A stretch of 64,000 bases of DNA from Trichocoleus desertorum NBK24. GTDB taxonomy: Bacteria > Cyanobacteriota > Cyanobacteriia > FACHB-46. Shown in pieces: positions 1 to 64,000 of this stretch; the first letter of the stretch is position 1, and each line of letters opens with the position of its first letter. The notes under the pieces were generated by a model, which made no database searches, was not told where the DNA came from, and was given only the letters and a program-made list of their open reading frames with translations. The stretch is taken from positions 1,707,628 to 1,771,627 of the forward strand of contig NZ_CP116619.1 in the NCBI RefSeq assembly GCF_030409055.1, in the 5' to 3' direction. The position numbers were made by a program, and so were the translations under genes.

Positions 1-117
1 ATCCAAGACATGATTTCCTTTTGCTCAGCTTCAATTCTTATGTCAGTTCCCGCTGCAATCTGCGATCGCTAGAGCCTTACTCATTTCTAAGCTTCCTCAG
101 GGACTTATCAGCCAACC

Positions 118-552
118 ATGAAAAAATTACTGTATTCAGGCATGATCATTGTCTGCCTCGCCGCCGTGACGATGCCTGCGATGGCTAAAGGCAAACCTCA
201 AAAGCAACAGAAGCCGCAAAAAACAGAGAAAGTTTCCGAGCAGCCTAGCTCAACCGATCCAAATCTTCAGCCAATTTGCCAGCAAAGCCCTCTAAAGACT
301 GGGGCCAAGGCTTCTAACCTGCGTTCTAACAAAGGTGGAAAGTTACGCGGTCAAGCTCGTGCCGAATATGTACATCAACTCAACCAAGCTAGGAAGAGTC
401 AGCGAGCGGGACAAGTAGCAAATGCCTGCACCGGACTGCCGCAACTACCCCCAAGTTCCACTGCGCCGTCAACCTCCACAACCTCCACAACCTCTACCAC
501 TAACTCCACGAGCCAAACTTCTACCTCAGTTGAGGTGAATAACGTAAGATAA
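118..552 (+). CDS. Secreted basic Ser/Thr-rich small protein, function unknown
   Basis: I do not recognise a family. The 144-residue product opens with MKK and a hydrophobic stretch (residues about 4-22) ending in AMA-K, which reads as a Sec signal peptide. A Lys/Gln/Pro-rich segment follows (about 24-45), then a charged middle with two cysteines (about 54 and 104), and a C-terminal tail (about 112-136) made almost only of Ser and Thr. The tail is encoded by near-tandem acctccaca units and may be length-variable. The basic composition and low-complexity tail suggest a periplasmic or surface-associated protein; that is inference. A terminator-like hairpin lies about 90 nt downstream. Confidence 0.65.
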   Translation: MKKLLYSGMIIVCLAAVTMPAMAKGKPQKQQKPQKTEKVSEQPSSTDPNLQPICQQSPLKTGAKASNLRSNKGGKLRGQARAEYVHQLNQARKSQRAGQVANACTGLPQLPPSSTAPSTSTTSTTSTTNSTSQTSTSVEVNNVR

Positions 553-1014
553 GCGTTTGCGAAACCTATGTCTCTGCTCGGATCTTGCAATGCCGTGTAA
601 CACTTCTTTCAATTTGCAAGATCTGCATCTTTGCTAAAGCACCTCTGGCCTCCAGGCTGGAGGTTTTCTCTTACTTCAGGTAGGGATTAGGGTCTCAATA
701 TCCGCCATTCAAGAAATTTGTTGTTAGACTCGTTCTAGCAGCTGGTAGCTACACAACATATCTAGTAAGCTTATTGACTGGTTTATTACTTTCTAAGCAT
801 CCAATCTAAGCATCTAACGACTGCCATTTCTTCACAGCAGATGTAACTTTTCTCCACACACTGCGAAAGCTGGAAATTAACTAGAACTGCTGACTCAATA
901 GCGATTGCTATGAATTGGGCATTCCTGCATTGAGCAGGGTTAAGCACTTGGAGCGCTTGGGGGATTTGAGCCAGTCCATGCAGAACTAGATGAGCTACCT
1001 CATTTGTGTTCAAT
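553..1014. other. Intergenic spacer, no gene supported
   Basis: Apart from the hairpin at 642-670 I see no gene. A weak reverse-strand open frame across 786-1109 runs into the dehydrogenase start and has no recognisable protein character. The promoter of the 1027-4054 operon presumably lies here. Confidence 0.5.
642..670 (+). terminator. Probable intrinsic terminator of the 118-552 gene
   Basis: CCTCTGGCCT (642 onward) pairs imperfectly with AGGCTGGAGG and is followed by TTTTCTC. It lies about 90 nt after the stop codon. Confidence 0.5.
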
Positions 1015-1020
1015 GGGAGG
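1015..1020 (+). promoter_or_regulatory. Shine-Dalgarno that decides the dehydrogenase start
   Basis: GGGAGG lies six bases before the ATG at 1027. It favours that start over the in-frame ATG at 1006, which has no such site. Confidence 0.65.
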
Positions 1021-1026
1021 TTGGAT

Positions 1027-2394
1027 ATGGGACTCGCAACGATTAACCCAGCCACAGGAGAAACGCTTAAGACATTTGAACCCCTTACAGATGTAGAACT
1101 AGAAGCCAAACTTCATCAAGCAGACCGAACCTTTCAGGAATATCGAAAAACTGCGATCGCTCAACGGGCGGAGTGGATGCAAGCCGCCGCTCAGATTTTG
1201 GAGACGAATAAAGAGCATTTTGGCAAAATCATGACCCTGGAAATGGGCAAAACTCTCAAGTCAGCGATCGCTGAGGTCGAGAAGTGTGCCTGGGTCTGTC
1301 GCTACTACGCGGAAAACGCCGCAGAATTTTTGGCAGATGTCCCCGCTCAAACGGATGCTAGCCAAAGCTTTGTGCGCTACCAGCCCATTGGGGCAGTGCT
1401 CGCGGTGATGCCGTGGAATTTTCCCTTCTGGCAGGTCTTTCGCTTTGCAGCTCCAGCGCTAATGGTAGGCAATGTTGGCTTGCTAAAACATGCCTCAAAC
1501 GTACCGCAGTGCGCCTTAGCCATCCAAGACGTTTTTGACAAAGCGGGTTTTCCACCTGGAGCGTTCCAAACGCTACTGATCGGCTCCGATCGCGTTGCGG
1601 CGCTTGTGGCAGACGATCGCGTTAAAGCCGCCGCCCTAACGGGGAGCGAACATGCTGGGGCTAGCCTCGCCTCTGCTTGTGGCAAGCAAATCAAAAAAAC
1701 GGTATTGGAACTGGGCGGCAGTGACCCCTTTATTGTCTTAGAGAGCGCTGATTTAGAGGCTGCTGTCACCACCGCTGTAACTGCGCGCCTGCTAAATAAC
1801 GGTCAATCTTGCATTGCTGGCAAACGCTTTATTATTGCTGAGGCGATCGCCGATGAGTTTGAGCGCCGCTTAGTTGAGAAGTATCAAGCGCTGAAAGTGG
1901 GCGATCCAATGGAACTCGACACCGATATTGGCCCCTTGGCTACCCCCGACATTCTGCAAGACTTAGACCATCAGGTGCAGGCTTGTCTAGAAAAAGGTGC
2001 AAGAGCCCCAGTCGGTGGGCATCCTATAAAAGAGCGCCCTGGCAACTTTTACGCCCCAACCATTCTCACCGATTTTCCGCCCGGTACCCCTGCTGACCAA
2101 GAAGAATTTTTTGGTCCGGTGGCCCTACTCTTTCGGGTGAAAGATATCGATGAGGCCATTCGCCTCGCTAATAGCACTTCTTTTGGCTTGGGAGCCAGTG
2201 CTTGGACCCAAGTAGCCGACGAAGCCAACCGCCTGATCGAAGAACTAGACGCGGGTGCTGTGTTTATTAACGGACTAGTCAAATCCGATCCGCGCTTGCC
2301 TTTTGGCGGTATCAAGCGATCGGGATATGGGCGAGAGTTGGGCATTCAGGGCATTCACGAATTCGTCAATATCAAAACCGTTTGGGTGAAATGA
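1027..2394 (+). CDS. gabD: NAD(P)-dependent succinic semialdehyde dehydrogenase
   Basis: An aldehyde dehydrogenase superfamily enzyme of 455 residues, likely oxidising succinic semialdehyde to succinate in the cytosol. Visible motifs are PWNFPFW near the cofactor site, the catalytic Glu in LELGGSDPF, the catalytic Cys in GQSCIAGKRF and the C-terminal PFGGIKRSGYGRELG. I chose the ATG at 1027 because of the GGGAGG site upstream. The stop is one base before the ATG of the next gene, a ThDP decarboxylase, so the two are probably translationally coupled. This pairing is known from cyanobacteria such as Synechococcus sp. PCC 7002, where the two enzymes close the TCA cycle by converting 2-oxoglutarate to succinate. 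Substrate is inferred from family and context. Confidence 0.9.
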   Translation: MGLATINPATGETLKTFEPLTDVELEAKLHQADRTFQEYRKTAIAQRAEWMQAAAQILETNKEHFGKIMTLEMGKTLKSAIAEVEKCAWVCRYYAENAAEFLADVPAQTDASQSFVRYQPIGAVLAVMPWNFPFWQVFRFAAPALMVGNVGLLKHASNVPQCALAIQDVFDKAGFPPGAFQTLLIGSDRVAALVADDRVKAAALTGSEHAGASLASACGKQIKKTVLELGGSDPFIVLESADLEAAVTTAVTARLLNNGQSCIAGKRFIIAEAIADEFERRLVEKYQALKVGDPMELDTDIGPLATPDILQDLDHQVQACLEKGARAPVGGHPIKERPGNFYAPTILTDFPPGTPADQEEFFGPVALLFRVKDIDEAIRLANSTSFGLGASAWTQVADEANRLIEELDAGAVFINGLVKSDPRLPFGGIKRSGYGRELGIQGIHEFVNIKTVWVK

Positions 2395-2395
2395 C

Positions 2396-4054
2396 ATGGG
2401 TGAAATAACAGGTCCAATCAACACCGCCGAACTGTTGGTTAAATGCCTCGAAAACGAAGGTGTTCGCTACGTGTTTGGCCTCCCCGGTGAAGAAAACCTC
2501 CACATGTTGGAAGCCTTAAGCCACTCTTCGATTCAGTTCATCACCACGCGGCATGAGCAGGGCGCTGCTTTTATGGCAGATGTGTATGGTCGCTTAACGG
2601 GACAAGCGGGCGTTTGCCTTTCCACCCTCGGCCCTGGGGCCACCAACTTAATGACTGGCGTGGCCGATGCTAATTTGGATCGCGCTCCGCTAGTTGCCAT
2701 CACTGGGCAAGTGGGCACCGATCGCATGCACATTGAGTCGCACCAGTATCTCGACTTGGTGGCTATGTTTGCGCCCGTGACCAAGTGGAACGCCCAAATT
2801 GTTCGCCCTAGCAATACTCCAGAAATCGTTCGCAAAGCTTTCAAGATCGCGGAAAGTGAGAAACCGGGTGCTGTTCACATCGATCTACCAGAAAATATTG
2901 CTGCGATGACGGCCCCAGGCCAACCCCTGTCGAAGTGCTCGATGGAAAAAGTTTACGCTTCATTCCACAGCATTGAGCAAGCCGCTGCCGCCATTTCTGC
3001 CGCCAAGAATCCCATTATTCTGGTCGGGAATGGCACGATTCGAGCCCACGCGAGTGAAGCGTTAACCAAGTTTGCCACTGAACTCAATATTCCTGTGGCT
3101 AATACCTTCATGGGCAAAGGGGTGATTCCTTACACGCATCCTTTAGCTCTGTGGTCAGTGGGGTTACAACTGCGCGACTACATTAGTTGTGGATTCGATC
3201 GCGCTGATTTGGTGATTGCGATCGGTTACGACTTAATTGAGTATTCACCCAAGAAATGGAACCCCAACGGCACGATTCCAATTGTGCATATTGGACAAAC
3301 CACCGCAGAAGTTGATAGCAGTTACATGCCGATTGCTGATGTGGTCGGGGATATTTCTGACTCTCTTGAAGAAATCCTGAAGCGCTCTAACCGCCAAGGT
3401 CAACCAGAGCCTTATGCGCTCAGCTTACGAGCAGAGATCCAGGCAGACTATGAACAATACGCCAAGGATGATGCTTTTCCGATCAAGCCGCAGAAAATAG
3501 TCTACGATTTGCGGCAAATCATGGGGCCAGAGGACGTTGTGATCTCCGATGTGGGCGCACACAAAATGTGGATGGCACGTCACTACCACTGCGATCGCCC
3601 CAATACCTGCATTATCTCTAACGGGTTTGCCGCAATGGGCATTGCCATTCCAGGCGCGATCGCGGCTAAGCTCGTGCATCCAGACCGGAAGGTAGTAGCG
3701 GTGACTGGAGACGGCGGCTTTATGATGAACTGCCAAGAGCTAGAAACCGCGCTGCGAGTCGGCACTGCTTTTGTCACGATTATCTTTAATGATGGTGGCT
3801 ACGGCTTGATCGAATGGAAGCAACAAAACTATTACGGCCATTCTGCCTTTGTGAAGTTCACCAATCCTGACTTTGTCAAGCTAGCTGAAAGTATGGGCTT
3901 AAAAGGGTATCGAATTGAATCTGCAACCGATTTAATTCCAACCTTAAAAACTGCCCTAGCTCAGGATGTGCCAGCAGTAATTGATTGCCCAGTCGATTAC
4001 AGCGAAAATCTGCGCTTTACCCAAAAAGCCGGAGATCTAAGTTGTGCGATGTAG
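2396..4054 (+). CDS. ogdA: 2-oxoglutarate decarboxylase, ThDP-dependent (acetolactate synthase-like)
   Basis: A 552-residue thiamine-diphosphate enzyme with the acetolactate synthase fold: N-terminal pyrimidine-binding domain with the activating Glu in GLPGEENLHM (about residue 30), a central domain, and a C-terminal pyrophosphate domain with GDGGFMMN and the Mg/ThDP motif ending NDGGYGLI. Databases usually label such proteins acetolactate synthase. Its position one base downstream of succinic semialdehyde dehydrogenase matches the cyanobacterial 2-oxoglutarate decarboxylase operon, whose product yields succinic semialdehyde and CO2. The call therefore rests on established family knowledge plus synteny. 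A plain acetolactate synthase remains the alternative, but ilvC is far away in this window and no regulatory small subunit gene is adjacent. Confidence 0.85.
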   Translation: MGEITGPINTAELLVKCLENEGVRYVFGLPGEENLHMLEALSHSSIQFITTRHEQGAAFMADVYGRLTGQAGVCLSTLGPGATNLMTGVADANLDRAPLVAITGQVGTDRMHIESHQYLDLVAMFAPVTKWNAQIVRPSNTPEIVRKAFKIAESEKPGAVHIDLPENIAAMTAPGQPLSKCSMEKVYASFHSIEQAAAAISAAKNPIILVGNGTIRAHASEALTKFATELNIPVANTFMGKGVIPYTHPLALWSVGLQLRDYISCGFDRADLVIAIGYDLIEYSPKKWNPNGTIPIVHIGQTTAEVDSSYMPIADVVGDISDSLEEILKRSNRQGQPEPYALSLRAEIQADYEQYAKDDAFPIKPQKIVYDLRQIMGPEDVVISDVGAHKMWMARHYHCDRPNTCIISNGFAAMGIAIPGAIAAKLVHPDRKVVAVTGDGGFMMNCQELETALRVGTAFVTIIFNDGGYGLIEWKQQNYYGHSAFVKFTNPDFVKLAESMGLKGYRIESATDLIPTLKTALAQDVPAVIDCPVDYSENLRFTQKAGDLSCAM

Positions 4055-4217
4055 TCGGTGACTTTAGGGTGTTCTGGCGGCGCTGCTTTAGCTTCTGCCA
4101 GAGCATCACCACTAGCTCTTTTTCCTGGGGGGCTAGGTGCGTCATTTCGCACCCCCAGAATTTAGTCACCTCATCTTGGTTAATGTTGTCTCGCTCAGGA
4201 GCGCCACTTGTACCCAT
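4017..4217 (-). CDS. Possible small protein, 66 residues
   Basis: A reverse-strand open frame begins with ATG at 4217 and overlaps the 3' end of the convergent decarboxylase gene by 38 bases. The product is mixed-charge and plausibly globular or helical (MTHLAPQEKELVVMLWQKLK), unlike the biased composition of most shadow frames here. I recognise no family. It could equally be chance: the gene overlap is unusual and no strong ribosome site is visible. Confidence 0.35.
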   Translation of the reverse strand: MGTSGAPERDNINQDEVTKFWGCEMTHLAPQEKELVVMLWQKLKQRRQNTLKSPTTSHNLDLRLFG

Positions 4218-4689
4218 AAGTTATGCTCCGTGAAAGGCTGCGAACCGAGTCTTGAGTTGATCTCTTTGATATTTAATAAAGATTTAATTAATTTCGCTGT
4301 GCGTAGCGTCACAAATAAAAGAATTTTGTACTTTTATGTCTAAGAAATTAAAAATCAAAGGTTAACCTTGCCTTTTGCTAAGCATATTTGCTCACTAAAA
4401 GTACAGAAATAGGGTAGGAGTCAGAAGGCTGATTTGTCTTCAAAAAGATTAAATTCGTTAGTCTGCAATGCTCTTTGACCTACCTCATGCCTTGCTAATC
4501 TAGGTAAGCAATGAATGCTTAATGCTAGTGCTAAAAGTGAATTCCCAAAAAGAGGCGATCGCAAATTTCTCCCATCAAAATTAGCTCAGCCGTTTTAGGC
4601 AAATTCTTGCCCCACTTCTTAGAGATTAGGGAATTGCAGGAGTCAAATCTGAGGTAATTGGTAGCAATAAGTCATCCAAGGCTGGAACG
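4218..4689. other. AT-rich intergenic spacer
   Basis: I see no gene or RNA here. The sequence becomes AT-rich around 4255-4400. The promoter of the FHA gene pair probably lies near the right end. Confidence 0.45.
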
Positions 4690-5250
4690 ATGTATGAAAT
4701 CACATTAGCTTGGACAGAAGGGGAGCAAGCAGAAACTAAAACGCTGCATCCCTGGCAGGCCACGAAACAATCCGGAGCCATTCGCATTGGTCGCGATCCA
4801 GATCGCTGTGATTGGGTACTGGCGCATCCCACCGTTTCCGGGTTGCACGTCGAGATCATTTTTCAGCCACAGCAACACCAGTTTTATCTCCGCAATCTTC
4901 GTGCCCAGAACCCACCCTTTGTAGACGGCTCCCGCTTAGAGCAAGGGGAAGTGGTGCTGCAAGTGGGTCGCAAGATTCGGTTAGGTGAATTAGAGCTGTA
5001 CGTGACCGCGATCGCTCCCATCAAAACTACAGTACTTTTATCTCCTCAGCTTCTATCCCCACAGCTTCCTAGCCTGATTCCTACCTTCTCTGGTCCCCTA
5101 GTTCCCACTGCTCCGCCCGCTCTCTCAACCTATGGCCTTCAGTGTCCTAAGTGTCATCAGACCTCACCCTACGAGCACCTCCAGTCAGGTTGCCCTTGGT
5201 GTGGGACTTCCTTAGCAGCGGCAGCCAGTGTCATACTGTCGCCAAGATAA
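4690..5250 (+). CDS. FHA-domain protein with C-terminal zinc ribbon
   Basis: The 186-residue product has an N-terminal forkhead-associated domain (about 25-115), a phosphothreonine-binding fold, with IRIGRDPDRCDWVL and the following HPTVSGLHVEI matching the GR...S..H core. A Pro/Leu/Ser linker (about 118-148) leads to a four-cysteine zinc ribbon, CPKC then CPWCG. It therefore looks like a phospho-dependent adaptor in the cytosol. It lies 36 bases upstream of a second FHA protein fused to an FAD oxidoreductase, and the two are probably co-transcribed. No Ser/Thr kinase gene is in the window, so the phosphorylating partner is unknown. Confidence 0.8.
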   Translation: MYEITLAWTEGEQAETKTLHPWQATKQSGAIRIGRDPDRCDWVLAHPTVSGLHVEIIFQPQQHQFYLRNLRAQNPPFVDGSRLEQGEVVLQVGRKIRLGELELYVTAIAPIKTTVLLSPQLLSPQLPSLIPTFSGPLVPTAPPALSTYGLQCPKCHQTSPYEHLQSGCPWCGTSLAAAASVILSPR

Positions 5251-5286
5251 TCTCACCAACGTAACCCATAGGTTAGCAAGAGCGGT

Positions 5287-7275
5287 ATGACTGGGGCGGC
5301 ACCACTACGGATTCAATTGAGCTGGTCAGAACCTCTGACGGGGGAGCGGCGATCGCCAGTGTTGACGGTGCCGATCGCCTTAGGACGAGAATTTGCCCAG
5401 TTGCCTACTCAGCTTGGAGAACAGCGCGTCTGCCGCGTTGCCCTAGCCAGTGACGAAATTTCTCGGTTCCACGCCTTGATCACCTTAGAACCTGATGGGT
5501 TGGTGGTCACGGATCAAAACAGTATCAATGGCACGCTAGTCAATGGTGTGTTGCATCACCGCAGTTTCTTGGCGAACGGAGACACGATCCAGATTGGCCC
5601 CTACGCGATCGCTATCTCTTTCGCCGTCACTCCTCCGGCACCTGCACCTCCTCTAACTCCCCCCTCCCTGGCTGCAACTCAGCTACCTGATCCTCGTTTT
5701 GCCGTCACAGAGTTACCGAGTGCAGAAGAAGCTAATCTAGCGGATGAATCCTTTCCACCTCCTCTGTTTCAAAATCAGCAAGTCTCAGTTCAGGATTTAT
5801 TTGCGACAGGTTTGCCTGTGCGAGAAAGCGACTATGCCGCGATTGGGGCTGGATTAGGAAGCTTTTGCTGGGTCGATTTGCTCCGGATTTGTGGAGTCCA
5901 CTCGGCTCAAGTGATCGCTTTAGGCATGGAGCCCCAACCCTACGCTCGTTATCAACGGTTGTGCCGCAACTCCCAAATTCCCTTACATGAGCGGCTACGC
6001 TCCAACTCTGATTCTTGCCCGGATAACATTTGGGGTTGGCCGAGTTATGCCTTGCGTGAAGCTTGGCACGACTTAAGTAAGGGCTATCTGACAGCAGGGC
6101 TGAAATATTTGTGGCAGGTGTTTGCAGAGCCAACTTTTGCTGAAACCTATACACCGCGAGCAGCCAATCTGTTTGCAGCCCTCGATCGCGAAGCTAAACG
6201 GATCGGGTGGGAGGAGATGTTTTGCTATGGTCGAGTGCGGGGAATTCGCAAAACCAATGATGGACGGTACGCGATCGCCTATTCTCGTTCGACTTCACAG
6301 CAGCGGGACCATGCCTTTCTAGTCGCCCGCTATGTACAGCTTGCCACCGGATATCCTGCGATTCAGTTTTTGCCCGACTTGCAAGCCTATCGCGAGCAAA
6401 CCAAAGACTTTACCTCGGTCGTGAATGCTTACGAAGATCACGATCACGTTTATGAGCATTTGGAACAGCAAGGCGGCACAGTATTGATCCGGGGTCGCGG
6501 GATTGTCGCATCGCGCATTTTGCAACGGCTCTACGAAGCTCGGCAAAAAAATCCCAACATTGCAATTCTGCATTTGATGCGATCGCCCAAGCCTGAAGGC
6601 AATAAGTTCGGCACCGCCCAACGCCACGTCGAGAACCATTACGAGTTTCAACCGTTTAATTGGCCGAAAGCCTGTTGGAGCGGGGAACTAAGAGTCATGC
6701 TAGAGCAAGCTGCCCCCCAGGAACGCCAGGGTCTCTTGTCTGTTTGGGGCGGCACCACCACAGCCGACCGGGGAGATTGGCGGCGCATTGTCGAAGAGGG
6801 ACTGAGCCAAGGTTGGTATCAAATCACCTTCGGGGAAGTGGAACGAGTAGAAGCAGATGAGCGCGATCGCCCGGTAACTTACATTCAAGAACAAAATCTG
6901 AAGGGACAAATGCGACTAGAAGCAGATTTCGTCATTGATGCTACGGGTTTAGAAGCCAAAGTCAAAACGAACCCGCTCTTGGATGATTTGGTGACTCAGT
7001 ACAGTTTGCCGCTGAATCCCTTGGGTCGTTTGAGCGTGGCTAATGATTTTGAGTTGGTCGAAATGCGGAATGGTCGGGGTCGCCTGTATGCCGCAGGAGC
7101 GATGACGCTGGGGGGTCCCTATGCGGCGGTCGATAGTTTCTTGGGGTTACAATACGCGGCTCTCTGCGCTGTGACAGATTTAGCCAAAATGCGCGCTCCC
7201 AGTCTGCAACGCTTACATCCAGTGCGATCGCTGACTCAGTGGTTCAAGTGGATTTTCGGGCAACCCCCCTCTTAG
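5287..7275 (+). CDS. FHA domain fused to an FAD-dependent oxidoreductase
   Basis: A 662-residue fusion. Residues about 20-115 are an FHA domain (ALGREF, then SDEISRFHALI and NSINGTLVNG). A Pro-rich linker (about 117-180) connects to a flavin oxidoreductase-like module. That begins with a Rossmann turn in AAIGAGLGSF (about 185), has a second nucleotide-binding-like turn in VLIRGRGIVAS (about 400), a DFVIDATGLE strand (about 550) and a C-terminal YAAGAMTLGGPYAAVDSF that resembles the flavin-binding closing motif. The substrate is unknown. Phosphopeptide recognition by the FHA part may place or control the enzyme; this is inference. The FHA/zinc-ribbon gene precedes it on the same strand. Confidence 0.75.
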   Translation: MTGAAPLRIQLSWSEPLTGERRSPVLTVPIALGREFAQLPTQLGEQRVCRVALASDEISRFHALITLEPDGLVVTDQNSINGTLVNGVLHHRSFLANGDTIQIGPYAIAISFAVTPPAPAPPLTPPSLAATQLPDPRFAVTELPSAEEANLADESFPPPLFQNQQVSVQDLFATGLPVRESDYAAIGAGLGSFCWVDLLRICGVHSAQVIALGMEPQPYARYQRLCRNSQIPLHERLRSNSDSCPDNIWGWPSYALREAWHDLSKGYLTAGLKYLWQVFAEPTFAETYTPRAANLFAALDREAKRIGWEEMFCYGRVRGIRKTNDGRYAIAYSRSTSQQRDHAFLVARYVQLATGYPAIQFLPDLQAYREQTKDFTSVVNAYEDHDHVYEHLEQQGGTVLIRGRGIVASRILQRLYEARQKNPNIAILHLMRSPKPEGNKFGTAQRHVENHYEFQPFNWPKACWSGELRVMLEQAAPQERQGLLSVWGGTTTADRGDWRRIVEEGLSQGWYQITFGEVERVEADERDRPVTYIQEQNLKGQMRLEADFVIDATGLEAKVKTNPLLDDLVTQYSLPLNPLGRLSVANDFELVEMRNGRGRLYAAGAMTLGGPYAAVDSFLGLQYAALCAVTDLAKMRAPSLQRLHPVRSLTQWFKWIFGQPPS

Positions 7276-7282
7276 CCGCCAC

Positions 7283-7924
7283 CTAATTGAATAGCTCCGG
7301 AATCGAATCTTTAAGAAGGGCAATCGTGCCTTCGGCAATAAACTGCACCGCGATCGCCAAAATAAAAAATCCCAAAACCCGGTTAAAAGCGCCCACGCCA
7401 CTTTTACCTAGACGGGCCATGACGCGATCGCCCACAGAAAGGCAGAAATAGATCATGCCACCTAGCAGCAAAATCCCGATCAGAGCGCCTAAGTGATCCA
7501 TCAAATGGCTTGATCTCGCTGACAAACCCATCACTACCCCAATCGCACCCGGACCGCTCAACATCGGTACAGCCATTGGCGTAAAGGAAATATCTTCTTT
7601 TTCCGCTACTTCTTCTCGTTCTGGGGGAGTGAGCCTGGGTCGCACAGTCACCATTTCCCAAGCCGTGTGCGCGATTAGCAAGCCCCCAGCAATTCGTAAG
7701 ACTCCTAAGGAAAGATCAAAAAATTCTAAAATCAGCCTCCCAGCTAGAAAAAAGATAACCAAGACGCAGATCACATTCAACGAGGTTTTTCGAGCCTGCG
7801 CCTGACGATAAGCTTTGGAATCTAAAGCCGTTAAGCTATAGAACAAAGGAACAGCCCCAATGGGGTTGGCAATGGGGAGTAGGGCCAGAAAGGTAGCGGT
7901 GACTTCAGCTAGAAGTTGCTGCAT
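7283..7924 (-). CDS. MarC family integral membrane protein
   Basis: A 213-residue inner-membrane protein with about six hydrophobic segments. Typical MarC features are the N-terminal LLPIANPIGAVPLFYSLT, a central AGGLLIAHTAWEM and TPMAVPMLSGPGAIGVVMGL, and the C-terminal LGFFILAIAVQFIAEGT. The start at 7924 gives the usual family length. MarC proteins were once linked to multidrug resistance, but that link was withdrawn and the function is unsettled. The gene converges with the FHA-FAD fusion, with only 7 bases between stop codons, so the two transcripts may interfere. Confidence 0.9.
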   Translation of the reverse strand: MQQLLAEVTATFLALLPIANPIGAVPLFYSLTALDSKAYRQAQARKTSLNVICVLVIFFLAGRLILEFFDLSLGVLRIAGGLLIAHTAWEMVTVRPRLTPPEREEVAEKEDISFTPMAVPMLSGPGAIGVVMGLSARSSHLMDHLGALIGILLLGGMIYFCLSVGDRVMARLGKSGVGAFNRVLGFFILAIAVQFIAEGTIALLKDSIPELFN

Positions 7925-8037
7925 GAAACTCGATAGGCTCAGCCATAGCAGATTAGATTCAACAGTTCTGTAATATCCTTTACCTACTAGTTTTTCATCA
8001 ATCTAGTGACTGAGGTCGTGAAGTCTAGGGTAAAAGC

Positions 8038-8466
8038 ATGACACCCACCTTGTTTGGGCGCTGGCAAACTCGTTTATTCCTCTTCGCTACAGTTGGCGTC
8101 GTGGTGACGCTGCCCTTTGCTCTTGGTTATATCGGCCCTGGTGCCAGTGCTCAGTTTTTCTGGGTGCTATTCTATGTGGCGCTGTTTGGCCTAGGCTGGG
8201 ATGTCCTTTATACCTACTTACAGAAATTTCGTTGGGATCGTGATTGGCCTGGAGCTTTGCAACTTTTGGCAGGGCTGTGGGAAGCAGTATTTATTGTGTT
8301 GCTGCTAAAAACGGTGGGTCTCTTTGGCATTGATCGAAACCTATCCATGTCGGGCTTCTTGTGGCACTACAGTTCGATCTGGCTGGCAATTTATTTAGCT
8401 GCTCACAGTTTGATGCGAATTCTGTTTCCGCGATCGCGCTTCCGGGGCGGACAATGGCTGTTCTAA
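8038..8466 (+). CDS. Conserved four-helix membrane protein, unknown function
   Basis: The 142-residue product has four likely transmembrane segments (about 13-32, 40-62, 80-100 and 112-130) with a short cytoplasmic-looking loop QKFRWDRDWPG between the second and third. The C-terminus is basic (PRSRFRGGQWLF). I recognise no characterised family, although proteins of this size and pattern are common in cyanobacteria. It lies 65 bases before a DUF4332 gene on the same strand, and could share its transcript. Confidence 0.65.
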   Translation: MTPTLFGRWQTRLFLFATVGVVVTLPFALGYIGPGASAQFFWVLFYVALFGLGWDVLYTYLQKFRWDRDWPGALQLLAGLWEAVFIVLLLKTVGLFGIDRNLSMSGFLWHYSSIWLAIYLAAHSLMRILFPRSRFRGGQWLF

Positions 8467-8530
8467 GCCCCATTCCAAGCAGATCTAGACAACATGCGCC
8501 ACAATAGGATTCTCTGTTAGTGATACGACT

Positions 8531-9013
8531 ATGCGTACGCGCGATCGCCATCGTTCTGGGTCTCGGCCCCAACCGTTACGGCCCTGTAGCTGGCCCATTG
8601 AACAACTGCCAGGTCTGAGCCAGGAAGACCAAACTCGCTTACAGGCACACGGTATTCACACCACCCAACAGCTATTGCAGCAAGCCGCTACACCAGCTCA
8701 GAAACAGCACCTAGCGGCTCAATTACAAATCCATATTCAGCATGTGAATAAATGGGTGGCCTTGGCTGATCTAGCGAAGATTCCCAGTGTGGGGTGTCAG
8801 TACTGCGGTCTGCTCCTACATGCGGGAGTGGCTTCTTGCGCTCAACTAGCCCAAACCCCTTTGCATCGACTGCACCCCCAAATTATGCGGTTGCAAGTTG
8901 CCATGATGCAGCGACCAGACTTGTGCCCTCCTGTGGAAGCAGTGGCGATCTGGATGCAACAGGCGCGATCGCTCACAGCTAGTTCTATGCTGAAAGCAAC
9001 CGAATCTAAATAG
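8531..9013 (+). CDS. DUF4332 (helix-hairpin-helix-like) protein
   Basis: The 160-residue product resembles DUF4332 proteins, which carry helix-hairpin-helix-like repeats. The first repeat reads IEQLPGLSQEDQTRLQAHGI followed by TTQQLL (about 23-48). The second contains DLAKIPSVGCQYCGLLLHAG and CAQLAQTPLHRL (about 83-118). Such repeats usually bind nucleic acid or another protein, but no function is proved. The gene ends 10 bases before aroE, so it probably belongs to the same transcript. Confidence 0.7.
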   Translation: MRTRDRHRSGSRPQPLRPCSWPIEQLPGLSQEDQTRLQAHGIHTTQQLLQQAATPAQKQHLAAQLQIHIQHVNKWVALADLAKIPSVGCQYCGLLLHAGVASCAQLAQTPLHRLHPQIMRLQVAMMQRPDLCPPVEAVAIWMQQARSLTASSMLKATESK

Positions 9014-9023
9014 CTAGCAGTGA

Positions 9024-9890
9024 ATGAAGTTGATTACAGGTACAACTAGACTTTTGGGTGTGATTGGAGCCCCGATCAAGCATTCTCTCTCACCCGTGAT
9101 GCACAATGCCGCGATCGCCTCACTAGGGCTGGATTACGTTTATGTGCCTCTGCCCGTAGCGCCATCCGATTTAGCCACCGCGATCGCTGGATTTGCTGCC
9201 ATTGACCTACGCGGATTTAGCATCACGATTCCCCACAAGCAAGCCATCATTCCTCTGTTAAATCACGTGTCGGACGTGGCTCAGGCGATTGGGGCTGTAA
9301 ACACGGTTTGGCGCACGGAGCAGGGTTGGAGTGGCACCAATACAGATGTGATTGGTTTTCTCGCCCCCCTCAAAACCTACGATCGCGATTGGAGCCAAAC
9401 GACAGCGGTAATTTTAGGCAATGGTGGAGCGGCGCGGGCAGTTGTGGCGGGCTGTGCTCAGTTGGGTTGTACGGCGGTGAAAGTAGTAGGGCGCGATCGC
9501 CAAAAGTTAGCGGCGTTTCAACAAAGCTGGGTTGATTCACCGATTCCGGTGGAGCTTTCGATTCACACCTGGGAGGAGTTGCCGAGTCTGCTGCCTGACG
9601 CGGGTTTGATTGTGAACAGTACACCGATCGGGATGCACCCCAATGATGAAGCGTCACCGTTAGAAGATGCGATCGCAACTCAAATTGCGGCAGGAGCGAT
9701 CGCTTATGACTTGATCTATACGCCGAGTCCTACGCGGTTTTTACGGCAGGCTCAACAGCAAGGAGCGATCGCGATCAATGGATTGGAGATGTTGGTGCAG
9801 CAAGGAGCAGCGGCGCTAGAGATTTGGGTGGGGCAGACGGCTCCGGTGGAGGTGATGCGGCAGGCTTTGCGGGATTATCTGGGCTTGTAG
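9024..9890 (+). CDS. aroE: Shikimate 5-dehydrogenase
   Basis: A 288-residue NADPH enzyme of the shikimate pathway that reduces 3-dehydroshikimate to shikimate on the way to aromatic amino acids. Key signatures are IKHSLSPVMHNAA (shikimate-binding serines), the catalytic Lys in TIPHKQ, the NADP-binding loop GNGGAARAVV, NSTPIGM, and the closing GLEMLVQQGAAALEIW. The length is usual for AroE. It follows the DUF4332 gene by 10 bases. Nothing is odd in the sequence except several HIP1 octamers inside the gene. Confidence 0.95.
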   Translation: MKLITGTTRLLGVIGAPIKHSLSPVMHNAAIASLGLDYVYVPLPVAPSDLATAIAGFAAIDLRGFSITIPHKQAIIPLLNHVSDVAQAIGAVNTVWRTEQGWSGTNTDVIGFLAPLKTYDRDWSQTTAVILGNGGAARAVVAGCAQLGCTAVKVVGRDRQKLAAFQQSWVDSPIPVELSIHTWEELPSLLPDAGLIVNSTPIGMHPNDEASPLEDAIATQIAAGAIAYDLIYTPSPTRFLRQAQQQGAIAINGLEMLVQQGAAALEIWVGQTAPVEVMRQALRDYLGL

Positions 9891-9909
9891 GTTAACTCTC
9901 TCGATTCAG

Positions 9910-10542
9910 TCATGTACTAGGCCAGCGCCAGTTGTAGCGGTTCCAGCGGTAGATGCCTTGGATTTCGTATTCCATGCCACTATCAAAGCGGATGAGGCAA
10001 CTGGTGTAGGCTTGGCCGTTGTCGGCTTTTTCGGTGACCCCAATGACGGTGCAAGAGAACCATTCGGGAGCGCAAGGGCCTTCTTCTTGAACCCATTCCC
10101 AGAGGCTATTGCAAACTTCAATGCGATCGCCTACTTTGACTTTTAAGGTTTCGCGATTATCTAGCTCAGCGTAGGCTGCAACGTGCCTAGGTTGGACTCG
10201 ATTGAGCCACTGCGGGCCGTACAACTCTCGGATAAATTGCATCGAGGCGGAGTCCCGATTGTGTAACCAATCGTTGAGCAGCTTAATTTTCCAGGGATGG
10301 TTTTGTTGCTCTTGCTCTTTGACAAATTTGAGCAAAGTGTGTCGTTGTTCAGCGGTCAGTTCGTCCAGCGGATTCTCGGTTTCGTGATTGCCATCCGCAT
10401 CATTGCTCCGCCGCTGCAAACGCTCTAATTCCACTACCATGCTCAGCAGAATTTGCTTTTGTTGCTCATTGAGCGGATAGTCGGCAGCATCACATCGTCT
10501 AAATGCTGCTTGTAAGACCGCTTCAATCTCAGCTTTGGTCAT
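9910..10542 (-). CDS. Conserved hypothetical protein with SH3-like C-terminus
   Basis: I do not recognise a named family. The 210-residue product has an N-terminal helical region (about 1-55), a charged middle containing ELTAEQRHTLLKFVKEQEQQ, and a C-terminal beta-rich part (about 130-205) beginning VKVGDRIEVCNSLWEWV. It ends with RFDSGMEYEIQGIYRWNRY, which resembles a small SH3-like or Tudor-like barrel. No signal peptide or membrane segment is seen, so it is probably cytosolic. It converges with aroE with 19 bases between stops. Confidence 0.65.
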   Translation of the reverse strand: MTKAEIEAVLQAAFRRCDAADYPLNEQQKQILLSMVVELERLQRRSNDADGNHETENPLDELTAEQRHTLLKFVKEQEQQNHPWKIKLLNDWLHNRDSASMQFIRELYGPQWLNRVQPRHVAAYAELDNRETLKVKVGDRIEVCNSLWEWVQEEGPCAPEWFSCTVIGVTEKADNGQAYTSCLIRFDSGMEYEIQGIYRWNRYNWRWPST

Positions 10543-10854
10543 GGCAGATGGTAGCTACAGGGGATGAACCAACATCGAAACCAACCTTGTCTACTCCTAC
10601 ATCGCTCCAGGCTGAATCAACCAGCTTTGCTATCAAGTTGCCAAAATTGGGTGTTTGATGAGCTTTTAGGAGTTGGCTCTCGCATCAATCATTAATAAAA
10701 ATATTAACTTTTTACAGCGAAGATTAAATTTCTATTATTACAGAAGGGTCCAGTGAAGCGAGCCAGTGAACCAGAAAAGGTTAGAACCAATTCACGCTAA
10801 GCTGAGTTCAGGCTGCTTACAAACAGCTCAACCAGTTGTTATTGAGTCATTACA
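10543..10854. other. Divergent intergenic spacer
   Basis: This spacer separates divergent genes and holds an AT-rich tract near 10690-10740 that could carry promoters. I see no gene or RNA. Confidence 0.4.
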
Positions 10855-11298
10855 GTGAAGTTTATGCGCTTTCGGGCCTTTGCTGTCCTTGTGATTGCTT
10901 GCTTGTTCACGGTAGGCAGTTGGTTGGTGAGTCCTGCTGCGATCGCCCTCACCCAGATTAAGTTGTTTGACATTTCTTATCACGAGTGCCCTGCTGAACT
11001 AGCTGAAGGCACGGTCAGCAGTGGGGGGGCCGCAATCCCTGCTAATTGCTTTCTCGTCACGGGTAAAGCTCAAAATGATTCGGGCAAGCTGGTGATCAAT
11101 GCAGATATTTTTGGCCGCATTTACGATGCTAATAACAACTTAGTCATGCAAAATCGCACCCGGCTAGGCTCAATTGATGAAGTGCCCCAGGGTGTGAGTG
11201 ATTTTCAGCTCAGGATTACGGTTCCCGCCAGTCAACCTACTCCTCTGAAGCTACAGCAATTCAAAGCAGCAGGTTTTACTGGCAAAGTGCGTCGTTAA
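10855..11298 (+). CDS. Exported protein of unknown function
   Basis: The open frame starts at GTG 10855; the ATG at 10864 is an equally good start and removes only three residues. Residues about 8-32 form a signal peptide (FAVLVIACLFTVG, cleavage likely after AAIA). The mature part, about 115 residues, is beta-rich with two cysteines (near YHECPAEL and ANCFLV) that could form a disulfide in the periplasm. It contains NADIFGRIYDANNNLVMQN and looks like an immunoglobulin-like or FxLYD-type fold. The function is unknown. Confidence 0.6.
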   Translation: MKFMRFRAFAVLVIACLFTVGSWLVSPAAIALTQIKLFDISYHECPAELAEGTVSSGGAAIPANCFLVTGKAQNDSGKLVINADIFGRIYDANNNLVMQNRTRLGSIDEVPQGVSDFQLRITVPASQPTPLKLQQFKAAGFTGKVRR

Positions 11299-11333
11299 GT
11301 AAGCCGCCTCAGAAGGTAGCACTCGATCAGTAT

Positions 11334-11621
11334 TTAGAACCCGTAGGTGGAACTTTGCTGCAAGCTGCTAAAAATACCTGTCAAAAATTGCAGCAGGAAG
11401 ATCGCCAAAATAGGTGAGAAATCCATTCCACCTAAAGGAGGAATGAAGGAGCGGAATAGGTTGAGATAAGGATCGGTGAGCTGGCTGACGATTGAGAAGG
11501 GAGGATCGGACCAGCTAATGGTGGGAAACCAGCTTAAAAGAATACGAATAATCAAAAGAACTGTATAAATTTGCAGAAAAGTAGCCAAGGTATTGGTTAG
11601 CAGCGCTATTGAGGGATTCAT
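11334..11621 (-). CDS. YggT family membrane protein
   Basis: The 95-residue protein has two hydrophobic segments (about 12-30 and 68-85) separated by the family hallmark SQLTDPYLNLFRSFIPPLGG followed by MDFSPILA. YggT proteins are small integral membrane proteins; cyanobacterial and plastid relatives (YlmG/CCB3) are linked to nucleoid or thylakoid organisation and cytochrome b6 haem attachment. Which of these applies cannot be told from sequence. The length is normal. Confidence 0.88.
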   Translation of the reverse strand: MNPSIALLTNTLATFLQIYTVLLIIRILLSWFPTISWSDPPFSIVSQLTDPYLNLFRSFIPPLGGMDFSPILAIFLLQFLTGIFSSLQQSSTYGF

Positions 11622-11787
11622 AAATAATCTGGCTTCCTTCTAGATATACAAGCATTCTAGGCTTGAACTTACTTTAACGAATATCAGCGCCGACAAAATT
11701 GGTCAAGCAGAAGTTACCCCCTGGGAAGTATTAGCCCTTAGGGTCCCAGTTAGTCCCAGTATCCAAACTTAGGGTCTTGATGCAGCG

Positions 11788-12117
11788 TTAGCGATCGCGC
11801 TGGGCCTGCTCTTCCCAACCCACCAATTCAGTTTCTTCCGGTCTGCCGTTCACGGTGCTGAGTTGCTCACGCACGTCATCGATCGCTTCGTTGAGTTGGG
11901 CAATTTTGTCCTCTAAGCCACGACGGGCCATCTCAATACTCTGCTCTGTTGGAGGCTTAAGATTGCGTTTCCTACCTTTACTACTCAAAGCTTCGTCAGC
12001 AGGGAGCGACTCTTGCAAGCGGTTGGAAGTCAGTAGGGTGCCTAAAATACCACCCAAAATGCCGCCAAAGAGGGCTCCTGCGACAAATCCGCCTGTGAAA
12101 CCATCTCGATTGCTCAT
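11788..12117 (-). CDS. YtxH-like small membrane-anchored protein
   Basis: The 109-residue product starts with a short polar stretch followed by a Gly-rich hydrophobic anchor (FVAGALFGGILGGILGTLL, about 11-29). A charged, helical C-terminal half (about 55-95, EMARRGLEDKIAQLNEAIDD) is likely coiled coil. The architecture resembles YtxH/gas-vesicle-like small stress proteins, but no catalytic motif exists. Function is unknown. It may be an inner-membrane-tethered coiled-coil protein. Confidence 0.65.
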   Translation of the reverse strand: MSNRDGFTGGFVAGALFGGILGGILGTLLTSNRLQESLPADEALSSKGRKRNLKPPTEQSIEMARRGLEDKIAQLNEAIDDVREQLSTVNGRPEETELVGWEEQAQRDR

Positions 12118-12206
12118 CTTGATACTGTCCTGCTTTAGTGTTCAGCTTAGCTTAACTAGTATTTCACCACGTTAACTTCGCTGGCTAGAGAGGTTGACTA
12201 GGAACG

Positions 12207-12857
12207 CTAGGTGCCAAAGGTGCGATCGCCTGCATCTCCCAGTCCTGGCACAATGAAGCCCTGGCTATTAACCCCTTCATCAATCGCGGCTGCATAGATC
12301 GTTAAGCTGGGATAGGTGGTGCTGAGCTTTTGCAGCGCTGTAGGAGCCGTCACTACAGAAATAATCCGGGTGAAAGCTGGATCAACGCCTCTGCGAGTCA
12401 GCTCGGCCATTGTTGACATAATTGTGCCTCCTGTCGCCAACATGGGTTCACTGATTAAGACGTGAGTTTCAGGCGGAAACACTTCTGGCAACTTGTTGAG
12501 ATAGCAACTAGCTTCTAGCGTGGTTTCATCTCGCACAAAGCCTAAGTGATAAATCGAGGCTAAGGGCAACAATGCTTGTGCCCCATCTAATAGGGCTAGA
12601 CCTGCCCGCAAAATTGGCACCACCACAATTGGCACTTCTGGATTTACAAAGGTGGCGGCACAAGGACTTAGAGGAGTTTCGACCGTGGTTTCAACCGTAG
12701 GTAACCAGTCCCGAATCGCTTCGTAGGTTAGCCAGCGCCCTAGCTCTGTCATAGCGCTACGGAACAGAGCGGATGGGGTAGACACATCACGGGCTACGGC
12801 TAGCCAATGCTTAATTAAAGGGTGAGGTGGAACGTAAACTCGCAGTTGCAAAGCCAT
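12207..12857 (-). CDS. upp: Uracil phosphoribosyltransferase
   Basis: The 216-residue enzyme makes UMP from uracil and PRPP in pyrimidine salvage. Visible motifs are VVPILRAGLALLDGA (substrate side) and the PRPP loop LISEPMLATGGTIMSTM, followed by a C-terminal GFIVPGLGDAGDRTFGT that binds uracil. Many Upp proteins have DPMLATGG in the PRPP loop; here it is EPMLATGG, a conservative change. The gene is single and preceded by a long spacer before crtH. Confidence 0.93.
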   Translation of the reverse strand: MALQLRVYVPPHPLIKHWLAVARDVSTPSALFRSAMTELGRWLTYEAIRDWLPTVETTVETPLSPCAATFVNPEVPIVVVPILRAGLALLDGAQALLPLASIYHLGFVRDETTLEASCYLNKLPEVFPPETHVLISEPMLATGGTIMSTMAELTRRGVDPAFTRIISVVTAPTALQKLSTTYPSLTIYAAAIDEGVNSQGFIVPGLGDAGDRTFGT

Positions 12858-13153
12858 AGCCAGAAGTTAAAGAGATAGAGGTTACCAGGTCACAAGCGTC
12901 CACTATGATACTCCTTTCCCTTCGGGATAGATGCGAGCAGGTAGCTACACTTCATCAGATCCTGATGCGATCGCCATAAGAAATTCAAGGAACTTGTTGC
13001 AACTCTTTTGCATTAAGTATTGACAACTATTTTCAACAAGACTATATTAATTTTCAGTGTTCTCCTCTCTAAGGATCGGCAGGTGGGATCGGTTGGCGGC
13101 AGCAAACTGGTCCCCTCTTTTTTTGCTCGTTTGATCTCGATTTTGAGACGATT

Positions 13154-13267
13154 TTGAAGTTATGGAGCCGCTTTACCAGCTTTTCTTCAACTTTGGCGAT
13201 CGCCATCATCACCGTTGTTAGTCCCGTTCTAGACTTACAGACTCCCTACCCTGATCCGATACACTAA
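13154..13267 (+). CDS. Candidate small exported peptide, 37 residues
   Basis: A short frame from TTG 13154 to TAA 13265-13267 encodes a basic start (MKLWSRF), a hydrophobic stretch (TLAIAIITVVSPVL) and a polar end. This resembles a signal sequence or single membrane anchor. It lies in the 525-base spacer between upp and crtH (12858-13382), where I see nothing else. The start codon is weak and there is no homology support. Confidence 0.2.
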   Translation: MKLWSRFTSFSSTLAIAIITVVSPVLDLQTPYPDPIH

Positions 13268-13382
13268 ACAGAGGGATGGGTGAGCTAGCAATGACGAGTT
13301 GGGGTCTAAGTTGCGATCGCTAGTTCGTGGTTGGAATATTAGCCACCTGTTTCCAGTTTTGTTCTGCAATCTCGCTGAGTTC

Positions 13383-14969
13383 ATGCCTGCTTCCAACGCT
13401 TCTCCCGCTTCTTTGGGTCAAATTGCTCCGGGTTCTTCTCTCTCTGAGTCAACCTCCGGGCCAACAGATTTTGATACGACAGAATTCGACGCGATCGTAA
13501 TCGGCTCTGGCATTGGGGGTCTAGTTACGGCAACCCAATTGGCGGCCAAAGGAGCCCAAGTATTAGTTTTAGAGCGGTACCTGATTCCAGGGGGTAGTGC
13601 GGGATATTTTGAGCGGTCTGGGTATCGGTTTGATGTCGGAGCCTCAATGATCTTTGGGTTTGGACAGCAAGGCACTACAAATCTGCTCACGCGAGCCTTG
13701 AAAGCAGTAGACATGAGCTTAGAAACGATTCCCGATCCGGTGCAAATTCACTATCACCTGCCCGATGGCTTGGATCTAAAAGTTCATCGGGATTATGAGA
13801 AGTTTTTGCAAGAATTGATTGCTCAATTTCCCCATGAACGCGAGGGCATTCGGCAGTTCTACGATGAATGCTGGAAAGTGTTCAACTGTCTCAATGCGAT
13901 GGACTTGCTGTCGTTGGAAGAGCCTCGCTATCTGACACGGGTGTTTTTCCAGCATCCCTTCGCTTGTTTAGGCTTGGTCAAGTATCTACCCCAAAACGTC
14001 GGAGACATTGCCCGCCGCTACATCAACGATCCAGCGCTGCTGAGATTTATCGATATGGAGTGCTACTGCTGGTCCGTGGTTCCAGCCGATAAAACTCCAA
14101 TGATCAACGCAGGGATGGTATTTAGCGATCGCCACTATGGCGGCATCAACTACCCCAAAGGCGGCGTAGGACAAATCGCCCAAAAATTGGTAGAAGGCTT
14201 AGAGAAAGCGGGAAGTCGAATTCAGTACAAAGCTAGAGTCAAGCAGATCTTGATGGAGAATAACCGAGCAGTTGGGGTAGAACTCGTTTCTGGTCAGGTT
14301 TATCGAGCCAAGCGAATCGTTTCCAATGCCACCCGCTGGGATACTTTCGAGCATTTGCTACCAACCGATAAAATACCCGTTGCTGAGAAGAAGTGGCAAC
14401 AACGCTATCAAAAATCTCCTAGTTTTCTTAGCTTGCATTTAGGCGTAAAAGCCGAAGCATTACCAATTGGTACGGAATGCCATCACATTCTGCTAGAAGA
14501 CTGGGAGCGGATGGAGGATTCCCAAAGTACCATTTTCGTCTCGATTCCAACTTTGCTCGATCCTGACTTAGCGCCCCCAGGTCATCACATTATTCATACC
14601 TTCACTCCCAGTTGGCTAGAGGAATGGCAGGGGTTATCTCCCAGCGCCTACGAAGAAAAGAAAGAAGCAGCCGCAGAAACTCTTATACAACGACTAGAGA
14701 AGATTTTTCCACAATTAGGTCAAATGCTGGACTACCAAGAAGTAGGCACCCCTCGAACTCACCGTCGCTTCTTGGGGCGGCAAGACGGCACCTATGGCCC
14801 CATCCCTCGTCGCAAATTGTTGGGCCTGCTGGGTATGCCCTTCAATCGCACAGCGGTGCCAGGTCTTTACTGCGTAGGAGACAGCACTTTTCCAGGCCAA
14901 GGCCTCAATGCGGTTGCTTTCTCTGGCTTTGCCTGTGCCCACCGCATCGCTGTTGATTTGAAGCTCTAA
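13383..14969 (+). CDS. crtH: Carotene cis-trans isomerase (CrtISO)
   Basis: The product, 528 residues from ATG 13383, belongs to the CrtISO/phytoene desaturase FAD family. It isomerises poly-cis prolycopene to all-trans lycopene in the thylakoid or cytoplasmic membrane. The dinucleotide fold reads [19 protein letters not shown] with [15 protein letters not shown], and the middle carries [20 protein letters not shown]. The C-terminus has [20 protein letters not shown], the family closing motif. I prefer ATG 13383 over an upstream TTG at 13299, because homologues start shortly before the Rossmann motif. Full length with no lesion. Confidence 0.93.
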
Positions 14970-15196
14970 GACTTTGAAGCTCTAAAACCCTTGATCTGAG
15001 GGGGATTGCGGTTTTAGGCTAGCTCTTACCCGACTTTTGATATAAAATCCTATCGTAAATTGCTGTCGCTGCCAGTGCTGCTGTCAGACCCTAAATCTGT
15101 CAGACCTTGATCGAGCATTGAGCAGAAGCGATCGCCGCTTGAAATGGGTTTGCTACCCGCGATCGCCCCACCAGCCATTCGGAGAGGATTGAACAC

Positions 15197-15799
15197 ATGG
15201 CTTTTGAACTGCCCCCCTTACCTTACGACTACAACGCGCTAGAGCCTTATATCTCAGCGCGCACCCTAGAGTTCCACCACGACAAGCACCATGCGGGTTA
15301 CGTCGCTAACCTGAACAAGTTCACCCAAGACACTGAACTGGCTGATAAATCTCTCGAAGAAGTGATCAAAGCCACCTTCAAAAACCCAGACAAAGTGGGC
15401 GTATTCAACAACGCCGCTCAAGTCTGGAACCACACCTTCTTCTGGCATAGCTTGAAGCCCAGTGGTGGTGGTTCTCCCAGCGGTGCACTGTCCGATAAAA
15501 TCAATGCTGACTTTGGCAGCTTCGATAAGTTTGTCGAAGAGTTCAAGAACGCAGCAACAACCCAATTTGGTAGCGGTTGGGCTTGGTTAGCACTCGACAA
15601 CGGCACCCTCAAAGTCACCAAGACTCCCAATGCCGAAAACCCGATTGCCCACGGCCAAACTCCCCTCCTAACCTTGGATGTGTGGGAGCATGCCTACTAC
15701 CTCGACTACCAAAACCGTCGTCCTGACTTCATTCAAGCATTCCTAGAGAATGTCGTGAACTGGGACTTCGTTTCTCAAAACTTGGCAGCAGCGGCTTAG
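15197..15799 (+). CDS. sodB: Iron superoxide dismutase
   Basis: The 200-residue cytosolic enzyme converts superoxide to peroxide and oxygen. Metal ligands are visible: His in [13 protein letters not shown], His in [10 protein letters not shown], and the [18 protein letters not shown] segment. [13 protein letters not shown] fits the Fe-type. The N-terminus lacks a signal peptide. An AGAGG-type ribosome site sits about 12 bases before the ATG. The downstream hairpin at 15874-15909 probably ends the transcript. Confidence 0.95.
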
Positions 15800-15873
15800 A
15801 CCACTGGCTCTCAATCACAGCAGTTGATAGTTTCTCAGCCACAAGTTGAGCTGAACCAACTGCAACCACATCC

Positions 15874-15909
15874 AAACAGTCACGCTTTAGTTCGTGGCTG
15901 TTTTCTATT
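15874..15909 (+). terminator. Intrinsic terminator of sodB
   Basis: AAACAGTCACG (15874-15884) pairs with CGTGGCTGTTT (15893-15903), ten Watson-Crick pairs and one G-T, followed by a T-rich tail. It begins about 75 bases after the sodB stop. Confidence 0.75.
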
Positions 15910-15976
15910 TGGCCGTGTTTGGGCAGCGTCAATCTTTACAATAAAAGAGCTTAGGAAATTAACTTTAAATTTAGCA

Positions 15977-16183
15977 ATGAATAGCAACGAAATTGCTCAA
16001 TACATCGAAGCCACCGATGGCATGGCTAAACCTTGGCTGCTTTTGCAACTCCGATTACAAAAATTGCAAGAGCGGCGAGACACCATGCCCGCAGATGAAT
16101 ATGCCAATGAGCTGGCTGACATCCACCAATCTCTGATGAATTTAGGAGAATGGTGGAAAGGGATGGAAGACGAAGTGTTTTAA
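15977..16183 (+). CDS. Conserved small helical protein, 68 residues
   Basis: I start this at ATG 15977, because the longer open frame upstream would include the sodB terminator. The product is charged and helical (LLLQLRLQKLQERRDTMPAD, then LADIHQSLMNLGEWWKGMED), with no signal or membrane segment. No characterised family is recognised. It lies 66 bases upstream of ppk1 and may share its promoter. Confidence 0.65.
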   Translation: MNSNEIAQYIEATDGMAKPWLLLQLRLQKLQERRDTMPADEYANELADIHQSLMNLGEWWKGMEDEVF

Positions 16184-16249
16184 GCGAGCTGGCTTGTGAC
16201 GCTGCTACTCTTGCTGTCCAGTTAACGCTGCCGAGATTGCCTCAGAACC

Positions 16250-18409
16250 ATGCCGAAAACTAAAAAGACCATTGCTGAGCCAAGCCTAATTGACTCCCAG
16301 TACTATTTCAGTCGCGAGATGAGCTGGCTGGAGTTTAATAACCGAGTCTTGCATGAAGCCTTTGACCCCCGCACTCCTCTGATTGAGCGCTGCAAGTTTA
16401 TGGCTATTTTTAGCTCAAACTTGGATGAGTATTTTATGGTGCGGGTGTCGGCGCTGAAGCAGCAAGTAGAAGCGAAGGTCAGCCAGCTCACTTCAGATGG
16501 CCGTAAGCCCCAAGAGCAATTGGATGCCATCTGCGATCGCCTGCGGCCTATGGTAATCAAGCAGCATCGGCATTTTGAGCAAGCCCTACGCCCTCAACTT
16601 GCTAACCAAGGCATTTATCTGCTCGACTACATGGACTTAAGCCAAGAGCAGCGGCTTTATTTGCAGCGCTACTTTGAAGAGCAGATCTTTCCGGTTCTCA
16701 CGCCTCTGGCCGTCGATCCTAGCCATCCCTTCCCCTACATTTCCAATCTCAGCCTCAACTTGGCAGTGGTGATTCAAGATCCAGAGACGGAGGAGGAATT
16801 CTTCGCCCGCGTCAAAGTTCCTAAAGTGCTGCCCCGCTTCTTGCAGCTACCAGAAAACTTACAGCTACAGCATAAGGGCCAAGGCGGAGTTTGGACGGGG
16901 GTGCCGCTAGAACAAGTAGTGGCTCATAACCTGGAGTCTTTGTTTCCAGGCATGAACATTCAAGAGTACTACCCTTTCCGGATTACCCGTAATGCAGACC
17001 TCGAACTAGAAGAAGATGAAGCCGATGATTTGATGCTGGCGATCGAGCAGGAATTACGGAAGCGGCGCTTTGGTGGTTCAGTGGTGCGTTTGGAGATTCA
17101 ATCGTCTACCCCACCCGCAGTACGGGAAATGTTGATTCAAGAGATGTCGCTAGAAGAAAGTGATGTCTATGAAGTGGAAGGCATGTTAGGGCTGAGCGAT
17201 CTGATGTCCTTTTTAGCTTTGCCACGGCCAGATCTCAAAGATGCGCCTTGGTCGCCCACTGTCCCTGCCCGGTTACGGCGGCTCAGTCAGCCTGGAAGCG
17301 ATCGCAATGGCGCAGAAGGAGAAGATGGCGAAGACTTCTTCAGCCTGATTCGGAAGCAAGACTTGATGGTACATCACCCGTACCAATCGTTTTCGGGGAC
17401 AGTACAACGCTTCATTACCCATGCTGCCCATGATCCAGATGTGCTAGCGATCAAAATGACGCTGTATCGCACCTCTGGAGATTCGCCTATCCTCAACGCC
17501 CTGATTGCCGCTGCCGAGAATGGCAAACAAGTCGCCGTCTTAGTGGAACTGAAGGCTCGCTTTGATGAAGAAAACAACATCAACTGGGCGCGTAAGCTGG
17601 AAAAAGTGGGTGTACATGTCGTCTATGGCCTAGTAGGGCTGAAAACCCATACTAAAATTACTCTAGTCGTGCGACGCGAAGAGAACCGCATTCGTCGCTA
17701 CGTCCACATTGGCACCGGAAACTACAATCCCAAAACAGCGCGGATTTACACCGATATTGGTTTGTTGAGCTGTCGCGATGAGTTAGGGGCAGATTTAACC
17801 GATTTGTTCAATTACTTAACGGGCTATTCCCGCCAGCACTCCTATCGCAAGTTGATAGTCGCTCCCGTAAACTTGCGCGATCGCATGTTGAGCCTGATCT
17901 ACCGGGAGATAGAAAACTGCAAAAATGGCCTTCCCAGCCGCATTGTCGCCAAGATGAATGCTTTGGTAGATAAGCGAATTATCGTCGCTTTATACGAAGC
18001 CTCTCAAGCAGGAGTCCAGATTGACTTAATTATCCGAGGGATTTGTTGTCTTCGTCCTGGTATTAAAGGCATCAGCGACAATATTCGTGTAGTCAGTATT
18101 GTGGGCCGTTTTCTGGAGCACTCCCGCATCTTCTACTTCCACAACGGAGGCGAGGATGAAGTGTTTATTGGTAGCGCGGATTGGATGCCACGCAACTTAG
18201 ACCGTCGAGTAGAAGCCGTTGTCCCCATCGAAGACGCAGACCTGAAAAAAGATTTACAAGAAATTTTGGGAACCATGCTCTCCGACAATCGCCAAGCCTG
18301 GGAACTACAGCCGAATGGTCGCTACCTTCAACGTCGTCCTGCTGCCGAGTGCCCAGAGCTTAGTTCGCAGAAAATCCTTATGGAAATGGCAACAAGCTCA
18401 ACAATTTAA
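16250..18409 (+). CDS. ppk: Polyphosphate kinase 1
   Basis: The 719-residue enzyme transfers the gamma phosphate of ATP reversibly to polyphosphate. Domains in order are the N domain (FSREMSWLEFNNRVL), the head domain, and two phospholipase-D-like C domains. The autophosphorylated His is in GLKTHTKITLVVRRE and the second conserved His in GRFLEHSRIFYF; PYQSF and KARFDEENNINWARKLE are also typical. Length fits the family. No exopolyphosphatase or PhoU gene is next to it. Confidence 0.95.
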   Translation: MPKTKKTIAEPSLIDSQYYFSREMSWLEFNNRVLHEAFDPRTPLIERCKFMAIFSSNLDEYFMVRVSALKQQVEAKVSQLTSDGRKPQEQLDAICDRLRPMVIKQHRHFEQALRPQLANQGIYLLDYMDLSQEQRLYLQRYFEEQIFPVLTPLAVDPSHPFPYISNLSLNLAVVIQDPETEEEFFARVKVPKVLPRFLQLPENLQLQHKGQGGVWTGVPLEQVVAHNLESLFPGMNIQEYYPFRITRNADLELEEDEADDLMLAIEQELRKRRFGGSVVRLEIQSSTPPAVREMLIQEMSLEESDVYEVEGMLGLSDLMSFLALPRPDLKDAPWSPTVPARLRRLSQPGSDRNGAEGEDGEDFFSLIRKQDLMVHHPYQSFSGTVQRFITHAAHDPDVLAIKMTLYRTSGDSPILNALIAAAENGKQVAVLVELKARFDEENNINWARKLEKVGVHVVYGLVGLKTHTKITLVVRREENRIRRYVHIGTGNYNPKTARIYTDIGLLSCRDELGADLTDLFNYLTGYSRQHSYRKLIVAPVNLRDRMLSLIYREIENCKNGLPSRIVAKMNALVDKRIIVALYEASQAGVQIDLIIRGICCLRPGIKGISDNIRVVSIVGRFLEHSRIFYFHNGGEDEVFIGSADWMPRNLDRRVEAVVPIEDADLKKDLQEILGTMLSDNRQAWELQPNGRYLQRRPAAECPELSSQKILMEMATSSTI

Positions 18410-18774
18410 GAGGCGATCGCTCGCTAGAAGGACTTGATCTGAAATAATGAGAACAGCTCAGTTAAACATCGCTTCTCCCAAACATTGTGGGGCATTGCGG
18501 TGTTTAACCAAGTTTCAGTGCCTACGGGTTAGAGTTTTTCGGGTGGAAAGGGCTGTGCGATCGCTCAATTTCAGCAGAAAAACGACAATCAAAGGCAAAA
18601 CGTTGATGTATCAAACTTTACTTGAGCAGCCGCAATTCTCGGAATTACTGAGGAACTGTTTAGGAGTATGACAATTCATTCTGCCGATTCGCCCCAATGG
18701 TAGAGGGATTTCAGTAGCCCATACTACTAGACTAAAATTGTCAAACCAGATGTCTCTTACTTGACTGAGTGGTC
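18410..18774. other. Intergenic spacer
   Basis: No gene is well supported. A 74-codon open frame at 18447-18671 is Arg/Cys-rich without a recognisable pattern. The response regulator promoter is expected near the right end. Confidence 0.45.
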
Positions 18775-19179
18775 ATGTTATCTTGTATGCGCTCTGCCCT
18801 CCGTGTTCTTGTTGTCGATGATCATGAGTTGACTCGACTCAGCCTCAAGCTTGCCCTACAGAATCAATCCAATATTGAACTAGTGGGTCTAGCAAGTAAT
18901 GGTCAGGAAGCAGTCGAGCTAGTTAAGCGTCAGCATCCTGATGTGATCATTATTGATTTACAGATGCCAGTTTTGGATGGTTTAAGCGCATCCACCCAGA
19001 TTAAAAGCTTCGCCCCTAATATCCGAATCATTGCTTACTCCTCTGTAGACGATCCTCAAACAGAGGTAATGATTCAGACGGCAAATATTGATGCTTTTTG
19101 TAAGAAAGACGTGGCGACCAACGAGCTTGTGGCTTTAGTCAAAGAGCTAGGGCAAGCTGCCAAAAACGCTAGTGCTTAA
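18775..19179 (+). CDS. Single-domain response regulator
   Basis: The product is a lone receiver domain. It shows the acidic pair in VLVVDDHELTR, the phospho-acceptor Asp in IIIDLQMPVLDG, the conserved Ser/Thr in IIAYSSVDDP and the Lys in DAFCKKDVA. No DNA-binding output follows, so it likely relays phosphate or binds a partner protein, as CheY- and Spo0F-like proteins do. Possible starts are GTG 18769, ATG 18775 and ATG 18787; I use 18775. No kinase gene is adjacent. Confidence 0.85.
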   Translation: MLSCMRSALRVLVVDDHELTRLSLKLALQNQSNIELVGLASNGQEAVELVKRQHPDVIIIDLQMPVLDGLSASTQIKSFAPNIRIIAYSSVDDPQTEVMIQTANIDAFCKKDVATNELVALVKELGQAAKNASA

Positions 19180-19218
19180 CTATACCTAAATTCTCTTAGC
19201 ACTCATTGCCTACCTTAA

Positions 19219-19247
19219 TTGCCTGGAAGGTAACTAGTTCCAGGCAA
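19219..19247. other. Perfect 10-bp hairpin downstream of the response regulator
   Basis: TTGCCTGGAA (19219-19228) and TTCCAGGCAA (19238-19247) are exact inverted repeats around a nine-base loop. No T tract follows on either strand, so a classical intrinsic terminator is not certain. It lies 40 bases after the stop codon. Confidence 0.5.
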
Positions 19248-19326
19248 AAGGTGTCTCAGCTATTTAGAAATCTAGATTTATCTAGATCCAGAATTCAGTC
19301 TCTAGTTAATATTTGGAGATCAGGAT

Positions 19327-19509
19327 CTAGAGATTTCCCGCTTCTGGAAAGGTTCGCTGGAATTCGTCAATCAAGTCATCCATTTCTTCTAAAGCCTGAT
19401 TGACATCAATTCTCAGAGTGCCCAAATCAGGCTGCTCTAGCAATTTCAATAAGGTCTCGCGCTTGCTTCTGATCAGGGTGATGCGTTCTTTAATCGTTTC
19501 AGCGTTCAT
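19327..19509 (-). CDS. Small helical protein, 60 residues
   Basis: The product is short, acidic and helical (MNAETIKERITLIRSKRETL, then LGTLRIDVNQALEEMDDLID). The heptad-like spacing of Ile/Leu suggests a coiled coil or helical hairpin. I recognise no family. The ATG at 19509 follows an AT-rich promoter-like tract. It is convergent with the response regulator gene. Confidence 0.55.
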   Translation of the reverse strand: MNAETIKERITLIRSKRETLLKLLEQPDLGTLRIDVNQALEEMDDLIDEFQRTFPEAGNL

Positions 19510-19681
19510 TTTTTGTATCTTTATATTTACTTCTATTAAGTAAGATAAACCATCTTCAGCCTAAGTTTAAGGCATAAACCTGTGTTTATAATCGGCCCAA
19601 GCTAGGCACTGCAAGCCTTAGATCTTAATATCTTGAATTATTAACATTAGGAGAGCAGAGATACCTCACCCTCCAGACAGA

Positions 19682-19939
19682 CTAGCGCAGAAACGGTGGA
19701 CGCTTGCTGTCAGCTGTCTTAGCCCGCATCACTTCACTAATAAAGCGCTTGAGTGCCTTCTCTCGGTTTTTCATGAAAGCTGCCCAAAACCCTGGTTGGA
19801 ACTCATCCATCGTTTTAGCCAGCGCCCAAACATCCACGGCCAAAATATTGTAGAGGGTTTCGTCCTCTCGTTTGAGCGAATCAATCTGTTCTAATAACTT
19901 GCTTTTGGTCGCGGGTGGCTGCTTTTCGTCTTTGATCAT
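19682..19939 (-). CDS. Conserved hypothetical small protein, 85 residues
   Basis: The product has a charged N-terminus and a helical core containing REDETLYNILAVDVWALAKT and DEFQPGFWAAFMKNREKALK, then a basic tail. There is no signal peptide or membrane segment. I do not recognise the family or function. It is followed, 170 bases away, by the 60-residue gene on the same strand. Confidence 0.6.
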   Translation of the reverse strand: MIKDEKQPPATKSKLLEQIDSLKREDETLYNILAVDVWALAKTMDEFQPGFWAAFMKNREKALKRFISEVMRAKTADSKRPPFLR

Positions 19940-20278
19940 GGCTCGGACCTACTAGTCTGTCAGTTTTTATTTGCGGGGTGCCAGGGTACTCACCTTGGGC
20001 GAAAGTCCTTGGGCGAAAGTGGCACTCATGTTATCTAGAGGGATAAGCCACTCCAGAAAACCCCCAGATGAAGTAGGCGATCGCGCCTCAACATCCCCAG
20101 CATATCCTGCTATTCCGCAACGCTCACTTTGCTACCCCAATCCTCCAACCGCACGTTTGGCGAAGCAGCGATAGAGCCCAGAGAAGAAATATTCAGGCTT
20201 AAGTCCACCAAACTTCCCGTAAAGGTAATGATATAAGGGGTAACTTTGCACACAGCTTAATTCATCTCAATAACAAAT

Positions 20279-20848
20279 ATGTTACGTCAAACTTCTCTAG
20301 GAACGCTGGGATTGACAGTGGGTGGGGCTCTAACCCTGGTTGGTTTTGTAGCCTACTTCTCTAGCAATGCCACCTTAAATCTTGTAGGGTTCTTTTATGG
20401 CATTCCGCTACTTCTAGGAGGGTTGGCGCTGATAGCTTCAGAACTCAAGCCAGTTCCGTTTACACAACCCACACCCCCAGAGATAGTGGAGCTGCGAGAG
20501 CAACAAGCGACTACAACCCAAAATCAAATCCGTAAAGATGTGACTCGCTATCGGTACGGGCAATCGGCTCACTTGGACACTTCTCTGAGCCACTTGGGTC
20601 TTAGCCCTACTAATGAGGAACGACCAGAGCTAATTGGGGTGCGTGAGAGCAAAATTAATGATGCTTATGCCTTAATTTTGGAGTTCAATTCGCCGCTGAT
20701 TCCTCTAGAAACTTGGCAACAGAAGCAAGCCAAAATAGAAAGCTTTTTTGGTCCTGGCATTCGTGTAGAACTTACCCAGCCCGCAGAGCGACAGATTGAA
20801 GTGGCTCTGATTACGGCTTCTGTCGCTGCAACGCCTGTGACCAGCTAA
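20279..20848 (+). CDS. DUF2854 membrane protein
   Basis: The 189-residue product has two N-terminal hydrophobic segments (about 8-28 and 33-55, NLVGFFYGIPLLLGGLALIA) and a soluble C-terminal domain (about 60-185). This layout matches DUF2854, a family shared by cyanobacteria and plastids with no established function. KDVTRYRYGQSAHLDTSLSH is a likely conserved block. It converges with the CRR7-like gene, with 11 bases between stops. Confidence 0.75.
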   Translation: MLRQTSLGTLGLTVGGALTLVGFVAYFSSNATLNLVGFFYGIPLLLGGLALIASELKPVPFTQPTPPEIVELREQQATTTQNQIRKDVTRYRYGQSAHLDTSLSHLGLSPTNEERPELIGVRESKINDAYALILEFNSPLIPLETWQQKQAKIESFFGPGIRVELTQPAERQIEVALITASVAATPVTS

Positions 20849-20859
20849 ACCCTACAACC

Positions 20860-21123
20860 CTATTTTTCTTTTTCTAACCTAACCGCGTACCACTGCAAAA
20901 AATTATCAGGCCCCATATCTAGCTCACAGGAAGTATCCAGCAGATATTGGGCCTGGGCAGAGATAGAACTAATTTTCTGCAAATCTCGTGGCAGATCGTC
21001 TTGCCGTTGCCCCAAAACGGTCTCTAGTTTGCTGAGCAGTTCAGCCGCCGTCAGAAACTGTTCTGGTTGATTGGCTTCTAGAACCACAAAATGGTCTTGC
21101 CTGTACATCAAGGGGTCGGGCAT
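20860..21123 (-). CDS. CRR7-like protein (chlororespiratory reduction 7)
   Basis: The 87-residue soluble protein contains DHFVVLEANQPEQFLTAAEL, then LSKLETVLGQRQDDLPRDLQ, and ends LQWYAVRLEKEK. I recognise this from memory as the CRR7 family of cyanobacteria and chloroplasts. In plants CRR7 is needed for accumulation of the NDH-1 complex that runs cyclic electron flow and chlororespiration; a comparable assembly role here is inference. Start at 21123; an alternative ATG lies five codons in. Confidence 0.7.
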   Translation of the reverse strand: MPDPLMYRQDHFVVLEANQPEQFLTAAELLSKLETVLGQRQDDLPRDLQKISSISAQAQYLLDTSCELDMGPDNFLQWYAVRLEKEK

Positions 21124-21292
21124 AAGCTTGGTATAGTCAGAGGTTTAGCTGGTTAGCGATCGCAATAAATATCGTACTAATACTGTTATCGTAACAACGC
21201 ATCAAAAGAAGGATGCCGTTTAGCAGTCTAGCTTTAAGACTTGAATTAGAGACATTTGCAAACTTTCCTTCTCAGCCATCAGCTTCACCCCT

Positions 21293-22276
21293 ATGATTCG
21301 CTCTGCTTGTCTCATTTTCAATCCCATTGCTGGTCAAAGTGATCCAGAGCAAGACTTAGCTCAGATCCGGGCTTTACTGGAGCCAGAGATGGACTTAGAG
21401 ATCCTCTCAACGACCAAAACCGTCGATGCGGATCAACTGGCCTACAACGCAGTGCAACGAGGAGTTGAAGCCCTGATTGCCTCTGGAGGTGATGGTACGT
21501 TGTCGGCAACCGCAGCCGCTCTGGTGGGCACTGATATTCCTCTAGGTGTGATTTCACGTGGCACCGCCAACGCTTTTGCCAATGCCCTTGGCATTCCTGA
21601 CAGTATTGAATCTGCTTGCGCCACTATCTTGGCAGGAGCAACCAAAAAGGTGGATGCGGCTTACTGTAACGGCAAACCCATGCTCTTGCTAGCCGGGATT
21701 GGCTTTGAAGCTGAGACGGTTGAACAAGCAGACCGAGCTTCTAAAAATCGCTTGGGCATGCTGGCCTATATCCTGGCAGGAGTCAAACAACTGGGGCATC
21801 TGCCCTCGTTTGAGGCAGAAATTGAAACTGATGAACACATCATTCAAGTCTCAGCCTCAGCCATTACGATCGCCAATGCTGCTCCACCAACCTCGATCTT
21901 GGCTCAGGGGCCAGCAGGGGTGATTTTTGATGATGGTCTGCTCGATTTAACGGTAGTGGCTCCACGTAACGTGGCAGGGGCGATCGCCGCTTCCTATCAC
22001 CTGCTCCAGTCAGCTTTGACGGGCAACGCCACAGAACGAGACGACATTGGCTATCTGCGGGCAAAACGCCTCAAAGTGTCAACTGAGCCACCCCAGAAGG
22101 TGGTTTTAGATGGGGAACTAATTGGCACAACTCCCATCGAAGTAGAGTGTGTGTCTCAAGGGCTAACCATCTTCGCGCCTGCTAACACGGAAGCGCCTCT
22201 AGAAGAAAAGTTGGAAGGTTTGCCCAACCTAGTGGTGGTTTTTAAGCCTCAAGCTGAGCCGCAGCATGATGAGTAA
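21293..22276 (+). CDS. YegS/DagK-type lipid kinase
   Basis: The 327-residue protein belongs to the diacylglycerol/sphingosine kinase-like family. It shows the N-terminal NPIAGQSD, the nucleotide motif ASGGDGTLSATAAAL, and GVISRGTANAFANALGIP, then a C-terminal beta domain containing VVLDGELIGTTPIEVE. Such enzymes phosphorylate a lipid with ATP at the inner face of the membrane. The natural substrate is not predictable from sequence. It is a single-gene unit with a hairpin downstream. Confidence 0.87.
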   Translation: MIRSACLIFNPIAGQSDPEQDLAQIRALLEPEMDLEILSTTKTVDADQLAYNAVQRGVEALIASGGDGTLSATAAALVGTDIPLGVISRGTANAFANALGIPDSIESACATILAGATKKVDAAYCNGKPMLLLAGIGFEAETVEQADRASKNRLGMLAYILAGVKQLGHLPSFEAEIETDEHIIQVSASAITIANAAPPTSILAQGPAGVIFDDGLLDLTVVAPRNVAGAIAASYHLLQSALTGNATERDDIGYLRAKRLKVSTEPPQKVVLDGELIGTTPIEVECVSQGLTIFAPANTEAPLEEKLEGLPNLVVVFKPQAEPQHDE

Positions 22277-22529
22277 CTAATTTAGTTCGGTAATTACACC
22301 AAAGTTTTCTAGTTTTATTCACTCCGATTAATCTACATTCCGAAAATTTCCGGAATCCATTTTTTGGGCTGGGATATTATGGGTTTTGGGCAGTATTTTT
22401 TGGTCAAAATAACCCTGAAGTCGATTCAATCAGTTAAATAGCCCTAGCTTTCTGTGACAGTTGAAAAAGCGGCTATTAGACCGCACCACAATTAATTCTA
22501 TGAACTAGATTGAAAGCACCCATCCAAAC

Positions 22530-22577
22530 AAAGCAAACCATTATCTAGAGCGAATAGGTAATGGTTTTTGGCTTTTT
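22530..22577 (+). terminator. Probable terminator in the 22.3-22.7 kb spacer
   Basis: AAGCAAACCATTA (22531 onward) pairs with TAATGGTTTTTGGCTTTTT, giving an interrupted stem with a T-rich 3' side. It is about 255 bases after the lipid kinase stop and 170 bases before the barrel protein start. The remainder of 22277-22751 is AT-rich with no gene seen. Confidence 0.45.
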
Positions 22578-22751
22578 AAGGGAACAATTTTCGGGGCGAT
22601 CATTCCTTTTAGATAGTTGAAGTTTGCAGGCTGCTGATTCCAAAAAACTTTCAAACAAATTAGATTTTTCTGGAACCTTTCAAGCAACTCCTTCGACTAT
22701 AAATTCAGGAACGCAAACATTAAATCAAACTTACCCTTTGAGGGAACCAAG

Positions 22752-23282
22752 ATGAACCTCTCTCTGAAATCCATTGCTGCTTTTTCTGCTTTGTCTGTCA
22801 TTGCGATCGCTCCTCTCCTCTCCGCTGGCTCCGCTTCTGCTCAACCTAGAAAAGGATTTAGCGATAGCTATGTCGGTGCAGGCGTGGCTGCTGGTGTGAC
22901 CAACGGTGGTCAAAATAACGATGCTGCAACCTTCGGTGGCACGATTGATGGTCGCTTCGGCCTCCGCAAAGCTCCCGTTTCTCTCCGCGGTTCTGTTATT
23001 TACAGCGATGACACTAGCGCTATCATTCCGATGATCACTTATGACCAAGGAATCACTAAAAACACCCAAGTTTACGGCGGTGTTGGCTACTCCTTTGTGG
23101 AAGCAAACGGCCAACCCACCCCAATGGGTAACGATGACGCAGTTGTATTGACCGCCGGGGTTGAATCTAAAGTCACCAAAGATGTTGTGGTTTATGGCAA
23201 CACCAAGTGGGGCATTAATGGTTACCAAAATGGCCCTGCCGATTCTCTAGTCTTCTCAGCAGGCGCTGGTCTACGTTTCTAA
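22752..23282 (+). CDS. Small outer-membrane beta-barrel-like protein
   Basis: The 176-residue product has a Sec signal peptide (about 1-30, cleavage likely after SASA). The mature part alternates polar and aromatic or hydrophobic residues with Gly turns (YVGAGVAAGVTNGG, TQVYGGVGYSFVEANG, VVVYGNTKWGINGYQNG) and ends in Phe (SAGAGLRF), the usual C-terminal signal for outer-membrane barrel insertion. It resembles OmpA/OmpW-like eight-stranded barrels. The function is unknown. A strong terminator follows. Confidence 0.7.
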   Translation: MNLSLKSIAAFSALSVIAIAPLLSAGSASAQPRKGFSDSYVGAGVAAGVTNGGQNNDAATFGGTIDGRFGLRKAPVSLRGSVIYSDDTSAIIPMITYDQGITKNTQVYGGVGYSFVEANGQPTPMGNDDAVVLTAGVESKVTKDVVVYGNTKWGINGYQNGPADSLVFSAGAGLRF

Positions 23283-23438
23283 GTTTTCCTGAGAAACCTG
23301 ATGCCAAAACCACTCCAATTACTGTGCTGAGTTGTAGGCATTCATCTGCTAGTTTTCAACCATGAGTCCGCATGAAATTTTTCATCAACTCTACAGCAAC
23401 TAAGCAAGACTGAATAGTAATTCAACTTGGTTTCACTC

Positions 23439-23470
23439 AGCTCCTGGCTCTACAGCTAGGAGCTTTTTTA
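23439..23470 (+). terminator. Intrinsic terminator of the barrel protein gene
   Basis: AGCTCCTGGCT (23439 onward) pairs with AGCTAGGAGCT at 10 of 11 positions around a four-base loop, followed by TTTTTTAATTA. The stop codon is about 155 bases upstream. Confidence 0.85.
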
Positions 23471-23700
23471 ATTACTTTTTTCATCAATATGTAAAATGCA
23501 GCCAACTGGTCCAATGCCGACTGATCCAATAAAATTGTCAGGAATTTAATGACCTAATTCTTAAAAAGCAACTCAGCTATTAATTTACGTGTGCTTTCTA
23601 GTTCCAGTTGAGGAAATACTATAGCGATCCTAAATAATTCATGAAAAAGCATAAAGGCGGCATGCTTCCGTGTCACGATTGACCTTTGTCTAGTTAACTA

Positions 23701-24216
23701 GTGAGTCGGTCTATGGAAGAACTCGCTGAGTTTATTCGGAGCAATCCTGACTCTCGTGAACTCAAACGCGCCCTGGCCGTGCAGATGGTATCTCAAGGCT
23801 ATACCTACTTTCAGATTCGGGATGCTCTGCACGTCTCAGTCGGCTTCATCAGTAAATGGAAGCAAGCTTTTGAAGAGCATGGAGTTCTGGGATTGGCTCT
23901 TCAGTATCAAGGCTCCACGGGTTACCTCACACCCTCGCAACGCCAAGGGGTGAGGGATTGGCTCCAACAGAGGAACTACTGGAATCTGAGCGAACTCCAG
24001 CAGCACATTGAGCAGGAGTATGGGGCGGCCTTTGCCTCCAAGCAGAGCTATTACCAGTTGTTTGCAGAAGCGGGCATCAGTTGGAAGAAGACCCAGAAGC
24101 GCAATCCCAAAGCAGACCCAGAATTGGTAGAGAAAAAAACACGAAATCAGGGCTTGGCTGGAACGACATCGACAGGAGATTGTCCTGGGTCACTTAGTCG
24201 TCTTGTTCCAGGATGA
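23701..24216 (+). CDS. IS630 transposase, first frame (helix-turn-helix part)
   Basis: This frame encodes the N-terminal DNA-binding half: helix-turn-helix-like segments SQGYTYFQIRDALHVSVGFI and WLQQRNYWNLSELQQHIEQE, then SKQSYYQLFAEAGISWKKTQ, typical of IS630 proteins. The true family sequence continues in the next frame after PELVEKK; the residues after that point here are out-of-frame. Start is GTG 23701 or ATG 23713. The catalytic domain is in the overlapping frame beginning near 24131. Confidence 0.8.
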   Translation: MSRSMEELAEFIRSNPDSRELKRALAVQMVSQGYTYFQIRDALHVSVGFISKWKQAFEEHGVLGLALQYQGSTGYLTPSQRQGVRDWLQQRNYWNLSELQQHIEQEYGAAFASKQSYYQLFAEAGISWKKTQKRNPKADPELVEKKTRNQGLAGTTSTGDCPGSLSRLVPG

Positions 24217-24730
24217 ATGTCATCTGCTCTGGGGCGACCTCTGCGGCTATGTGTGGGGCAAAACCAACGAACGCATCGAAGTGCCAATGACTAACGAACG
24301 TCAGAAGCAGACGTACTATGGAGCGCTTAATATCTTGAGCCAAGAGTTTGTTGTGAAAGCTTTTGAGCGAGCGAATTCCGAGGCCACGATTGCCTTCTTG
24401 CAACTGCTCCTGGCTGAGCATCCTCAGTCTCGCATTGCCTTGATTTGGGATGGAGCGAGCTATCACCGTTCTCAGGCGCTCAAGGACTATTTGGCCTCAG
24501 TCAATCAGGGCTTAGGCGAGTCCGAGTGGAAAATTACCTGCCTTCGCTTCGCTCCCAATGACCCTCGGCAAAACCCAGTGGAGGATGTTTGGTTGCAGGC
24601 AAAGCGGTGGATTCGAGAGTTCTATCACCTGTGTCAATCGTTCTCAACGGTGAAGTGGTTATTTGAGTTCGTCACCCATCGTCAGACCTTTAATTTTTCG
24701 AAGGTCTTTATGTATGGTGCATTTTCATGA
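24131..24730 (+). CDS. IS630 transposase, second frame (DDE catalytic part)
   Basis: This frame opens just after a stop at 24128-24130 and gives RKKHEIRAWLERHRQEIVLG, then LVVLFQDECHLLWGD (first Asp), LIWDGASYHRS (second Asp) and DPRQNPVEDVW (Glu), the DDE triad. There is no good start codon upstream of the family core; an internal ATG at 24203 would lose part of the fold. Fusion with the first frame needs skipping one base in the A7 run at 24132-24138. It may be recoding, transcript slippage or a real lesion. Confidence 0.8.
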   Translation, partial: RKKHEIRAWLERHRQEIVLGHLVVLFQDECHLLWGDLCGYVWGKTNERIEVPMTNERQKQTYYGALNILSQEFVVKAFERANSEATIAFLQLLLAEHPQSRIALIWDGASYHRSQALKDYLASVNQGLGESEWKITCLRFAPNDPRQNPVEDVWLQAKRWIREFYHLCQSFSTVKWLFEFVTHRQTFNFSKVFMYGAFS

Positions 24731-24749
24731 ATCTCTTAGGATTGCTATA

Positions 24750-25213
24750 TTTTGAGAAATTTGTTTAAGGTTTAAAGAAACAAAGATTAGTTCTCGATCT
24801 AAGGCTGAGTTTGCTTGAAGCGATCGCCGTTCTTCCGTGGCTTCCTCCGAGTTTACAGAGCAATTTTTAAGCGGTATTATCAACTCAACTCAGCCGTCAC
24901 GATTTAACCAGCCAAATCAGCTAGCATTAAACTGGAATGTGCTTGATTTAACGCCGCCTATTCTCGCAGTGGGATTGGAATTTCATGCAAAATCCCTGAC
25001 AAGCGCTGTGACCCGACAAATGCAGTGATAAAATATATATATTCACCGTAATTCCGGGCGGGTTACCGGGAATCCATAAGCTTCGAACTACTGAGGCTCT
25101 GAGCCCCTTAAAAGCTTTACAGCAAAAGTTTTACGGTTCAAATCTGGATTTAGATTGCAACACTCGGTTGTACTCTAAATCTCTGACTATTTTCAACTCG
25201 TACCGCAACTCCG
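24750..25213. other. Leader region before sulfite reductase
   Basis: No gene is well supported; a 63-codon frame from GTG 24837 lacks character. An AT repeat (TATATATAT at about 25033) is followed by an imperfect palindrome, ATTCCGGG (25051-25058) against CCGGGAAT (25066-25073), which could be an operator. This is a guess. Confidence 0.35.
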
Positions 25214-27208
25214 ATGGTTAATACTTCGACTCCGACTCCCGTGGTTCGCAAACCTTCTAAGGTAGAAGGTCTTAAGGAACGTAGCCAGTTTTTACGTGAA
25301 CCTGTTGCATCTGAATTGCTACTCGATACCAACAGCTTTACAGAAGACGCGATTCAAATTCTTAAGTTTCATGGTTCCTATCAGCAGGACAATCGGGATA
25401 ACCGGGTCAAGGGGCAGGAGAAAGACTACCAGTTCATGCTGCGAACTCGGAGTCCGGGTGGCTTTATTCCCCCGCAGCTGTACCTGACTTTAGATCAATT
25501 GTCAGAAACCTATGGCAATGGCACGCTCCGGGCCACGACTCGTCAAGGGTTTCAAATTCACGGCATTTTGAAGAAGAATTTGCGAGTGACGATCGCGGAG
25601 ATCATCAAAAGCATGGGTTCCACTTTAGGGGCTTGTGGAGATCTGAACCGCAATGTCATGGCACCACCCGCTCCCTACAAAAATCGGCCTGAGTATATCT
25701 ACGCCCAGGAATACGCCAACAGCATTGCCGACTTACTAACTCCCCAAACAGGCGCTTATTACGAAATTTGGTTGGATGGGGAAAAGTTTGTTAGTGCGGA
25801 AGAGCGCCCAGAGGTCAAAGCCGCACGCCAAAGCAACGGCAATGGCACCATTTTTCATGAAGGCGAGGAGCCAATTTACGGCACTCACTACATGCCCCGC
25901 AAATTTAAGATTGCGGTGACGATCCCCGGTGACAACTCGATTGACCTGTACTCCCAAGATTTAAGCTTGGTCGTCATTACCAACGAGCAAAATGAACTGG
26001 AAGGGTTCAATATTTTAGCGGGGGGTGGTTTAGGTCGGACTCACGGTAAGGAAGACACTTTCCCTCGGATTGCTGATCCTTTAGGCTATGTGGATAAAGC
26101 GGATATCTACGACGCGGTGAAAGCGATCGTGGCAACTCAGCGAGACAATGGCAACCGCAGCGATCGCCGTCACTCCCGCCTGAAGTACTTGATGGAAGAG
26201 TGGGGTGTGGACAAGTTCCGCACTGAGGTCGAGCAGTACTTTGGCAAACCGCTGCAACCCTTCAAGCCGTTACCTGAGTTTAAGTATTTAGATTTTCTGG
26301 GCTGGCAAGAACAAGGAGACGGCAAGCTGTTTGTCGGCCTTCCGATTCAGAATGGTCGGGTGAAGGATGAGGGTGCTTTCCAGCTCAAGACAGCGTTGCG
26401 GGAGATTGTCCAGCAGTTCAACCTGCCCATGCTGTTGACAGGTAGCCAAGATGCGATTCTGTACGACATCAATCCAGGCGATCGCGCTGCCATTCAAGCC
26501 ATATTCGATCGCTGTGGCATTCAGGCTGATCCTGAAAAAATTGATTCTCTCGTGCGCTATTCGATGGCCTGTCCTGCTTTGCCTACTTGTGGCTTGGCGG
26601 TAACTGAGTCGGAGCGAATTATGCCAGAGATTCTGGGACGGATTCGCGCCCTGCTAAATAAAGTGGGTCTGGAAGAAGAGCACTTTATTATTCGGATGAC
26701 AGGTTGCCCCAACGGTTGCGCCCGTCCTTACTTAGCAGAGTTGGGCTTCGTCGGCAGTGCTCCAGAGCATTATCAAGTTTGGCTGGGTGCTTCTCCTAAC
26801 CAAACCCGCTTATCTCAGGCTTATGTTGAGAAGCTCCACATTAATGATTTAGAAATTGGCCTAGAACCAATTTTTGTCTACTTCAAGCAATCTCGCACCG
26901 CTGGAGAGAGTTTTGGGGATTTCTGCGATCGCGTTGGCCTAGAGGCACTTCGGCAGTTTGCTGTGGCTTACCAATCTGAACCGCCTGAGCTAGTTAGCAG
27001 CTATGCCGCTACGGTCAACACTGCCAACGATGAAGCGATCGCTACTGTGAGCGAGACCGATGGGCTTGGTAAAGTTCGTCGCCGCATCACAGTACGAGAA
27101 GACCTTTATGCTAGTCTGCAAGCGATGGCTGCTCAGCAAGGTAAAAAGGTATCTCAACTGGCTACTGAGGCGATCGCAGCTTATGTGGAAGCGAACCAAA
27201 AGCCGTAG
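25214..27208 (+). CDS. sir: Ferredoxin-dependent sulfite reductase with RHH-like tail
   Basis: The 664-residue enzyme reduces sulfite to sulfide with six electrons from ferredoxin, using siroheme and a 4Fe-4S cluster. The cluster and siroheme cysteines are in [15 protein letters not shown] and [11 protein letters not shown]. The two-fold repeated ferrodoxin-like and sulfite/nitrite reductase domains are present (about 50-580). Unusually the last 60 residues, beginning [20 protein letters not shown], then [20 protein letters not shown], have the pattern of a ribbon-helix-helix DNA-binding fold. Plastid sulfite reductases bind DNA, so the extension is notable. A GC-rich repeat lies 48 bases after the stop. 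Confidence 0.93.
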
Positions 27209-27255
27209 TTATCTGCCGTAGTTATCTGTAGGTATTCAGCTCTACGAAATCCGAT

Positions 27256-27320
27256 CCTTGGGGGCACTCGCCCCCAAACCCCCGCTGAGAGACGGTTGCG
27301 TCCCTCAGACTCCCTCCAAA
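27256..27320 (+). repeat. Dispersed GC-rich palindromic repeat, copy 1
   Basis: The copy contains the stem TTGGGGGC...GCCCCCAA and the stem GGACGGTTGCGTCC within CGCTGAGAGACGGTTGCGTC, then CCTCCAAA. Closely related copies are at 40318-40383 (inverted), 47847-47912 and a divergent inverted one at 37795-37872. It lies downstream of sulfite reductase. The rest of 27209-27553 has no gene I can support. Confidence 0.8.
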
Positions 27321-27553
27321 CGAGTCTGACTGTGGGGGTTTCGAGTTTTTGGCTGTATTGATTTTTGGCACTTGGCTCTAGCCTTGTGGCTTCTGGCTCC
27401 TGCCCTCTAACATCGCACTCTCCCCTTCTTCCCTTTTCATCCTTCCTCCCTCATCCTTACCCTCGCCTCCTTCCTCATGGGAGATGCCACAGCAGGGCCA
27501 AGTAGTCTGTAATGGAGGATACGAGAAGCTATCTCTCCTAGGGGGTGGAATTT

Positions 27554-27955
27554 ATGACTTGGCTAGAACGGCACTTCGGGCAGGAGTGTAGTAAAAAATT
27601 CCAGTCTGAGCCTCAGAAGCACTCAAGCGAGGCGGGGATGACGCCTGGTCTTACGGGTGAGTATGACCTAGAACTCCGAGAGAAAGCGGGCATGCATCAA
27701 CCGCCTCCGGCTCCAGAACATATGGGGCTTGAGGGTGAATATGACCCAGCGGGTTTGACAAAGCGGGTGGCGATCGCCTTCGACCGTGATCCCCAGATTA
27801 GTGAAATTGAAAGCTTAGAAATTGACCAAGACGGCAGCACCATTATTTTTAGAGGCTCTGTACCTAGCTCGGAAATCCTGCAATACATCGCAGGGATGGC
27901 AGCCAAGGTGGATGGCACTAAAGCCGTAGACACTTCCCAAGTCAGCGTATCTTAA
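27554..27955 (+). CDS. BON-like small protein
   Basis: I start at ATG 27554, which follows a GGGGGTGG ribosome site; GTG 27545 would add three residues. The 133-residue product has a polar, probably disordered N-terminus with two similar motifs (GLTGEYDLE and GLEGEYDPA) and a C-terminal alpha/beta part (about 75-131) containing ESLEIDQDGSTIIFRGSVPS. That part resembles a BON domain, a small fold often linked to membranes or peptidoglycan. No signal peptide is present. The function is unknown. Confidence 0.6.
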   Translation: MTWLERHFGQECSKKFQSEPQKHSSEAGMTPGLTGEYDLELREKAGMHQPPPAPEHMGLEGEYDPAGLTKRVAIAFDRDPQISEIESLEIDQDGSTIIFRGSVPSSEILQYIAGMAAKVDGTKAVDTSQVSVS

Positions 27956-27975
27956 ACCAACATACGGTCTTAGCT

Positions 27976-29532
27976 TCAGCTTGATCTTTGCAGCGTCACT
28001 ACGTTCAACGGTGGCAGATGAATTGTAAAAACTGTCCAACCGTGACTGCTCTCGACCTGAATGGTGCCTTGCAGTTGTTCTACTAGGCGCTTGACCAAGG
28101 CTAGTCCTAAGCCAGTTCCTCCTTGCTTCCAGGGATCAGCATGGGGGACTCGATAAAATTTGTCGAAAATTCGCAGGATTTCTGTGGACGGAATTTCTGC
28201 TTGGTTTTGGATAGTCAGGCGGGTTAGGGGAACTACCGAGGAGGTCGGTGAGGGACTGGTCACTTGCTCTACCTTCAGAATAATCTCACCGCCTGCTGGG
28301 GTATATTTACAAGCGTTATTCAGCAGTTCGCCTAACATGCGCTCTAAGCTAGAGCGATCGGTAATTAAGGGCGGAAAATTTTCTGGCAAATCAATTTTGA
28401 GCACCTGCTGATGTTCTTGCAGGCGGGAGCGAAAAGGCTCAATTAGGCTAGAAAACCAATCTTGTAGGTTGATCGCCTCCACCAGGAATGTAGGATAAGC
28501 CGCTGCTTCTAAACGCTGTAAGTCTAGTAGGTCGTTGATTAGGTCGATTTCACGGGCACATTCTGCCTTTAATATTTCTAGGTAACGCTGTTGGCGTTCA
28601 GCATTAGTGGCGATCGTCAGCATTTGCAGCGCCATTTTCATGTTCGACATCGGCGTCCGTAGCTCATGGGACACCGTGCTCAAAAAGTCATCTTTGAGTT
28701 GATTCAGTTTTTGCAGTTCTGCTAGGAGTCGAGCCTGTTCAGCCTGCTGGCGAATGGCTTCCTTGGCTTTGATCTGCTCGGTGAGATCGCGGAAGACTAA
28801 AACAGCACCCATCATTAGGTTTTGGTCAGTTTGCAATGGCGTCAAACTGTACTCAATGGGGATACTTTGGCCGTCGCTGCACTTAAGGTTGGTTTCTACA
28901 GCAGTTTTTGGGGCAATACTGTCCTCGAAGAGGCTGCTGATGGGCTGCTGAAAAACTCTCTGAGTGGCCTCATCCTCGGTCTGGAAAACAGCGATCGCAG
29001 GCTTGCCAAGGGCTTGTGCTTGCTTCCATCCCGTTAAACTCTCTGCTACAGGGTTCATGAACGTAATCAACCCTGCCGTATCAATCGTAATCACGGCATC
29101 CGCGATACTTCTCAAAACAGTTGACAGCCATTGCTCTCTTTCTTGCAACTGCTTCTCTAGCCGATGCCTCGCTAAAGTAATTTCGATTGTTGTATTCAGT
29201 TCTCGTTCTTTAAAGGGTTTTAATATATAGCCAAACGGCTGAGTTTGCTTAGCACGAGCTAGGGTGGCGTCATCCGCGTAGGCGGTTAAATAAATAATTG
29301 GCAGTTGAAAGCGGTGGTGAATTTGTCTAGCTGCTTCAATTCCGTCGATCGCACCTTTGAGGCGAATATCCATCAAGACCAAATCTAAGTGATTCTCAGA
29401 TGCCTTTAAGATGGCTTCTTCACCAGAGGCAGCAACTACAGGCACTGCATACCCAAACTTCTTCAGTCTGTTTTGCAAGTCCTTGGCGACAATGCTTTCA
29501 TCCTCAACCACCATTATGTTTACAGTTGTCAT
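27976..29532 (-). CDS. Receiver-PAS-histidine kinase, second gene of the ethylene-receptor-like operon
   Basis: The 518-residue protein starts with a receiver domain (about 1-120; acceptor Asp55 in LVLMDIRLKG, Lys in ILKPFKERE). A PAS domain follows (about 135-255), then a HisKA box (FLSTVSHELRTPMSNMKMAL, about 290) and a HATPase domain with LLNNACKYTPAGG, a DKFYR box and GGTGLGLALVKRLV. A receiver before a kinase suggests it accepts phosphate and passes the signal on. It lies 15 bases after the stop of the ethylene-receptor-like kinase gene, so both are most likely co-transcribed and act in one pathway. Its output partner is unknown. Confidence 0.9.
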   Translation of the reverse strand: MTTVNIMVVEDESIVAKDLQNRLKKFGYAVPVVAASGEEAILKASENHLDLVLMDIRLKGAIDGIEAARQIHHRFQLPIIYLTAYADDATLARAKQTQPFGYILKPFKERELNTTIEITLARHRLEKQLQEREQWLSTVLRSIADAVITIDTAGLITFMNPVAESLTGWKQAQALGKPAIAVFQTEDEATQRVFQQPISSLFEDSIAPKTAVETNLKCSDGQSIPIEYSLTPLQTDQNLMMGAVLVFRDLTEQIKAKEAIRQQAEQARLLAELQKLNQLKDDFLSTVSHELRTPMSNMKMALQMLTIATNAERQQRYLEILKAECAREIDLINDLLDLQRLEAAAYPTFLVEAINLQDWFSSLIEPFRSRLQEHQQVLKIDLPENFPPLITDRSSLERMLGELLNNACKYTPAGGEIILKVEQVTSPSPTSSVVPLTRLTIQNQAEIPSTEILRIFDKFYRVPHADPWKQGGTGLGLALVKRLVEQLQGTIQVESSHGWTVFTIHLPPLNVVTLQRSS

Positions 29533-29547
29533 TGTCCCAGGTAACTT

Positions 29548-31503
29548 TTAGTTAGGAAATACAATTTCAAATTCGAGACCATCACCCTGATTGATTTTGA
29601 TTGTTCCTTCAATTTGATGAGTCAGGGCATTCACTAATTGCAAACCCAAAGAATCGGTATTTTGACAATCCAAATCTTTTGGCAATCCAACTCCGGTATC
29701 GCTAACAGCAAGTATGAGATGATGAGCATCTCGGACACCAAAATGAATATGAACTTCTCCGGTTCGCCCATTAGGAAATGCGTGCTTGAGGGCGTTTGAT
29801 ACCAGTTCGTTAATAATGAGGCCACAGGGAATAGCAGTGTCTAGGCCCAACCAAACCTCATCTACATCAATTTTTAAGGCGATCGCATCTGCATTAATCT
29901 CATAGGTATAAAACAAATTTGACACTAAGTCATAGATATACTCCGAGCCATTAATTCGAGCCATATCTTCAGATTGATAGAGCTTTTCGTGAATCAACGC
30001 CATTGATTCAATTCGGTTTTGGCTCTCTCTAAATACAGCTAGTACTTCGTTATCTTCTAGGTTCTGGCATTGTAGGTTCAATAGACTAGAGATAATTTGC
30101 AGATTGTTTTTAACTCGATGATGAACTTCTTTGAGTAAAACTTCTTTTTCCTGAAGTGAAGTTCTCATGCGTTCTTCAATCTGCTTGCGATTGGTGGTAT
30201 CAAAGCGAATAGCCAGATATTGAAACGGTTGGCCTTGCTCGTTCAGAAAAGGCACAATGGTAGTGTCAACCCAGTAGTCGCTACCATCTTTAGCACGGTT
30301 CTTAATTTCTCCCTTCCAAACCTTGCCCTTAGAAATCACTGACCAGAGATCTTGAAAGAACGTTGGGTCATGATAACCGGAGTTAATCAGGCGATGGGTT
30401 TTTCCGAGTAATTCCTCTCTGGTATATTGGGAAAGCTCACAAAACTTGTCATTGATATAAGTAATAATGCCCTGCCGATCAGTAGTCACAACAATTGCTG
30501 ATTGATCGAGAGCAAACTTAATATCCGACAGTTCTTTCAGAGAGTTTTGTAGTTGTGCTTCAGCTTGTCGCCGCTCGGAAATATCTTCGATTACAGAAAT
30601 AAAATATTTGGGCTTAGTTGCTTCCCTCACTAGCGAAACAGTTAAATTGACCCAAATCGTAGACCCGTTTTTACGGATGTACCGTTTCTCCATCGAAAAA
30701 GTCTGTAAGGTGCCCGCTAAAACTTGGTGAACACAGGCTAAGTCAGCAGCCAAATCCTCGGGAACAGTAATGTCTTGAAAGGTAAGGTCGAGTAGATCCG
30801 AGCGGGTGTAGCCGACAATATCGCAAAGCTTTTGATTCACACGCAGCCATTGTCCCTTCAAGCCAACATGGGCAATCCCGACCGCAGCTTGTTCAAAAGT
30901 TGCCCGAAACCGCTGCTCACTCTCCCGCAAGGTTGCCTCTATACGTTGTCGTTCTACGATTTCTAGTCGCAGCTCTTTGTTGGCCTGAGCTAGGGCTGTG
31001 GTTCTTTCGGTTACCCGAATTTCTAGCTCGTTATGAGCGGTTTGGAGCGCTAACTCAGCTTGCTGGCGTTCTAGAATCTGCTGCTTTAATTCTCGGTTAG
31101 TTGCTTCTAGCTGAGCAGGACTCGGTAAAGCCAGAACTTTGGGGATTAATGGCCCCAACTCTAGAGCGGTGAAGAGAGATACGGTGGCTGTGAGCGCCTT
31201 AACGGTGCCAGATACCCAGTAAGTTGGATGCCAAAGCGTCCAAACTTCCAAAATATGGGTTGTTCCACAGGCAATAATAAAGGCTCCAAAAAGGAAAAAT
31301 ATCCAGCGGAAGGGAACATCACGCCGCTTCTGGATAAAGTGGAGCAACGAAATCGGAATTGAGTAATAAGCTAGGGCGATCGCTAAATCCGAAACCACGT
31401 GTAGCCAGACTAAGCCCGGTCGCCAGAGATAACAGTGCCCATGCGGAATAAACTGATCAGAAAACAAAAAACTGCTAAAGAATTCCCACATAAAATGTAT
31501 CAT
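29548..31503 (-). CDS. Ethylene-receptor-like sensor histidine kinase
   Basis: The 651-residue protein has an N-terminal three-helix membrane domain (about 30-125) matching plant ETR1. Residues equivalent to ETR1 Asp25, Tyr32, Ile35, Pro36, Ile62, Cys65 and His69 are all present here as Asp39, Tyr46, Ile49, Pro50, Ile76, Cys79 and His83 ([13 protein letters not shown] and FIIACGTTH). A coiled coil (about 135-195), two PAS-PAC domains (about 195-440), a HisKA_2 His box ([20 protein letters not shown]) and a HATPase ([20 protein letters not shown]) follow. The Cys/His pair binds copper and ethylene in known receptors, including Synechocystis SynEtr1. Ligand binding here is inferred. Alternative start is Met5. 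Confidence 0.9.
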
Positions 31504-31930
31504 TTCGATTTCAAAAATTTAGTTTTTGAAGCGTTAGTTAGTTTTCTGCATAATGGGCAAGACTCAACTCCCTAAGCTCACTCCAAAGAAAAAAGGCTTT
31601 TAATAGTTTTCTTAGTTAAAAAATAAGAATTTAAGAGTTTCTATCCCATCTCAAACTTTGTTCGATCAATCATTTGAGTACAGCCGTAATCGTACGGAAG
31701 TCATTTAGAAATCAACCACATCCTTGCTTTTAGACTTCGCATTAGCTCCTCTGATCAGGTGTCAGCTTTCTGTGAATTCACTGTAATAAAAAGCTTTGAC
31801 AAAAAAAGGCTTAAGTACTTGTTTGCTGAGCTTCAGCTCTAGAAACCTTTGACCTGTAAAAAAAGTAGGCCAAACTCTAGATGAATCAGAACACTCAATG
31901 TCAGGATAGACAGGATAGAAAAGTTGGCCT
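31504..31930. other. Divergent spacer between sensor kinase and rsmE
   Basis: The region is AT-rich and probably contains the promoters of both neighbours. A short direct repeat (CAGGATAGA twice near 31901-31920) precedes rsmE. I see no gene or RNA. Confidence 0.4.
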
Positions 31931-31935
31931 AGGAG
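31931..31935 (+). promoter_or_regulatory. Shine-Dalgarno supporting a TTG start for rsmE
   Basis: AGGAG lies six bases before TTG 31942, where no ATG or GTG fits the family N-terminus. Confidence 0.6.
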
Positions 31936-31941
31936 TATCAC

Positions 31942-32766
31942 TTGGCTGAGTTGCAACGATTGGCGATCGCGCCCACTCAATTACATGGAGAGCAAATTAG
32001 CTTAAGCGCAGAGCAACAGCATTATTTGAGCCGAGTTTTGCGGCTCCGCTCTGGCGATCGCTTTATTGCGATGGATGGTCAAGGTCAGTGGTGGTTAGCT
32101 GAGCTGTCAGGGAGCCAAGACCAAGCTCTGCAAGCGCAGATTGTTCAAACTTTGAGCGTTGATACTGAGTTATCTACGGCAATCACGCTGGTCGTAGCTT
32201 TACCGAAAGGCAGTGGATTTGATGAAGTGGTGCGGCAAGCCACCGAACTCGGCATTAGCTGTATTGCCCCGGTAATTAGCGATCGCACCTTACTCCACCC
32301 TAGCCCCCAAAAACTAGAACGCTGGCGGCGGATTGCTCAAGAAGCAGCGGAGCAGTCCGAGCGGCAAGTGGTACCCGCGATTCTGGAACCCGTTTCCTTG
32401 CTGACACAACTCCAAGCGTTACGAGCAGCCACTCCAGACGCACCCCAAAACGCACCTCCAGCCATTGGCTACTTTTGCGTCACTCGGTACGATGCGCCCC
32501 ACCTGTTGAACTGCTTACAGAGAGATTTTGGGTTTACCGACCAGCAACCACGGTTGTCTGCGCTATCCTCAATGGTAATTGTGACTGGCCCCGAGGGAGG
32601 CTGGACAGAGGGGGAAGTTGAGCAAGCGATCGCGCTAGGATATCAACCTGTGTCTTTGGGGCAGCGCATTCTCAGGGCTGTCACGGCTCCCTTAGTTGCG
32701 CTTTCTCTAATCGCTGCTGTGGCTGAAGCCAATCCGAGTCCCATCTCCACCAATTTGCCAGGGTGA
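31942..32766 (+). CDS. rsmE: 16S rRNA (uracil-1498-N3)-methyltransferase
   Basis: The 274-residue SPOUT methyltransferase modifies U1498 of 16S rRNA using S-adenosylmethionine. It has the N-terminal PUA-like part (QQHYLSRVLRLRSGDRF) and the C-terminal knot: ALPKGSGFDEVVRQATELG, VTGPEGGWTEGEVEQA and SLGQRILRAVTAPLVALSLI. The start is TTG with an AGGAG site in front. A TPR gene follows 12 bases after the stop. Confidence 0.92.
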   Translation: MAELQRLAIAPTQLHGEQISLSAEQQHYLSRVLRLRSGDRFIAMDGQGQWWLAELSGSQDQALQAQIVQTLSVDTELSTAITLVVALPKGSGFDEVVRQATELGISCIAPVISDRTLLHPSPQKLERWRRIAQEAAEQSERQVVPAILEPVSLLTQLQALRAATPDAPQNAPPAIGYFCVTRYDAPHLLNCLQRDFGFTDQQPRLSALSSMVIVTGPEGGWTEGEVEQAIALGYQPVSLGQRILRAVTAPLVALSLIAAVAEANPSPISTNLPG

Positions 32767-32778
32767 GCTAAAGAAACT

Positions 32779-33858
32779 ATGACTGAGCTGGAACAAGTAG
32801 CGGCTGCCTTTGACAGCAAGGACTATCGCACTGCCGCCCAATTACTGAAGACTCTGCGACAACGGATGCCAGAAAATCCTTGGGTACAGTTATACATCGG
32901 GCGACTGCACGAAGTCTCTGGCAAACTAGACGCGGCTGAATCCGTTTATCGCCAGCTCCTCCGCAACTCACTGCATCCTAAAGTGGCAACACAAGCTCGA
33001 CAAGGCATGCAACGGGTAGAAGCGATTGTGAAAGCCCAACGGCAACAAGCGATCGCCGAGGCAACGACTGACCCTGCCAACACCGAACTTGGCTTTTTGA
33101 TGCTCGCTCCCGTGACAGGGGAAGCCAGAAACGTCGCGGCTCAAAACTTTGCCCGCATCATGAAGCTGGATGCTTATACAGCCCGGATGCAACTCCCCAG
33201 CCGCAGTTGGCAACTGTACCGCACTGGCCCAATTGGAGAATTACAAGTCTACGGTCAAGAGCTAAGGAGCGCTCAGATTCCCGCCTTCTGGGTGTCTTTA
33301 GCGGAAGTTGAAAAACTACGGATCTTTCGCGTCCTGCACTTTCAATCAATTGCGCCCCAGATCACCGTCGTTTGTCAAAACGAATTCGATCAGGTGGGTT
33401 CATTGACCTTCGAGTGGTCAGAAGTGACACGGCGAGTCGAAGGACTTCTGCCTATTTTTGGCGATGTGATTGATCAAGGAGCTTGGGGCAAGTTGCAATG
33501 GAAGGAGCAAACCCAAGATTACGCCCATATTTGGGACTTGCATATTCCGGGTCGCCAATCCATCCTACGGTTCTGTGATAGCAACTATCTGTTTCAAGAA
33601 GATGCCGCGATCGCCGAGCAAGTGACTCCCCAAACCACCACTCGGATCAACTGGAACCACCTGATTGATTTCCTCAATCAAAAATTGCCCAACCTAGAAG
33701 TTTGGTCAGATTTTACGGGCTTTGCCGAAACCACAGCGGATCATATTCCCCCCTTAAGCCGTATCAAAGCGCAAATCGACATAGAAAGAAAAGCAGAGAC
33801 CCATTGGGACCCTGCCTTTCAGCTCTATAGCGCTTTAGTATTTTTACAGTCGAATTAG
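32779..33858 (+). CDS. TPR-containing protein, unknown function
   Basis: The 359-residue product starts with tetratricopeptide-like helices (about 1-85, AAFDSKDYRTAAQLLKTLRQ, PWVQLYIGRLHEVSGKLDAA). The rest (about 100-355) is a mixed alpha/beta region containing ARIMKLDAYTARMQLPSRSW and lacks a motif I know. There is no signal peptide. It probably forms an operon with rsmE, from which it is 12 bases away. TPR helices usually mediate protein-protein contacts, but no partner is visible. Confidence 0.75.
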   Translation: MTELEQVAAAFDSKDYRTAAQLLKTLRQRMPENPWVQLYIGRLHEVSGKLDAAESVYRQLLRNSLHPKVATQARQGMQRVEAIVKAQRQQAIAEATTDPANTELGFLMLAPVTGEARNVAAQNFARIMKLDAYTARMQLPSRSWQLYRTGPIGELQVYGQELRSAQIPAFWVSLAEVEKLRIFRVLHFQSIAPQITVVCQNEFDQVGSLTFEWSEVTRRVEGLLPIFGDVIDQGAWGKLQWKEQTQDYAHIWDLHIPGRQSILRFCDSNYLFQEDAAIAEQVTPQTTTRINWNHLIDFLNQKLPNLEVWSDFTGFAETTADHIPPLSRIKAQIDIERKAETHWDPAFQLYSALVFLQSN

Positions 33859-33912
33859 CAAAGACAAGTTAAAAGAGGCAAGCTAGAAGAGGAGAGCCTC
33901 AAAACCTACTAA

Positions 33913-34407
33913 CTAGGTAGGAACTTTAACTTGGCGAGCCATATCCAAGAAGGAACTCATATTAGGACCGGGACGACGACGATCGCCAAAGCTAGAGAAC
34001 GCGATCGCGGGTTCAGAAGACTTTTGGCCGTTCTGGTTGTTGGTTGCAGGCGCAGGCTGAGCAGGTGCAGGGGTTGCTTCAGCTTTCGCAGCCTCAGCCC
34101 TAGCAGCCTTTCTTGCTTCAGCTTTCCCTGGTTGAGCAGCGGGTTCTGGTGCTTTGGGAGCTTCTACCTTAGTAGCTTCTACCTTGGTAGCCTCAGCCTT
34201 GGCTGGTTGGGCTTTGGGGGGTTCAGCTTTTGCAGCTTCAATCTTGGCAGGTTGCCCGTTGGCTGGGGAGTCATCTAATTCCATGAAATAGCCTGAATTC
34301 CGCTTAGGCTGGGGTACAGCACTGGGTGCGTCGGCTGACTTCTTGCTAAACAAGCCAGTTACAAAAGCCAAAATTCCATTAATTAGTTTCTTAATAAAAC
34401 CGAACAT
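33913..34407 (-). CDS. Lys/Ala/Pro-rich repeat protein with hydrophobic N-terminus
   Basis: The 164-residue product opens with a hydrophobic or amphipathic segment (MFGFIKKLINGILAFVTGLF) likely to touch the membrane. Residues about 55-120 are a low-complexity repeat of AKAE/TKVE/PKA units with Ala, Lys, Glu and Pro, similar in look to TonB-like spacer arms or DNA-binding tails. The end, about 135-164, is a short conserved-looking block (SSFGDRRRPGPNMSSFLDMA). I recognise no family. The repeats may vary in number between strains. Confidence 0.6.
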   Translation of the reverse strand: MFGFIKKLINGILAFVTGLFSKKSADAPSAVPQPKRNSGYFMELDDSPANGQPAKIEAAKAEPPKAQPAKAEATKVEATKVEAPKAPEPAAQPGKAEARKAARAEAAKAEATPAPAQPAPATNNQNGQKSSEPAIAFSSFGDRRRPGPNMSSFLDMARQVKVPT

Positions 34408-34778
34408 GATACCCGCTCCTAGCGTTGATCTTAATGAGTTAAGTGAAAGCCTGAAAGATTGAAGCTAGCCGAGACTTCCAGATGCTTGATCTAACTAGTT
34501 CAATTACGAAAATTATGAAATTTTCTTACTCACAAACACAAGATTACTCAACATTAATTTACAAAAGTTTATTGACAGCATGGGAGGTATAAATGCTCAT
34601 TCCAAAGGTGCTACCTTGAACCACACTGCTTTGTAGACTTTGATGTTGTTTTGCAGAATTGACCCTCTGGCTTCAGCATTGGCTTTTAGCCAGTCAAGCA
34701 GCTGTCCTAAACAAAGCTGAAAATCGCGATCGCCTCTGTCTAAGCTAGAAAGGCAAACAGAAAACGTAAGGGAGTTGC
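34408..34778. other. Divergent intergenic spacer
   Basis: AT-rich near 34500-34580, consistent with promoters for the neighbouring divergent genes. No gene or RNA is seen. Confidence 0.4.
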
Positions 34779-35447
34779 ATGGGTTTTCGCCATCCAGTGT
34801 TGCTAATTCACGGCATCAACGACACCGAAGCCGTCTTCCACTCCATGTCTCGTTACTTAACGCGATTAGGTTACTCAGTTCACAGTCTTAGCTTAACTCC
34901 TAACAACGGTCACTTAGGCTTGGAATATCTAGCGGCCCAAGTTTCTAATTATGTAGCTAGAACCTTTGCCCCAAACCAACACTTTGACTTAGTTGGCTTC
35001 AGTATGGGTGGTATTGTTAGCCGTTATTACGTACAGCGCTTGGGTGGCATCGCTCAAGTCAAACGTTTTGTTACCATTGCTTCACCCCATCAAGGGACTT
35101 GGATCGCCTACGGCTCCGAGCGGCCTGGGTGTAGACAAATGCGACCTGGAAGTGCTTTTTTGCAAGACTTAAATCAGGATGTTGAGATCTTAAGTCAGCT
35201 TGATTTCACCTCTATTTGGACACCGCTAGACTTGATGATTGTGCCCGCCAACAGTTCACTCATGCCTATAGGGCAAAGCGTGCCAGTTTGGGTGCCGAGC
35301 CATGCTTGGATGGTGTCTCATCCTCAGAGTTTGCAAGCTGTGGCTTCCTGCCTCCAAACTCCGCTCCAGGTTTCTAGCTCTAGCGATCGCCCACTTGAGC
35401 AAAGTCGCGATCGCCAAAAATTGCCGCTGGATGGCAGTAGAACTTAA
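34779..35447 (+). CDS. Lipase-like alpha/beta hydrolase
   Basis: The 222-residue protein is an alpha/beta hydrolase of the triacylglycerol lipase/esterase type. It shows the oxyanion region LLIHGINDTEAVFHSM, the nucleophile elbow LVGFSMGGIVSRYYVQRLGG and SPHQGTWIAYG; the catalytic His is probably in VPSHAWMVSHPQSLQ. No signal peptide is seen. An in-frame GGGAG-like site precedes ATG 34779. Its last 68 bases overlap the convergent VOC gene. The substrate is not predictable. Confidence 0.82.
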   Translation: MGFRHPVLLIHGINDTEAVFHSMSRYLTRLGYSVHSLSLTPNNGHLGLEYLAAQVSNYVARTFAPNQHFDLVGFSMGGIVSRYYVQRLGGIAQVKRFVTIASPHQGTWIAYGSERPGCRQMRPGSAFLQDLNQDVEILSQLDFTSIWTPLDLMIVPANSSLMPIGQSVPVWVPSHAWMVSHPQSLQAVASCLQTPLQVSSSSDRPLEQSRDRQKLPLDGSRT

Positions 35448-35808
35448 ATTCCAGCACATTGTGAAAGGGATCTTCAAGAAAGAAGGTGCGGTGTTCTAGA
35501 GGCAGACCGGGGAAGCGGCGCTTTGGTTCTTGGTAAAAGCGCAATTGCCGTTGTTGCGATCGCTCTAGCAGTCCTTCCCAATCGGACTCTGAGGTAAACA
35601 CCAAGCCAAAGTGCCTAGGATAAATGCCCCGTTGCGGGGTAAGGGGTTCTGAAGTTGTGTGAGCCACCAATTGATGCCCATATAAGTTGAGGATCACGGA
35701 GGTTGCATTCTCGCGCCCTACCGTACAACCCAACCCATCTGCATAAAAGATTTTGGTTTGGGCAATGTCAGCCACTGGAAAAGCCAAGTGAAATAAGACA
35801 GAATTCAT
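35380..35808 (-). CDS. VOC family (glyoxalase-like) protein
   Basis: I place the start at ATG 35808, giving 142 residues (FHLAFPVADIAQTKIFYADG is the usual VOC beginning); the open frame runs further upstream but the extra residues are not family-like. Beta-alpha-beta-beta-beta units recur, with metal-ligand-like residues His in FHLAFPV, His in RHFGLVF and Glu in VLEFKFY. The family includes dioxygenases, glyoxalases and resistance proteins, so the reaction is unknown. The 3' end overlaps the convergent lipase gene by 68 bases. Confidence 0.8.
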   Translation of the reverse strand: MNSVLFHLAFPVADIAQTKIFYADGLGCTVGRENATSVILNLYGHQLVAHTTSEPLTPQRGIYPRHFGLVFTSESDWEGLLERSQQRQLRFYQEPKRRFPGLPLEHRTFFLEDPFHNVLEFKFYCHPAAIFGDRDFAQVGDR

Positions 35809-36074
35809 AACGCGCTCTATAAGCTCTATCAATAGATTGCTAGCACTCGTCAACTCTTTAAAGCTGTTTTCAAATCGCGATCGCCACACAAAACCTAATT
35901 TTATGAAATTACCTTCTTTAGATCACTGAAGTATTAAGAACTACGTGTAATCTCTTCAATGGCAATCTGAATTATGGTCTGATTTTTGGCAGGCACGCTG
36001 CTCAGTGACGCTCAAGTTAACCCAATCATTGAGAGTAGATCAGCGGCTGAAAAATAGTAATTCGAAGTAGGCAT

Positions 36075-37142
36075 ATGACTAGAATTTATTTTGCCACTAA
36101 CCGCCGTCCTAATCGAGATGTCAACCCTGATGACTTTGGTCGTAACTTTAGCGACGATGGTTTAGCAAATTTACGCTTTGGTCGAGCCGAAGTCACAGGC
36201 CCTGAATTCGATCAGTTTCAGATTCGAGTGGCTCCTGAAGATTTATTTGCAGAGCCGCCTGTATTGGGTAGCCAAACTATATTTGAGCAAGTTCAGCAAG
36301 ACATGGCTCGGACAGGTGAAGATACCATCATCTTCATTCATGGTTTCAACACGTCCTTTCACGGAGCCTTAAGCTATGCAGCTCGGTTACACCAAGTCCT
36401 GACCGCCAACGACCCACTTAATCCAGGACAGCCCCTCAAGCTGAATATGTGTGTCTTTTCCTGGCCCTCCGATGGTTCCTTGCTGTTGACCAATCCGCGA
36501 TCGCGTGATGCCGTTGCCTACAAAAACGATCGCTTGGATGCGGCTGCCTCTGGTGTCGCCTTTGCCCGTGCCTTCTTAAAACTTGCTGACTTTATTAATA
36601 AAATCAATCAGAACACCCAGCCCCCTTGCAATCAACGATTACACCTGATTGGCCATAGCATGGGCGCTTATGTGTTGCGAGCTGCCTTGCAAGAAGTCAA
36701 AAATCAAGTGGTTCAGTTGCCGAGAATCTTTGATCAAGTGTTGCTGATGGCAGCCGATGAAGATGATGATGCCTTCGATCTGGACTACAAATTGTTTTCC
36801 TTGCCCCGCATCACTCGTCGTACTAGCGTCTACTTCAACCGCAACGACTTAGCTTTGTGGGCTAGCGACACCCTTAAAGGAAACCCTCCCCGCCTCGGCA
36901 CCGATGGCCCCATGCAACCGCGATCGCTGCCTCGCAACGTCTATCCGATTGACTGCACCGATATTATCTCCCGGATCACCGATCCCGCCGAGCATGGCTA
37001 TTTCGTCACTGTGCCACGAGTCGTAACTGATATGAGACAAGTGATCCGTAACCAAATCCCAGATGAAATCCAGGGTCGGCGCTATATCCCTGAGACCAAC
37101 CGCTATCGATTACTCATGCGACTCGACCCCCAAAACCGCTAA
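36075..37142 (+). CDS. DUF900 alpha/beta hydrolase
   Basis: The 355-residue protein matches DUF900, an alpha/beta hydrolase family of unknown substrate. Visible are RIYFATNRRPNRD at the N-terminus, DTIIFIHGFNTSFHGALSYA (oxyanion region) and LIGHSMGAYVLRAALQEV (nucleophile Ser), with an Asp/Glu-rich turn MAADEDDDAFDLDYK that may supply the acid. The His near EHGYFVTV may complete the triad. No signal peptide is present. It converges with msrB. Confidence 0.82.
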   Translation: MTRIYFATNRRPNRDVNPDDFGRNFSDDGLANLRFGRAEVTGPEFDQFQIRVAPEDLFAEPPVLGSQTIFEQVQQDMARTGEDTIIFIHGFNTSFHGALSYAARLHQVLTANDPLNPGQPLKLNMCVFSWPSDGSLLLTNPRSRDAVAYKNDRLDAAASGVAFARAFLKLADFINKINQNTQPPCNQRLHLIGHSMGAYVLRAALQEVKNQVVQLPRIFDQVLLMAADEDDDAFDLDYKLFSLPRITRRTSVYFNRNDLALWASDTLKGNPPRLGTDGPMQPRSLPRNVYPIDCTDIISRITDPAEHGYFVTVPRVVTDMRQVIRNQIPDEIQGRRYIPETNRYRLLMRLDPQNR

Positions 37143-37197
37143 GGCAACCCTCTCCCCAATCCGCTCTCCCAAGCCAAAAAGAGTTGTAAATTTATCT

Positions 37198-37220
37198 CCC
37201 CTTCCCTAGTAGGGAAGGGG
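37198..37220. repeat. Perfect 9-bp palindrome between convergent genes
   Basis: CCCCTTCCC (37198-37206) and GGGAAGGGG (37212-37220) flank the loop TAGTA. Similar sequences are familiar from other cyanobacterial genomes as dispersed repeats. It may act as a bidirectional transcript end for the DUF900 gene and msrB. Confidence 0.6.
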
Positions 37221-37233
37221 CCGGGGTTAGGTC

Positions 37234-37737
37234 TCAAGTTGTCTGGTTAGGAAGAAACTTTAACGAAACTCCGTTCATGCAGTAGCGCTGACCCGTAGGC
37301 CGAGGGCCATCATCAAACACATGACCCAGATGACCTCCACAACGGTGGCAATGTACCTCCACTCGGGTCATAAACCAAGACTTATCAGTGGTAGTGGCGA
37401 TCGCATCCTCAATCGGAGCGTAGAAGCTAGGCCAACCCGTACGGCTATCAAACTTAGTTTCGGAAGTAAATAGTGGCAGTTCACAAGCAGCGCAGACATA
37501 GGTGCCCTGGCCATACTGCTTATCCAGTGGGCTAGTGCCAGCCCGTTCTGTTCCATGCTGACGCAGCACTTGAAACTGTTCCGGCGTCAAAATCTGCCGC
37601 CACTCTGCCTCGGTTTTAGTAATTTCAAAGTTTTCGTTGGTCGTTGTCATAGCGCTTGAGTTCCCGCGTAAAAAAGATAAGCTCCAGGCTGAGCCAACAA
37701 TTGCTGCACCCGCCCAGATAAAGTTTCGTCTCTTCAT
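37234..37737 (-). CDS. msrB: Peptide-methionine (R)-S-oxide reductase, probably exported
   Basis: The 167-residue enzyme reduces methionine-R-sulfoxide in proteins. It has the two zinc CXXC pairs (CAACELPLF and CHRCGGHLGHVF), the GWPSFYAP block and the catalytic Cys in RYCMNGVSLKF. The N-terminus MKRRNFIWAGAAIVGSAW looks like a twin-arginine signal, followed by a short linker, so the enzyme probably works outside the cytosol. Most MsrB proteins lack such a leader. Confidence 0.92.
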   Translation of the reverse strand: MKRRNFIWAGAAIVGSAWSLSFLRGNSSAMTTTNENFEITKTEAEWRQILTPEQFQVLRQHGTERAGTSPLDKQYGQGTYVCAACELPLFTSETKFDSRTGWPSFYAPIEDAIATTTDKSWFMTRVEVHCHRCGGHLGHVFDDGPRPTGQRYCMNGVSLKFLPNQTT

Positions 37738-37794
37738 TTATCCATTATGAAGTTTGCAAGGCAGCTAAGTAGTCAGCCAACCCTAACTTGCAAC

Positions 37795-37872
37795 TTTTTG
37801 GAGAAGGTCTGAGGGACAGTTACGTCTCCCAGCGGAGGCCTCAGTGGAGATTTAGGAGCAGGTGCCTCCAAG
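37795..37872 (-). repeat. Dispersed GC-rich palindromic repeat, copy 2 (divergent)
   Basis: Read on the reverse strand this follows the same order as the copies at 27.3, 40.3 and 47.9 kb (CTTGGAGGC..., CTGTCCCTCAGACCTTCTCC), with many substitutions and about 12 extra bases in the middle. It sits between msrB and the ABC transporter genes. Confidence 0.6.
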
Positions 37873-37974
37873 AGCTTCGGTTCTAGGCTGTGCCTAGACA
37901 AAAATTCTTCACTGTACGCTAGGGTGAAGTTGTAGTCAGCTCAAGTTCTACCAAGCCCTTTGTGAGGTCACAGC

Positions 37975-39192
37975 ATGGATTCGCTAGAAAGCGTCAAGAT
38001 GGCCGTTACTACTCTTACTGCCAACAAGCTGCGAAGTAGCCTAACCATGCTCGGTATCATTATCGGCAATGCTTCCGTAATTGCAATGGTAGGCATTGGG
38101 CAGGGAGCCCAAAAGTACGCTGCCGAGCAGTTTGAATCCTTAGGGCCGAACGTGTTGTTCATTGTGCCTGGGTCGAGAGAAGCCCAGCGCTCCACCTTTG
38201 AAGTTCCCAAAACGTTAGTTCTTGCTGATGCCAGAGCGATCGCGACTCAAGTGCCTTCTGTCAATGCCGTTGCGCCGCAAATCAACAGCCAGCAGTTAGT
38301 CACTTATCTGAATAAGAACACCAACTCCATCATTATTGGTACGACACCAGAGTTCCTTACCGCCCGTGACTTTAATGTGGCGCAAGGACGATTTATCAGC
38401 GAACTAGATTTAGAACGTAACAACCAAGTCGTTGCCCTTGGCGCAGAAATTGCCGAAAAACTGTTTGGCAGCGAAGAGGCTGTTGGCAAACAGATTCGGA
38501 TTAAAAATGTCAGCTTTCAGGTGATTGGGGTGATGGAAGCGAAAGGAGCCTTTCTGGGCAATAACCAGGACGACACACTCTATATTCCGCTAACCACCAT
38601 GTCCAGCCGCATTGTGGGGCGTACCTCTCCCTACGGTATCGACTTAACCTTCATTGTCGCCTCGGCCAAAAACGAGAAAAGTGTGGAAGCCGCCCAGTTT
38701 CAGATCACCAATTTGCTGAGATTGCGACATAAAATCGCTGGAGATGATGACTTTACGGTGCAAACGCAAAAAGACGCCCTGAAAGTTGTGGGCAATGTCA
38801 CTGGAGCGCTGACCATTATGCTAGCGGCGATCGCAGGAATTTCCCTCTTTGTCGGTGGCGTGGGCATCATGAACATCATGCTGGTGTCCGTGCGAGAGCG
38901 CACCCATGAAATTGGCCTCCGCAAAGCCATTGGCGCAACCCAGCAAGACATCTTGATTCAGTTCATGATCGAATCAGTGATTTTAGCTGCTCTAGGAGGC
39001 GCGATCGGCACCCTAATCGGAGTTGGTGGTATTGGGTTAGTGGGTGCAGTTACTCCCTTAAAAGCGGGCGTTTCCCCGGTCGCAATTCTGGTTGCCGTTG
39101 GCGTTTCGGGGGGCATCGGCTTGTTCTTTGGAGTTGTGCCTGCGCGTCAAGCCGCTAAACTAGACCCCATCGTCGCGCTGAGAAGTGCATAA
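37975..39192 (+). CDS. MacB/FtsX-like ABC transporter permease
   Basis: The 405-residue permease has a first transmembrane helix (about 20-40, with LRSSLTMLGIIIGNASVIAM), a large extracytoplasmic MacB_PCD domain (about 45-260) and three C-terminal helices of the FtsX core (about 280-390) including VGGVGIMNIMLVSVRERTHE and GLRKAIGA. It pairs with the ATPase gene 46 bases downstream. MacB-like systems use ATP to drive an outer-membrane/periplasmic conduit; the usual membrane fusion partner (MacA/HlyD) is not next to it. The substrate is unknown. Confidence 0.9.
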   Translation: MDSLESVKMAVTTLTANKLRSSLTMLGIIIGNASVIAMVGIGQGAQKYAAEQFESLGPNVLFIVPGSREAQRSTFEVPKTLVLADARAIATQVPSVNAVAPQINSQQLVTYLNKNTNSIIIGTTPEFLTARDFNVAQGRFISELDLERNNQVVALGAEIAEKLFGSEEAVGKQIRIKNVSFQVIGVMEAKGAFLGNNQDDTLYIPLTTMSSRIVGRTSPYGIDLTFIVASAKNEKSVEAAQFQITNLLRLRHKIAGDDDFTVQTQKDALKVVGNVTGALTIMLAAIAGISLFVGGVGIMNIMLVSVRERTHEIGLRKAIGATQQDILIQFMIESVILAALGGAIGTLIGVGGIGLVGAVTPLKAGVSPVAILVAVGVSGGIGLFFGVVPARQAAKLDPIVALRSA

Positions 39193-39238
39193 AGAAGTGC
39201 CTAAGAAAAGTGCTTAAGGAGTTGTAGGAGCGATCGCC

Positions 39239-39958
39239 ATGCCCACCTCAGTCATTATTCGCTTAGAAAATATTGCGAAAACCTACGGCTCCGGCGAAAC
39301 CGAAGTCCGAGCTTTGGCAGATGTAGACTTAGTGATTGAAAAAGGAGAATATTGCTCCATCATGGGCGCTTCCGGTTCGGGGAAATCTACCATGATGAAC
39401 ATGATTGGTTGCTTAGATCGCCCCACCTTAGGCAGTTACTACCTCGATGGCGTTGATGTCTCCCGCCTTAACGATTCAGAATTGGCCCATATCCGCAATC
39501 GCAAGATTGGGTTTGTTTTCCAGCAATTCCATTTACTCCAGCAACTCAGCGCTTTAGAGAATGTAATGCTGCCGATGGTCTATGCCAACGTTCCCAACGA
39601 CGAACGCCGCGATCGCGCCGCAGAAGCCCTGCAACGAGTGGGGCTAGGGAACCGCATGAACAACAAACCCAACCAACTTTCTGGTGGACAACAACAACGA
39701 GTCGCCATTGCTCGCGCGATCGTCAATCGTCCCGTCTTGCTCTTAGCCGATGAACCCACAGGTGCACTCGACACCCGCACCACCAAAGAAGTGATGGACA
39801 TCTTCACTGAACTCAACACCAGTGGCATCACCATCGTCATTGTCACCCATGAACCCGATGTTGCCCGACTCACCAAACGCATCGTCTGGTTCCGAGACGG
39901 CCAAGTGCTGCATTCCCACTTACAACCCGAAGAACTCGGCCAAGTTGCAGCCGCATAA
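39239..39958 (+). CDS. MacB/LolD-like ABC transporter ATPase
   Basis: The 239-residue ATPase shows Walker A (GASGSGKST), the Q-loop FVFQQFHLL, the ABC signature NQLSGGQQQRVAIARAIVNR, Walker B (LLLADEPTGALD) and the H-loop IVTHEP. It energises the permease encoded just upstream. Between the two genes lies a threefold near-repeat of AAGTGC-TAAG, including the permease stop. It could be a macrolide-type or lipoprotein-type exporter. Confidence 0.93.
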   Translation: MPTSVIIRLENIAKTYGSGETEVRALADVDLVIEKGEYCSIMGASGSGKSTMMNMIGCLDRPTLGSYYLDGVDVSRLNDSELAHIRNRKIGFVFQQFHLLQQLSALENVMLPMVYANVPNDERRDRAAEALQRVGLGNRMNNKPNQLSGGQQQRVAIARAIVNRPVLLLADEPTGALDTRTTKEVMDIFTELNTSGITIVIVTHEPDVARLTKRIVWFRDGQVLHSHLQPEELGQVAAA

Positions 39959-40094
39959 CCCTAATTCGTAATCGAGTTGCTAGCAGACTCAGCAATTTAA
40001 ATAATTATTACGCCGCCCTTAATAAGACGGATGGCTTGAAGTTTGAGGGAAAACTGAAATTGAGGATGCCAGTTCTTTTTAGGTACGTTCCACC

Positions 40095-40313
40095 ATGTTT
40101 CGCAAACTGCCAATCCCCTTCATTTTGCTAGTCGCCATTTTATTCGTAGCGCTGGGCGACAGCTTTCTGCCCCAACCCCTGAGTGGAGCCAGCCTCAGCA
40201 CTCGTACTGCTCTGAACTCCGCGATCGCAGGCATCTTTCCTTCCTGGCGACCCAAAACCAAACCCTACGAACGCACCGAAAAATCCCTAGAACAAGAACA
40301 AAGCGCTCCCTAA
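40095..40313 (+). CDS. Small membrane-anchored protein, 72 residues
   Basis: The product has one N-terminal hydrophobic helix (IPFILLVAILFVALGDSFL, about 7-25) that may be a signal anchor, followed by a polar, basic tail with PSWRPKTKPYERTEKSLEQE. The topology could place the tail outside the cytosol. No family is recognised. Proximity to the ABC genes (136 bases) is the only context. Confidence 0.6.
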   Translation: MFRKLPIPFILLVAILFVALGDSFLPQPLSGASLSTRTALNSAIAGIFPSWRPKTKPYERTEKSLEQEQSAP

Positions 40314-40317
40314 ACCC

Positions 40318-40383
40318 TTTTGGAGGGGGTCTGGGGGACGCAACCGTCCCTCAGCGGGGGTTTGGGGGCAGGTTGCCCCCAAG
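40318..40383 (-). repeat. Dispersed GC-rich palindromic repeat, copy 3
   Basis: This copy is almost identical, on the reverse strand, to those at 27256 and 47847. Its stems are TTGGGGGC with GCCCCCAA and GGGACGGTTGCGTCCC. It occupies nearly the entire 81-base gap between the small membrane protein gene and the convergent ilvC. Confidence 0.85.
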
Positions 40384-40394
40384 TCTTCCTACAA

Positions 40395-41456
<1,062 letters not shown>

Positions 41457-41593
41457 TTAGGGTCGTTGCGAATCCAGGCAGTCAGAAGAAAAAATCCGCG
41501 AAGGTAAGCGGTTTATTTTAGCTTGAAAAGGAAAAATACTCTAAAGTAATAGGATTAAGGAGTGTCATCTCTTTAGGAGGACTGCTGGAAACA

Positions 41594-41722
41594 ATGCCTA
41601 AGCTTGTCATATTCGACGCAATAATATCAATTACGGTTATGGTTCATTCCAGTGCTTACAAAACATGGAGACATGTAGCCAAGGAGGGATACTGTCCATT
41701 AGCCAGGATTAGGTTGTTCTAA
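41594..41722 (+). CDS. Candidate small protein in AT-rich spacer, 42 residues
   Basis: An ATG at 41594 opens a 42-codon frame (MPKLVIFDAIISITVMVHSS, then a basic C-terminus with AYKTWRHVAKEGYC). A GGAGG-like site (41575-41580) is 13 bases before it, rather far. The rest of 41391-42049 contains no other supported gene and is AT-rich. Homology is unknown. Confidence 0.2.
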   Translation: MPKLVIFDAIISITVMVHSSAYKTWRHVAKEGYCPLARIRLF

Positions 41723-42049
41723 GCTCTCCAAGGTTCCCGAGTTCGCTAAGGTGCTAGAGTATTTAACTCGAGCAAACAATGTAAACTATTCTACACTTTT
41801 TCTTAACTTTACAGACCTTGCAAAGGTATAAATCTTGAATTAAAAATCAGTTATATCCTTTCCCGTCAGGAATCCGACAAGGTTAAATACAAGAAAGGAC
41901 TTGAAAGTTTCAAGTAGTCAAAAAAGTCTTGGTCAGACGTATAACACCAAGCAAATTATAGGAATATAAATAAAGGCTTACTAGGGAAAATCGAGAGTTG
42001 TTCTTAATTGAGATTAAGCCATCAGCTAGATATTCGAGTGAAGCATGAA

Positions 42050-43408
42050 ATGAAAAACAAAACACTAGAAGAAATGGCAAAACGCTTAGTTTGGTGGGGT
42101 AGTAGCTTCATCGATCCTAGAATTCAGCTACTTGAGGAACCAAGAAGGGGCGGAAAGTATCGATGTAGTCAACTGATTTGGATATTTCAAAAACTGCTTC
42201 CAACTAAATTTAGTAAAGTCAGAGGTGATGCAATCGATATATTTTCAGAAAAAAAAGACAAGAACTGTGTTTACTTCTTAAATATTAGTGCTCCAAAAGA
42301 ACAAATGCTAGATGGTTACTGCAAGGAGCGCAAGCTGATGACCGTTTATGAGAGAATTCCTGAGCGAATTCGATCTTTACTAAGAAGAGGAGAGTGCACT
42401 TTAGTACTAGAAGCTGCGAATGAGGGATATCTTTTCTCTATCCCTTACGGGATGGCAATTCATGATCTGATTGACAAAATTGGATGTCAACCTCAACAGG
42501 TAATCTATGCGACCCAGAATCATTTTTATTCAGATAGATATAATAACTGGTGCAATTGCAATAACATTTCAGAGAATAATAGAATTAGGGTTGTAGTCAC
42601 TCACGTAAATTTACTTTTAATGGTGATTAAATATGGATTAGCAAAAAAGAAGATTTGGAGTTTAGACAAAAAAAACTTCCTATCAAGATTAAGACCCCAG
42701 AAGTGGCTTTGCCTAAATAATCTTCCTAAGGGACATAGAACGGTTCTACTTTATAAGATGATTGAGAGGAACTTGATACAACAAGGAAGCTTTTCTTTCA
42801 ATCACAAATTAAATTCAGGCATCACCGATTTAGGCTCTCTTACCGAGGAAATTAAATCATTTCTTCCTTTAGAAACTACTGAATCTATTCTTGAAATTAT
42901 TCATGAGCTTGACAAAGGTTTGCCGATGCATTTAGATTTGGCAGATCGAAGTCTAGTCAATTCTATGGGCAGAGGGGATGTGCTTGAGATTGAGAAGTCA
43001 TTGTACGCAAACTCGTATTTCTCAATAGTGACAGAAAGTGATTTCCATCAAGAGAATGATTCTTTGCGATTCACAGAAAAAGCTCTAAAGCCTCTATTAG
43101 GAATGCATCCTTTTTTGATTTTTGGCAGTCCAGGAGTTTTAGAGCTAATACGAAACTTAGGTTTCAGAACTTTTGATAATTTTGTTAATGAGAGCTATGA
43201 CAGTGTTAGGAATCCAAATGAAAGATTTGATTTAATCTTTGAGCAAATTGAATACTTATGTTCGTTGACTACTGAAGAGTTACATGAGCGATACTCAGCA
43301 TCATTTGAAACCCTAACGTATAATTACACTCATTTTCTCAACCACATGCCTGATTGGGGCAGAAAACACATTCTGACTGATTTTTTGCCAATACTTCAAC
43401 AGAGATAG
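42050..43408 (+). CDS. Glycosyltransferase-like protein in AT-rich island
   Basis: The 452-residue product (ATG 42050; TTG 42008 would add 14) has no signal peptide. Residues about 70-215 are alpha/beta and contain LVLEAANEGYLFSIPYGM and VIYATQNHFYSDRYNNWC. The C-terminal third includes SYFSIVTESDF, RFTEKALKPLLGMHPFLIFG, SPGVLELIRNLGFRTFD and FVNESYDSV, a block I know from uncharacterised glycosyltransferase-like proteins of phages and polysaccharide loci; this is recall, not proof. Base composition is far more AT-rich than neighbours and HIP1 octamers are absent. IS elements lie immediately downstream. The gene may be horizontally acquired and could act on a surface glycan or a nucleotide sugar. 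Confidence 0.55.
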   Translation: MKNKTLEEMAKRLVWWGSSFIDPRIQLLEEPRRGGKYRCSQLIWIFQKLLPTKFSKVRGDAIDIFSEKKDKNCVYFLNISAPKEQMLDGYCKERKLMTVYERIPERIRSLLRRGECTLVLEAANEGYLFSIPYGMAIHDLIDKIGCQPQQVIYATQNHFYSDRYNNWCNCNNISENNRIRVVVTHVNLLLMVIKYGLAKKKIWSLDKKNFLSRLRPQKWLCLNNLPKGHRTVLLYKMIERNLIQQGSFSFNHKLNSGITDLGSLTEEIKSFLPLETTESILEIIHELDKGLPMHLDLADRSLVNSMGRGDVLEIEKSLYANSYFSIVTESDFHQENDSLRFTEKALKPLLGMHPFLIFGSPGVLELIRNLGFRTFDNFVNESYDSVRNPNERFDLIFEQIEYLCSLTTEELHERYSASFETLTYNYTHFLNHMPDWGRKHILTDFLPILQQR

Positions 43409-43479
43409 AACATAAACTTTGGAGTTGAGTTATAGAGTAAGTCTTAGAGGGTGTTTAAAAAGTTGTAACGAGTCAAAGT

Positions 43480-44036
43480 TTACGCCAATCGCTTGACCAT
43501 TATCCGAATCATTGCCAGATAGATTAATGTCTCTGAGGTCTCTGGCAATAACTCATAGTCACGCACTAGACGACGACAGTGCATCAACCAACCGAATGTC
43601 CGCTCCACCACCCATCGCTTTTTGAGCAGCACGAACCCCTTGGTTTGTTCAGGTCGCAGCACCACTTGGATAATCCAACGGCAAACGTCCATCACCCACA
43701 TTAGGAACGGTGCGCCATCAAAGCCACCATCGACCCAAATGGTGGTTAGACGAAACCCAGCTTTGTCCATCCGTTTGACCCGCTTGAGTACCCGTTTGCC
43801 CCCTGCTCGTTCTCCCACACTGGCAGCAGTCACGAACACACGCAGCACCAGTCCCAAGGTATCGACACTGATAAACCGCTTGCGCCCCTTGATCACTTTG
43901 CCACTGTCAAATCCCACCTGTTCGCTCACCCCTGCCGCCGTTTTGACACTTTGCGAGTCGAGGATCGCTTCAGAGGGACTGGGCTGGCGATCCACTTCGA
44001 TGCGCGTCCACTCACGTAAGCGGTCATGAATCACAA
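43480..44036 (-). pseudogene. IS5 transposase, C-terminal part, cut by IS4-type insertion
   Basis: The segment reads VIHDRLREWTRIEV, then ILDSQSVKTAAG (first Asp), TTIWVDGGFDGAPF (second Asp) and VVERTFGWLMHCRRLVRDYE (Glu), the DDE core of IS5-family enzymes, and ends MIRIMVKRLA. The reading frame is intact and joins in frame with the N-terminal part at 45305-45548 once the inserted IS is removed. It is therefore disrupted only by that insertion. Confidence 0.85.
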
Positions 44037-44095
44037 ACTCAGGGGGTAACAGAAAGCTTGAAGCAGATGTGTAGCAGGGGCAAGAGCCGCGAAAC

Positions 44096-44133
44096 AAAAA
44101 AAAAAATAGGCTTGCTACTTGACCACAAGCCTA
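44096..44133 (-). terminator. Reverse-strand terminator-like hairpin near the IS4-type left end
   Basis: TAGGCTTG (44107-44114) and CAAGCCTA (44126-44133) are exact inverted repeats. Eleven A residues (44096-44106) precede on the plus strand, so the reverse transcript would have a perfect stem and U-run. On the plus strand the stem ends only ten bases before the transposase ATG. Confidence 0.6.
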
Positions 44134-44142
44134 CCCCTAAAA

Positions 44143-45285
44143 ATGCTGCCTCTATTCTACCAAGCTCACCTCCAACAGTGCCTCAGTCCTCGCCATTACT
44201 TACTTGTGAATCTGCTGGTGTTGCTATTGCAATGGCATAAACAAGTGCGCCTCGAAAGACTTGCGACCACCTTGCCTCTACCGATTCAATTCGAGGGTCG
44301 TCGCCGCTGTTTCCCACGCTTGTTTTCGACCCCTCAGTTGCCAATTGATACCTTCTGGTTGCCCTTAGTCGGCTACTTGCTATCTTGCCAATCCCGAGGC
44401 GGACAACCTCTTTTCTTGGTCCTCGACCGCACGCAGTGGCAAGGGGTGAATGTGCTGATGGCGAGTGTGATTTATCGAGGGCGGGCTCTGCCCTTGTACT
44501 GGCAGTTCTTGTCGCATTCTGGAAGTTCGGGCTTAGCGCAACAACAAGCGGTTTTGCGCCCACTTTTAGCGCTACTCAAGCCTTATCAAGTCGTGGTCTT
44601 AGGGGACCGGGAATTCTGCTCGGTGCATCTAGCGCAATGGTTGGGCCAAGAACAGCTCAGCTTCTGTTTACGCTTACGCTGTAACGAGTACGTTCAAGAT
44701 GAAACGGGTTTGGTTGAGCAACTCCAACACCTGGGATTAAAACCCGGTCAATCGCGCTTTTTCGAGCAGGTGAGGGTGACGAAACAAGGGGGTCTGGGAT
44801 TGTTTAATGTGGCTTGCTATTGGAAACGAGCATATCGAGGCCATTGCGAGAAAAGTGCTTGGTTTCTCTTAACCAATCTGCCCTCTTTAGGTGCTGCTGT
44901 GACGGCTTATCAACATCGCATGGGCATCGAAGCTTTCTTTCGTGACTACAAAAGTGGAGGGTATCAAGTCGAATCCACTCGTCTCAATCCTCAGCGCTTA
45001 TCAGGTTTATTTGTTCTCTTAGCCCTTGCTTATACCAGTGCAGTCATTCAAGGCCATGAAGTTCGCACTCAAGGCTTAGCTAGCTATATTTGTCGAGCCA
45101 AAGAAGGACGAAGAATGCGTCGCAGACATAGCGATTTTTGGATAGGTTTGTATGCTCAAGCTTGGTTGGAAGGGATGGATTTAGCCACCGATTGGGTAGA
45201 GTCTTGGATGCAGCTTAGTGGCAATAAGCAATCCTATCTTCAGCGAGGACTAGACGCTGCTTCCCGCCTCCAGTCCTTGTTCTAG
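44143..45285 (+). CDS. IS4-family transposase
   Basis: The product (about 380 residues from ATG 44143; TTG 44119 is a longer alternative) has the DDE catalytic residues in LFLVLDRTQWQ (Asp), VVVLGDREFCS (Asp) and HRMGIEAFFRDYKSGGYQVE (Glu and the YREK-type motif). Length fits the IS4 family. The terminal repeats of the element are intact, so it may be functional. Confidence 0.87.
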   Translation: MLPLFYQAHLQQCLSPRHYLLVNLLVLLLQWHKQVRLERLATTLPLPIQFEGRRRCFPRLFSTPQLPIDTFWLPLVGYLLSCQSRGGQPLFLVLDRTQWQGVNVLMASVIYRGRALPLYWQFLSHSGSSGLAQQQAVLRPLLALLKPYQVVVLGDREFCSVHLAQWLGQEQLSFCLRLRCNEYVQDETGLVEQLQHLGLKPGQSRFFEQVRVTKQGGLGLFNVACYWKRAYRGHCEKSAWFLLTNLPSLGAAVTAYQHRMGIEAFFRDYKSGGYQVESTRLNPQRLSGLFVLLALAYTSAVIQGHEVRTQGLASYICRAKEGRRMRRRHSDFWIGLYAQAWLEGMDLATDWVESWMQLSGNKQSYLQRGLDAASRLQSLF

Positions 45286-45304
45286 CCTTCTTGTTACCCC
45301 CTGA

Positions 45305-45548
45305 GAATCACAATCCAAGTGCCGTCCTTGCGCCAGTTGCGAAAATAGGTATACACCGTCTGCCATGCCGGAAAGTCTCCCGGCAACGCTCGCCAACGAC
45401 ACCCCTCGACTAGGACGTAGAAGATGGCATTGAGAACTGCCCACATCTCGATGCTGCGTGGGCGACCACCGGGTTTTGCTTCTGGAATCAGGTCACTGAG
45501 AAATTCGTATTCGGCACGGGTCAGATTACTGGGATAGGATTTACCCAT
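45305..45548 (-). pseudogene. IS5 transposase, N-terminal part
   Basis: From ATG 45548 the frame gives [20 protein letters not shown], then [20 protein letters not shown] and [13 protein letters not shown], a standard IS5-family N-terminal region. The IS4-type element enters just after this and ends the frame in its own end sequence. The remaining part is at 43480-44036. Confidence 0.85.
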
Positions 45549-45638
45549 CTAGCTCACTCGGTGCTGTGTTCTTTCGTATTCGCAGCTTACACTGAGTGAG
45601 CTTTTCTACTGTTTACCCGACTTTTCAAACACCCTCTA

Positions 45639-45830
45639 AGGCCACTAATCGCTTAACCATGAGATGAATCAAGGAGCCATAAATCATCGCCTCGCTTACC
45701 TCTGCATACGCCTTATGATCTTTATAGCTTCATCTAGCAACACGATTAGGACTTCAATCACGAATCCTTAAAAATCGACAATGACATGGCGTTTATGCCC
45801 TCTAACCCAGCTTGCGGGCCCAGCTCACCA
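45639..45830 (-). pseudogene. Degraded IS5-family transposase remnant
   Basis: On the reverse strand one frame reads DHKAYAEVSEAMIYGSLIHL, then MVKRLVA, like the end of an IS5 transposase. A nearby frame reads WVRGHKRHVIVDF, matching the GxKRHxxVD core that should lie well before it. The middle part is missing and the frames differ, so this is an old, internally deleted copy. The interrupted IS5 element abuts its right-hand end. No ends could be identified. Confidence 0.6.
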
Positions 45831-45913
45831 GGACAAACGCATGAAAAATCATCATAGAGTAGAGGTAGTATTTGGGGAGACAACTCTACGGCTTCTAAAG
45901 TACTTTTTATCTT

Positions 45914-46585
45914 ATGGCCCCTGTAGGCACTGCTATCTTCGACATCATTGGCACCTGCTTTAGCTTAGAGAAACCGCGTCAGCAACTAATAGAAATGGGG
46001 GCACCAGCTCAAGCCTTGGAACTGTGGTTTGCTCAAACCCTGAGGGATGCCTTTGCACTTTCGCATGCAGGAGGGTACTGCTCACTCAAACAGGTGCTAG
46101 AAGCAGAACTGCCTAGAACGCTGAAGCTCCTGGGGGTTGAGGCAAATGCAAAGCAACAAGCTCAGGCGATCGCTGCTTTCTCCCAACTAGAACTACAACC
46201 AGATGCCCTAGAAGCTTTTCAGAAACTATCTCAGGCGGGTTGGCAGCTAATTGCTTTAACCAATGGCAGTGAAGAGTCCACCCACAAACTCTTAGAGCAA
46301 TCGGGCAGCTTAGAATATTTTGCCAACGTTTTCTCCTGTGATGCCATCCAAAAAACTAAACCGCATCCAGAGGTCTATGCTTTGCCTCACCAGGAAATTT
46401 TAGGGGATGCCTGGATGATTGCAGCTCATGCTTGGGACATTGCAGGGGCAGCACGAGCTGGCTACAAAACGGCTTTTATCACTCAGCAAGAAGGCGACTA
46501 CTTAAGCGTTTATCCTAAGCCAGATGTAATTGCCAATAGCTTGCTAAGCGCTGTAGATCAGATGGTGCAACCTGTTTCTGCGTGA
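45914..46585 (+). CDS. HAD-superfamily hydrolase, haloacid dehalogenase type II-like
   Basis: The 223-residue protein has HAD motif I (nucleophile Asp in AIFDIIGTCF), motif II (LTNG, with Thr), motif III Lys in KTKPHPEVY and motif IV (AAHAWDIAGAARAGY). This pattern fits the (S)-2-haloacid dehalogenase type II group, but many such proteins are phosphatases. In motif I the second Asp typical of HAD phosphatases is absent (DIIGT), as in dehalogenases. The start region adjoins IS remnants and lacks a good ribosome site, so expression may depend on new upstream DNA. Confidence 0.78.
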   Translation: MAPVGTAIFDIIGTCFSLEKPRQQLIEMGAPAQALELWFAQTLRDAFALSHAGGYCSLKQVLEAELPRTLKLLGVEANAKQQAQAIAAFSQLELQPDALEAFQKLSQAGWQLIALTNGSEESTHKLLEQSGSLEYFANVFSCDAIQKTKPHPEVYALPHQEILGDAWMIAAHAWDIAGAARAGYKTAFITQQEGDYLSVYPKPDVIANSLLSAVDQMVQPVSA

Positions 46586-46627
46586 ACTACAAGCTAAGGG
46601 AGAAATAAGCGAAAAAGCTAAAAACAT

Positions 46628-46649
46628 AAAAAACCCCCTAGTTAGGGGG
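46628..46649 (-). terminator. Intrinsic terminator of the peptidoglycan-binding protein gene
   Basis: CCCCCT and AGGGGG (46634-46649) form a short stem, with six A residues to the left on the plus strand, so the reverse-strand transcript ends in a U-run. It lies 45 bases beyond the stop codon of the gene at 46695-47132. Confidence 0.75.
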
Positions 46650-46694
46650 ATGAGAGCAAGAAGTTCGTCACAAGGGTTCAGCTTAAGCAATTAC

Positions 46695-47132
46695 TTAAAC
46701 TACTTGTTGTAGTGCTTCCTCTTGAGGAGCATTAAAGTCTGCGCCACGAGGCAGACGCTTTTTAGCTTCTTCATCCAGCTTTTTGCGAACGGTTAAATTG
46801 GCAATTCCAGTTGCTGGCAAGCTATAGGTTTGTTGGAAGGTTTTCATGGCTCGCAGAGTCAGAGGGCCATAGAATTCACTCACAGGTAGCTTGGCATTGA
46901 CGGTTAGGTTCAAGCTGTACTGAAGATTTTTCACGATTTGTCCAGCTTTAATTTCCGTTGCGGCATCTAATCTGCCTGTGCTGGGCAGACCATATTGAGC
47001 TTGAAATTCACGTAATGCCGCCTGAGTGTAGATATCCAAGGTGGCGTCGTAGTTGCCGTTGATGCCGTTGGGGCCTAGGTTGTATCCCAATCCATCTAAA
47101 ACTTCTTTGATTTGAGTTAGAGAGTAAGCCAT
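46695..47132 (-). CDS. Peptidoglycan-binding domain protein without signal peptide
   Basis: The 145-residue product contains two PG_binding_1-like repeats: DIYTQAALREFQAQYGLPST followed by GRLDAATE (about 30-58), and YGPLTLRAMKTFQQTYSLPA followed by TGIANLT (about 87-113). Such repeats normally bind cell-wall glycan. Here no signal peptide or membrane helix is present, which is odd for that role. The tail (about 120-145) is charged. It may be exported by another path or act on another ligand. Confidence 0.8.
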   Translation of the reverse strand: MAYSLTQIKEVLDGLGYNLGPNGINGNYDATLDIYTQAALREFQAQYGLPSTGRLDAATEIKAGQIVKNLQYSLNLTVNAKLPVSEFYGPLTLRAMKTFQQTYSLPATGIANLTVRKKLDEEAKKRLPRGADFNAPQEEALQQVV

Positions 47133-47458
47133 GATGCAATTCCTGCTGCTTGAGTAAGGGCTTGATTGATCTCAAGTTAGCTTTGGCAGCACTGCTGTCA
47201 CCTCCTACGGTGTGGTCATCCAACCGCATGAGCTTGTTTTACTCCCATTGGATTGAGGAAATGTCGGGAATCAGAGTGAAGTTGCTTAATTGCCAAAGTT
47301 GGTTCTCGGTGATGTGGATGTGTATAAAACTACAGGCGATCGCGGACTTAACCAAATTTTTCTAAGGAGCAAAATAAGCCGTAAAAACAGGCTTGATTGG
47401 AATCCCAGGATCGCGTAAGAATACTAAATCCAAATTCGCGACTTCACACACGGTAAGA
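47133..47458. other. Divergent intergenic spacer
   Basis: No gene is supported. A 71-codon plus-strand frame at 47150-47365 has no recognisable protein character. The promoters of the flanking divergent genes probably lie here. Confidence 0.4.
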
Positions 47459-47827
47459 ATGAATACACAGCCAGATGATCAGCCTCACTCTGGGCGTACC
47501 GATACCGCGATCGCTCAGCAGTTTAGTCAGGCCGCTGCTCGGTATCAACGTTTTTCTAGTTCTTTCAGTCGTACGCTCAACTCGCTCTTTAGCTTTTGTG
47601 ATTGGCAACTGGTGCCGCTAGAGCGAGGGGTGGAGCTAGTTATTACTTGTACGAGTAGCAATGTGCGATCGCAGGTGATCAACAGTTTGCTACCCATTTC
47701 AACCAGGCTACAAAGCTTGTTCGGGTGTTCTAAAATTCGGGTTTTGGGTGGGTCTTATCCGTTTGAGACAAGTACGGATCAGGTGATTCGCTATCACCGT
47801 TATTGGAAGCGTTATGACAATCGTTGA
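47459..47827 (+). CDS. Conserved hypothetical protein, 122 residues
   Basis: I start at ATG 47459; the frame extends upstream but the added residues look unrelated. The product has a polar N-terminus, a helical segment (AIAQQFSQAAARYQRFSSSF), and an alpha/beta part with WQLVPLERGVELVITCTSSN. A C-terminal RYHRYWKRYDNR is strongly basic and aromatic. No signal or membrane segment. I do not recognise the family. Confidence 0.55.
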   Translation: MNTQPDDQPHSGRTDTAIAQQFSQAAARYQRFSSSFSRTLNSLFSFCDWQLVPLERGVELVITCTSSNVRSQVINSLLPISTRLQSLFGCSKIRVLGGSYPFETSTDQVIRYHRYWKRYDNR

Positions 47828-47846
47828 GTCTTTGGTGAGAACCAAG

Positions 47847-47912
47847 CCCTTGGGGGCGCTTGCTCCCAAATCCCCGCTGAGGGACGGTTGCGTCCCCCAG
47901 ACCCCCTCCAAA
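47847..47912 (+). repeat. Dispersed GC-rich palindromic repeat, copy 4
   Basis: The copy begins CTTGGGGGCGCTTGCTCCCA and continues CCCCGCTGAGGGACGGTTGC, then CCCCCTCCAAAA, in the same order as the copies at 27.3 and 40.3 kb. It fills most of the spacer between the 122-residue gene and convergent DoxX gene. Confidence 0.85.
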
Positions 47913-47939
47913 ATAAATTAATTTCCGTCGTCTACTAAA

Positions 47940-48389
47940 TTAGTGCGTCTTCGTTTCGGGAAAGAGTTGGGAGGTTAAGTTACTGCCAGCTTGGGTTTCT
48001 GGGTTGCGGGTGTACCAGTAGGCCCAGGCGATGAATACAGCTTGGAAGGGAAGTCTGGCCCAGTAAAGGGCTTGGTTTTGGGGAATTCCGTCGATTTTAA
48101 TGTTGTGCAATGTCATGTAGATATTGGCAGGAAATACAGCGATAAACAGGGATATTAGACCCCAAGCTGCTGCCACACTGACGAAGGGAATCATTAAGCC
48201 AATGCCACCTAGAATCTCAAAAACGCCACTAATGTATACGGAGGCGAAGGGGGGAAACGGTGGTGGTACGATGCGGGCGTATTGTTCTGGTCGGACGAAG
48301 TGGCTGATGCCAACAATAATCAGACAAACCGCAAAGACACCCCGAAGGATTTCTTTGCGGCGATAACGGGATTGAGGAGCAGAGGGCAT
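47940..48389 (-). CDS. DoxX-family membrane protein
   Basis: The 149-residue product has four predicted helices (about 15-32, 48-72, 78-98 and 115-130), with the family-like segment RPEQYARIVPPPFPPFASVY, then ISGVFEILGGIGLMIPFVSV. Plain DoxX relatives are often redox or quinone-linked membrane proteins; the precise function is unknown. No operon partner is on its strand. Confidence 0.8.
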   Translation of the reverse strand: MPSAPQSRYRRKEILRGVFAVCLIIVGISHFVRPEQYARIVPPPFPPFASVYISGVFEILGGIGLMIPFVSVAAAWGLISLFIAVFPANIYMTLHNIKIDGIPQNQALYWARLPFQAVFIAWAYWYTRNPETQAGSNLTSQLFPETKTH

Positions 48390-48459
48390 AGAAACTCTAG
48401 AAACGCTGGTTCAACGGTAGCGATCGCGTCTCTATCCTGCGTCTACCAAGAGTTAGCTT

Positions 48460-51400
48460 TTAGCGCCGACTAGAAACAGTAGGAGCGGGCACTTCAATGG
48501 GAACTACTTGAGGAATAGACGGTTGCTTCTGACCTTTGCCACCATGCCAATCGTGGAGCAAGGTGTAGAAGCAGGGAATGATAAACAGAGTTAGCACTGT
48601 GGCAAGGGATAAACCAGAGAAAACCACGATGCCTAGCGGTTGCAGAAACTCTGATCCTTCGCCAATACCCAAGGCCAAGGGGAATAAACCCAAGACCGTA
48701 GTGATGGTGGTCATCAGGACTGGGCGTAGCCGTTGAGGAGCCGCTTTGAGAATGGCAGTTTGGCGATCGCAGCCTTCTCGCTCCAGAATTTGATTAGCCA
48801 GTTCCACCATGATGATGGCGTTGTTCACAACAATCCCCACCAGTAGCACAGCCCCTACCAAAACTGTGGCACCGATGGCTGTCTGTGTGATAAACAGACC
48901 GAAAATCCCTCCTGCTAGCGCCAAGGGCACCGTCAGCATAATCACCAATGGGTCGATTAGCGAGTTGTACTGCACTGCCATGACGACAAACACCAGGAAT
49001 GCAGCCAGTCCACCCAGGACTTTCAGCGAATCTTGGAGCTGTCGGCTAGACTCAGCGGCTGAGCTAGGCAGAGTGGTCACTCCTTCGGGGAGTTCTATTT
49101 CGGCCAAGACGGCATTGACTTGTTTTAGGGCTTCGCCTAAGCTAGCTCCCTCATTTAAGTTGCCTGCAATCAAAAAGACTTGCCGCTGGTTAATCCGCTG
49201 GATTTCTCCGGGTGCTTGGCCTTCTTCAATCCGGGCGACATCTCCTAGTTGAATGCGGCGGTTGTCTGAGACAAACAAAGGCAGTTGGGCTAACTGAGAC
49301 GGTTGCTGTATAGTGGATCGGTCTAGTTCTACTCGCACATCTACTAAGCGAGTACCCCGTTGTAGTTGGGTTGGGACTGAGCCTTCGATCGCAGTTTGAA
49401 TCGTGTCGCCGATTTCTTGAGTGGTCAAGCCTACCGCAGAAAGGCGCTCCCAGTCGGGACGAATCTGCACTTCTGGTTGGCGCTCATCCGCATCAGGGCG
49501 GAAACTTGCCAGCGTGACGCGATCGTCTAGAGCTTGCAGCACTTGCCGTCCTGCTTGACTGAGTTGTCGCTCGTCAGTGCCCTGTAGCATCACATCAATT
49601 TCTGCGCCTCGGATTGGCGAATTGCTGAGAATAATGCCTCGCACTTGCCCCGGATTTAAGCGCAACCGGATGCCAGCCAAGTTGAGCTTGTCAAATTCTT
49701 GAGTCACTCGCGCTACGAAAGCTTCTACATCACTTCCAGGTTTGAGCGTAACGTTGCTAGAACCCCGGAGTGGATTAGCAGTTGTGTTGCTACCAAACAA
49801 CGCTCCACCCACGGTAGTAAAGGCATAATCTGTTTCGGGTTGCTCAGTCAGGATTTGGTCAACTCGCTCCATCACTGTGCGGCTAGTTTCCAGAGGAGTA
49901 CCCGGAGGAAACTGAGCAAACAAGTTGGCTTGTCCAGTATTGATCCGGGGCAAAATTTCTTGGGGAATTTGGCTGCTCATGAGCCAACTCCCCCCACCCA
50001 GCACAATCACTGTTGCTGCGATTACCCAGAAACGCCGTTGCAAGACTCGCGCTAAAAAGCGGCCATAACCGTGGGTCGTTGCATCAAAGCGTTGGTTAAA
50101 ACGCTGCAATAGCCAAAATTTGCTCACGCCGCTCGACCACCGCACTGCCAGTAAACGAGAAGTCAGAGCAGGAACCACGGTTACAGCCACCAAGATCGAA
50201 GCAGCTACAGCAAAGCTAATCGTCAGAATCAGTTCGTTAAACAGCAGCGCTACAAATCCACCAATGAGGAGGAACGGCAGCACCGCCACCAGGTTAGTGC
50301 TAGTGGAGGCAATCAGGGCCGACTCTACTTCACGACTACTGCGCTCCGACTGCTCAATGACCTGTTCAGGACTGAGCGGAGAAGCGGCGGCTTTTCCAGG
50401 GGTCATGCCAACCCCCTCAGCAATGGTTTCTAACATCACAATTGAGTTATCCACCACAATCCCTACGCCCAAGGCCAAACCACCCAAACTAAAAACGTTG
50501 AGTGACAAGCCAAACAGCCGCATCAAGATAATTGCGGCTAGCGTTGCTAAAGGAATAGCCAACACAATAATCAGGGTTTGGCGCAAAGAGCCGAGAAACA
50601 GCAAAACGGCGATCGCGGCCAAACCTGCCCCAATCAACCCGGAACTGGTGACATTAGAAATGGAGTTACGAATAAAGCGCGACTCATCCAAGGTTGGGCG
50701 GATCTCTAAGTCTTCTGGAATCAAGCCAGATTGCTTGAGTTCATCCAGCCTTTTTTTGACCGCATCAACTACTGCAATACTGTTGGCATCGGGTTGCTTC
50801 TGAACACTGGCTTTAACTGCGGGTTGACCATTCAGAGACACGAACACGCGCTGCTCTTCATTACCATCAATGATTTCAGCAAAGTCTCGCAGGTAAACCC
50901 GACTGGTAGGAGAAGAGGTGGAAGATGGAACGCTGCCACTGGCTCCTGTAGCTCCATTACTGCTGTCTTGGTTCGTGGCTGATCTAGCCCCCCCAGCTTC
51001 AAACGACAGATTGGCAACTTCATTCGCGCCTTGGAATCGGCCTACGGTGCGGGTAAGCGGTTCACTCGTAGAACCTAAAATGCGGCCCCCAGCCACATCC
51101 ACGTTGCGATCGCGCAGGGCATTGAGCACTTCAGTGAGGCCCACTCCAGAAGCCTGAAGACGGTTGAGGTCAATATTGACTCTTACCTCTTCCTCCACAC
51201 CCCCAGAGACATCTACCGAAGCAACTCCAGGCACAACGCCCAACTCACGGGCTAATTCTTCATCGGCGAACACGCGCAGGTCTACGCTTTCACGGGAGGG
51301 TGAGGTGAGAGCGAATTCGTAAACAGGTAACTGTGAAGGGTCAAACTTGAAGAGTCGTGGCTCTTCAATCGTGTCAGGTAAACGCCCTCTGGCTCGGTTA

Positions 51401-51759
51401 AAAGCGGCTGTCGCTTCATTTAAGGCTTGGTCAATGTCACCCCCCGGTTGAAAGAACAGATCTAGGCTCACCTGCCCTTCACGGGTTTGGGAATAGACTT
51501 GCACCACCCCCTCAGTCGCAGAGAGCGCTTCTTCCAGGGGCTTCGTGACTTCATCTACTGCCACTTCCGGCGAGACTCCAGGGGCATCAACCCGCACGCC
51601 AATTCGAGGATAAGTAATAGAAGGCAGCAGATCGACTTGCAACGTCGTGAGAAAGAAAATTCCGACGACAATCACGGCCACGGTCAGCATCAAAGTCCCG
51701 ATGTGCTGACGAATAGCAACAGCACTAATGCTGAAGCCTTGCGATTGGGGGGTTGACAT
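48460..51759 (-). CDS. RND efflux transporter, HAE1 (AcrB-like) permease
   Basis: The 1099-residue inner-membrane transporter has twelve transmembrane helices in the two-fold RND pattern with two large periplasmic loops. Visible are the first helix (LMLTVAVIVVGIFFLTTLQV), GVGIVVDNSIVMLETIAEG in TM4 (Asp-containing proton relay), and GIVVNNAIIMVELANQIL near TM10. It exports substrates using the proton gradient. Its ATG shares one base with the stop of the adaptor gene upstream (TAATG), so they are coupled. A PadR regulator gene lies divergently upstream of the pair. The substrate is unknown; no outer-membrane TolC gene is adjacent. Confidence 0.94.
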   Translation of the reverse strand: MSTPQSQGFSISAVAIRQHIGTLMLTVAVIVVGIFFLTTLQVDLLPSITYPRIGVRVDAPGVSPEVAVDEVTKPLEEALSATEGVVQVYSQTREGQVSLDLFFQPGGDIDQALNEATAAFNRARGRLPDTIEEPRLFKFDPSQLPVYEFALTSPSRESVDLRVFADEELARELGVVPGVASVDVSGGVEEEVRVNIDLNRLQASGVGLTEVLNALRDRNVDVAGGRILGSTSEPLTRTVGRFQGANEVANLSFEAGGARSATNQDSSNGATGASGSVPSSTSSPTSRVYLRDFAEIIDGNEEQRVFVSLNGQPAVKASVQKQPDANSIAVVDAVKKRLDELKQSGLIPEDLEIRPTLDESRFIRNSISNVTSSGLIGAGLAAIAVLLFLGSLRQTLIIVLAIPLATLAAIILMRLFGLSLNVFSLGGLALGVGIVVDNSIVMLETIAEGVGMTPGKAAASPLSPEQVIEQSERSSREVESALIASTSTNLVAVLPFLLIGGFVALLFNELILTISFAVAASILVAVTVVPALTSRLLAVRWSSGVSKFWLLQRFNQRFDATTHGYGRFLARVLQRRFWVIAATVIVLGGGSWLMSSQIPQEILPRINTGQANLFAQFPPGTPLETSRTVMERVDQILTEQPETDYAFTTVGGALFGSNTTANPLRGSSNVTLKPGSDVEAFVARVTQEFDKLNLAGIRLRLNPGQVRGIILSNSPIRGAEIDVMLQGTDERQLSQAGRQVLQALDDRVTLASFRPDADERQPEVQIRPDWERLSAVGLTTQEIGDTIQTAIEGSVPTQLQRGTRLVDVRVELDRSTIQQPSQLAQLPLFVSDNRRIQLGDVARIEEGQAPGEIQRINQRQVFLIAGNLNEGASLGEALKQVNAVLAEIELPEGVTTLPSSAAESSRQLQDSLKVLGGLAAFLVFVVMAVQYNSLIDPLVIMLTVPLALAGGIFGLFITQTAIGATVLVGAVLLVGIVVNNAIIMVELANQILEREGCDRQTAILKAAPQRLRPVLMTTITTVLGLFPLALGIGEGSEFLQPLGIVVFSGLSLATVLTLFIIPCFYTLLHDWHGGKGQKQPSIPQVVPIEVPAPTVSSRR

Positions 51760-53159
51760 TACCGCTGTCTCCCTTGGGGTTGGTTAGTTTGGGTGGGTTG
51801 ATTAGTAGATTCTCGGGGTTGAGTTTCGGAGAGAATGCTTAGGCGAACGGGAGCACCATCCTTCAGAGGACGGCCACTACGCGCTACAAACTGTTCACCT
51901 GCTCGTAAACCAGATAGAATTTCGACTTTGCCATTGGCTTTTTGGCCTAAGGTGACCGAACGAGCGGTTACTTTGGGTTCCTCTGCGTTCTCGTCCACGA
52001 CAAACAAAGTGGCATTGGCGTTGCGCTGAGAATCAGGCTGTGTGCCCCGTTCGGTCTGCACTGCCGTCTCTGGGACAACGACTCGTGATGTTTGCGCCTG
52101 AGAGAGAGTCACCCGTGCGAATAGACCGCTATTAATGCGGCCATTCTCGTTTGGAATGGTAATTTCTACGGGAACGTACAGAGCGTTGGCCACAGGGGTA
52201 ATTCGGCTAACTTCCCCCCTAAAAGTTTGATTGGGAAAGGCATCTAGGGCGACTTGGACATCTTGCCCTTGACGAATGGTGGAGAGCTGTTTGTCAGCGA
52301 CGTTGACGACGACCTTGGCGCTGCTAAAGTCCCCTAATCGGAGAATTTCGCCCCCAGGCTGAACCAACGTTCCTGGGTCCATCTGCCGTTGTAAAACAAC
52401 CCCCGTTACAGGTGAGCTGAGCACTGCATAAGATTGTCGCTCCTTCGCTTGTGCCAATACAGCCTGCTGAGCTGACACTTGCCCCTGAGCGGCTACGACT
52501 GCCTGCTGCCGAGTTCGCACCTGCTCTTGAGTAGAGCGGAGCGCTTGAGCCGCTGTTCTTGCTTCTGTCTGGGCCAGTTCTGCTGCTTGAGCCGCGATCG
52601 CTCCTTCGCGCAACAACTGTTGGAGCCTTGCCGCATCGGATTGGGCTTGTTGCAGTTGTAATCGGGCTTCTTCTACTTGTGCCTGTACGTCTTTGACCTG
52701 CGCTTCGGCTTGAGCTACTTCCGAGCGACGACTTGCCAACTCAGCTTCGGCCTCTGCGACAGAGGTCGTCAAGATAGCTGCATCAATCTGAGCCAGGGTT
52801 TGGCCTCTAGTCACCGGATCGCCTGCATCCACTAGTAGATCTAGTAATTGCCCTTCTACTTGTGCCCGCAGCGAAATTTCTTTCACGGGTTGAGTGGTTC
52901 CGGTTAGCTCGATATTGTCTTGCAAAGAGCCAGTTTTGGCGATCGCCACATCCACGGGGGCTGGGCCTCCTTGAGCGGCACCTCCACGGCCTCCGCCACC
53001 TCCTTGCCGGGGCGACTCTGCTTCCGCTTTGGAGAAAATTCCGCAACCTGACACTGCAATGAGAAGCAAGAGCAGCAGCGCTCGACTGGCCAGCATGAGC
53101 GAAAATCGTTCTGAGGTTTGAAGCTCTTTTTCAGCAGGCTGTGGCATAACTTGAATCAA
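51759..53159 (-). CDS. RND efflux periplasmic adaptor (membrane fusion protein)
   Basis: The 466-residue adaptor has a lipoprotein-type leader (LLLLLLIAVSGCG, lipobox Cys about 39) that would anchor it to the inner membrane. A Gly/Arg-rich spacer follows (about 50-65), then the HlyD/AcrA barrel-sandwich and a long coiled-coil hairpin (about 120-235, rich in Ala/Gln/Glu), and the C-terminal beta-barrel and MPD parts. It joins the RND pump to an outer-membrane channel. The next gene overlaps by one base. Confidence 0.92.
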   Translation of the reverse strand: MIQVMPQPAEKELQTSERFSLMLASRALLLLLLIAVSGCGIFSKAEAESPRQGGGGGRGGAAQGGPAPVDVAIAKTGSLQDNIELTGTTQPVKEISLRAQVEGQLLDLLVDAGDPVTRGQTLAQIDAAILTTSVAEAEAELASRRSEVAQAEAQVKDVQAQVEEARLQLQQAQSDAARLQQLLREGAIAAQAAELAQTEARTAAQALRSTQEQVRTRQQAVVAAQGQVSAQQAVLAQAKERQSYAVLSSPVTGVVLQRQMDPGTLVQPGGEILRLGDFSSAKVVVNVADKQLSTIRQGQDVQVALDAFPNQTFRGEVSRITPVANALYVPVEITIPNENGRINSGLFARVTLSQAQTSRVVVPETAVQTERGTQPDSQRNANATLFVVDENAEEPKVTARSVTLGQKANGKVEILSGLRAGEQFVARSGRPLKDGAPVRLSILSETQPRESTNQPTQTNQPQGRQR

Positions 53160-53208
53160 CCACTCAAACGTCGTTTTTGAAATTTTAACTTTGCTTTACA
53201 ATTTTTGG

Positions 53209-53246
53209 TACACCTAATAGGTATATCAATTTGTTATAAACAAATT
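53209..53246. promoter_or_regulatory. Two palindromes between padR and the efflux operon: candidate operator
   Basis: TACACCTA-A-TAGGTATA (53209-53225) is a one-mismatch palindrome, and AATTTG...CAAATT (53228-53246) is an exact one with a seven-base centre. Both lie in the 112-base gap between the divergent genes, where a PadR dimer would be expected to bind. Confidence 0.5.
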
Positions 53247-53271
53247 TAGTGAATTTTGGTTGAATTAACCA

Positions 53272-53850
53272 ATGCTTGAACTCGCCGCTCTAGGACTATT
53301 GCAATATGAACCATTGCACGGATATCGCCTCAAACAACAGCTAGAGAGGTTCATGAGTGGTTGCATCAGCGTCAACTATGGTGCGATTTATCCTTTGTTA
53401 AAGCGCCTAGAAGACCGTGGCGAAATTGCGAGCCAAGTGGAGGAAGCGAGTCAGGCAGGCCCCAGTCGCAAGATCTATCGCATCACCGAGCAGGGGCGCG
53501 ATCGCTGGCAGCAAGAAATGATGGCCCATCCCCACGAAAGCTGGGTGAATGCGCGATCGCGGTTTTGCATCAAGTTTTTCTTTTTTAGCCACTTACAGCC
53601 AGCCGAGCGGCTGAAGTTAATCGAGCACCGTTTAATGATTTGTCGGTTGCGCTTAGAGAGCCAACAAGCAGCGCCTACCCCTAGCGATTCTTACCAAGCT
53701 GTCATCGGGCAACGATTTGAGATGATGTTGCAGTATGAAATTCAATGGTTGGCAATGCAATTGCAACGCGAACAGATGAACAGTTCGGTGCATGAAACCA
53801 CCGCTCCACAGCTTGATCCAGACGTGTTCACAACTTATAGCCAGTTCTAA
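53272..53850 (+). CDS. PadR-family transcriptional regulator
   Basis: The 192-residue protein has the PadR winged helix: LAALGLLQYEPLHGYRLKQQ, then INYGAIYPLLKRLEDRGEIA-like sequence (here VNYGAIYPLLKRLEDRGEIA) and GPSRKIYRITEQGRDRW, followed by a helical dimerisation domain (about 90-180). PadR regulators normally repress an adjacent transporter and release on ligand binding. Its divergent arrangement with the RND operon fits that model. Confidence 0.9.
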   Translation: MLELAALGLLQYEPLHGYRLKQQLERFMSGCISVNYGAIYPLLKRLEDRGEIASQVEEASQAGPSRKIYRITEQGRDRWQQEMMAHPHESWVNARSRFCIKFFFFSHLQPAERLKLIEHRLMICRLRLESQQAAPTPSDSYQAVIGQRFEMMLQYEIQWLAMQLQREQMNSSVHETTAPQLDPDVFTTYSQF

Positions 53851-54052
53851 TCATCCAGCTCAGAACTTGCGATCGCCTTATCCGAGTCGAAAATTCAATT
53901 TGCCGCGAATAAAGCCCATATGATTTACTGAGTTTAGTAGGAATTAGCACAGAAGACGTATCCGAGCTTTGTTAGGCAACCAAGGTCTTCTTGGATAATT
54001 TTGATTAATTCATTGACGAGAGCAAGAGGGTAATGGCCCTTCTAGTCACACT

Positions 54053-54451
54053 ATGAATCCCAACCTCAGAGGGTTAGACCTTCCAGTGGAAGTTTTCGAA
54101 GCTCTAGAGCTACGAGCGGCTGTTACGGGTGTAGACAAATCAGATTTAGTCGTTGAAGCCCTGCGTCAGAATCTAGACTTAGCTCAAACCGTCGATCGCT
54201 TGATCACAGAGATTGAAACCTTGAAGGCGAATGATCAAAAGCTAGAGGTAGATGTTTTTGAGTTGAGGCAGCAGGTTAATGGTCTGGAAGGACGATTTTC
54301 CGACTTAAGGACTGCCATTGAGCACAATACAGAAATTGCCCTCAGAGCTAAGCGGCGTTGTGCTAGAGCGGTAGCACAATCTAGAGATTTAGTGGCGCAA
54401 GCTCGCAGCACCCGCAAAGCAGTCGCTGAAGGTCGGCAAAGGCGCTCTTAA
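54053..54451 (+). CDS. RHH-like and coiled-coil small protein
   Basis: The 132-residue product has an N-terminal segment LDLPVEVFEALELRAAVTGV, then DKSDLVVEALRQNLDL, that resembles a ribbon-helix-helix fold with an antitoxin or CopG look. A long coiled coil (about 45-95, EIETLKANDQKLEVDVFELR) and a very basic tail with repeats of AR/SR (about 98-132) follow. It may bind DNA through the tail or fold. No toxin-like partner is adjacent, so an antitoxin role is not supported. Confidence 0.6.
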   Translation: MNPNLRGLDLPVEVFEALELRAAVTGVDKSDLVVEALRQNLDLAQTVDRLITEIETLKANDQKLEVDVFELRQQVNGLEGRFSDLRTAIEHNTEIALRAKRRCARAVAQSRDLVAQARSTRKAVAEGRQRRS

Positions 54452-54488
54452 TGCTGGGTGGATTAAAACTGGGTTGCTTGACACTGGG

Positions 54489-57400
54489 CTAGAGGCTGCT
54501 TTTGCGTCCTGCTAGGTTGGCAACCACAGCAATCAACTCCGATGGGCTGACGGGTTTAGGCACATGTAGTTGAAAGCCGCATAAGAGAGCCCGCGTTCGA
54601 TCTTCTTCTCTGGCATAAGCGGTCAATGCTGCCGCAGGAATGTGTCCTCCTTGGTTTGGTGGTAGCGATCGCACCTGATCCATCAGGGTATAGCCATCCG
54701 TTTCGGGCATCCCAATGTCACTGACCAAAACATCGAGTTGCTGCTGCTGAATCGTCGTCAAAGCTTCTGTGGCAGATGCCGCCGTGATCACTGTAGCTCC
54801 ACTTTGCTCCAAGGCGATCGCTAAGAAATCGCGGGTATCGGGTTCGTCATCCACCACCAACACTCTTACCCCTTGCAGATCCAAATGTGGCTGAAAAGCA
54901 AGGCGATCGCTAGGGTTCAGCGAGATGGGGTTTGCAGCCGTAGCCTCTGAAGAAATTATTATCAGCGGCAACTTGACCTTAAAAGTGCTTCCTTGTCCTA
55001 AACCAGGGCTTTCGGCTTGCACCGTACCGCCATGCAGCTCCACCAAATGTCGCACGATCGCCAGTCCCAAACCCAAGCCTCCATAAGAACGAGTCGTGGA
55101 ACTGTCTGCTTGCCGGAAGCGCTCCCAAATATGCGGCAAAAATTCAGGGCCAATCCCCTGCCCTGTATCGCTGACTATGATTTCAGCTTGGGAGTTAACA
55201 CGCTGGAGCCGAATTTCTACTCGTCCTCCTTGCGGGGTGAACTTAATGGCATTGGCAAGCAGATTCCAGACAATTTGCTGCAAGCGATCGTGATCGCCTG
55301 AAATAGGGCCAGTCAGCGGATCAAGCTCGACTTGCAAATGAATGGCTTTGGCATCAGCCCCAGGACGAACCGTTTCAATCGCAGCCGCAATCACCGTCGC
55401 CAGATCCACCGGACGCATCTTCAGCCGCAGCTTGCCAGTAATGATCCGAGACACATCCAAAATATCTTCGATCAAAGCTGCCAACGAACGGGTGTTACGT
55501 TCCACCGTTTCTAAAGCCCGTGCCACCATCGCTTCGTCAAACTGGCGCGATCGCAGCAGTTGCGTCCAACCCAGCATGGCATTCAAGGGAGTTCTCAGCT
55601 CATGGGACAAGGTGGCTAAGAATTCATCCTTGGTGCGGTTGGCATTTTCGGCTTGGGTGCGTTCTTGTTGGGCGATCGCATAGAGGCGAGCATTATCCAC
55701 CGCGATCGCCGCCCGACGTGCCAGGTCTTCTGCTAGGGCCAGATCTGCTTCGCTGTAATGCCGACCCGACTCAGCCGCAACAAAGATGATGGCTCCTAGG
55801 GTCTGCTCACGCGCTACCAAAGGCACAATCATGAGAGATTGAAAGCCAATTTCTCGCATCATCTCTAGATGCCGAGGATCGTGGGCTCCCTGCATCAGCA
55901 TCGCATCGGTAATCTCTGGATAGAGTTCGGAATGGCCTGTGCGTAAAACCTTCGCTAGACCAGTCGGAGCATTGATATCTATCGGATATTCCTGACGCAG
56001 TTTATGGCCCAGCTTGACCTTGTCTGGGTCTACATGAGCCACAACCAATTGCTGCACCGAACCATCCGGTTGAATAATATCTATCCCACACCAATCCGCC
56101 AAAGTGGGCACCACCAGTTGAGCCACACTGGTTAAAGTAATTTCGTAATCAAGAGAGGAGGCCAGAACAGCACTCGCTTGGGCGAGAAACCGGATAGCAT
56201 CTTCTGCCCGCTTGCGCTCGGTTAGATCTAAAGCAAAAGTAAGACCGACATTCGGATCGTTTTCGAGACGGGCACCTCCTACTAAGACAGGAATACGGCT
56301 ACCATCTTTACGAATAAACTCTTTTTCGTAAGGAGAACAAACCCCACTCAGATGATCTTCTTGAATCGCTCGCTCATCTAGATAGCAATATTCAGCAGGG
56401 GTCAAAGCATCCCAGCGGAGCTTGCCTGCTAGCAAGTCTTCCTGTGTATAGCCCAGCATTTGCAGAAAGGCATGGTTGGCTTCTGAAACGGCACCATCAC
56501 GTTTCGCAAAGAACAAACCAATGATATCTGCCTCAAATAATCGCCTGAAGCGGCTTTCGCTAATTCTAAGAGCAGTTTCTATTTGTTTTTGTTCGGTAAT
56601 ATCTTCGTGCATGAGCACAATTTCTCGATTGTTACCATGCTTGTCTTTAACAGGGTAGATAAAGGCTCTAACCCAACGCTGACTTTCTTTGCGTCTAGTT
56701 AGACCTGGTAGGGTTGCTTCTAGGTCGTACAAGACAGCCGGGATAGAAGTGGCAGTTCCAGCGAATCCTTGCTGGACATAAGGCATGATGCCTTTTTCAA
56801 CCAATTGCTGATCCGCCAAAATGTTATAGGCATCTAGTTGCTCTAGCGTGAGACCCCAGAGTTTCTCCCAAGCTTGGTTCACTTGAAGCGTGCGACCATC
56901 TGGAGCAAGAATTTGAATGCTCAAAGACGATTGCTCGATCAGGGTGCGGAAGCGCTCTTCACTGGCTCTTAAGGCTTGATCTGACTGATGTAACTCAGCC
57001 ATCGATCGCTCCGCCACAGATCGAGCTTGCACTTGCGATCGCGTCACCCAAAACAGCACAAAGCTGAGTAAATACCCACCAACGGCAACGTAAGGCACTA
57101 AGTCTCGCCCAGATGCAAGTTCCAATTCGGGCCGTGAGTTAAACACGATGTACCAAGGACGACCTGCAATTTCGATCGTTCTAGCCGTGGTGAAATGAGG
57201 ACGATAAGATGAATTACGCTGGGTTTGCTTGTAGTCAGAGCGATGGAGTAGAGTTTCCGGGCTGGAAGTTAGGCCGTCATAGAGTTGAAAATCAATGACA
57301 GGGTATCTTTCCTTGCCAAAAATACCCGCCATCAAATCATCGGCTCGAAACGGGCTATACACAAAGCCTCGCAGTGCAGTCCGTCGTTCTGCGATCGCGC

Positions 57401-58058
57401 TAGGCATCACGCCATTGCGGTACACAGGTAGATAAATCAAAAAACCCGCTTGCTTGTTTTGATCTAGTTCTTGTACCAGCGTGACTCGACCAGAAGCGGC
57501 AGCAAGTCCAGTATCACGAGCCTGCTCCATTGCTGCGCGTCGCACGGGTTCTGTAAACATATCAAACCCGATCGCAGCTTGATTGCGGCGATCTAGAGGC
57601 TCTAAGTGAATAATGGCGTGGTACTCAGCTCGCTGGGAATCAGGTCGTAAGACAAAGTTCGCCATTCCTTGTTGGCGTAGCTCAGCGATAAAAGCATCCT
57701 TGTCGGCTGCGCTCACCCGTGCCGAAAAACCAATGCCTTGAATACCTGGGTATTGCTGTTGAAGCTCTAAGCGTTGAGCATAAGCGCGAAATTGAGCTTG
57801 GTTAAGGCGCTCATTTGCTGCAAACAAACCACGAGTAGAGCGGAGAAGGGCGATATAGGTATTTAGGCGATTTTCAATTGCGTCTTCAGTCCGTTGAACC
57901 GCATTCTCAAAGCGTAATTGGTCCTTCGCTCGCGTTACAGAAGCCACGTAAGCAGTCGCAACCGTCGTTAGCAACAATGCTATCCCTAGAACGAAAGAGG
58001 GAGTCCAAGTACGACGCAGCCGCACAGGTGGCCAAGAGAAGCGCAATTTCATGTTCAC
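54489..58058 (-). CDS. CHASE-PAS-GAF hybrid sensor histidine kinase
   Basis: The 1189-residue membrane protein has one N-terminal helix (about 20-40), an extracytoplasmic CHASE domain (about 75-290, with PGIQGIGFSARVSAADKDAF and IIHLEPLDRRNQAAIGFDMF), a second helix (about 325-345), two PAS domains (about 360-620), a GAF domain (about 640-790), a HisKA box (TKDEFLATLSHELRTPLNAM), a HATPase (LLANAIKFTPQGG, DTGQGIGPEF) and a C-terminal receiver (VLVVDDEPDTRDF, LVSDIGMPETDG). It thus senses outside small molecules and passes phosphate internally. The gene starts six bases after the amidase stop, implying one transcript. Confidence 0.93.
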   Translation of the reverse strand: MNMKLRFSWPPVRLRRTWTPSFVLGIALLLTTVATAYVASVTRAKDQLRFENAVQRTEDAIENRLNTYIALLRSTRGLFAANERLNQAQFRAYAQRLELQQQYPGIQGIGFSARVSAADKDAFIAELRQQGMANFVLRPDSQRAEYHAIIHLEPLDRRNQAAIGFDMFTEPVRRAAMEQARDTGLAAASGRVTLVQELDQNKQAGFLIYLPVYRNGVMPSAIAERRTALRGFVYSPFRADDLMAGIFGKERYPVIDFQLYDGLTSSPETLLHRSDYKQTQRNSSYRPHFTTARTIEIAGRPWYIVFNSRPELELASGRDLVPYVAVGGYLLSFVLFWVTRSQVQARSVAERSMAELHQSDQALRASEERFRTLIEQSSLSIQILAPDGRTLQVNQAWEKLWGLTLEQLDAYNILADQQLVEKGIMPYVQQGFAGTATSIPAVLYDLEATLPGLTRRKESQRWVRAFIYPVKDKHGNNREIVLMHEDITEQKQIETALRISESRFRRLFEADIIGLFFAKRDGAVSEANHAFLQMLGYTQEDLLAGKLRWDALTPAEYCYLDERAIQEDHLSGVCSPYEKEFIRKDGSRIPVLVGGARLENDPNVGLTFALDLTERKRAEDAIRFLAQASAVLASSLDYEITLTSVAQLVVPTLADWCGIDIIQPDGSVQQLVVAHVDPDKVKLGHKLRQEYPIDINAPTGLAKVLRTGHSELYPEITDAMLMQGAHDPRHLEMMREIGFQSLMIVPLVAREQTLGAIIFVAAESGRHYSEADLALAEDLARRAAIAVDNARLYAIAQQERTQAENANRTKDEFLATLSHELRTPLNAMLGWTQLLRSRQFDEAMVARALETVERNTRSLAALIEDILDVSRIITGKLRLKMRPVDLATVIAAAIETVRPGADAKAIHLQVELDPLTGPISGDHDRLQQIVWNLLANAIKFTPQGGRVEIRLQRVNSQAEIIVSDTGQGIGPEFLPHIWERFRQADSSTTRSYGGLGLGLAIVRHLVELHGGTVQAESPGLGQGSTFKVKLPLIIISSEATAANPISLNPSDRLAFQPHLDLQGVRVLVVDDEPDTRDFLAIALEQSGATVITAASATEALTTIQQQQLDVLVSDIGMPETDGYTLMDQVRSLPPNQGGHIPAAALTAYAREEDRTRALLCGFQLHVPKPVSPSELIAVVANLAGRKSSL

Positions 58059-58064
58059 ATTAAC

Positions 58065-59492
58065 TCAAAGCGCGAAGGGAGGACGGCGATCGCTCCAAGG
58101 CTGTAAGGCTTCAATCTGAGCTGCCAAAGCAATCAGGGTAGATTCCGCCGCAGGTCGCCCCACAATCTGCACACCCACAGGCAACCCGCGTGGGTCAAAT
58201 CCGGTTGGAATGGCGATCGCAGGTTGACCACTGGCATTAAACGGTGGCGAAGGAGCGACCCAATTGGTGATTTTCTGTAAAGTTTCGGCAGGGCTTAAGT
58301 CAGCCCATTCTCCCACTCGAATCGTCGGGTGCAGAAAGACAGGCAACACCAGCGCATCGTAGGTATCGAAGAAGGCCACAATGCAACGGGCGATCGTCTG
58401 CATCATCCCCACTGCTTGTAGATATTCTCCACAAGAGCCAGACTGCTCTAGCATCCAGCGATTCATCGGTTGCAGATACTCCCCGGGAATCCCAGACGCT
58501 GCCACTCCCGCTCGCCAAACCACTGTAAACGGCTCTACTAGATCTGTGAAGTCGGGGCAACTGGATTCGACCTGATGCCCCATCGTTTCTAACAACTTGG
58601 CTGTGTCTAAAACCGCTTGCTGACAAACGGGGTCAGCTTCTCCAATCGGTTGCACAGCAGTTGAGAACGCAATCCGGAGCGGTGCTACAGGTTGCCCAGC
58701 CGTAGCTTTGGCTTGCTCTGCTACTTTGAGAAAGGAAAGATTCGGGTCTGGGAGCCAATAAGGATCGCCTGTGGTATAACCCGACATCACATCCAAGAGA
58801 GCCGCTGCATCCGCGACGGTGCGAGCCAAAGGGCCATTAGTAGCAATCCCATTGAGGCGATCGCCTACAGGTGCATAACTAATTCGTCCTCTAGAAGGCT
58901 TAATACCCACCAACCCACAACAAGCTGCTGGCCCCCGAATTGAGCCACCGCCATCGGAGCCTTGAGCGATCGCACATAGCCCTGCCGCTACTGACGCTGC
59001 CGCTCCACCGCTAGAACCGCCCGGTGTGTAGTCTAAGTTCCAGGGATTTCGAGCGGGAGGAAAGCCTAGCGGTTCTGTGTAAGGGAAGGAACCCAACTCA
59101 GAAGTTGCCGTTTTGCCCAAGATCACAAAGCCTGCTTGCTTAATCCGTGTCACCACCCCATCTTCGTAGTTGGCGATATTGTCCTTCATCACCGGAGTGC
59201 CATAGGTACAACGCACTCCCAGCAACGCGGTCAAATCTTTAATCGAAATTGGGACACCAAAGAAAGGTGGGAGTTCAGCCGTTCTACCTGCTTGAGCTAA
59301 AGTCTCGGTTTTGGCTTTGGCATCTGCGATCGTCTGCTCTGCCATAACCGTAAAATAACTGCCAAGCTGAGCATCCAACCGCTGAATCCGCTCTAGGTAA
59401 AGCTCCGCCAACTCCAGCGGCGACACGGTTTTGGCACGAATCAGTTGGGCTTGCTCAACAGCAGAGGTAAAGGCTAACTCAGTTCGATCCAT
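58065..59492 (-). CDS. Amidase signature family protein
   Basis: The 475-residue enzyme has the amidase signature: catalytic Lys in PISIKDLTALLG, the GGSSGGAAASVAAGLCAIAQ stretch, and Ser in SDGGGSIRGPA. Length and features fit the family, which hydrolyses various amides; GatA is a related group, but the family conserved neighbours GatB/C are absent. No signal peptide is present. It precedes the CHASE kinase gene by six bases. Confidence 0.88.
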   Translation of the reverse strand: MDRTELAFTSAVEQAQLIRAKTVSPLELAELYLERIQRLDAQLGSYFTVMAEQTIADAKAKTETLAQAGRTAELPPFFGVPISIKDLTALLGVRCTYGTPVMKDNIANYEDGVVTRIKQAGFVILGKTATSELGSFPYTEPLGFPPARNPWNLDYTPGGSSGGAAASVAAGLCAIAQGSDGGGSIRGPAACCGLVGIKPSRGRISYAPVGDRLNGIATNGPLARTVADAAALLDVMSGYTTGDPYWLPDPNLSFLKVAEQAKATAGQPVAPLRIAFSTAVQPIGEADPVCQQAVLDTAKLLETMGHQVESSCPDFTDLVEPFTVVWRAGVAASGIPGEYLQPMNRWMLEQSGSCGEYLQAVGMMQTIARCIVAFFDTYDALVLPVFLHPTIRVGEWADLSPAETLQKITNWVAPSPPFNASGQPAIAIPTGFDPRGLPVGVQIVGRPAAESTLIALAAQIEALQPWSDRRPPFAL

Positions 59493-59518
59493 AGTTTACT
59501 TCCAGCGATCGCGATACT

Positions 59519-60499
59519 TTACCAAAATAGATGATTCAGAAATCGGCGGAACAGCTTCACCCCTTGAGGCTCCTGGTAATCTTGGGGCAAGAGTTGCAGC
59601 AAGGCCGTTTGTAAGGTGTCTATGGCAGCTTGAGCTTCGTGAGGCTTGGGACGGTGGGAGGGCGGAAACTGTAGTGGTTCGCCAAACCTGACGGTCAAAG
59701 TTTTACGAAAATAGAGGTCTTTGGTGCCGATTAACGCGACTGGCACAATGGGAACTCCTGCCCGCAACGCATAAATCACGGTCCCCCGTTTCAAGGGTAG
59801 ACGCAATTGTCCTTCTAGCGTGCCCAATCCACCCTCCGGAAATAGAATGATGCCATCCCCATGAACAAAAATGGCTTGTACTGCCCGATCAATTTGCCGC
59901 AAAGCCGCGATCGCATTTCCCGCCGGAACATCCTGCTCCAAAGCTGCCGCTAGCTCCGCTAAATCTGGGCGATCGCTCTTAGCCGCCGCAATCACCGCAA
60001 TTTCCTCTCGCCACCGCCGCTCAACCGGAATCACTCCTCGCGCTTGCTGTAATACCTGCCGCTTCCACCCCTTGTTATACAGCGTCCGGGCATCCGCCAA
60101 GATGTGATAGTACGGCTCACCCGGAACCTCCGAGAGCAGCAAGAATGGGTCAATGTGATTGAGATGGTTAGCTGCAAGCAACGCTGGCCCTTGGGGAATG
60201 CGCTCTGGATACTCCACCCGCACCTGAAACAAACCGTGAATCAGCGATCGCAACACGGTTCGCCGAAACTCACCCGATACAGGTCGCTCAAACTGGCCCT
60301 TGGCGATCGCCTCTGTCTCATCTAGCGCTGATTGGATACTGGCTCGAACGGCGCGATCGCGAGCTGCTGCTAGTCCCTCTTCCACCCGCCGCACCACAGA
60401 CGGAGTTAACTCAGGTAGCCCTTGAATTGCTGTTGGCTCATCTGGTTGAGATCTACTCACTACATCAAAAATTGGCTGCTCAGAAGGGGGACTGCTCAT
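59519..60499 (-). CDS. 1-Acylglycerol-3-phosphate acyltransferase family protein
   Basis: The 326-residue product has the PlsC acyltransferase block: LLAANHLNHIDPFLLLS (HX4D motif), RGVIPVERRW and the FPEGGLGTLEGQLRLPLKRG motif. The N-terminal 95 residues are a less conserved, helical extension. It would acylate lysophosphatidate, or another glycerolipid, on the membrane. It lies 26 bases upstream of the amidase gene on the same strand and may share the transcript. Confidence 0.85.
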   Translation of the reverse strand: MSSPPSEQPIFDVVSRSQPDEPTAIQGLPELTPSVVRRVEEGLAAARDRAVRASIQSALDETEAIAKGQFERPVSGEFRRTVLRSLIHGLFQVRVEYPERIPQGPALLAANHLNHIDPFLLLSEVPGEPYYHILADARTLYNKGWKRQVLQQARGVIPVERRWREEIAVIAAAKSDRPDLAELAAALEQDVPAGNAIAALRQIDRAVQAIFVHGDGIILFPEGGLGTLEGQLRLPLKRGTVIYALRAGVPIVPVALIGTKDLYFRKTLTVRFGEPLQFPPSHRPKPHEAQAAIDTLQTALLQLLPQDYQEPQGVKLFRRFLNHLFW

Positions 60500-60783
60500 G
60501 TTCCCAATCTTGCCTGAGACTGTCTAGCCAGTATAGGGCGAAAATTTTAGCCTTACCGAATTACTCCACAATGCTTTAATTTCGTCACTGTTAAACTGTT
60601 ACCACAAACTCCTGATCAGCAAAAGTTGGGCTATTCTGCCGTGTTATTCATTCCGACTTTGGATTGACCTCAAATTCCGATTTAGAGCGATAAAAACAGA
60701 CATCAAACTCTAGAAAAAAGTGGCGTTGCTGATTTGGTAATGGTATAGCTATCCCAAAAGCAGGCTCCTTCGTGGACAAATCA
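60500..60783. other. Intergenic spacer
   Basis: No gene or RNA is visible. The sequence includes AT-rich stretches consistent with the acyltransferase operon promoter. Confidence 0.4.
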
Positions 60784-61143
60784 TTACTTTTCAGCAACGC
60801 CAAAAAAGTTAGTCTGCCCTAGAATCAGAGGTACGTTTGCTCTTCTGACCCAAGCAAATGCTAGTTGAACTGGAGGAAACTCACCTATCTCAGCAATTGT
60901 AAAGAACGGTATTGCTGGTTGGTCGCTCAAGTTGCCTGACAATTGAATGATTGCTCTGCTGTCATCCCAAGTTGCTCCTAGCTCAACACCGATTTCATAA
61001 GGTAAGACATTTACAGTTGCACCAGTATCAACTAGGCCAAGCCCTTCTACAGCTCGGTTTTCTCGACAAAGCCGAAGAGGAATGCGTGGCAACCTATCAA
61101 ATTCATTTTGGGAAGAGTCTGTGGTTGAGTATTTGAATCGCAT
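60784..61143 (-). CDS. Retropepsin-like aspartic protease, small
   Basis: The 119-residue protein contains the retroviral-type aspartic protease triad GLVDTGATVNVLPYEIG (about 36-52; catalytic Asp in DTGA) and a C-terminal flap region (LAFAWVRRANVPLILGQTNF). It is probably active as a dimer. The gene follows the small protein gene at 61156-61374 by 12 bases. Such single-domain proteases are found in many bacteria, with few known targets. Confidence 0.8.
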   Translation of the reverse strand: MRFKYSTTDSSQNEFDRLPRIPLRLCRENRAVEGLGLVDTGATVNVLPYEIGVELGATWDDSRAIIQLSGNLSDQPAIPFFTIAEIGEFPPVQLAFAWVRRANVPLILGQTNFFGVAEK

Positions 61144-61155
61144 ACACTCGTATAG

Positions 61156-61374
61156 CTAGTCGGTCTGGCTCAAACCTTGCATGAGTACTTCACCTGCCCC
61201 GAAGGAACTGTAAGGCGTAGGCAGGTCATAAGTCCTAAACGGCTCCAGAGGCGCAATATCGTTGTTAGGACTAGTATCTAGCTCCTCCGCTAGGATACGA
61301 ATAAGCCTGAGTTTGTCCGAGGCAGAAAGGGTCCGAACGATGGGAAGTAAATCGCTAAGCGTCATGTTCTGCAC
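61156..61374 (-). CDS. Small protein paired with the aspartic protease, 72 residues
   Basis: The product starts with a helical block MTLSDLLPIVRTLSASDKLR, then LIRILAEELDTSPNND, and ends with a Pro/Tyr-rich tail (APLEPFRTYDLPTPYSSFGA). No signal peptide. The helical start resembles parts of small cyanobacterial proteins often annotated as hypothetical. It is co-directional with the protease, 12 bases apart, and might be an inhibitor, substrate or partner. Function is unknown. Confidence 0.65.
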   Translation of the reverse strand: MQNMTLSDLLPIVRTLSASDKLRLIRILAEELDTSPNNDIAPLEPFRTYDLPTPYSSFGAGEVLMQGLSQTD

Positions 61375-61499
61375 CTTTCTTTAACTAAACTCTCTTAAAG
61401 CTTACTGATTCAGCGAGGCGATCGCATTGAAAAGCCTATCGCGGTTATGGCGTCTATTAACTTTTGTGGAAGGTTGTTTGTGCTTGGTAGACCACTTAG

Positions 61500-62030
61500 C
61501 TAAGGGATACTGCTGCTGAAGCCCCAGATAACCCACTCATATACGACCTCCTCTGGGTTTGGGTCATCTGGCAGATAGCCAACATAACTGCTAATAACCA
61601 AACCGAAAGAACCATCCTGAGCCACTGCACCTAATTGTTCTTGGCTGTACTTGAATAAGATATTAAGATTCTGGCGGAACCAGCCAAACGGCACTTGATA
61701 CAAGGGATTGCCGTTGAATGGACAAAAGTAAGCATTGTCTAGATCATGCTCTGTCCCTAAGCACTGCACAGACTCTAAAAGATCTTGCGAGCGACTGAAT
61801 CTGCGATAGACATAGCCTAAGAGCTTTGTGCATTCCAACTCTAGACCAAGTGGATGAACCAGAAATAACCGTGTGATAGCATCTGCCTCCAACGTTGACA
61901 TGAGCGGGCGCTGCTTCAAGTAGTGGTTCAGTGCAGGGGGCAGCGCATTTATGTAGCTCCGGCTGACATTTCGTTGACTGTTCGCGGTGAGCTTGTCGCG
62001 TAGTATTCGCTGCCGTTTTCCGTTCTCCAT
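61500..62030 (-). CDS. Hypothetical protein, 176 residues
   Basis: The protein starts MENGKRQRILRDKL and has a soluble mixed composition with several Trp, Tyr and Phe residues (FNGNPLYQVPFGWFRQNLNI and YLPDDPNPEEVVYEWVIWGF). I recognise no family. The start abuts the stop of the acetyltransferase gene upstream with no gap, so they are probably co-transcribed. A role is not inferred. Confidence 0.6.
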   Translation of the reverse strand: MENGKRQRILRDKLTANSQRNVSRSYINALPPALNHYLKQRPLMSTLEADAITRLFLVHPLGLELECTKLLGYVYRRFSRSQDLLESVQCLGTEHDLDNAYFCPFNGNPLYQVPFGWFRQNLNILFKYSQEQLGAVAQDGSFGLVISSYVGYLPDDPNPEEVVYEWVIWGFSSSIP

Positions 62031-62591
62031 TTAATCTCTCACCTCACGAATGACGCGGCAAGGATTTCCCGCAGCCAGCACTCCCTCTGGAACGCTCTTC
62101 GTCACTACACTACCTGCCCCAATGACTGAACCCGCACCAATCTGAACACCGGGAAGGATCAAGGCACCACCCCCCACCCAGACATCTGACCCGATTTCTA
62201 TGGGCTTAGCCAGTTCTAGACCTGTACGGCGATCGCTTGCACTGAGGGGATGAGTCGCTGTGTAGATTTGCACCGCAGGCCCAAACATGACGTTGCTACC
62301 AATCAGAACTTCGGCAACGTCTAAAACGACGCAGTTGAAATTAAAGAAAACTTTGCTGCCAAGCGTGATGTTGCTGCCATAGTCGCAGAAGAATGGTGGC
62401 TCAATCCAAACCTCTTCCCCTGTGGTTTTGAACAGCTCTTGGATGATGCGGCGACGCTCTTCTGGTTCGTCATCGCGGGAATCATTCAGCGTCTTGATTA
62501 ACAGGCGGGCACGACGGCGTTCATCGCAAAGCTGAGGATCAAGTGGGTCATAAAGCTCGCCGCCCAACATCTTTTCCTTTTCACTTTTCAT
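62031..62591 (-). CDS. Maltose/galactoside O-acetyltransferase-like protein
   Basis: The 186-residue acyltransferase has an N-terminal Maa domain (MLGGELYDPLDPQLCDERRR) and left-handed beta-helix hexapeptide repeats (about 80-170). The catalytic His is in IYTATHPLSA, with GSDVWVGGGALILPGVQIGA and AAGNPCRVIREV typical of the family. It acetylates sugars or similar hydroxyl groups with acetyl-CoA; the true substrate is unknown. The next gene begins immediately after its stop. Confidence 0.9.
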   Translation of the reverse strand: MKSEKEKMLGGELYDPLDPQLCDERRRARLLIKTLNDSRDDEPEERRRIIQELFKTTGEEVWIEPPFFCDYGSNITLGSKVFFNFNCVVLDVAEVLIGSNVMFGPAVQIYTATHPLSASDRRTGLELAKPIEIGSDVWVGGGALILPGVQIGAGSVIGAGSVVTKSVPEGVLAAGNPCRVIREVRD

Positions 62592-62703
62592 CCATCCCTC
62601 CTAGGCTAACAGCCAACACTTGTGCGAATCTTAGCCCCGATCTCAGAAGCGATCGCCTTTGTCCCGATTTATGGTTCAGCTAGGTGGATGAAGCGAGAGA
62701 AGG

Positions 62704-62976
62704 ATGTTGCTAATGGGCACACTGCAAGCATCTCCTCCCGCCACCTCCTCACAGGGCAAACCACCGATGCATAGAAAGTTTCAGACTAAAGGGCTGTTTC
62801 GGACGAGAACACATAGCCCTGAAGGATTTGCCATCTTCGAGTTCGCAGCCTATCTCTTCCTAGTTGGCTTGATCGTCATGGCCTTGCCCATTTTTTTACA
62901 ACCCTCTGCTGCCAGTGGTAGCGCCAATTACCGCAGTCGTGCAGTTCTGCCGCTGCGCTTAGAAATGGGGCGTTGA
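62704..62976 (+). CDS. Possible small membrane protein, 90 residues
   Basis: The frame encodes a polar N-terminus, a hydrophobic helix ([18 protein letters not shown], about 48-65) and a basic tail. It overlaps the 3' end of the convergent photolyase gene by 49 bases. The start may be ATG 62704 or ATG 62713. Single-helix proteins like this are common but I recognise no family, so it remains tentative. Confidence 0.45.
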
Positions 62977-63959
62977 TGACTTGGAATAGCAGCGTTGTAG
63001 ATTTTCTCATTCGCTTCCGCCGACTTGAACAGATCCACCACCGGACGTGGATAATCCACGCCAATTCTGACATTGAAGCGCTGTTGTTCGACAGGTTGTA
63101 GTTTCCAAGGCTCATGTACTTTCGCAGCAGGAACATTCGCCAGCTCTGGGAGCCAATGCTTCACATATTCTCCCTGCGGGTCGTAATCTTTCGACTGCTT
63201 CAGGATGTTGAAAAAGCGGAAACCACGAGCATCATTGCCCACACCCGCCGTGTAGTTCCAGTTGCCCCAATTGCTGCACACATCGTAATCAATCAGCATT
63301 GACTCGAAATACTCCGCACCGATTCGCCAATCAATGCCCAAATTCTTCGTCAAGAAACTCGCGACATTCTGACGACCGCGATTCGACATAAATCCCGTTG
63401 CCGCCAGTTCTCGCATATTGGCATCCACCAGCGGGAAACCCGTTTGTCCTTGTCGCCATAACTCAAAGCGCTCCAGGTCTTCTTTCCAAGCGATCGCCAA
63501 CCCTTGCAAGCCAGAGCGATAGAACACGCGATCGCCATGCTTGGCACAGACAAACCGGAAATAATCGCGCCACAACAGCTCAAAAATCAGCCAATAAGTT
63601 GAATCATTCTTAATCCGCTTTGACTCATACTCCTGCACCTGCTCATAGATGTAGCGCGGTGACAAACAACCCAACGACAGCCAAGGCGAGAACTTCGAAG
63701 AATAGTCTGCCCCCAACATGCCATTGCGAGTATCTTTGTAAACCTTGAGGCGATCGCGCTGCCAGAAATACTCCTGTAGCCTTCCCAGCCCGGCCGTCTC
63801 GCCGCCTTTGAATTGCACCACCACCCGTTCATCCACCCCAGGCAGCTCCAAACCCAAATCTGCCAGTTGCGGCAACTCACCCACCTCTACATTGGGTAAG
63901 CAAGCCAACTTCTGAGGCTCAGTAGATCGCAAATTCTCTAGGAAAGGGGTAGGGTCAGG
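62928..63959 (-). pseudogene. DASH cryptochrome/photolyase, N-terminal domain missing
   Basis: The frame encodes the FAD-binding half of a DASH cryptochrome ([86 protein letters not shown]), ending normally. The open frame begins after TAG at 63960-63962 with no ATG; TTG 63932 is the only nearby start. All three reverse frames carry stops in the next 40 bases (63960-64000), and none shows the N-terminal Rossmann antenna domain of about 190 residues. The gene is thus probably 5'-truncated, although the remainder lies beyond the window edge. Confidence 0.6.
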
Positions 63960-64000
63960 CTAAAAGCATTAGATCAAGCCATGACGACCTACCCATCTTC

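Follow-up and report, generated by a model that had tools for sequence, protein, structure and literature searches.

Two FHA-domain genes stand in tandem on the same strand of the window (the whole 64,000-nucleotide stretch of DNA that was analysed), separated by a gap of 36 bp (Table 1). Their open reading frames have exactly the ends that an earlier note on this DNA had assigned, and both products exceed the Pfam cut-off for the FHA family (PF00498, 20.7 bits), scoring 53.5 bits for gene 1 and 47.1 bits for gene 2. The earlier picture was incomplete: the tightest partner of gene 2, a membrane-protein gene (gene 3) lying 762 bp downstream, fell outside the coordinates considered, and the sole non-cyanobacterial homologue found carries no FHA domain. 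The genome contains 18 FHA matches in total.

Table 1. Features of the locus; positions are counted from the first letter of the window.
Feature	Position	Strand	Basis
Gene 1, 186 aa: FHA1, linker and C-terminal CxxC-x12-CxxC ribbon	4690..5250	+	ORF; PF00498 over cut-off
FHA domain 1 (aa 31-99)	4780..4986	+	PF00498 E 3.3e-14; core residues
Putative zinc ribbon, C152/C155/C168/C171	5143..5202	+	Cys conservation in 112 relatives
Gene 2, 662 aa: FHA2, linker and flavin-oxidoreductase-like domain	5287..7275	+	ORF; relatives
FHA domain 2 (aa 8-112 in model; Pfam match aa 43-104)	5308..5622	+	PF00498 E 3.4e-12; model
Thr motif in disordered linker, T131-Q-L-P-D-P	5677..5694	+	Motif counts versus shuffles
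Flavin-monooxygenase-like domain (aa 178-640)	5818..7206	+	Model; Foldseek; VIA-align; motif counts
Dinucleotide motifs GxGxG (187-191) and GxGIVAS (403-409); ATG-like motif (552-555)	within gene 2	+	Conservation
MarC gene between genes 2 and 3	7283-7924	other strand	Neighbourhood
Gene 3, 142 aa: four-helix membrane protein	8038..8466	+	Co-occurrence; model; Nonomuraea relative

The phosphothreonine-binding core of FHA domains reads GR / SxxH / NG. In FHA1 of gene 1, every one of 112 distinct sequences, that of the window among them, keeps G34, R35, S50 and N74, and 111 keep H53; N-P replaces the usual N-G, P75 being present in all 112. With this replacement, the ligand preference of FHA1 may differ. 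In FHA2 of gene 2, G33, R34, H62 and N86 occur in 125/125 sequences, S59 and N81 in 124 and G82 in 123 (window included); FHA2 thus has the expected core, and phosphothreonine binding itself is predicted. The core residues, whose absence the earlier note would have counted against its reading, are present in both alignments, apart from the N-P of FHA1.

The earlier description of gene 1 as a short protein joining an FHA domain to a zinc ribbon holds, with the ribbon termed putative. This assignment rests on two conserved CxxC pairs at the C-terminus, in which C152 and C168 are kept in 112/112 distinct relatives, C171 in 111/112 and C155 in 108/112. A stricter spacing pattern is matched by 105 of 117 rows, 5 of these rows being repeats; the 112 FHA-ribbon sequences are the 117 rows after removal of repeats. 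No Pfam ribbon family exceeds its cut-off in this region, where DUF7560 scores 19.7 bits against the 27 required. FraH of Anabaena is likewise a cyanobacterial protein combining an FHA domain with a zinc ribbon, its ribbon lying at the other end.

FHA2 is modelled as a beta-strand domain, with block pLDDT values mostly of at least 90. The linker behind it (residues 115-153) falls below pLDDT 50 and is disordered in the predicted model; among relatives, the stretch that follows FHA2 is between 34 and 74 residues long. Many of these relatives carry FNPxT-x-LPDP in the linker. Its FNPxT portion occurs in 91/125 linkers (shuffled mean 0.54) and TxLPD[PA] in 60/125 (shuffled mean 0.07); the window protein has only the latter form (T-Q-L-P-D-P), the rarer of the two Thr motifs. 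Of the 112 FHA-ribbon sequences, 100 keep a Thr (T114) behind FHA1. In GarA and OdhI, a Thr beside the FHA domain is phosphorylated and then bound. We propose that the Thr motifs following each FHA domain are perhaps phosphothreonine ligands of one of the two.

The C-terminal 500 residues of gene 2 (156-662) reach the cut-off of no family in Pfam, NCBIfam or PHROGs and match no PDB sequence. An AlphaFold2 model (65 of 81 sequences used; mean pLDDT 79) resembles FAD/NAD(P)H enzymes over approximately residues 177-645 in both Foldseek and VIA-align. The top Foldseek match is the ornithine hydroxylase SidA (E 5e-16), with 391 chains at E <= 0.001. The best VIA-align rows include YpdA at Z 24.3 over 312 residues, PvdA at Z 23.2 with 382 of 410 residues aligned at 3.3 A, KtzI (Z 22.4) and DfoA (Z 22.0); thioredoxin reductases are also listed. 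Other flavoenzymes differ from PvdA by no more than a few Z units, so these comparisons establish the flavoprotein class, not the family.

PvdA, SidA, KtzI and DfoA (PF13434) share with gene 2 the fold and the order of the two dinucleotide-binding parts. Structural alignments with N-hydroxylating monooxygenases show 10-16% identity, and gene 2 differs from PF13434 enzymes in falling below the family cut-off, in carrying an FHA domain and in co-occurring with a membrane protein. Only 2 of 18 gene 2 members match PF13434 at E <= 10 (best E 0.18), and the window protein does not match. Profile against profile, the two families align collinearly but with weak statistics (figures below), a result that also fits the flavin-monooxygenase-like reading. 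Because that cut-off is missed, we name the domain flavin-monooxygenase-like by its fold, not as a PF13434 member.

Residues G187/G189/G191 and G403/G405/A408/S409 are kept in 125/125 relatives, and T553 and G554 of the ATG-like motif in 124/125. FAD-binding Rossmann folds carry GxGxxG together with a usual acidic residue after strand 2; in gene 2 the position after that strand, 213, is never acidic: of 125 relatives, 113 have G there, 10 have S and 2 have A. E215 is present in 105/125. Across 19 sequences from two phyla, down to 39% identity, 91 columns are invariant (the alignment comprises 18 of 50 domain sequences plus the Nonomuraea homologue described below). These columns often lie in loops, for example R-x-RS-x-S-x3-PDN-x-WG-x-P-x-Y. 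Several of the best-conserved loops fall where model pLDDT is below 50 (231-241, 283-290, parts of 438-465, and 488-494).

The model thus supports a fold with two dinucleotide-binding domains of the FAD/NAD(P)H type for the large domain of gene 2, and both FAD and NAD(P)H would presumably be bound. The earlier note had read this protein as an FHA domain fused to an FAD oxidoreductase. The fusion and the flavoprotein-like fold stand, including an FAD-binding-type fold after the linker, whose absence that note had regarded as fatal to its proposal; the label 'FAD oxidoreductase' rests on fold and motifs.

A profile search with matches allowed to E 0.01 detected the oxidoreductase domain in 47 of 292 cyanobacterial genomes (50 matches, the weakest at 657 bits). 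This recurrence indicates that the FHA-oxidoreductase fusion is not a product of chance. The FHA domain is fused to the oxidoreductase domain in every one of 125 distinct loci (130 minus five repeats, loci with identical last 400 residues having been collapsed), and the best 80 of 300 relatives of gene 2 are all cyanobacterial by title, which marks the host as a cyanobacterium. Outside cyanobacteria, the plasmid and phage collections were covered; among the phage records nothing matched gene 2 at E 0.001. Each of the separate profile searches drew 292 genomes; judging by the counts and the genomes listed, these are taken here to be a single set.

In 112 of 125 distinct loci, a same-strand homologue of gene 1 lies within 2.5 kb upstream of the oxidoreductase gene, with a median gap of 80 bp. 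One locus (L078), whose FHA-ribbon gene was found by profile, is counted as adjacent and stands outside the 112 sequences analysed above. The 13 loci lacking an adjacent copy comprise 2 contig ends, L102 with the gene approximately 5 kb upstream, L132 without it, and nine whose oxidoreductases form a single clade in the tree (support 1.0). At E 1e-8 the FHA-ribbon protein is present in 43/292 genomes, namely 40 of the 47 with the oxidoreductase, plus weak matches in 3 others. The FHA-ribbon gene tracks the oxidoreductase less tightly than the membrane protein does.

Gene 3 surfaced in neighbourhood clustering as a frequent downstream neighbour of the oxidoreductase. A same-strand copy follows within 3 kb downstream at 73/125 loci, 33 of which have it within 250 bp, and 5 of these 33 overlap by longest ORF; in 52/125 loci it was not found within that distance and orientation, contig ends explaining some. 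At the genome level, gene 3 is present in 46/292 cyanobacterial genomes, all of them within the 47 that encode the oxidoreductase and none among the other 245. This co-occurrence extends to genomes in which the two genes are far apart, as in G125, G167 and G068. In one draft of 170 contigs (G278) the oxidoreductase is present and no gene 3 was detected even at E <= 1, and three genomes (G174, G255 and G284) each carry two oxidoreductases and two membrane proteins. The hypergeometric value of 4e-53 for this association is not a true probability, since genomes are not independent. Within families containing both states, genes 2 and 3 change together in the cases listed. In f2, for example, G118 has both genes whereas G002 and G066 have neither, and in f21 both are present in G123 and absent from G111.

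Endonuclease V served as a control for shared neighbourhood. Its gene lies upstream in 85/125 loci, and it occurs in 76 genomes, of which 39 have the oxidoreductase and 37 do not, while 8 of the 47 oxidoreductase genomes lack it. The co-occurrence of gene 3 is thus far closer than a common neighbourhood by itself would produce. We rejected endonuclease V as a partner because its distribution over the genomes departs from that of the oxidoreductase.

The model of gene 3 contains helices at residues 5-28, 39-63, 71-92 and 104-129 and found no useful match among solved folds (best Foldseek E 6.1; best VIA Z 4.3); the window protein has no Pfam match at E <= 1. In an alignment of 44 of the 46 sequences, R8, R12, D55 and R134 are invariant, and R65, D67, D69, E82 and R127 are kept in at least 90%. 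The positive-inside rule places positively charged helix ends in the cytoplasm. The conserved charges would then lie mostly at ends facing the cytoplasm, on the same side as the FHA enzyme. None of the histidines is invariant among the 44 sequences, which makes a cytochrome-b-like role unlikely.

Two family assignments for gene 3 were considered and rejected. DUF3267 matches 24 of the 44 members at E <= 1 (best E 7.7e-5); when ten members, not including the one with the best E, were rescanned, 6 matched at 14.0-15.4 bits against a cut-off of 27.1. HExxH, the zincin motif, is found in 0/44 members. Gene 3 was consequently not accepted as a DUF3267 putative zincin peptidase, nor as UbiA, to which matches were weak and below cut-off in the ten rescanned members. 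In the second copy of genome G255 (locus L054), a single 735-residue ORF runs from the FHA domain through an oxidoreductase lacking its end into a whole membrane protein; this fused copy may be decaying.

In the plasmid collection, the sole strong match to gene 2 came from the actinomycete Nonomuraea gerenzanensis, on an 11.85-Mb record (E 4e-94; the other three matches have E 2 to 8). The homologue is a 505-residue ORF with 39% identity over 493 residues that begins at the start of the oxidoreductase part and has no FHA domain. Homology to gene 3 begins at the oxidoreductase stop codon and reaches 40% identity over 139 residues. This FHA-less pair, in one genome outside cyanobacteria, suggests that the oxidoreductase and the membrane protein are the core and that cyanobacteria added the FHA domain and the FHA-ribbon gene to it. 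Loss of the FHA domain in the Nonomuraea lineage could be the alternative to a cyanobacterial gain.

Fourteen kinase motif hits lie near the 130 loci (repeats included), and the five scanned with Pfam are kinases. A gene of the kinase cluster follows gene 3 on the same strand in L038, L039 and L101; these share a four-member clade with L151 and are therefore counted as about one event. Of the checks suggested in the earlier note, on other fusions and their neighbours, the fusion does recur, in 125 loci, but kinase genes are few and not regular neighbours of the cassette among the 130 loci, and we claim no enrichment. Promoter and terminator scans of positions 4000-9100 yielded no more signals than shuffled sequences. 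A literature search found no description of an FHA-oxidoreductase fusion. The cassette is a real system, conserved in cyanobacteria; its fold is of a known type, and as far as that search shows the system is undescribed.

OdhI, the oxoglutarate dehydrogenase inhibitor, and GarA are FHA regulators of metabolic enzymes, each a separate protein that binds its enzyme. FHA2 resembles both in sequence, the match to the OdhI model lying below its cut-off. In contrast to these free-standing regulators, the FHA domain of gene 2 is part of the enzyme-like polypeptide at all 125 loci examined. We propose that the systems share a common theme, phosphothreonine control of redox metabolism. GarA is linked to the TCA cycle in one report (PMC5448819).

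We consider it probable that genes 2 and 3 constitute an old unit of two parts, a membrane-acting NAD(P)H flavoenzyme and a four-helix protein, and that in cyanobacteria the enzyme has come under FHA/Ser/Thr-kinase control. The product of gene 2 would be a flavoenzyme that depends on NAD(P)H, has the flavin monooxygenase / ornithine N-hydroxylase fold and works at the cytoplasmic face of a membrane. Gene 3 would either anchor the enzyme or give a substrate or electron acceptor dissolved in the membrane its access to the flavin. FHA2 and the FHA-ribbon protein would bring the enzyme under the control of a Ser/Thr kinase: a phosphothreonine, perhaps on the Thr motif after each FHA domain, would be bound by an FHA domain, and this binding would alter the assembly, place or activity of the enzyme. 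The binding of FAD and NAD(P)H, the membrane action, the phospho-control and the role of the Thr motifs are the parts of this proposal that we infer. A more specific version is possible and is offered tentatively, namely a three-part system in which a phosphothreonine-gated flavoenzyme of a new family is bound to an orphan membrane protein, the FHA-ribbon protein and FHA2 each read phosphorylated Thr motifs in the other's linker, and a Ser/Thr kinase thereby turns NAD(P)H chemistry at the membrane on or off.

Among the alternatives, it seems unlikely that gene 2 is a soluble small-molecule N-hydroxylase (acting on lysine, ornithine or a diamine in a siderophore or natural-product pathway), with the FHA domain as its regulator and the membrane protein as the exporter. 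N-hydroxylating monooxygenases are the top Foldseek matches and rank high in VIA-align too, and in hhalign the gene 2 domain and four PF13434 proteins from cyanobacteria align collinearly through 353 columns that take in both the QxP...YALRE region and the ATG motif, although this profile match is weak (E 9e-4, probability only 23%) and PF13434 itself is not reached. Each of the four full-length cyanobacterial PF13434 proteins has beside it a gene of approximately 400 residues, by eye an MFS transporter, whereas no such MFS-like gene recurs in the listed neighbour clusters of gene 2, as far as names were checked; a 142-residue four-helix protein would also be small for an exporter.

Rather improbable, in our view, is a catalytically dead flavoprotein fold serving as a scaffold or NAD(P)H/redox sensor, which the FHA domain would recruit to phosphorylated partners and whose signal would pass through the membrane protein. 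The unusual residue after strand 2 and the lack of any sequence family over its cut-off fit such a protein, and the FHA domain and ribbon are interaction domains; the 91 invariant columns, many of them in loops, are instead what an active site would lead one to expect. Very doubtful is a thiol-disulfide reductase akin to thioredoxin reductase or YpdA, enzymes with conserved redox-active cysteine(s): YpdA heads the VIA-align list and C244 is present in 125/125 cyanobacterial members, but the Nonomuraea homologue differs at that position (SDSGARPDN), no Cys is invariant across the 19 rows, and YpdA aligns over fewer residues than PvdA.

Whichever chemistry it performs, the phospho-controlled membrane flavoenzyme that we favour would differ from the separate FHA regulators GarA and OdhI in that the reader domain is built into an enzyme-like protein, and this across many cyanobacteria. 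Genes 2 and 3 make up a defined orphan pair through which the targets of cyanobacterial Ser/Thr kinases can be approached directly.

In 85 of the 125 distinct loci with oxidoreductase relatives, an endonuclease V gene lies upstream of the cassette and in the same orientation. The window's own genome has it away from the cassette, and in two genomes of the cyanobacterial set (G087 and G284) its match contains stops.

In the second copy in genome G255 (L054), the FHA domain, an oxidoreductase shortened at its C-terminus and the four-helix membrane protein lie within a single 735-residue ORF. The 11.85-Mb Nonomuraea gerenzanensis record (L175, NZ_LT559118.1; 10 annotated features), listed as a plasmid in PLSDB, has a size that suggests a chromosome. 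For the 210-residue window ORF, a Pfam scan at E <= 0.001 returned zero matches.

Locations of the features
Feature	Location	Strand	Position
Ser/Thr kinase	L038:8122-9738	same as membrane-protein gene	after it
Ser/Thr kinase	L101:11985-13970	same as membrane-protein gene	after it
Endonuclease V (example)	L089:7584-8243	same as cassette	upstream
Endonuclease V (window's genome)	G000:C1:1832670-1833251		away from cassette
Fused ORF	L054:5521-7728	(-)	
210-residue ORF	window 9910-10542	(-)	

Finally, the kinase genes possibly mark a reader-enzyme-kinase operon in one clade (L038, L101).
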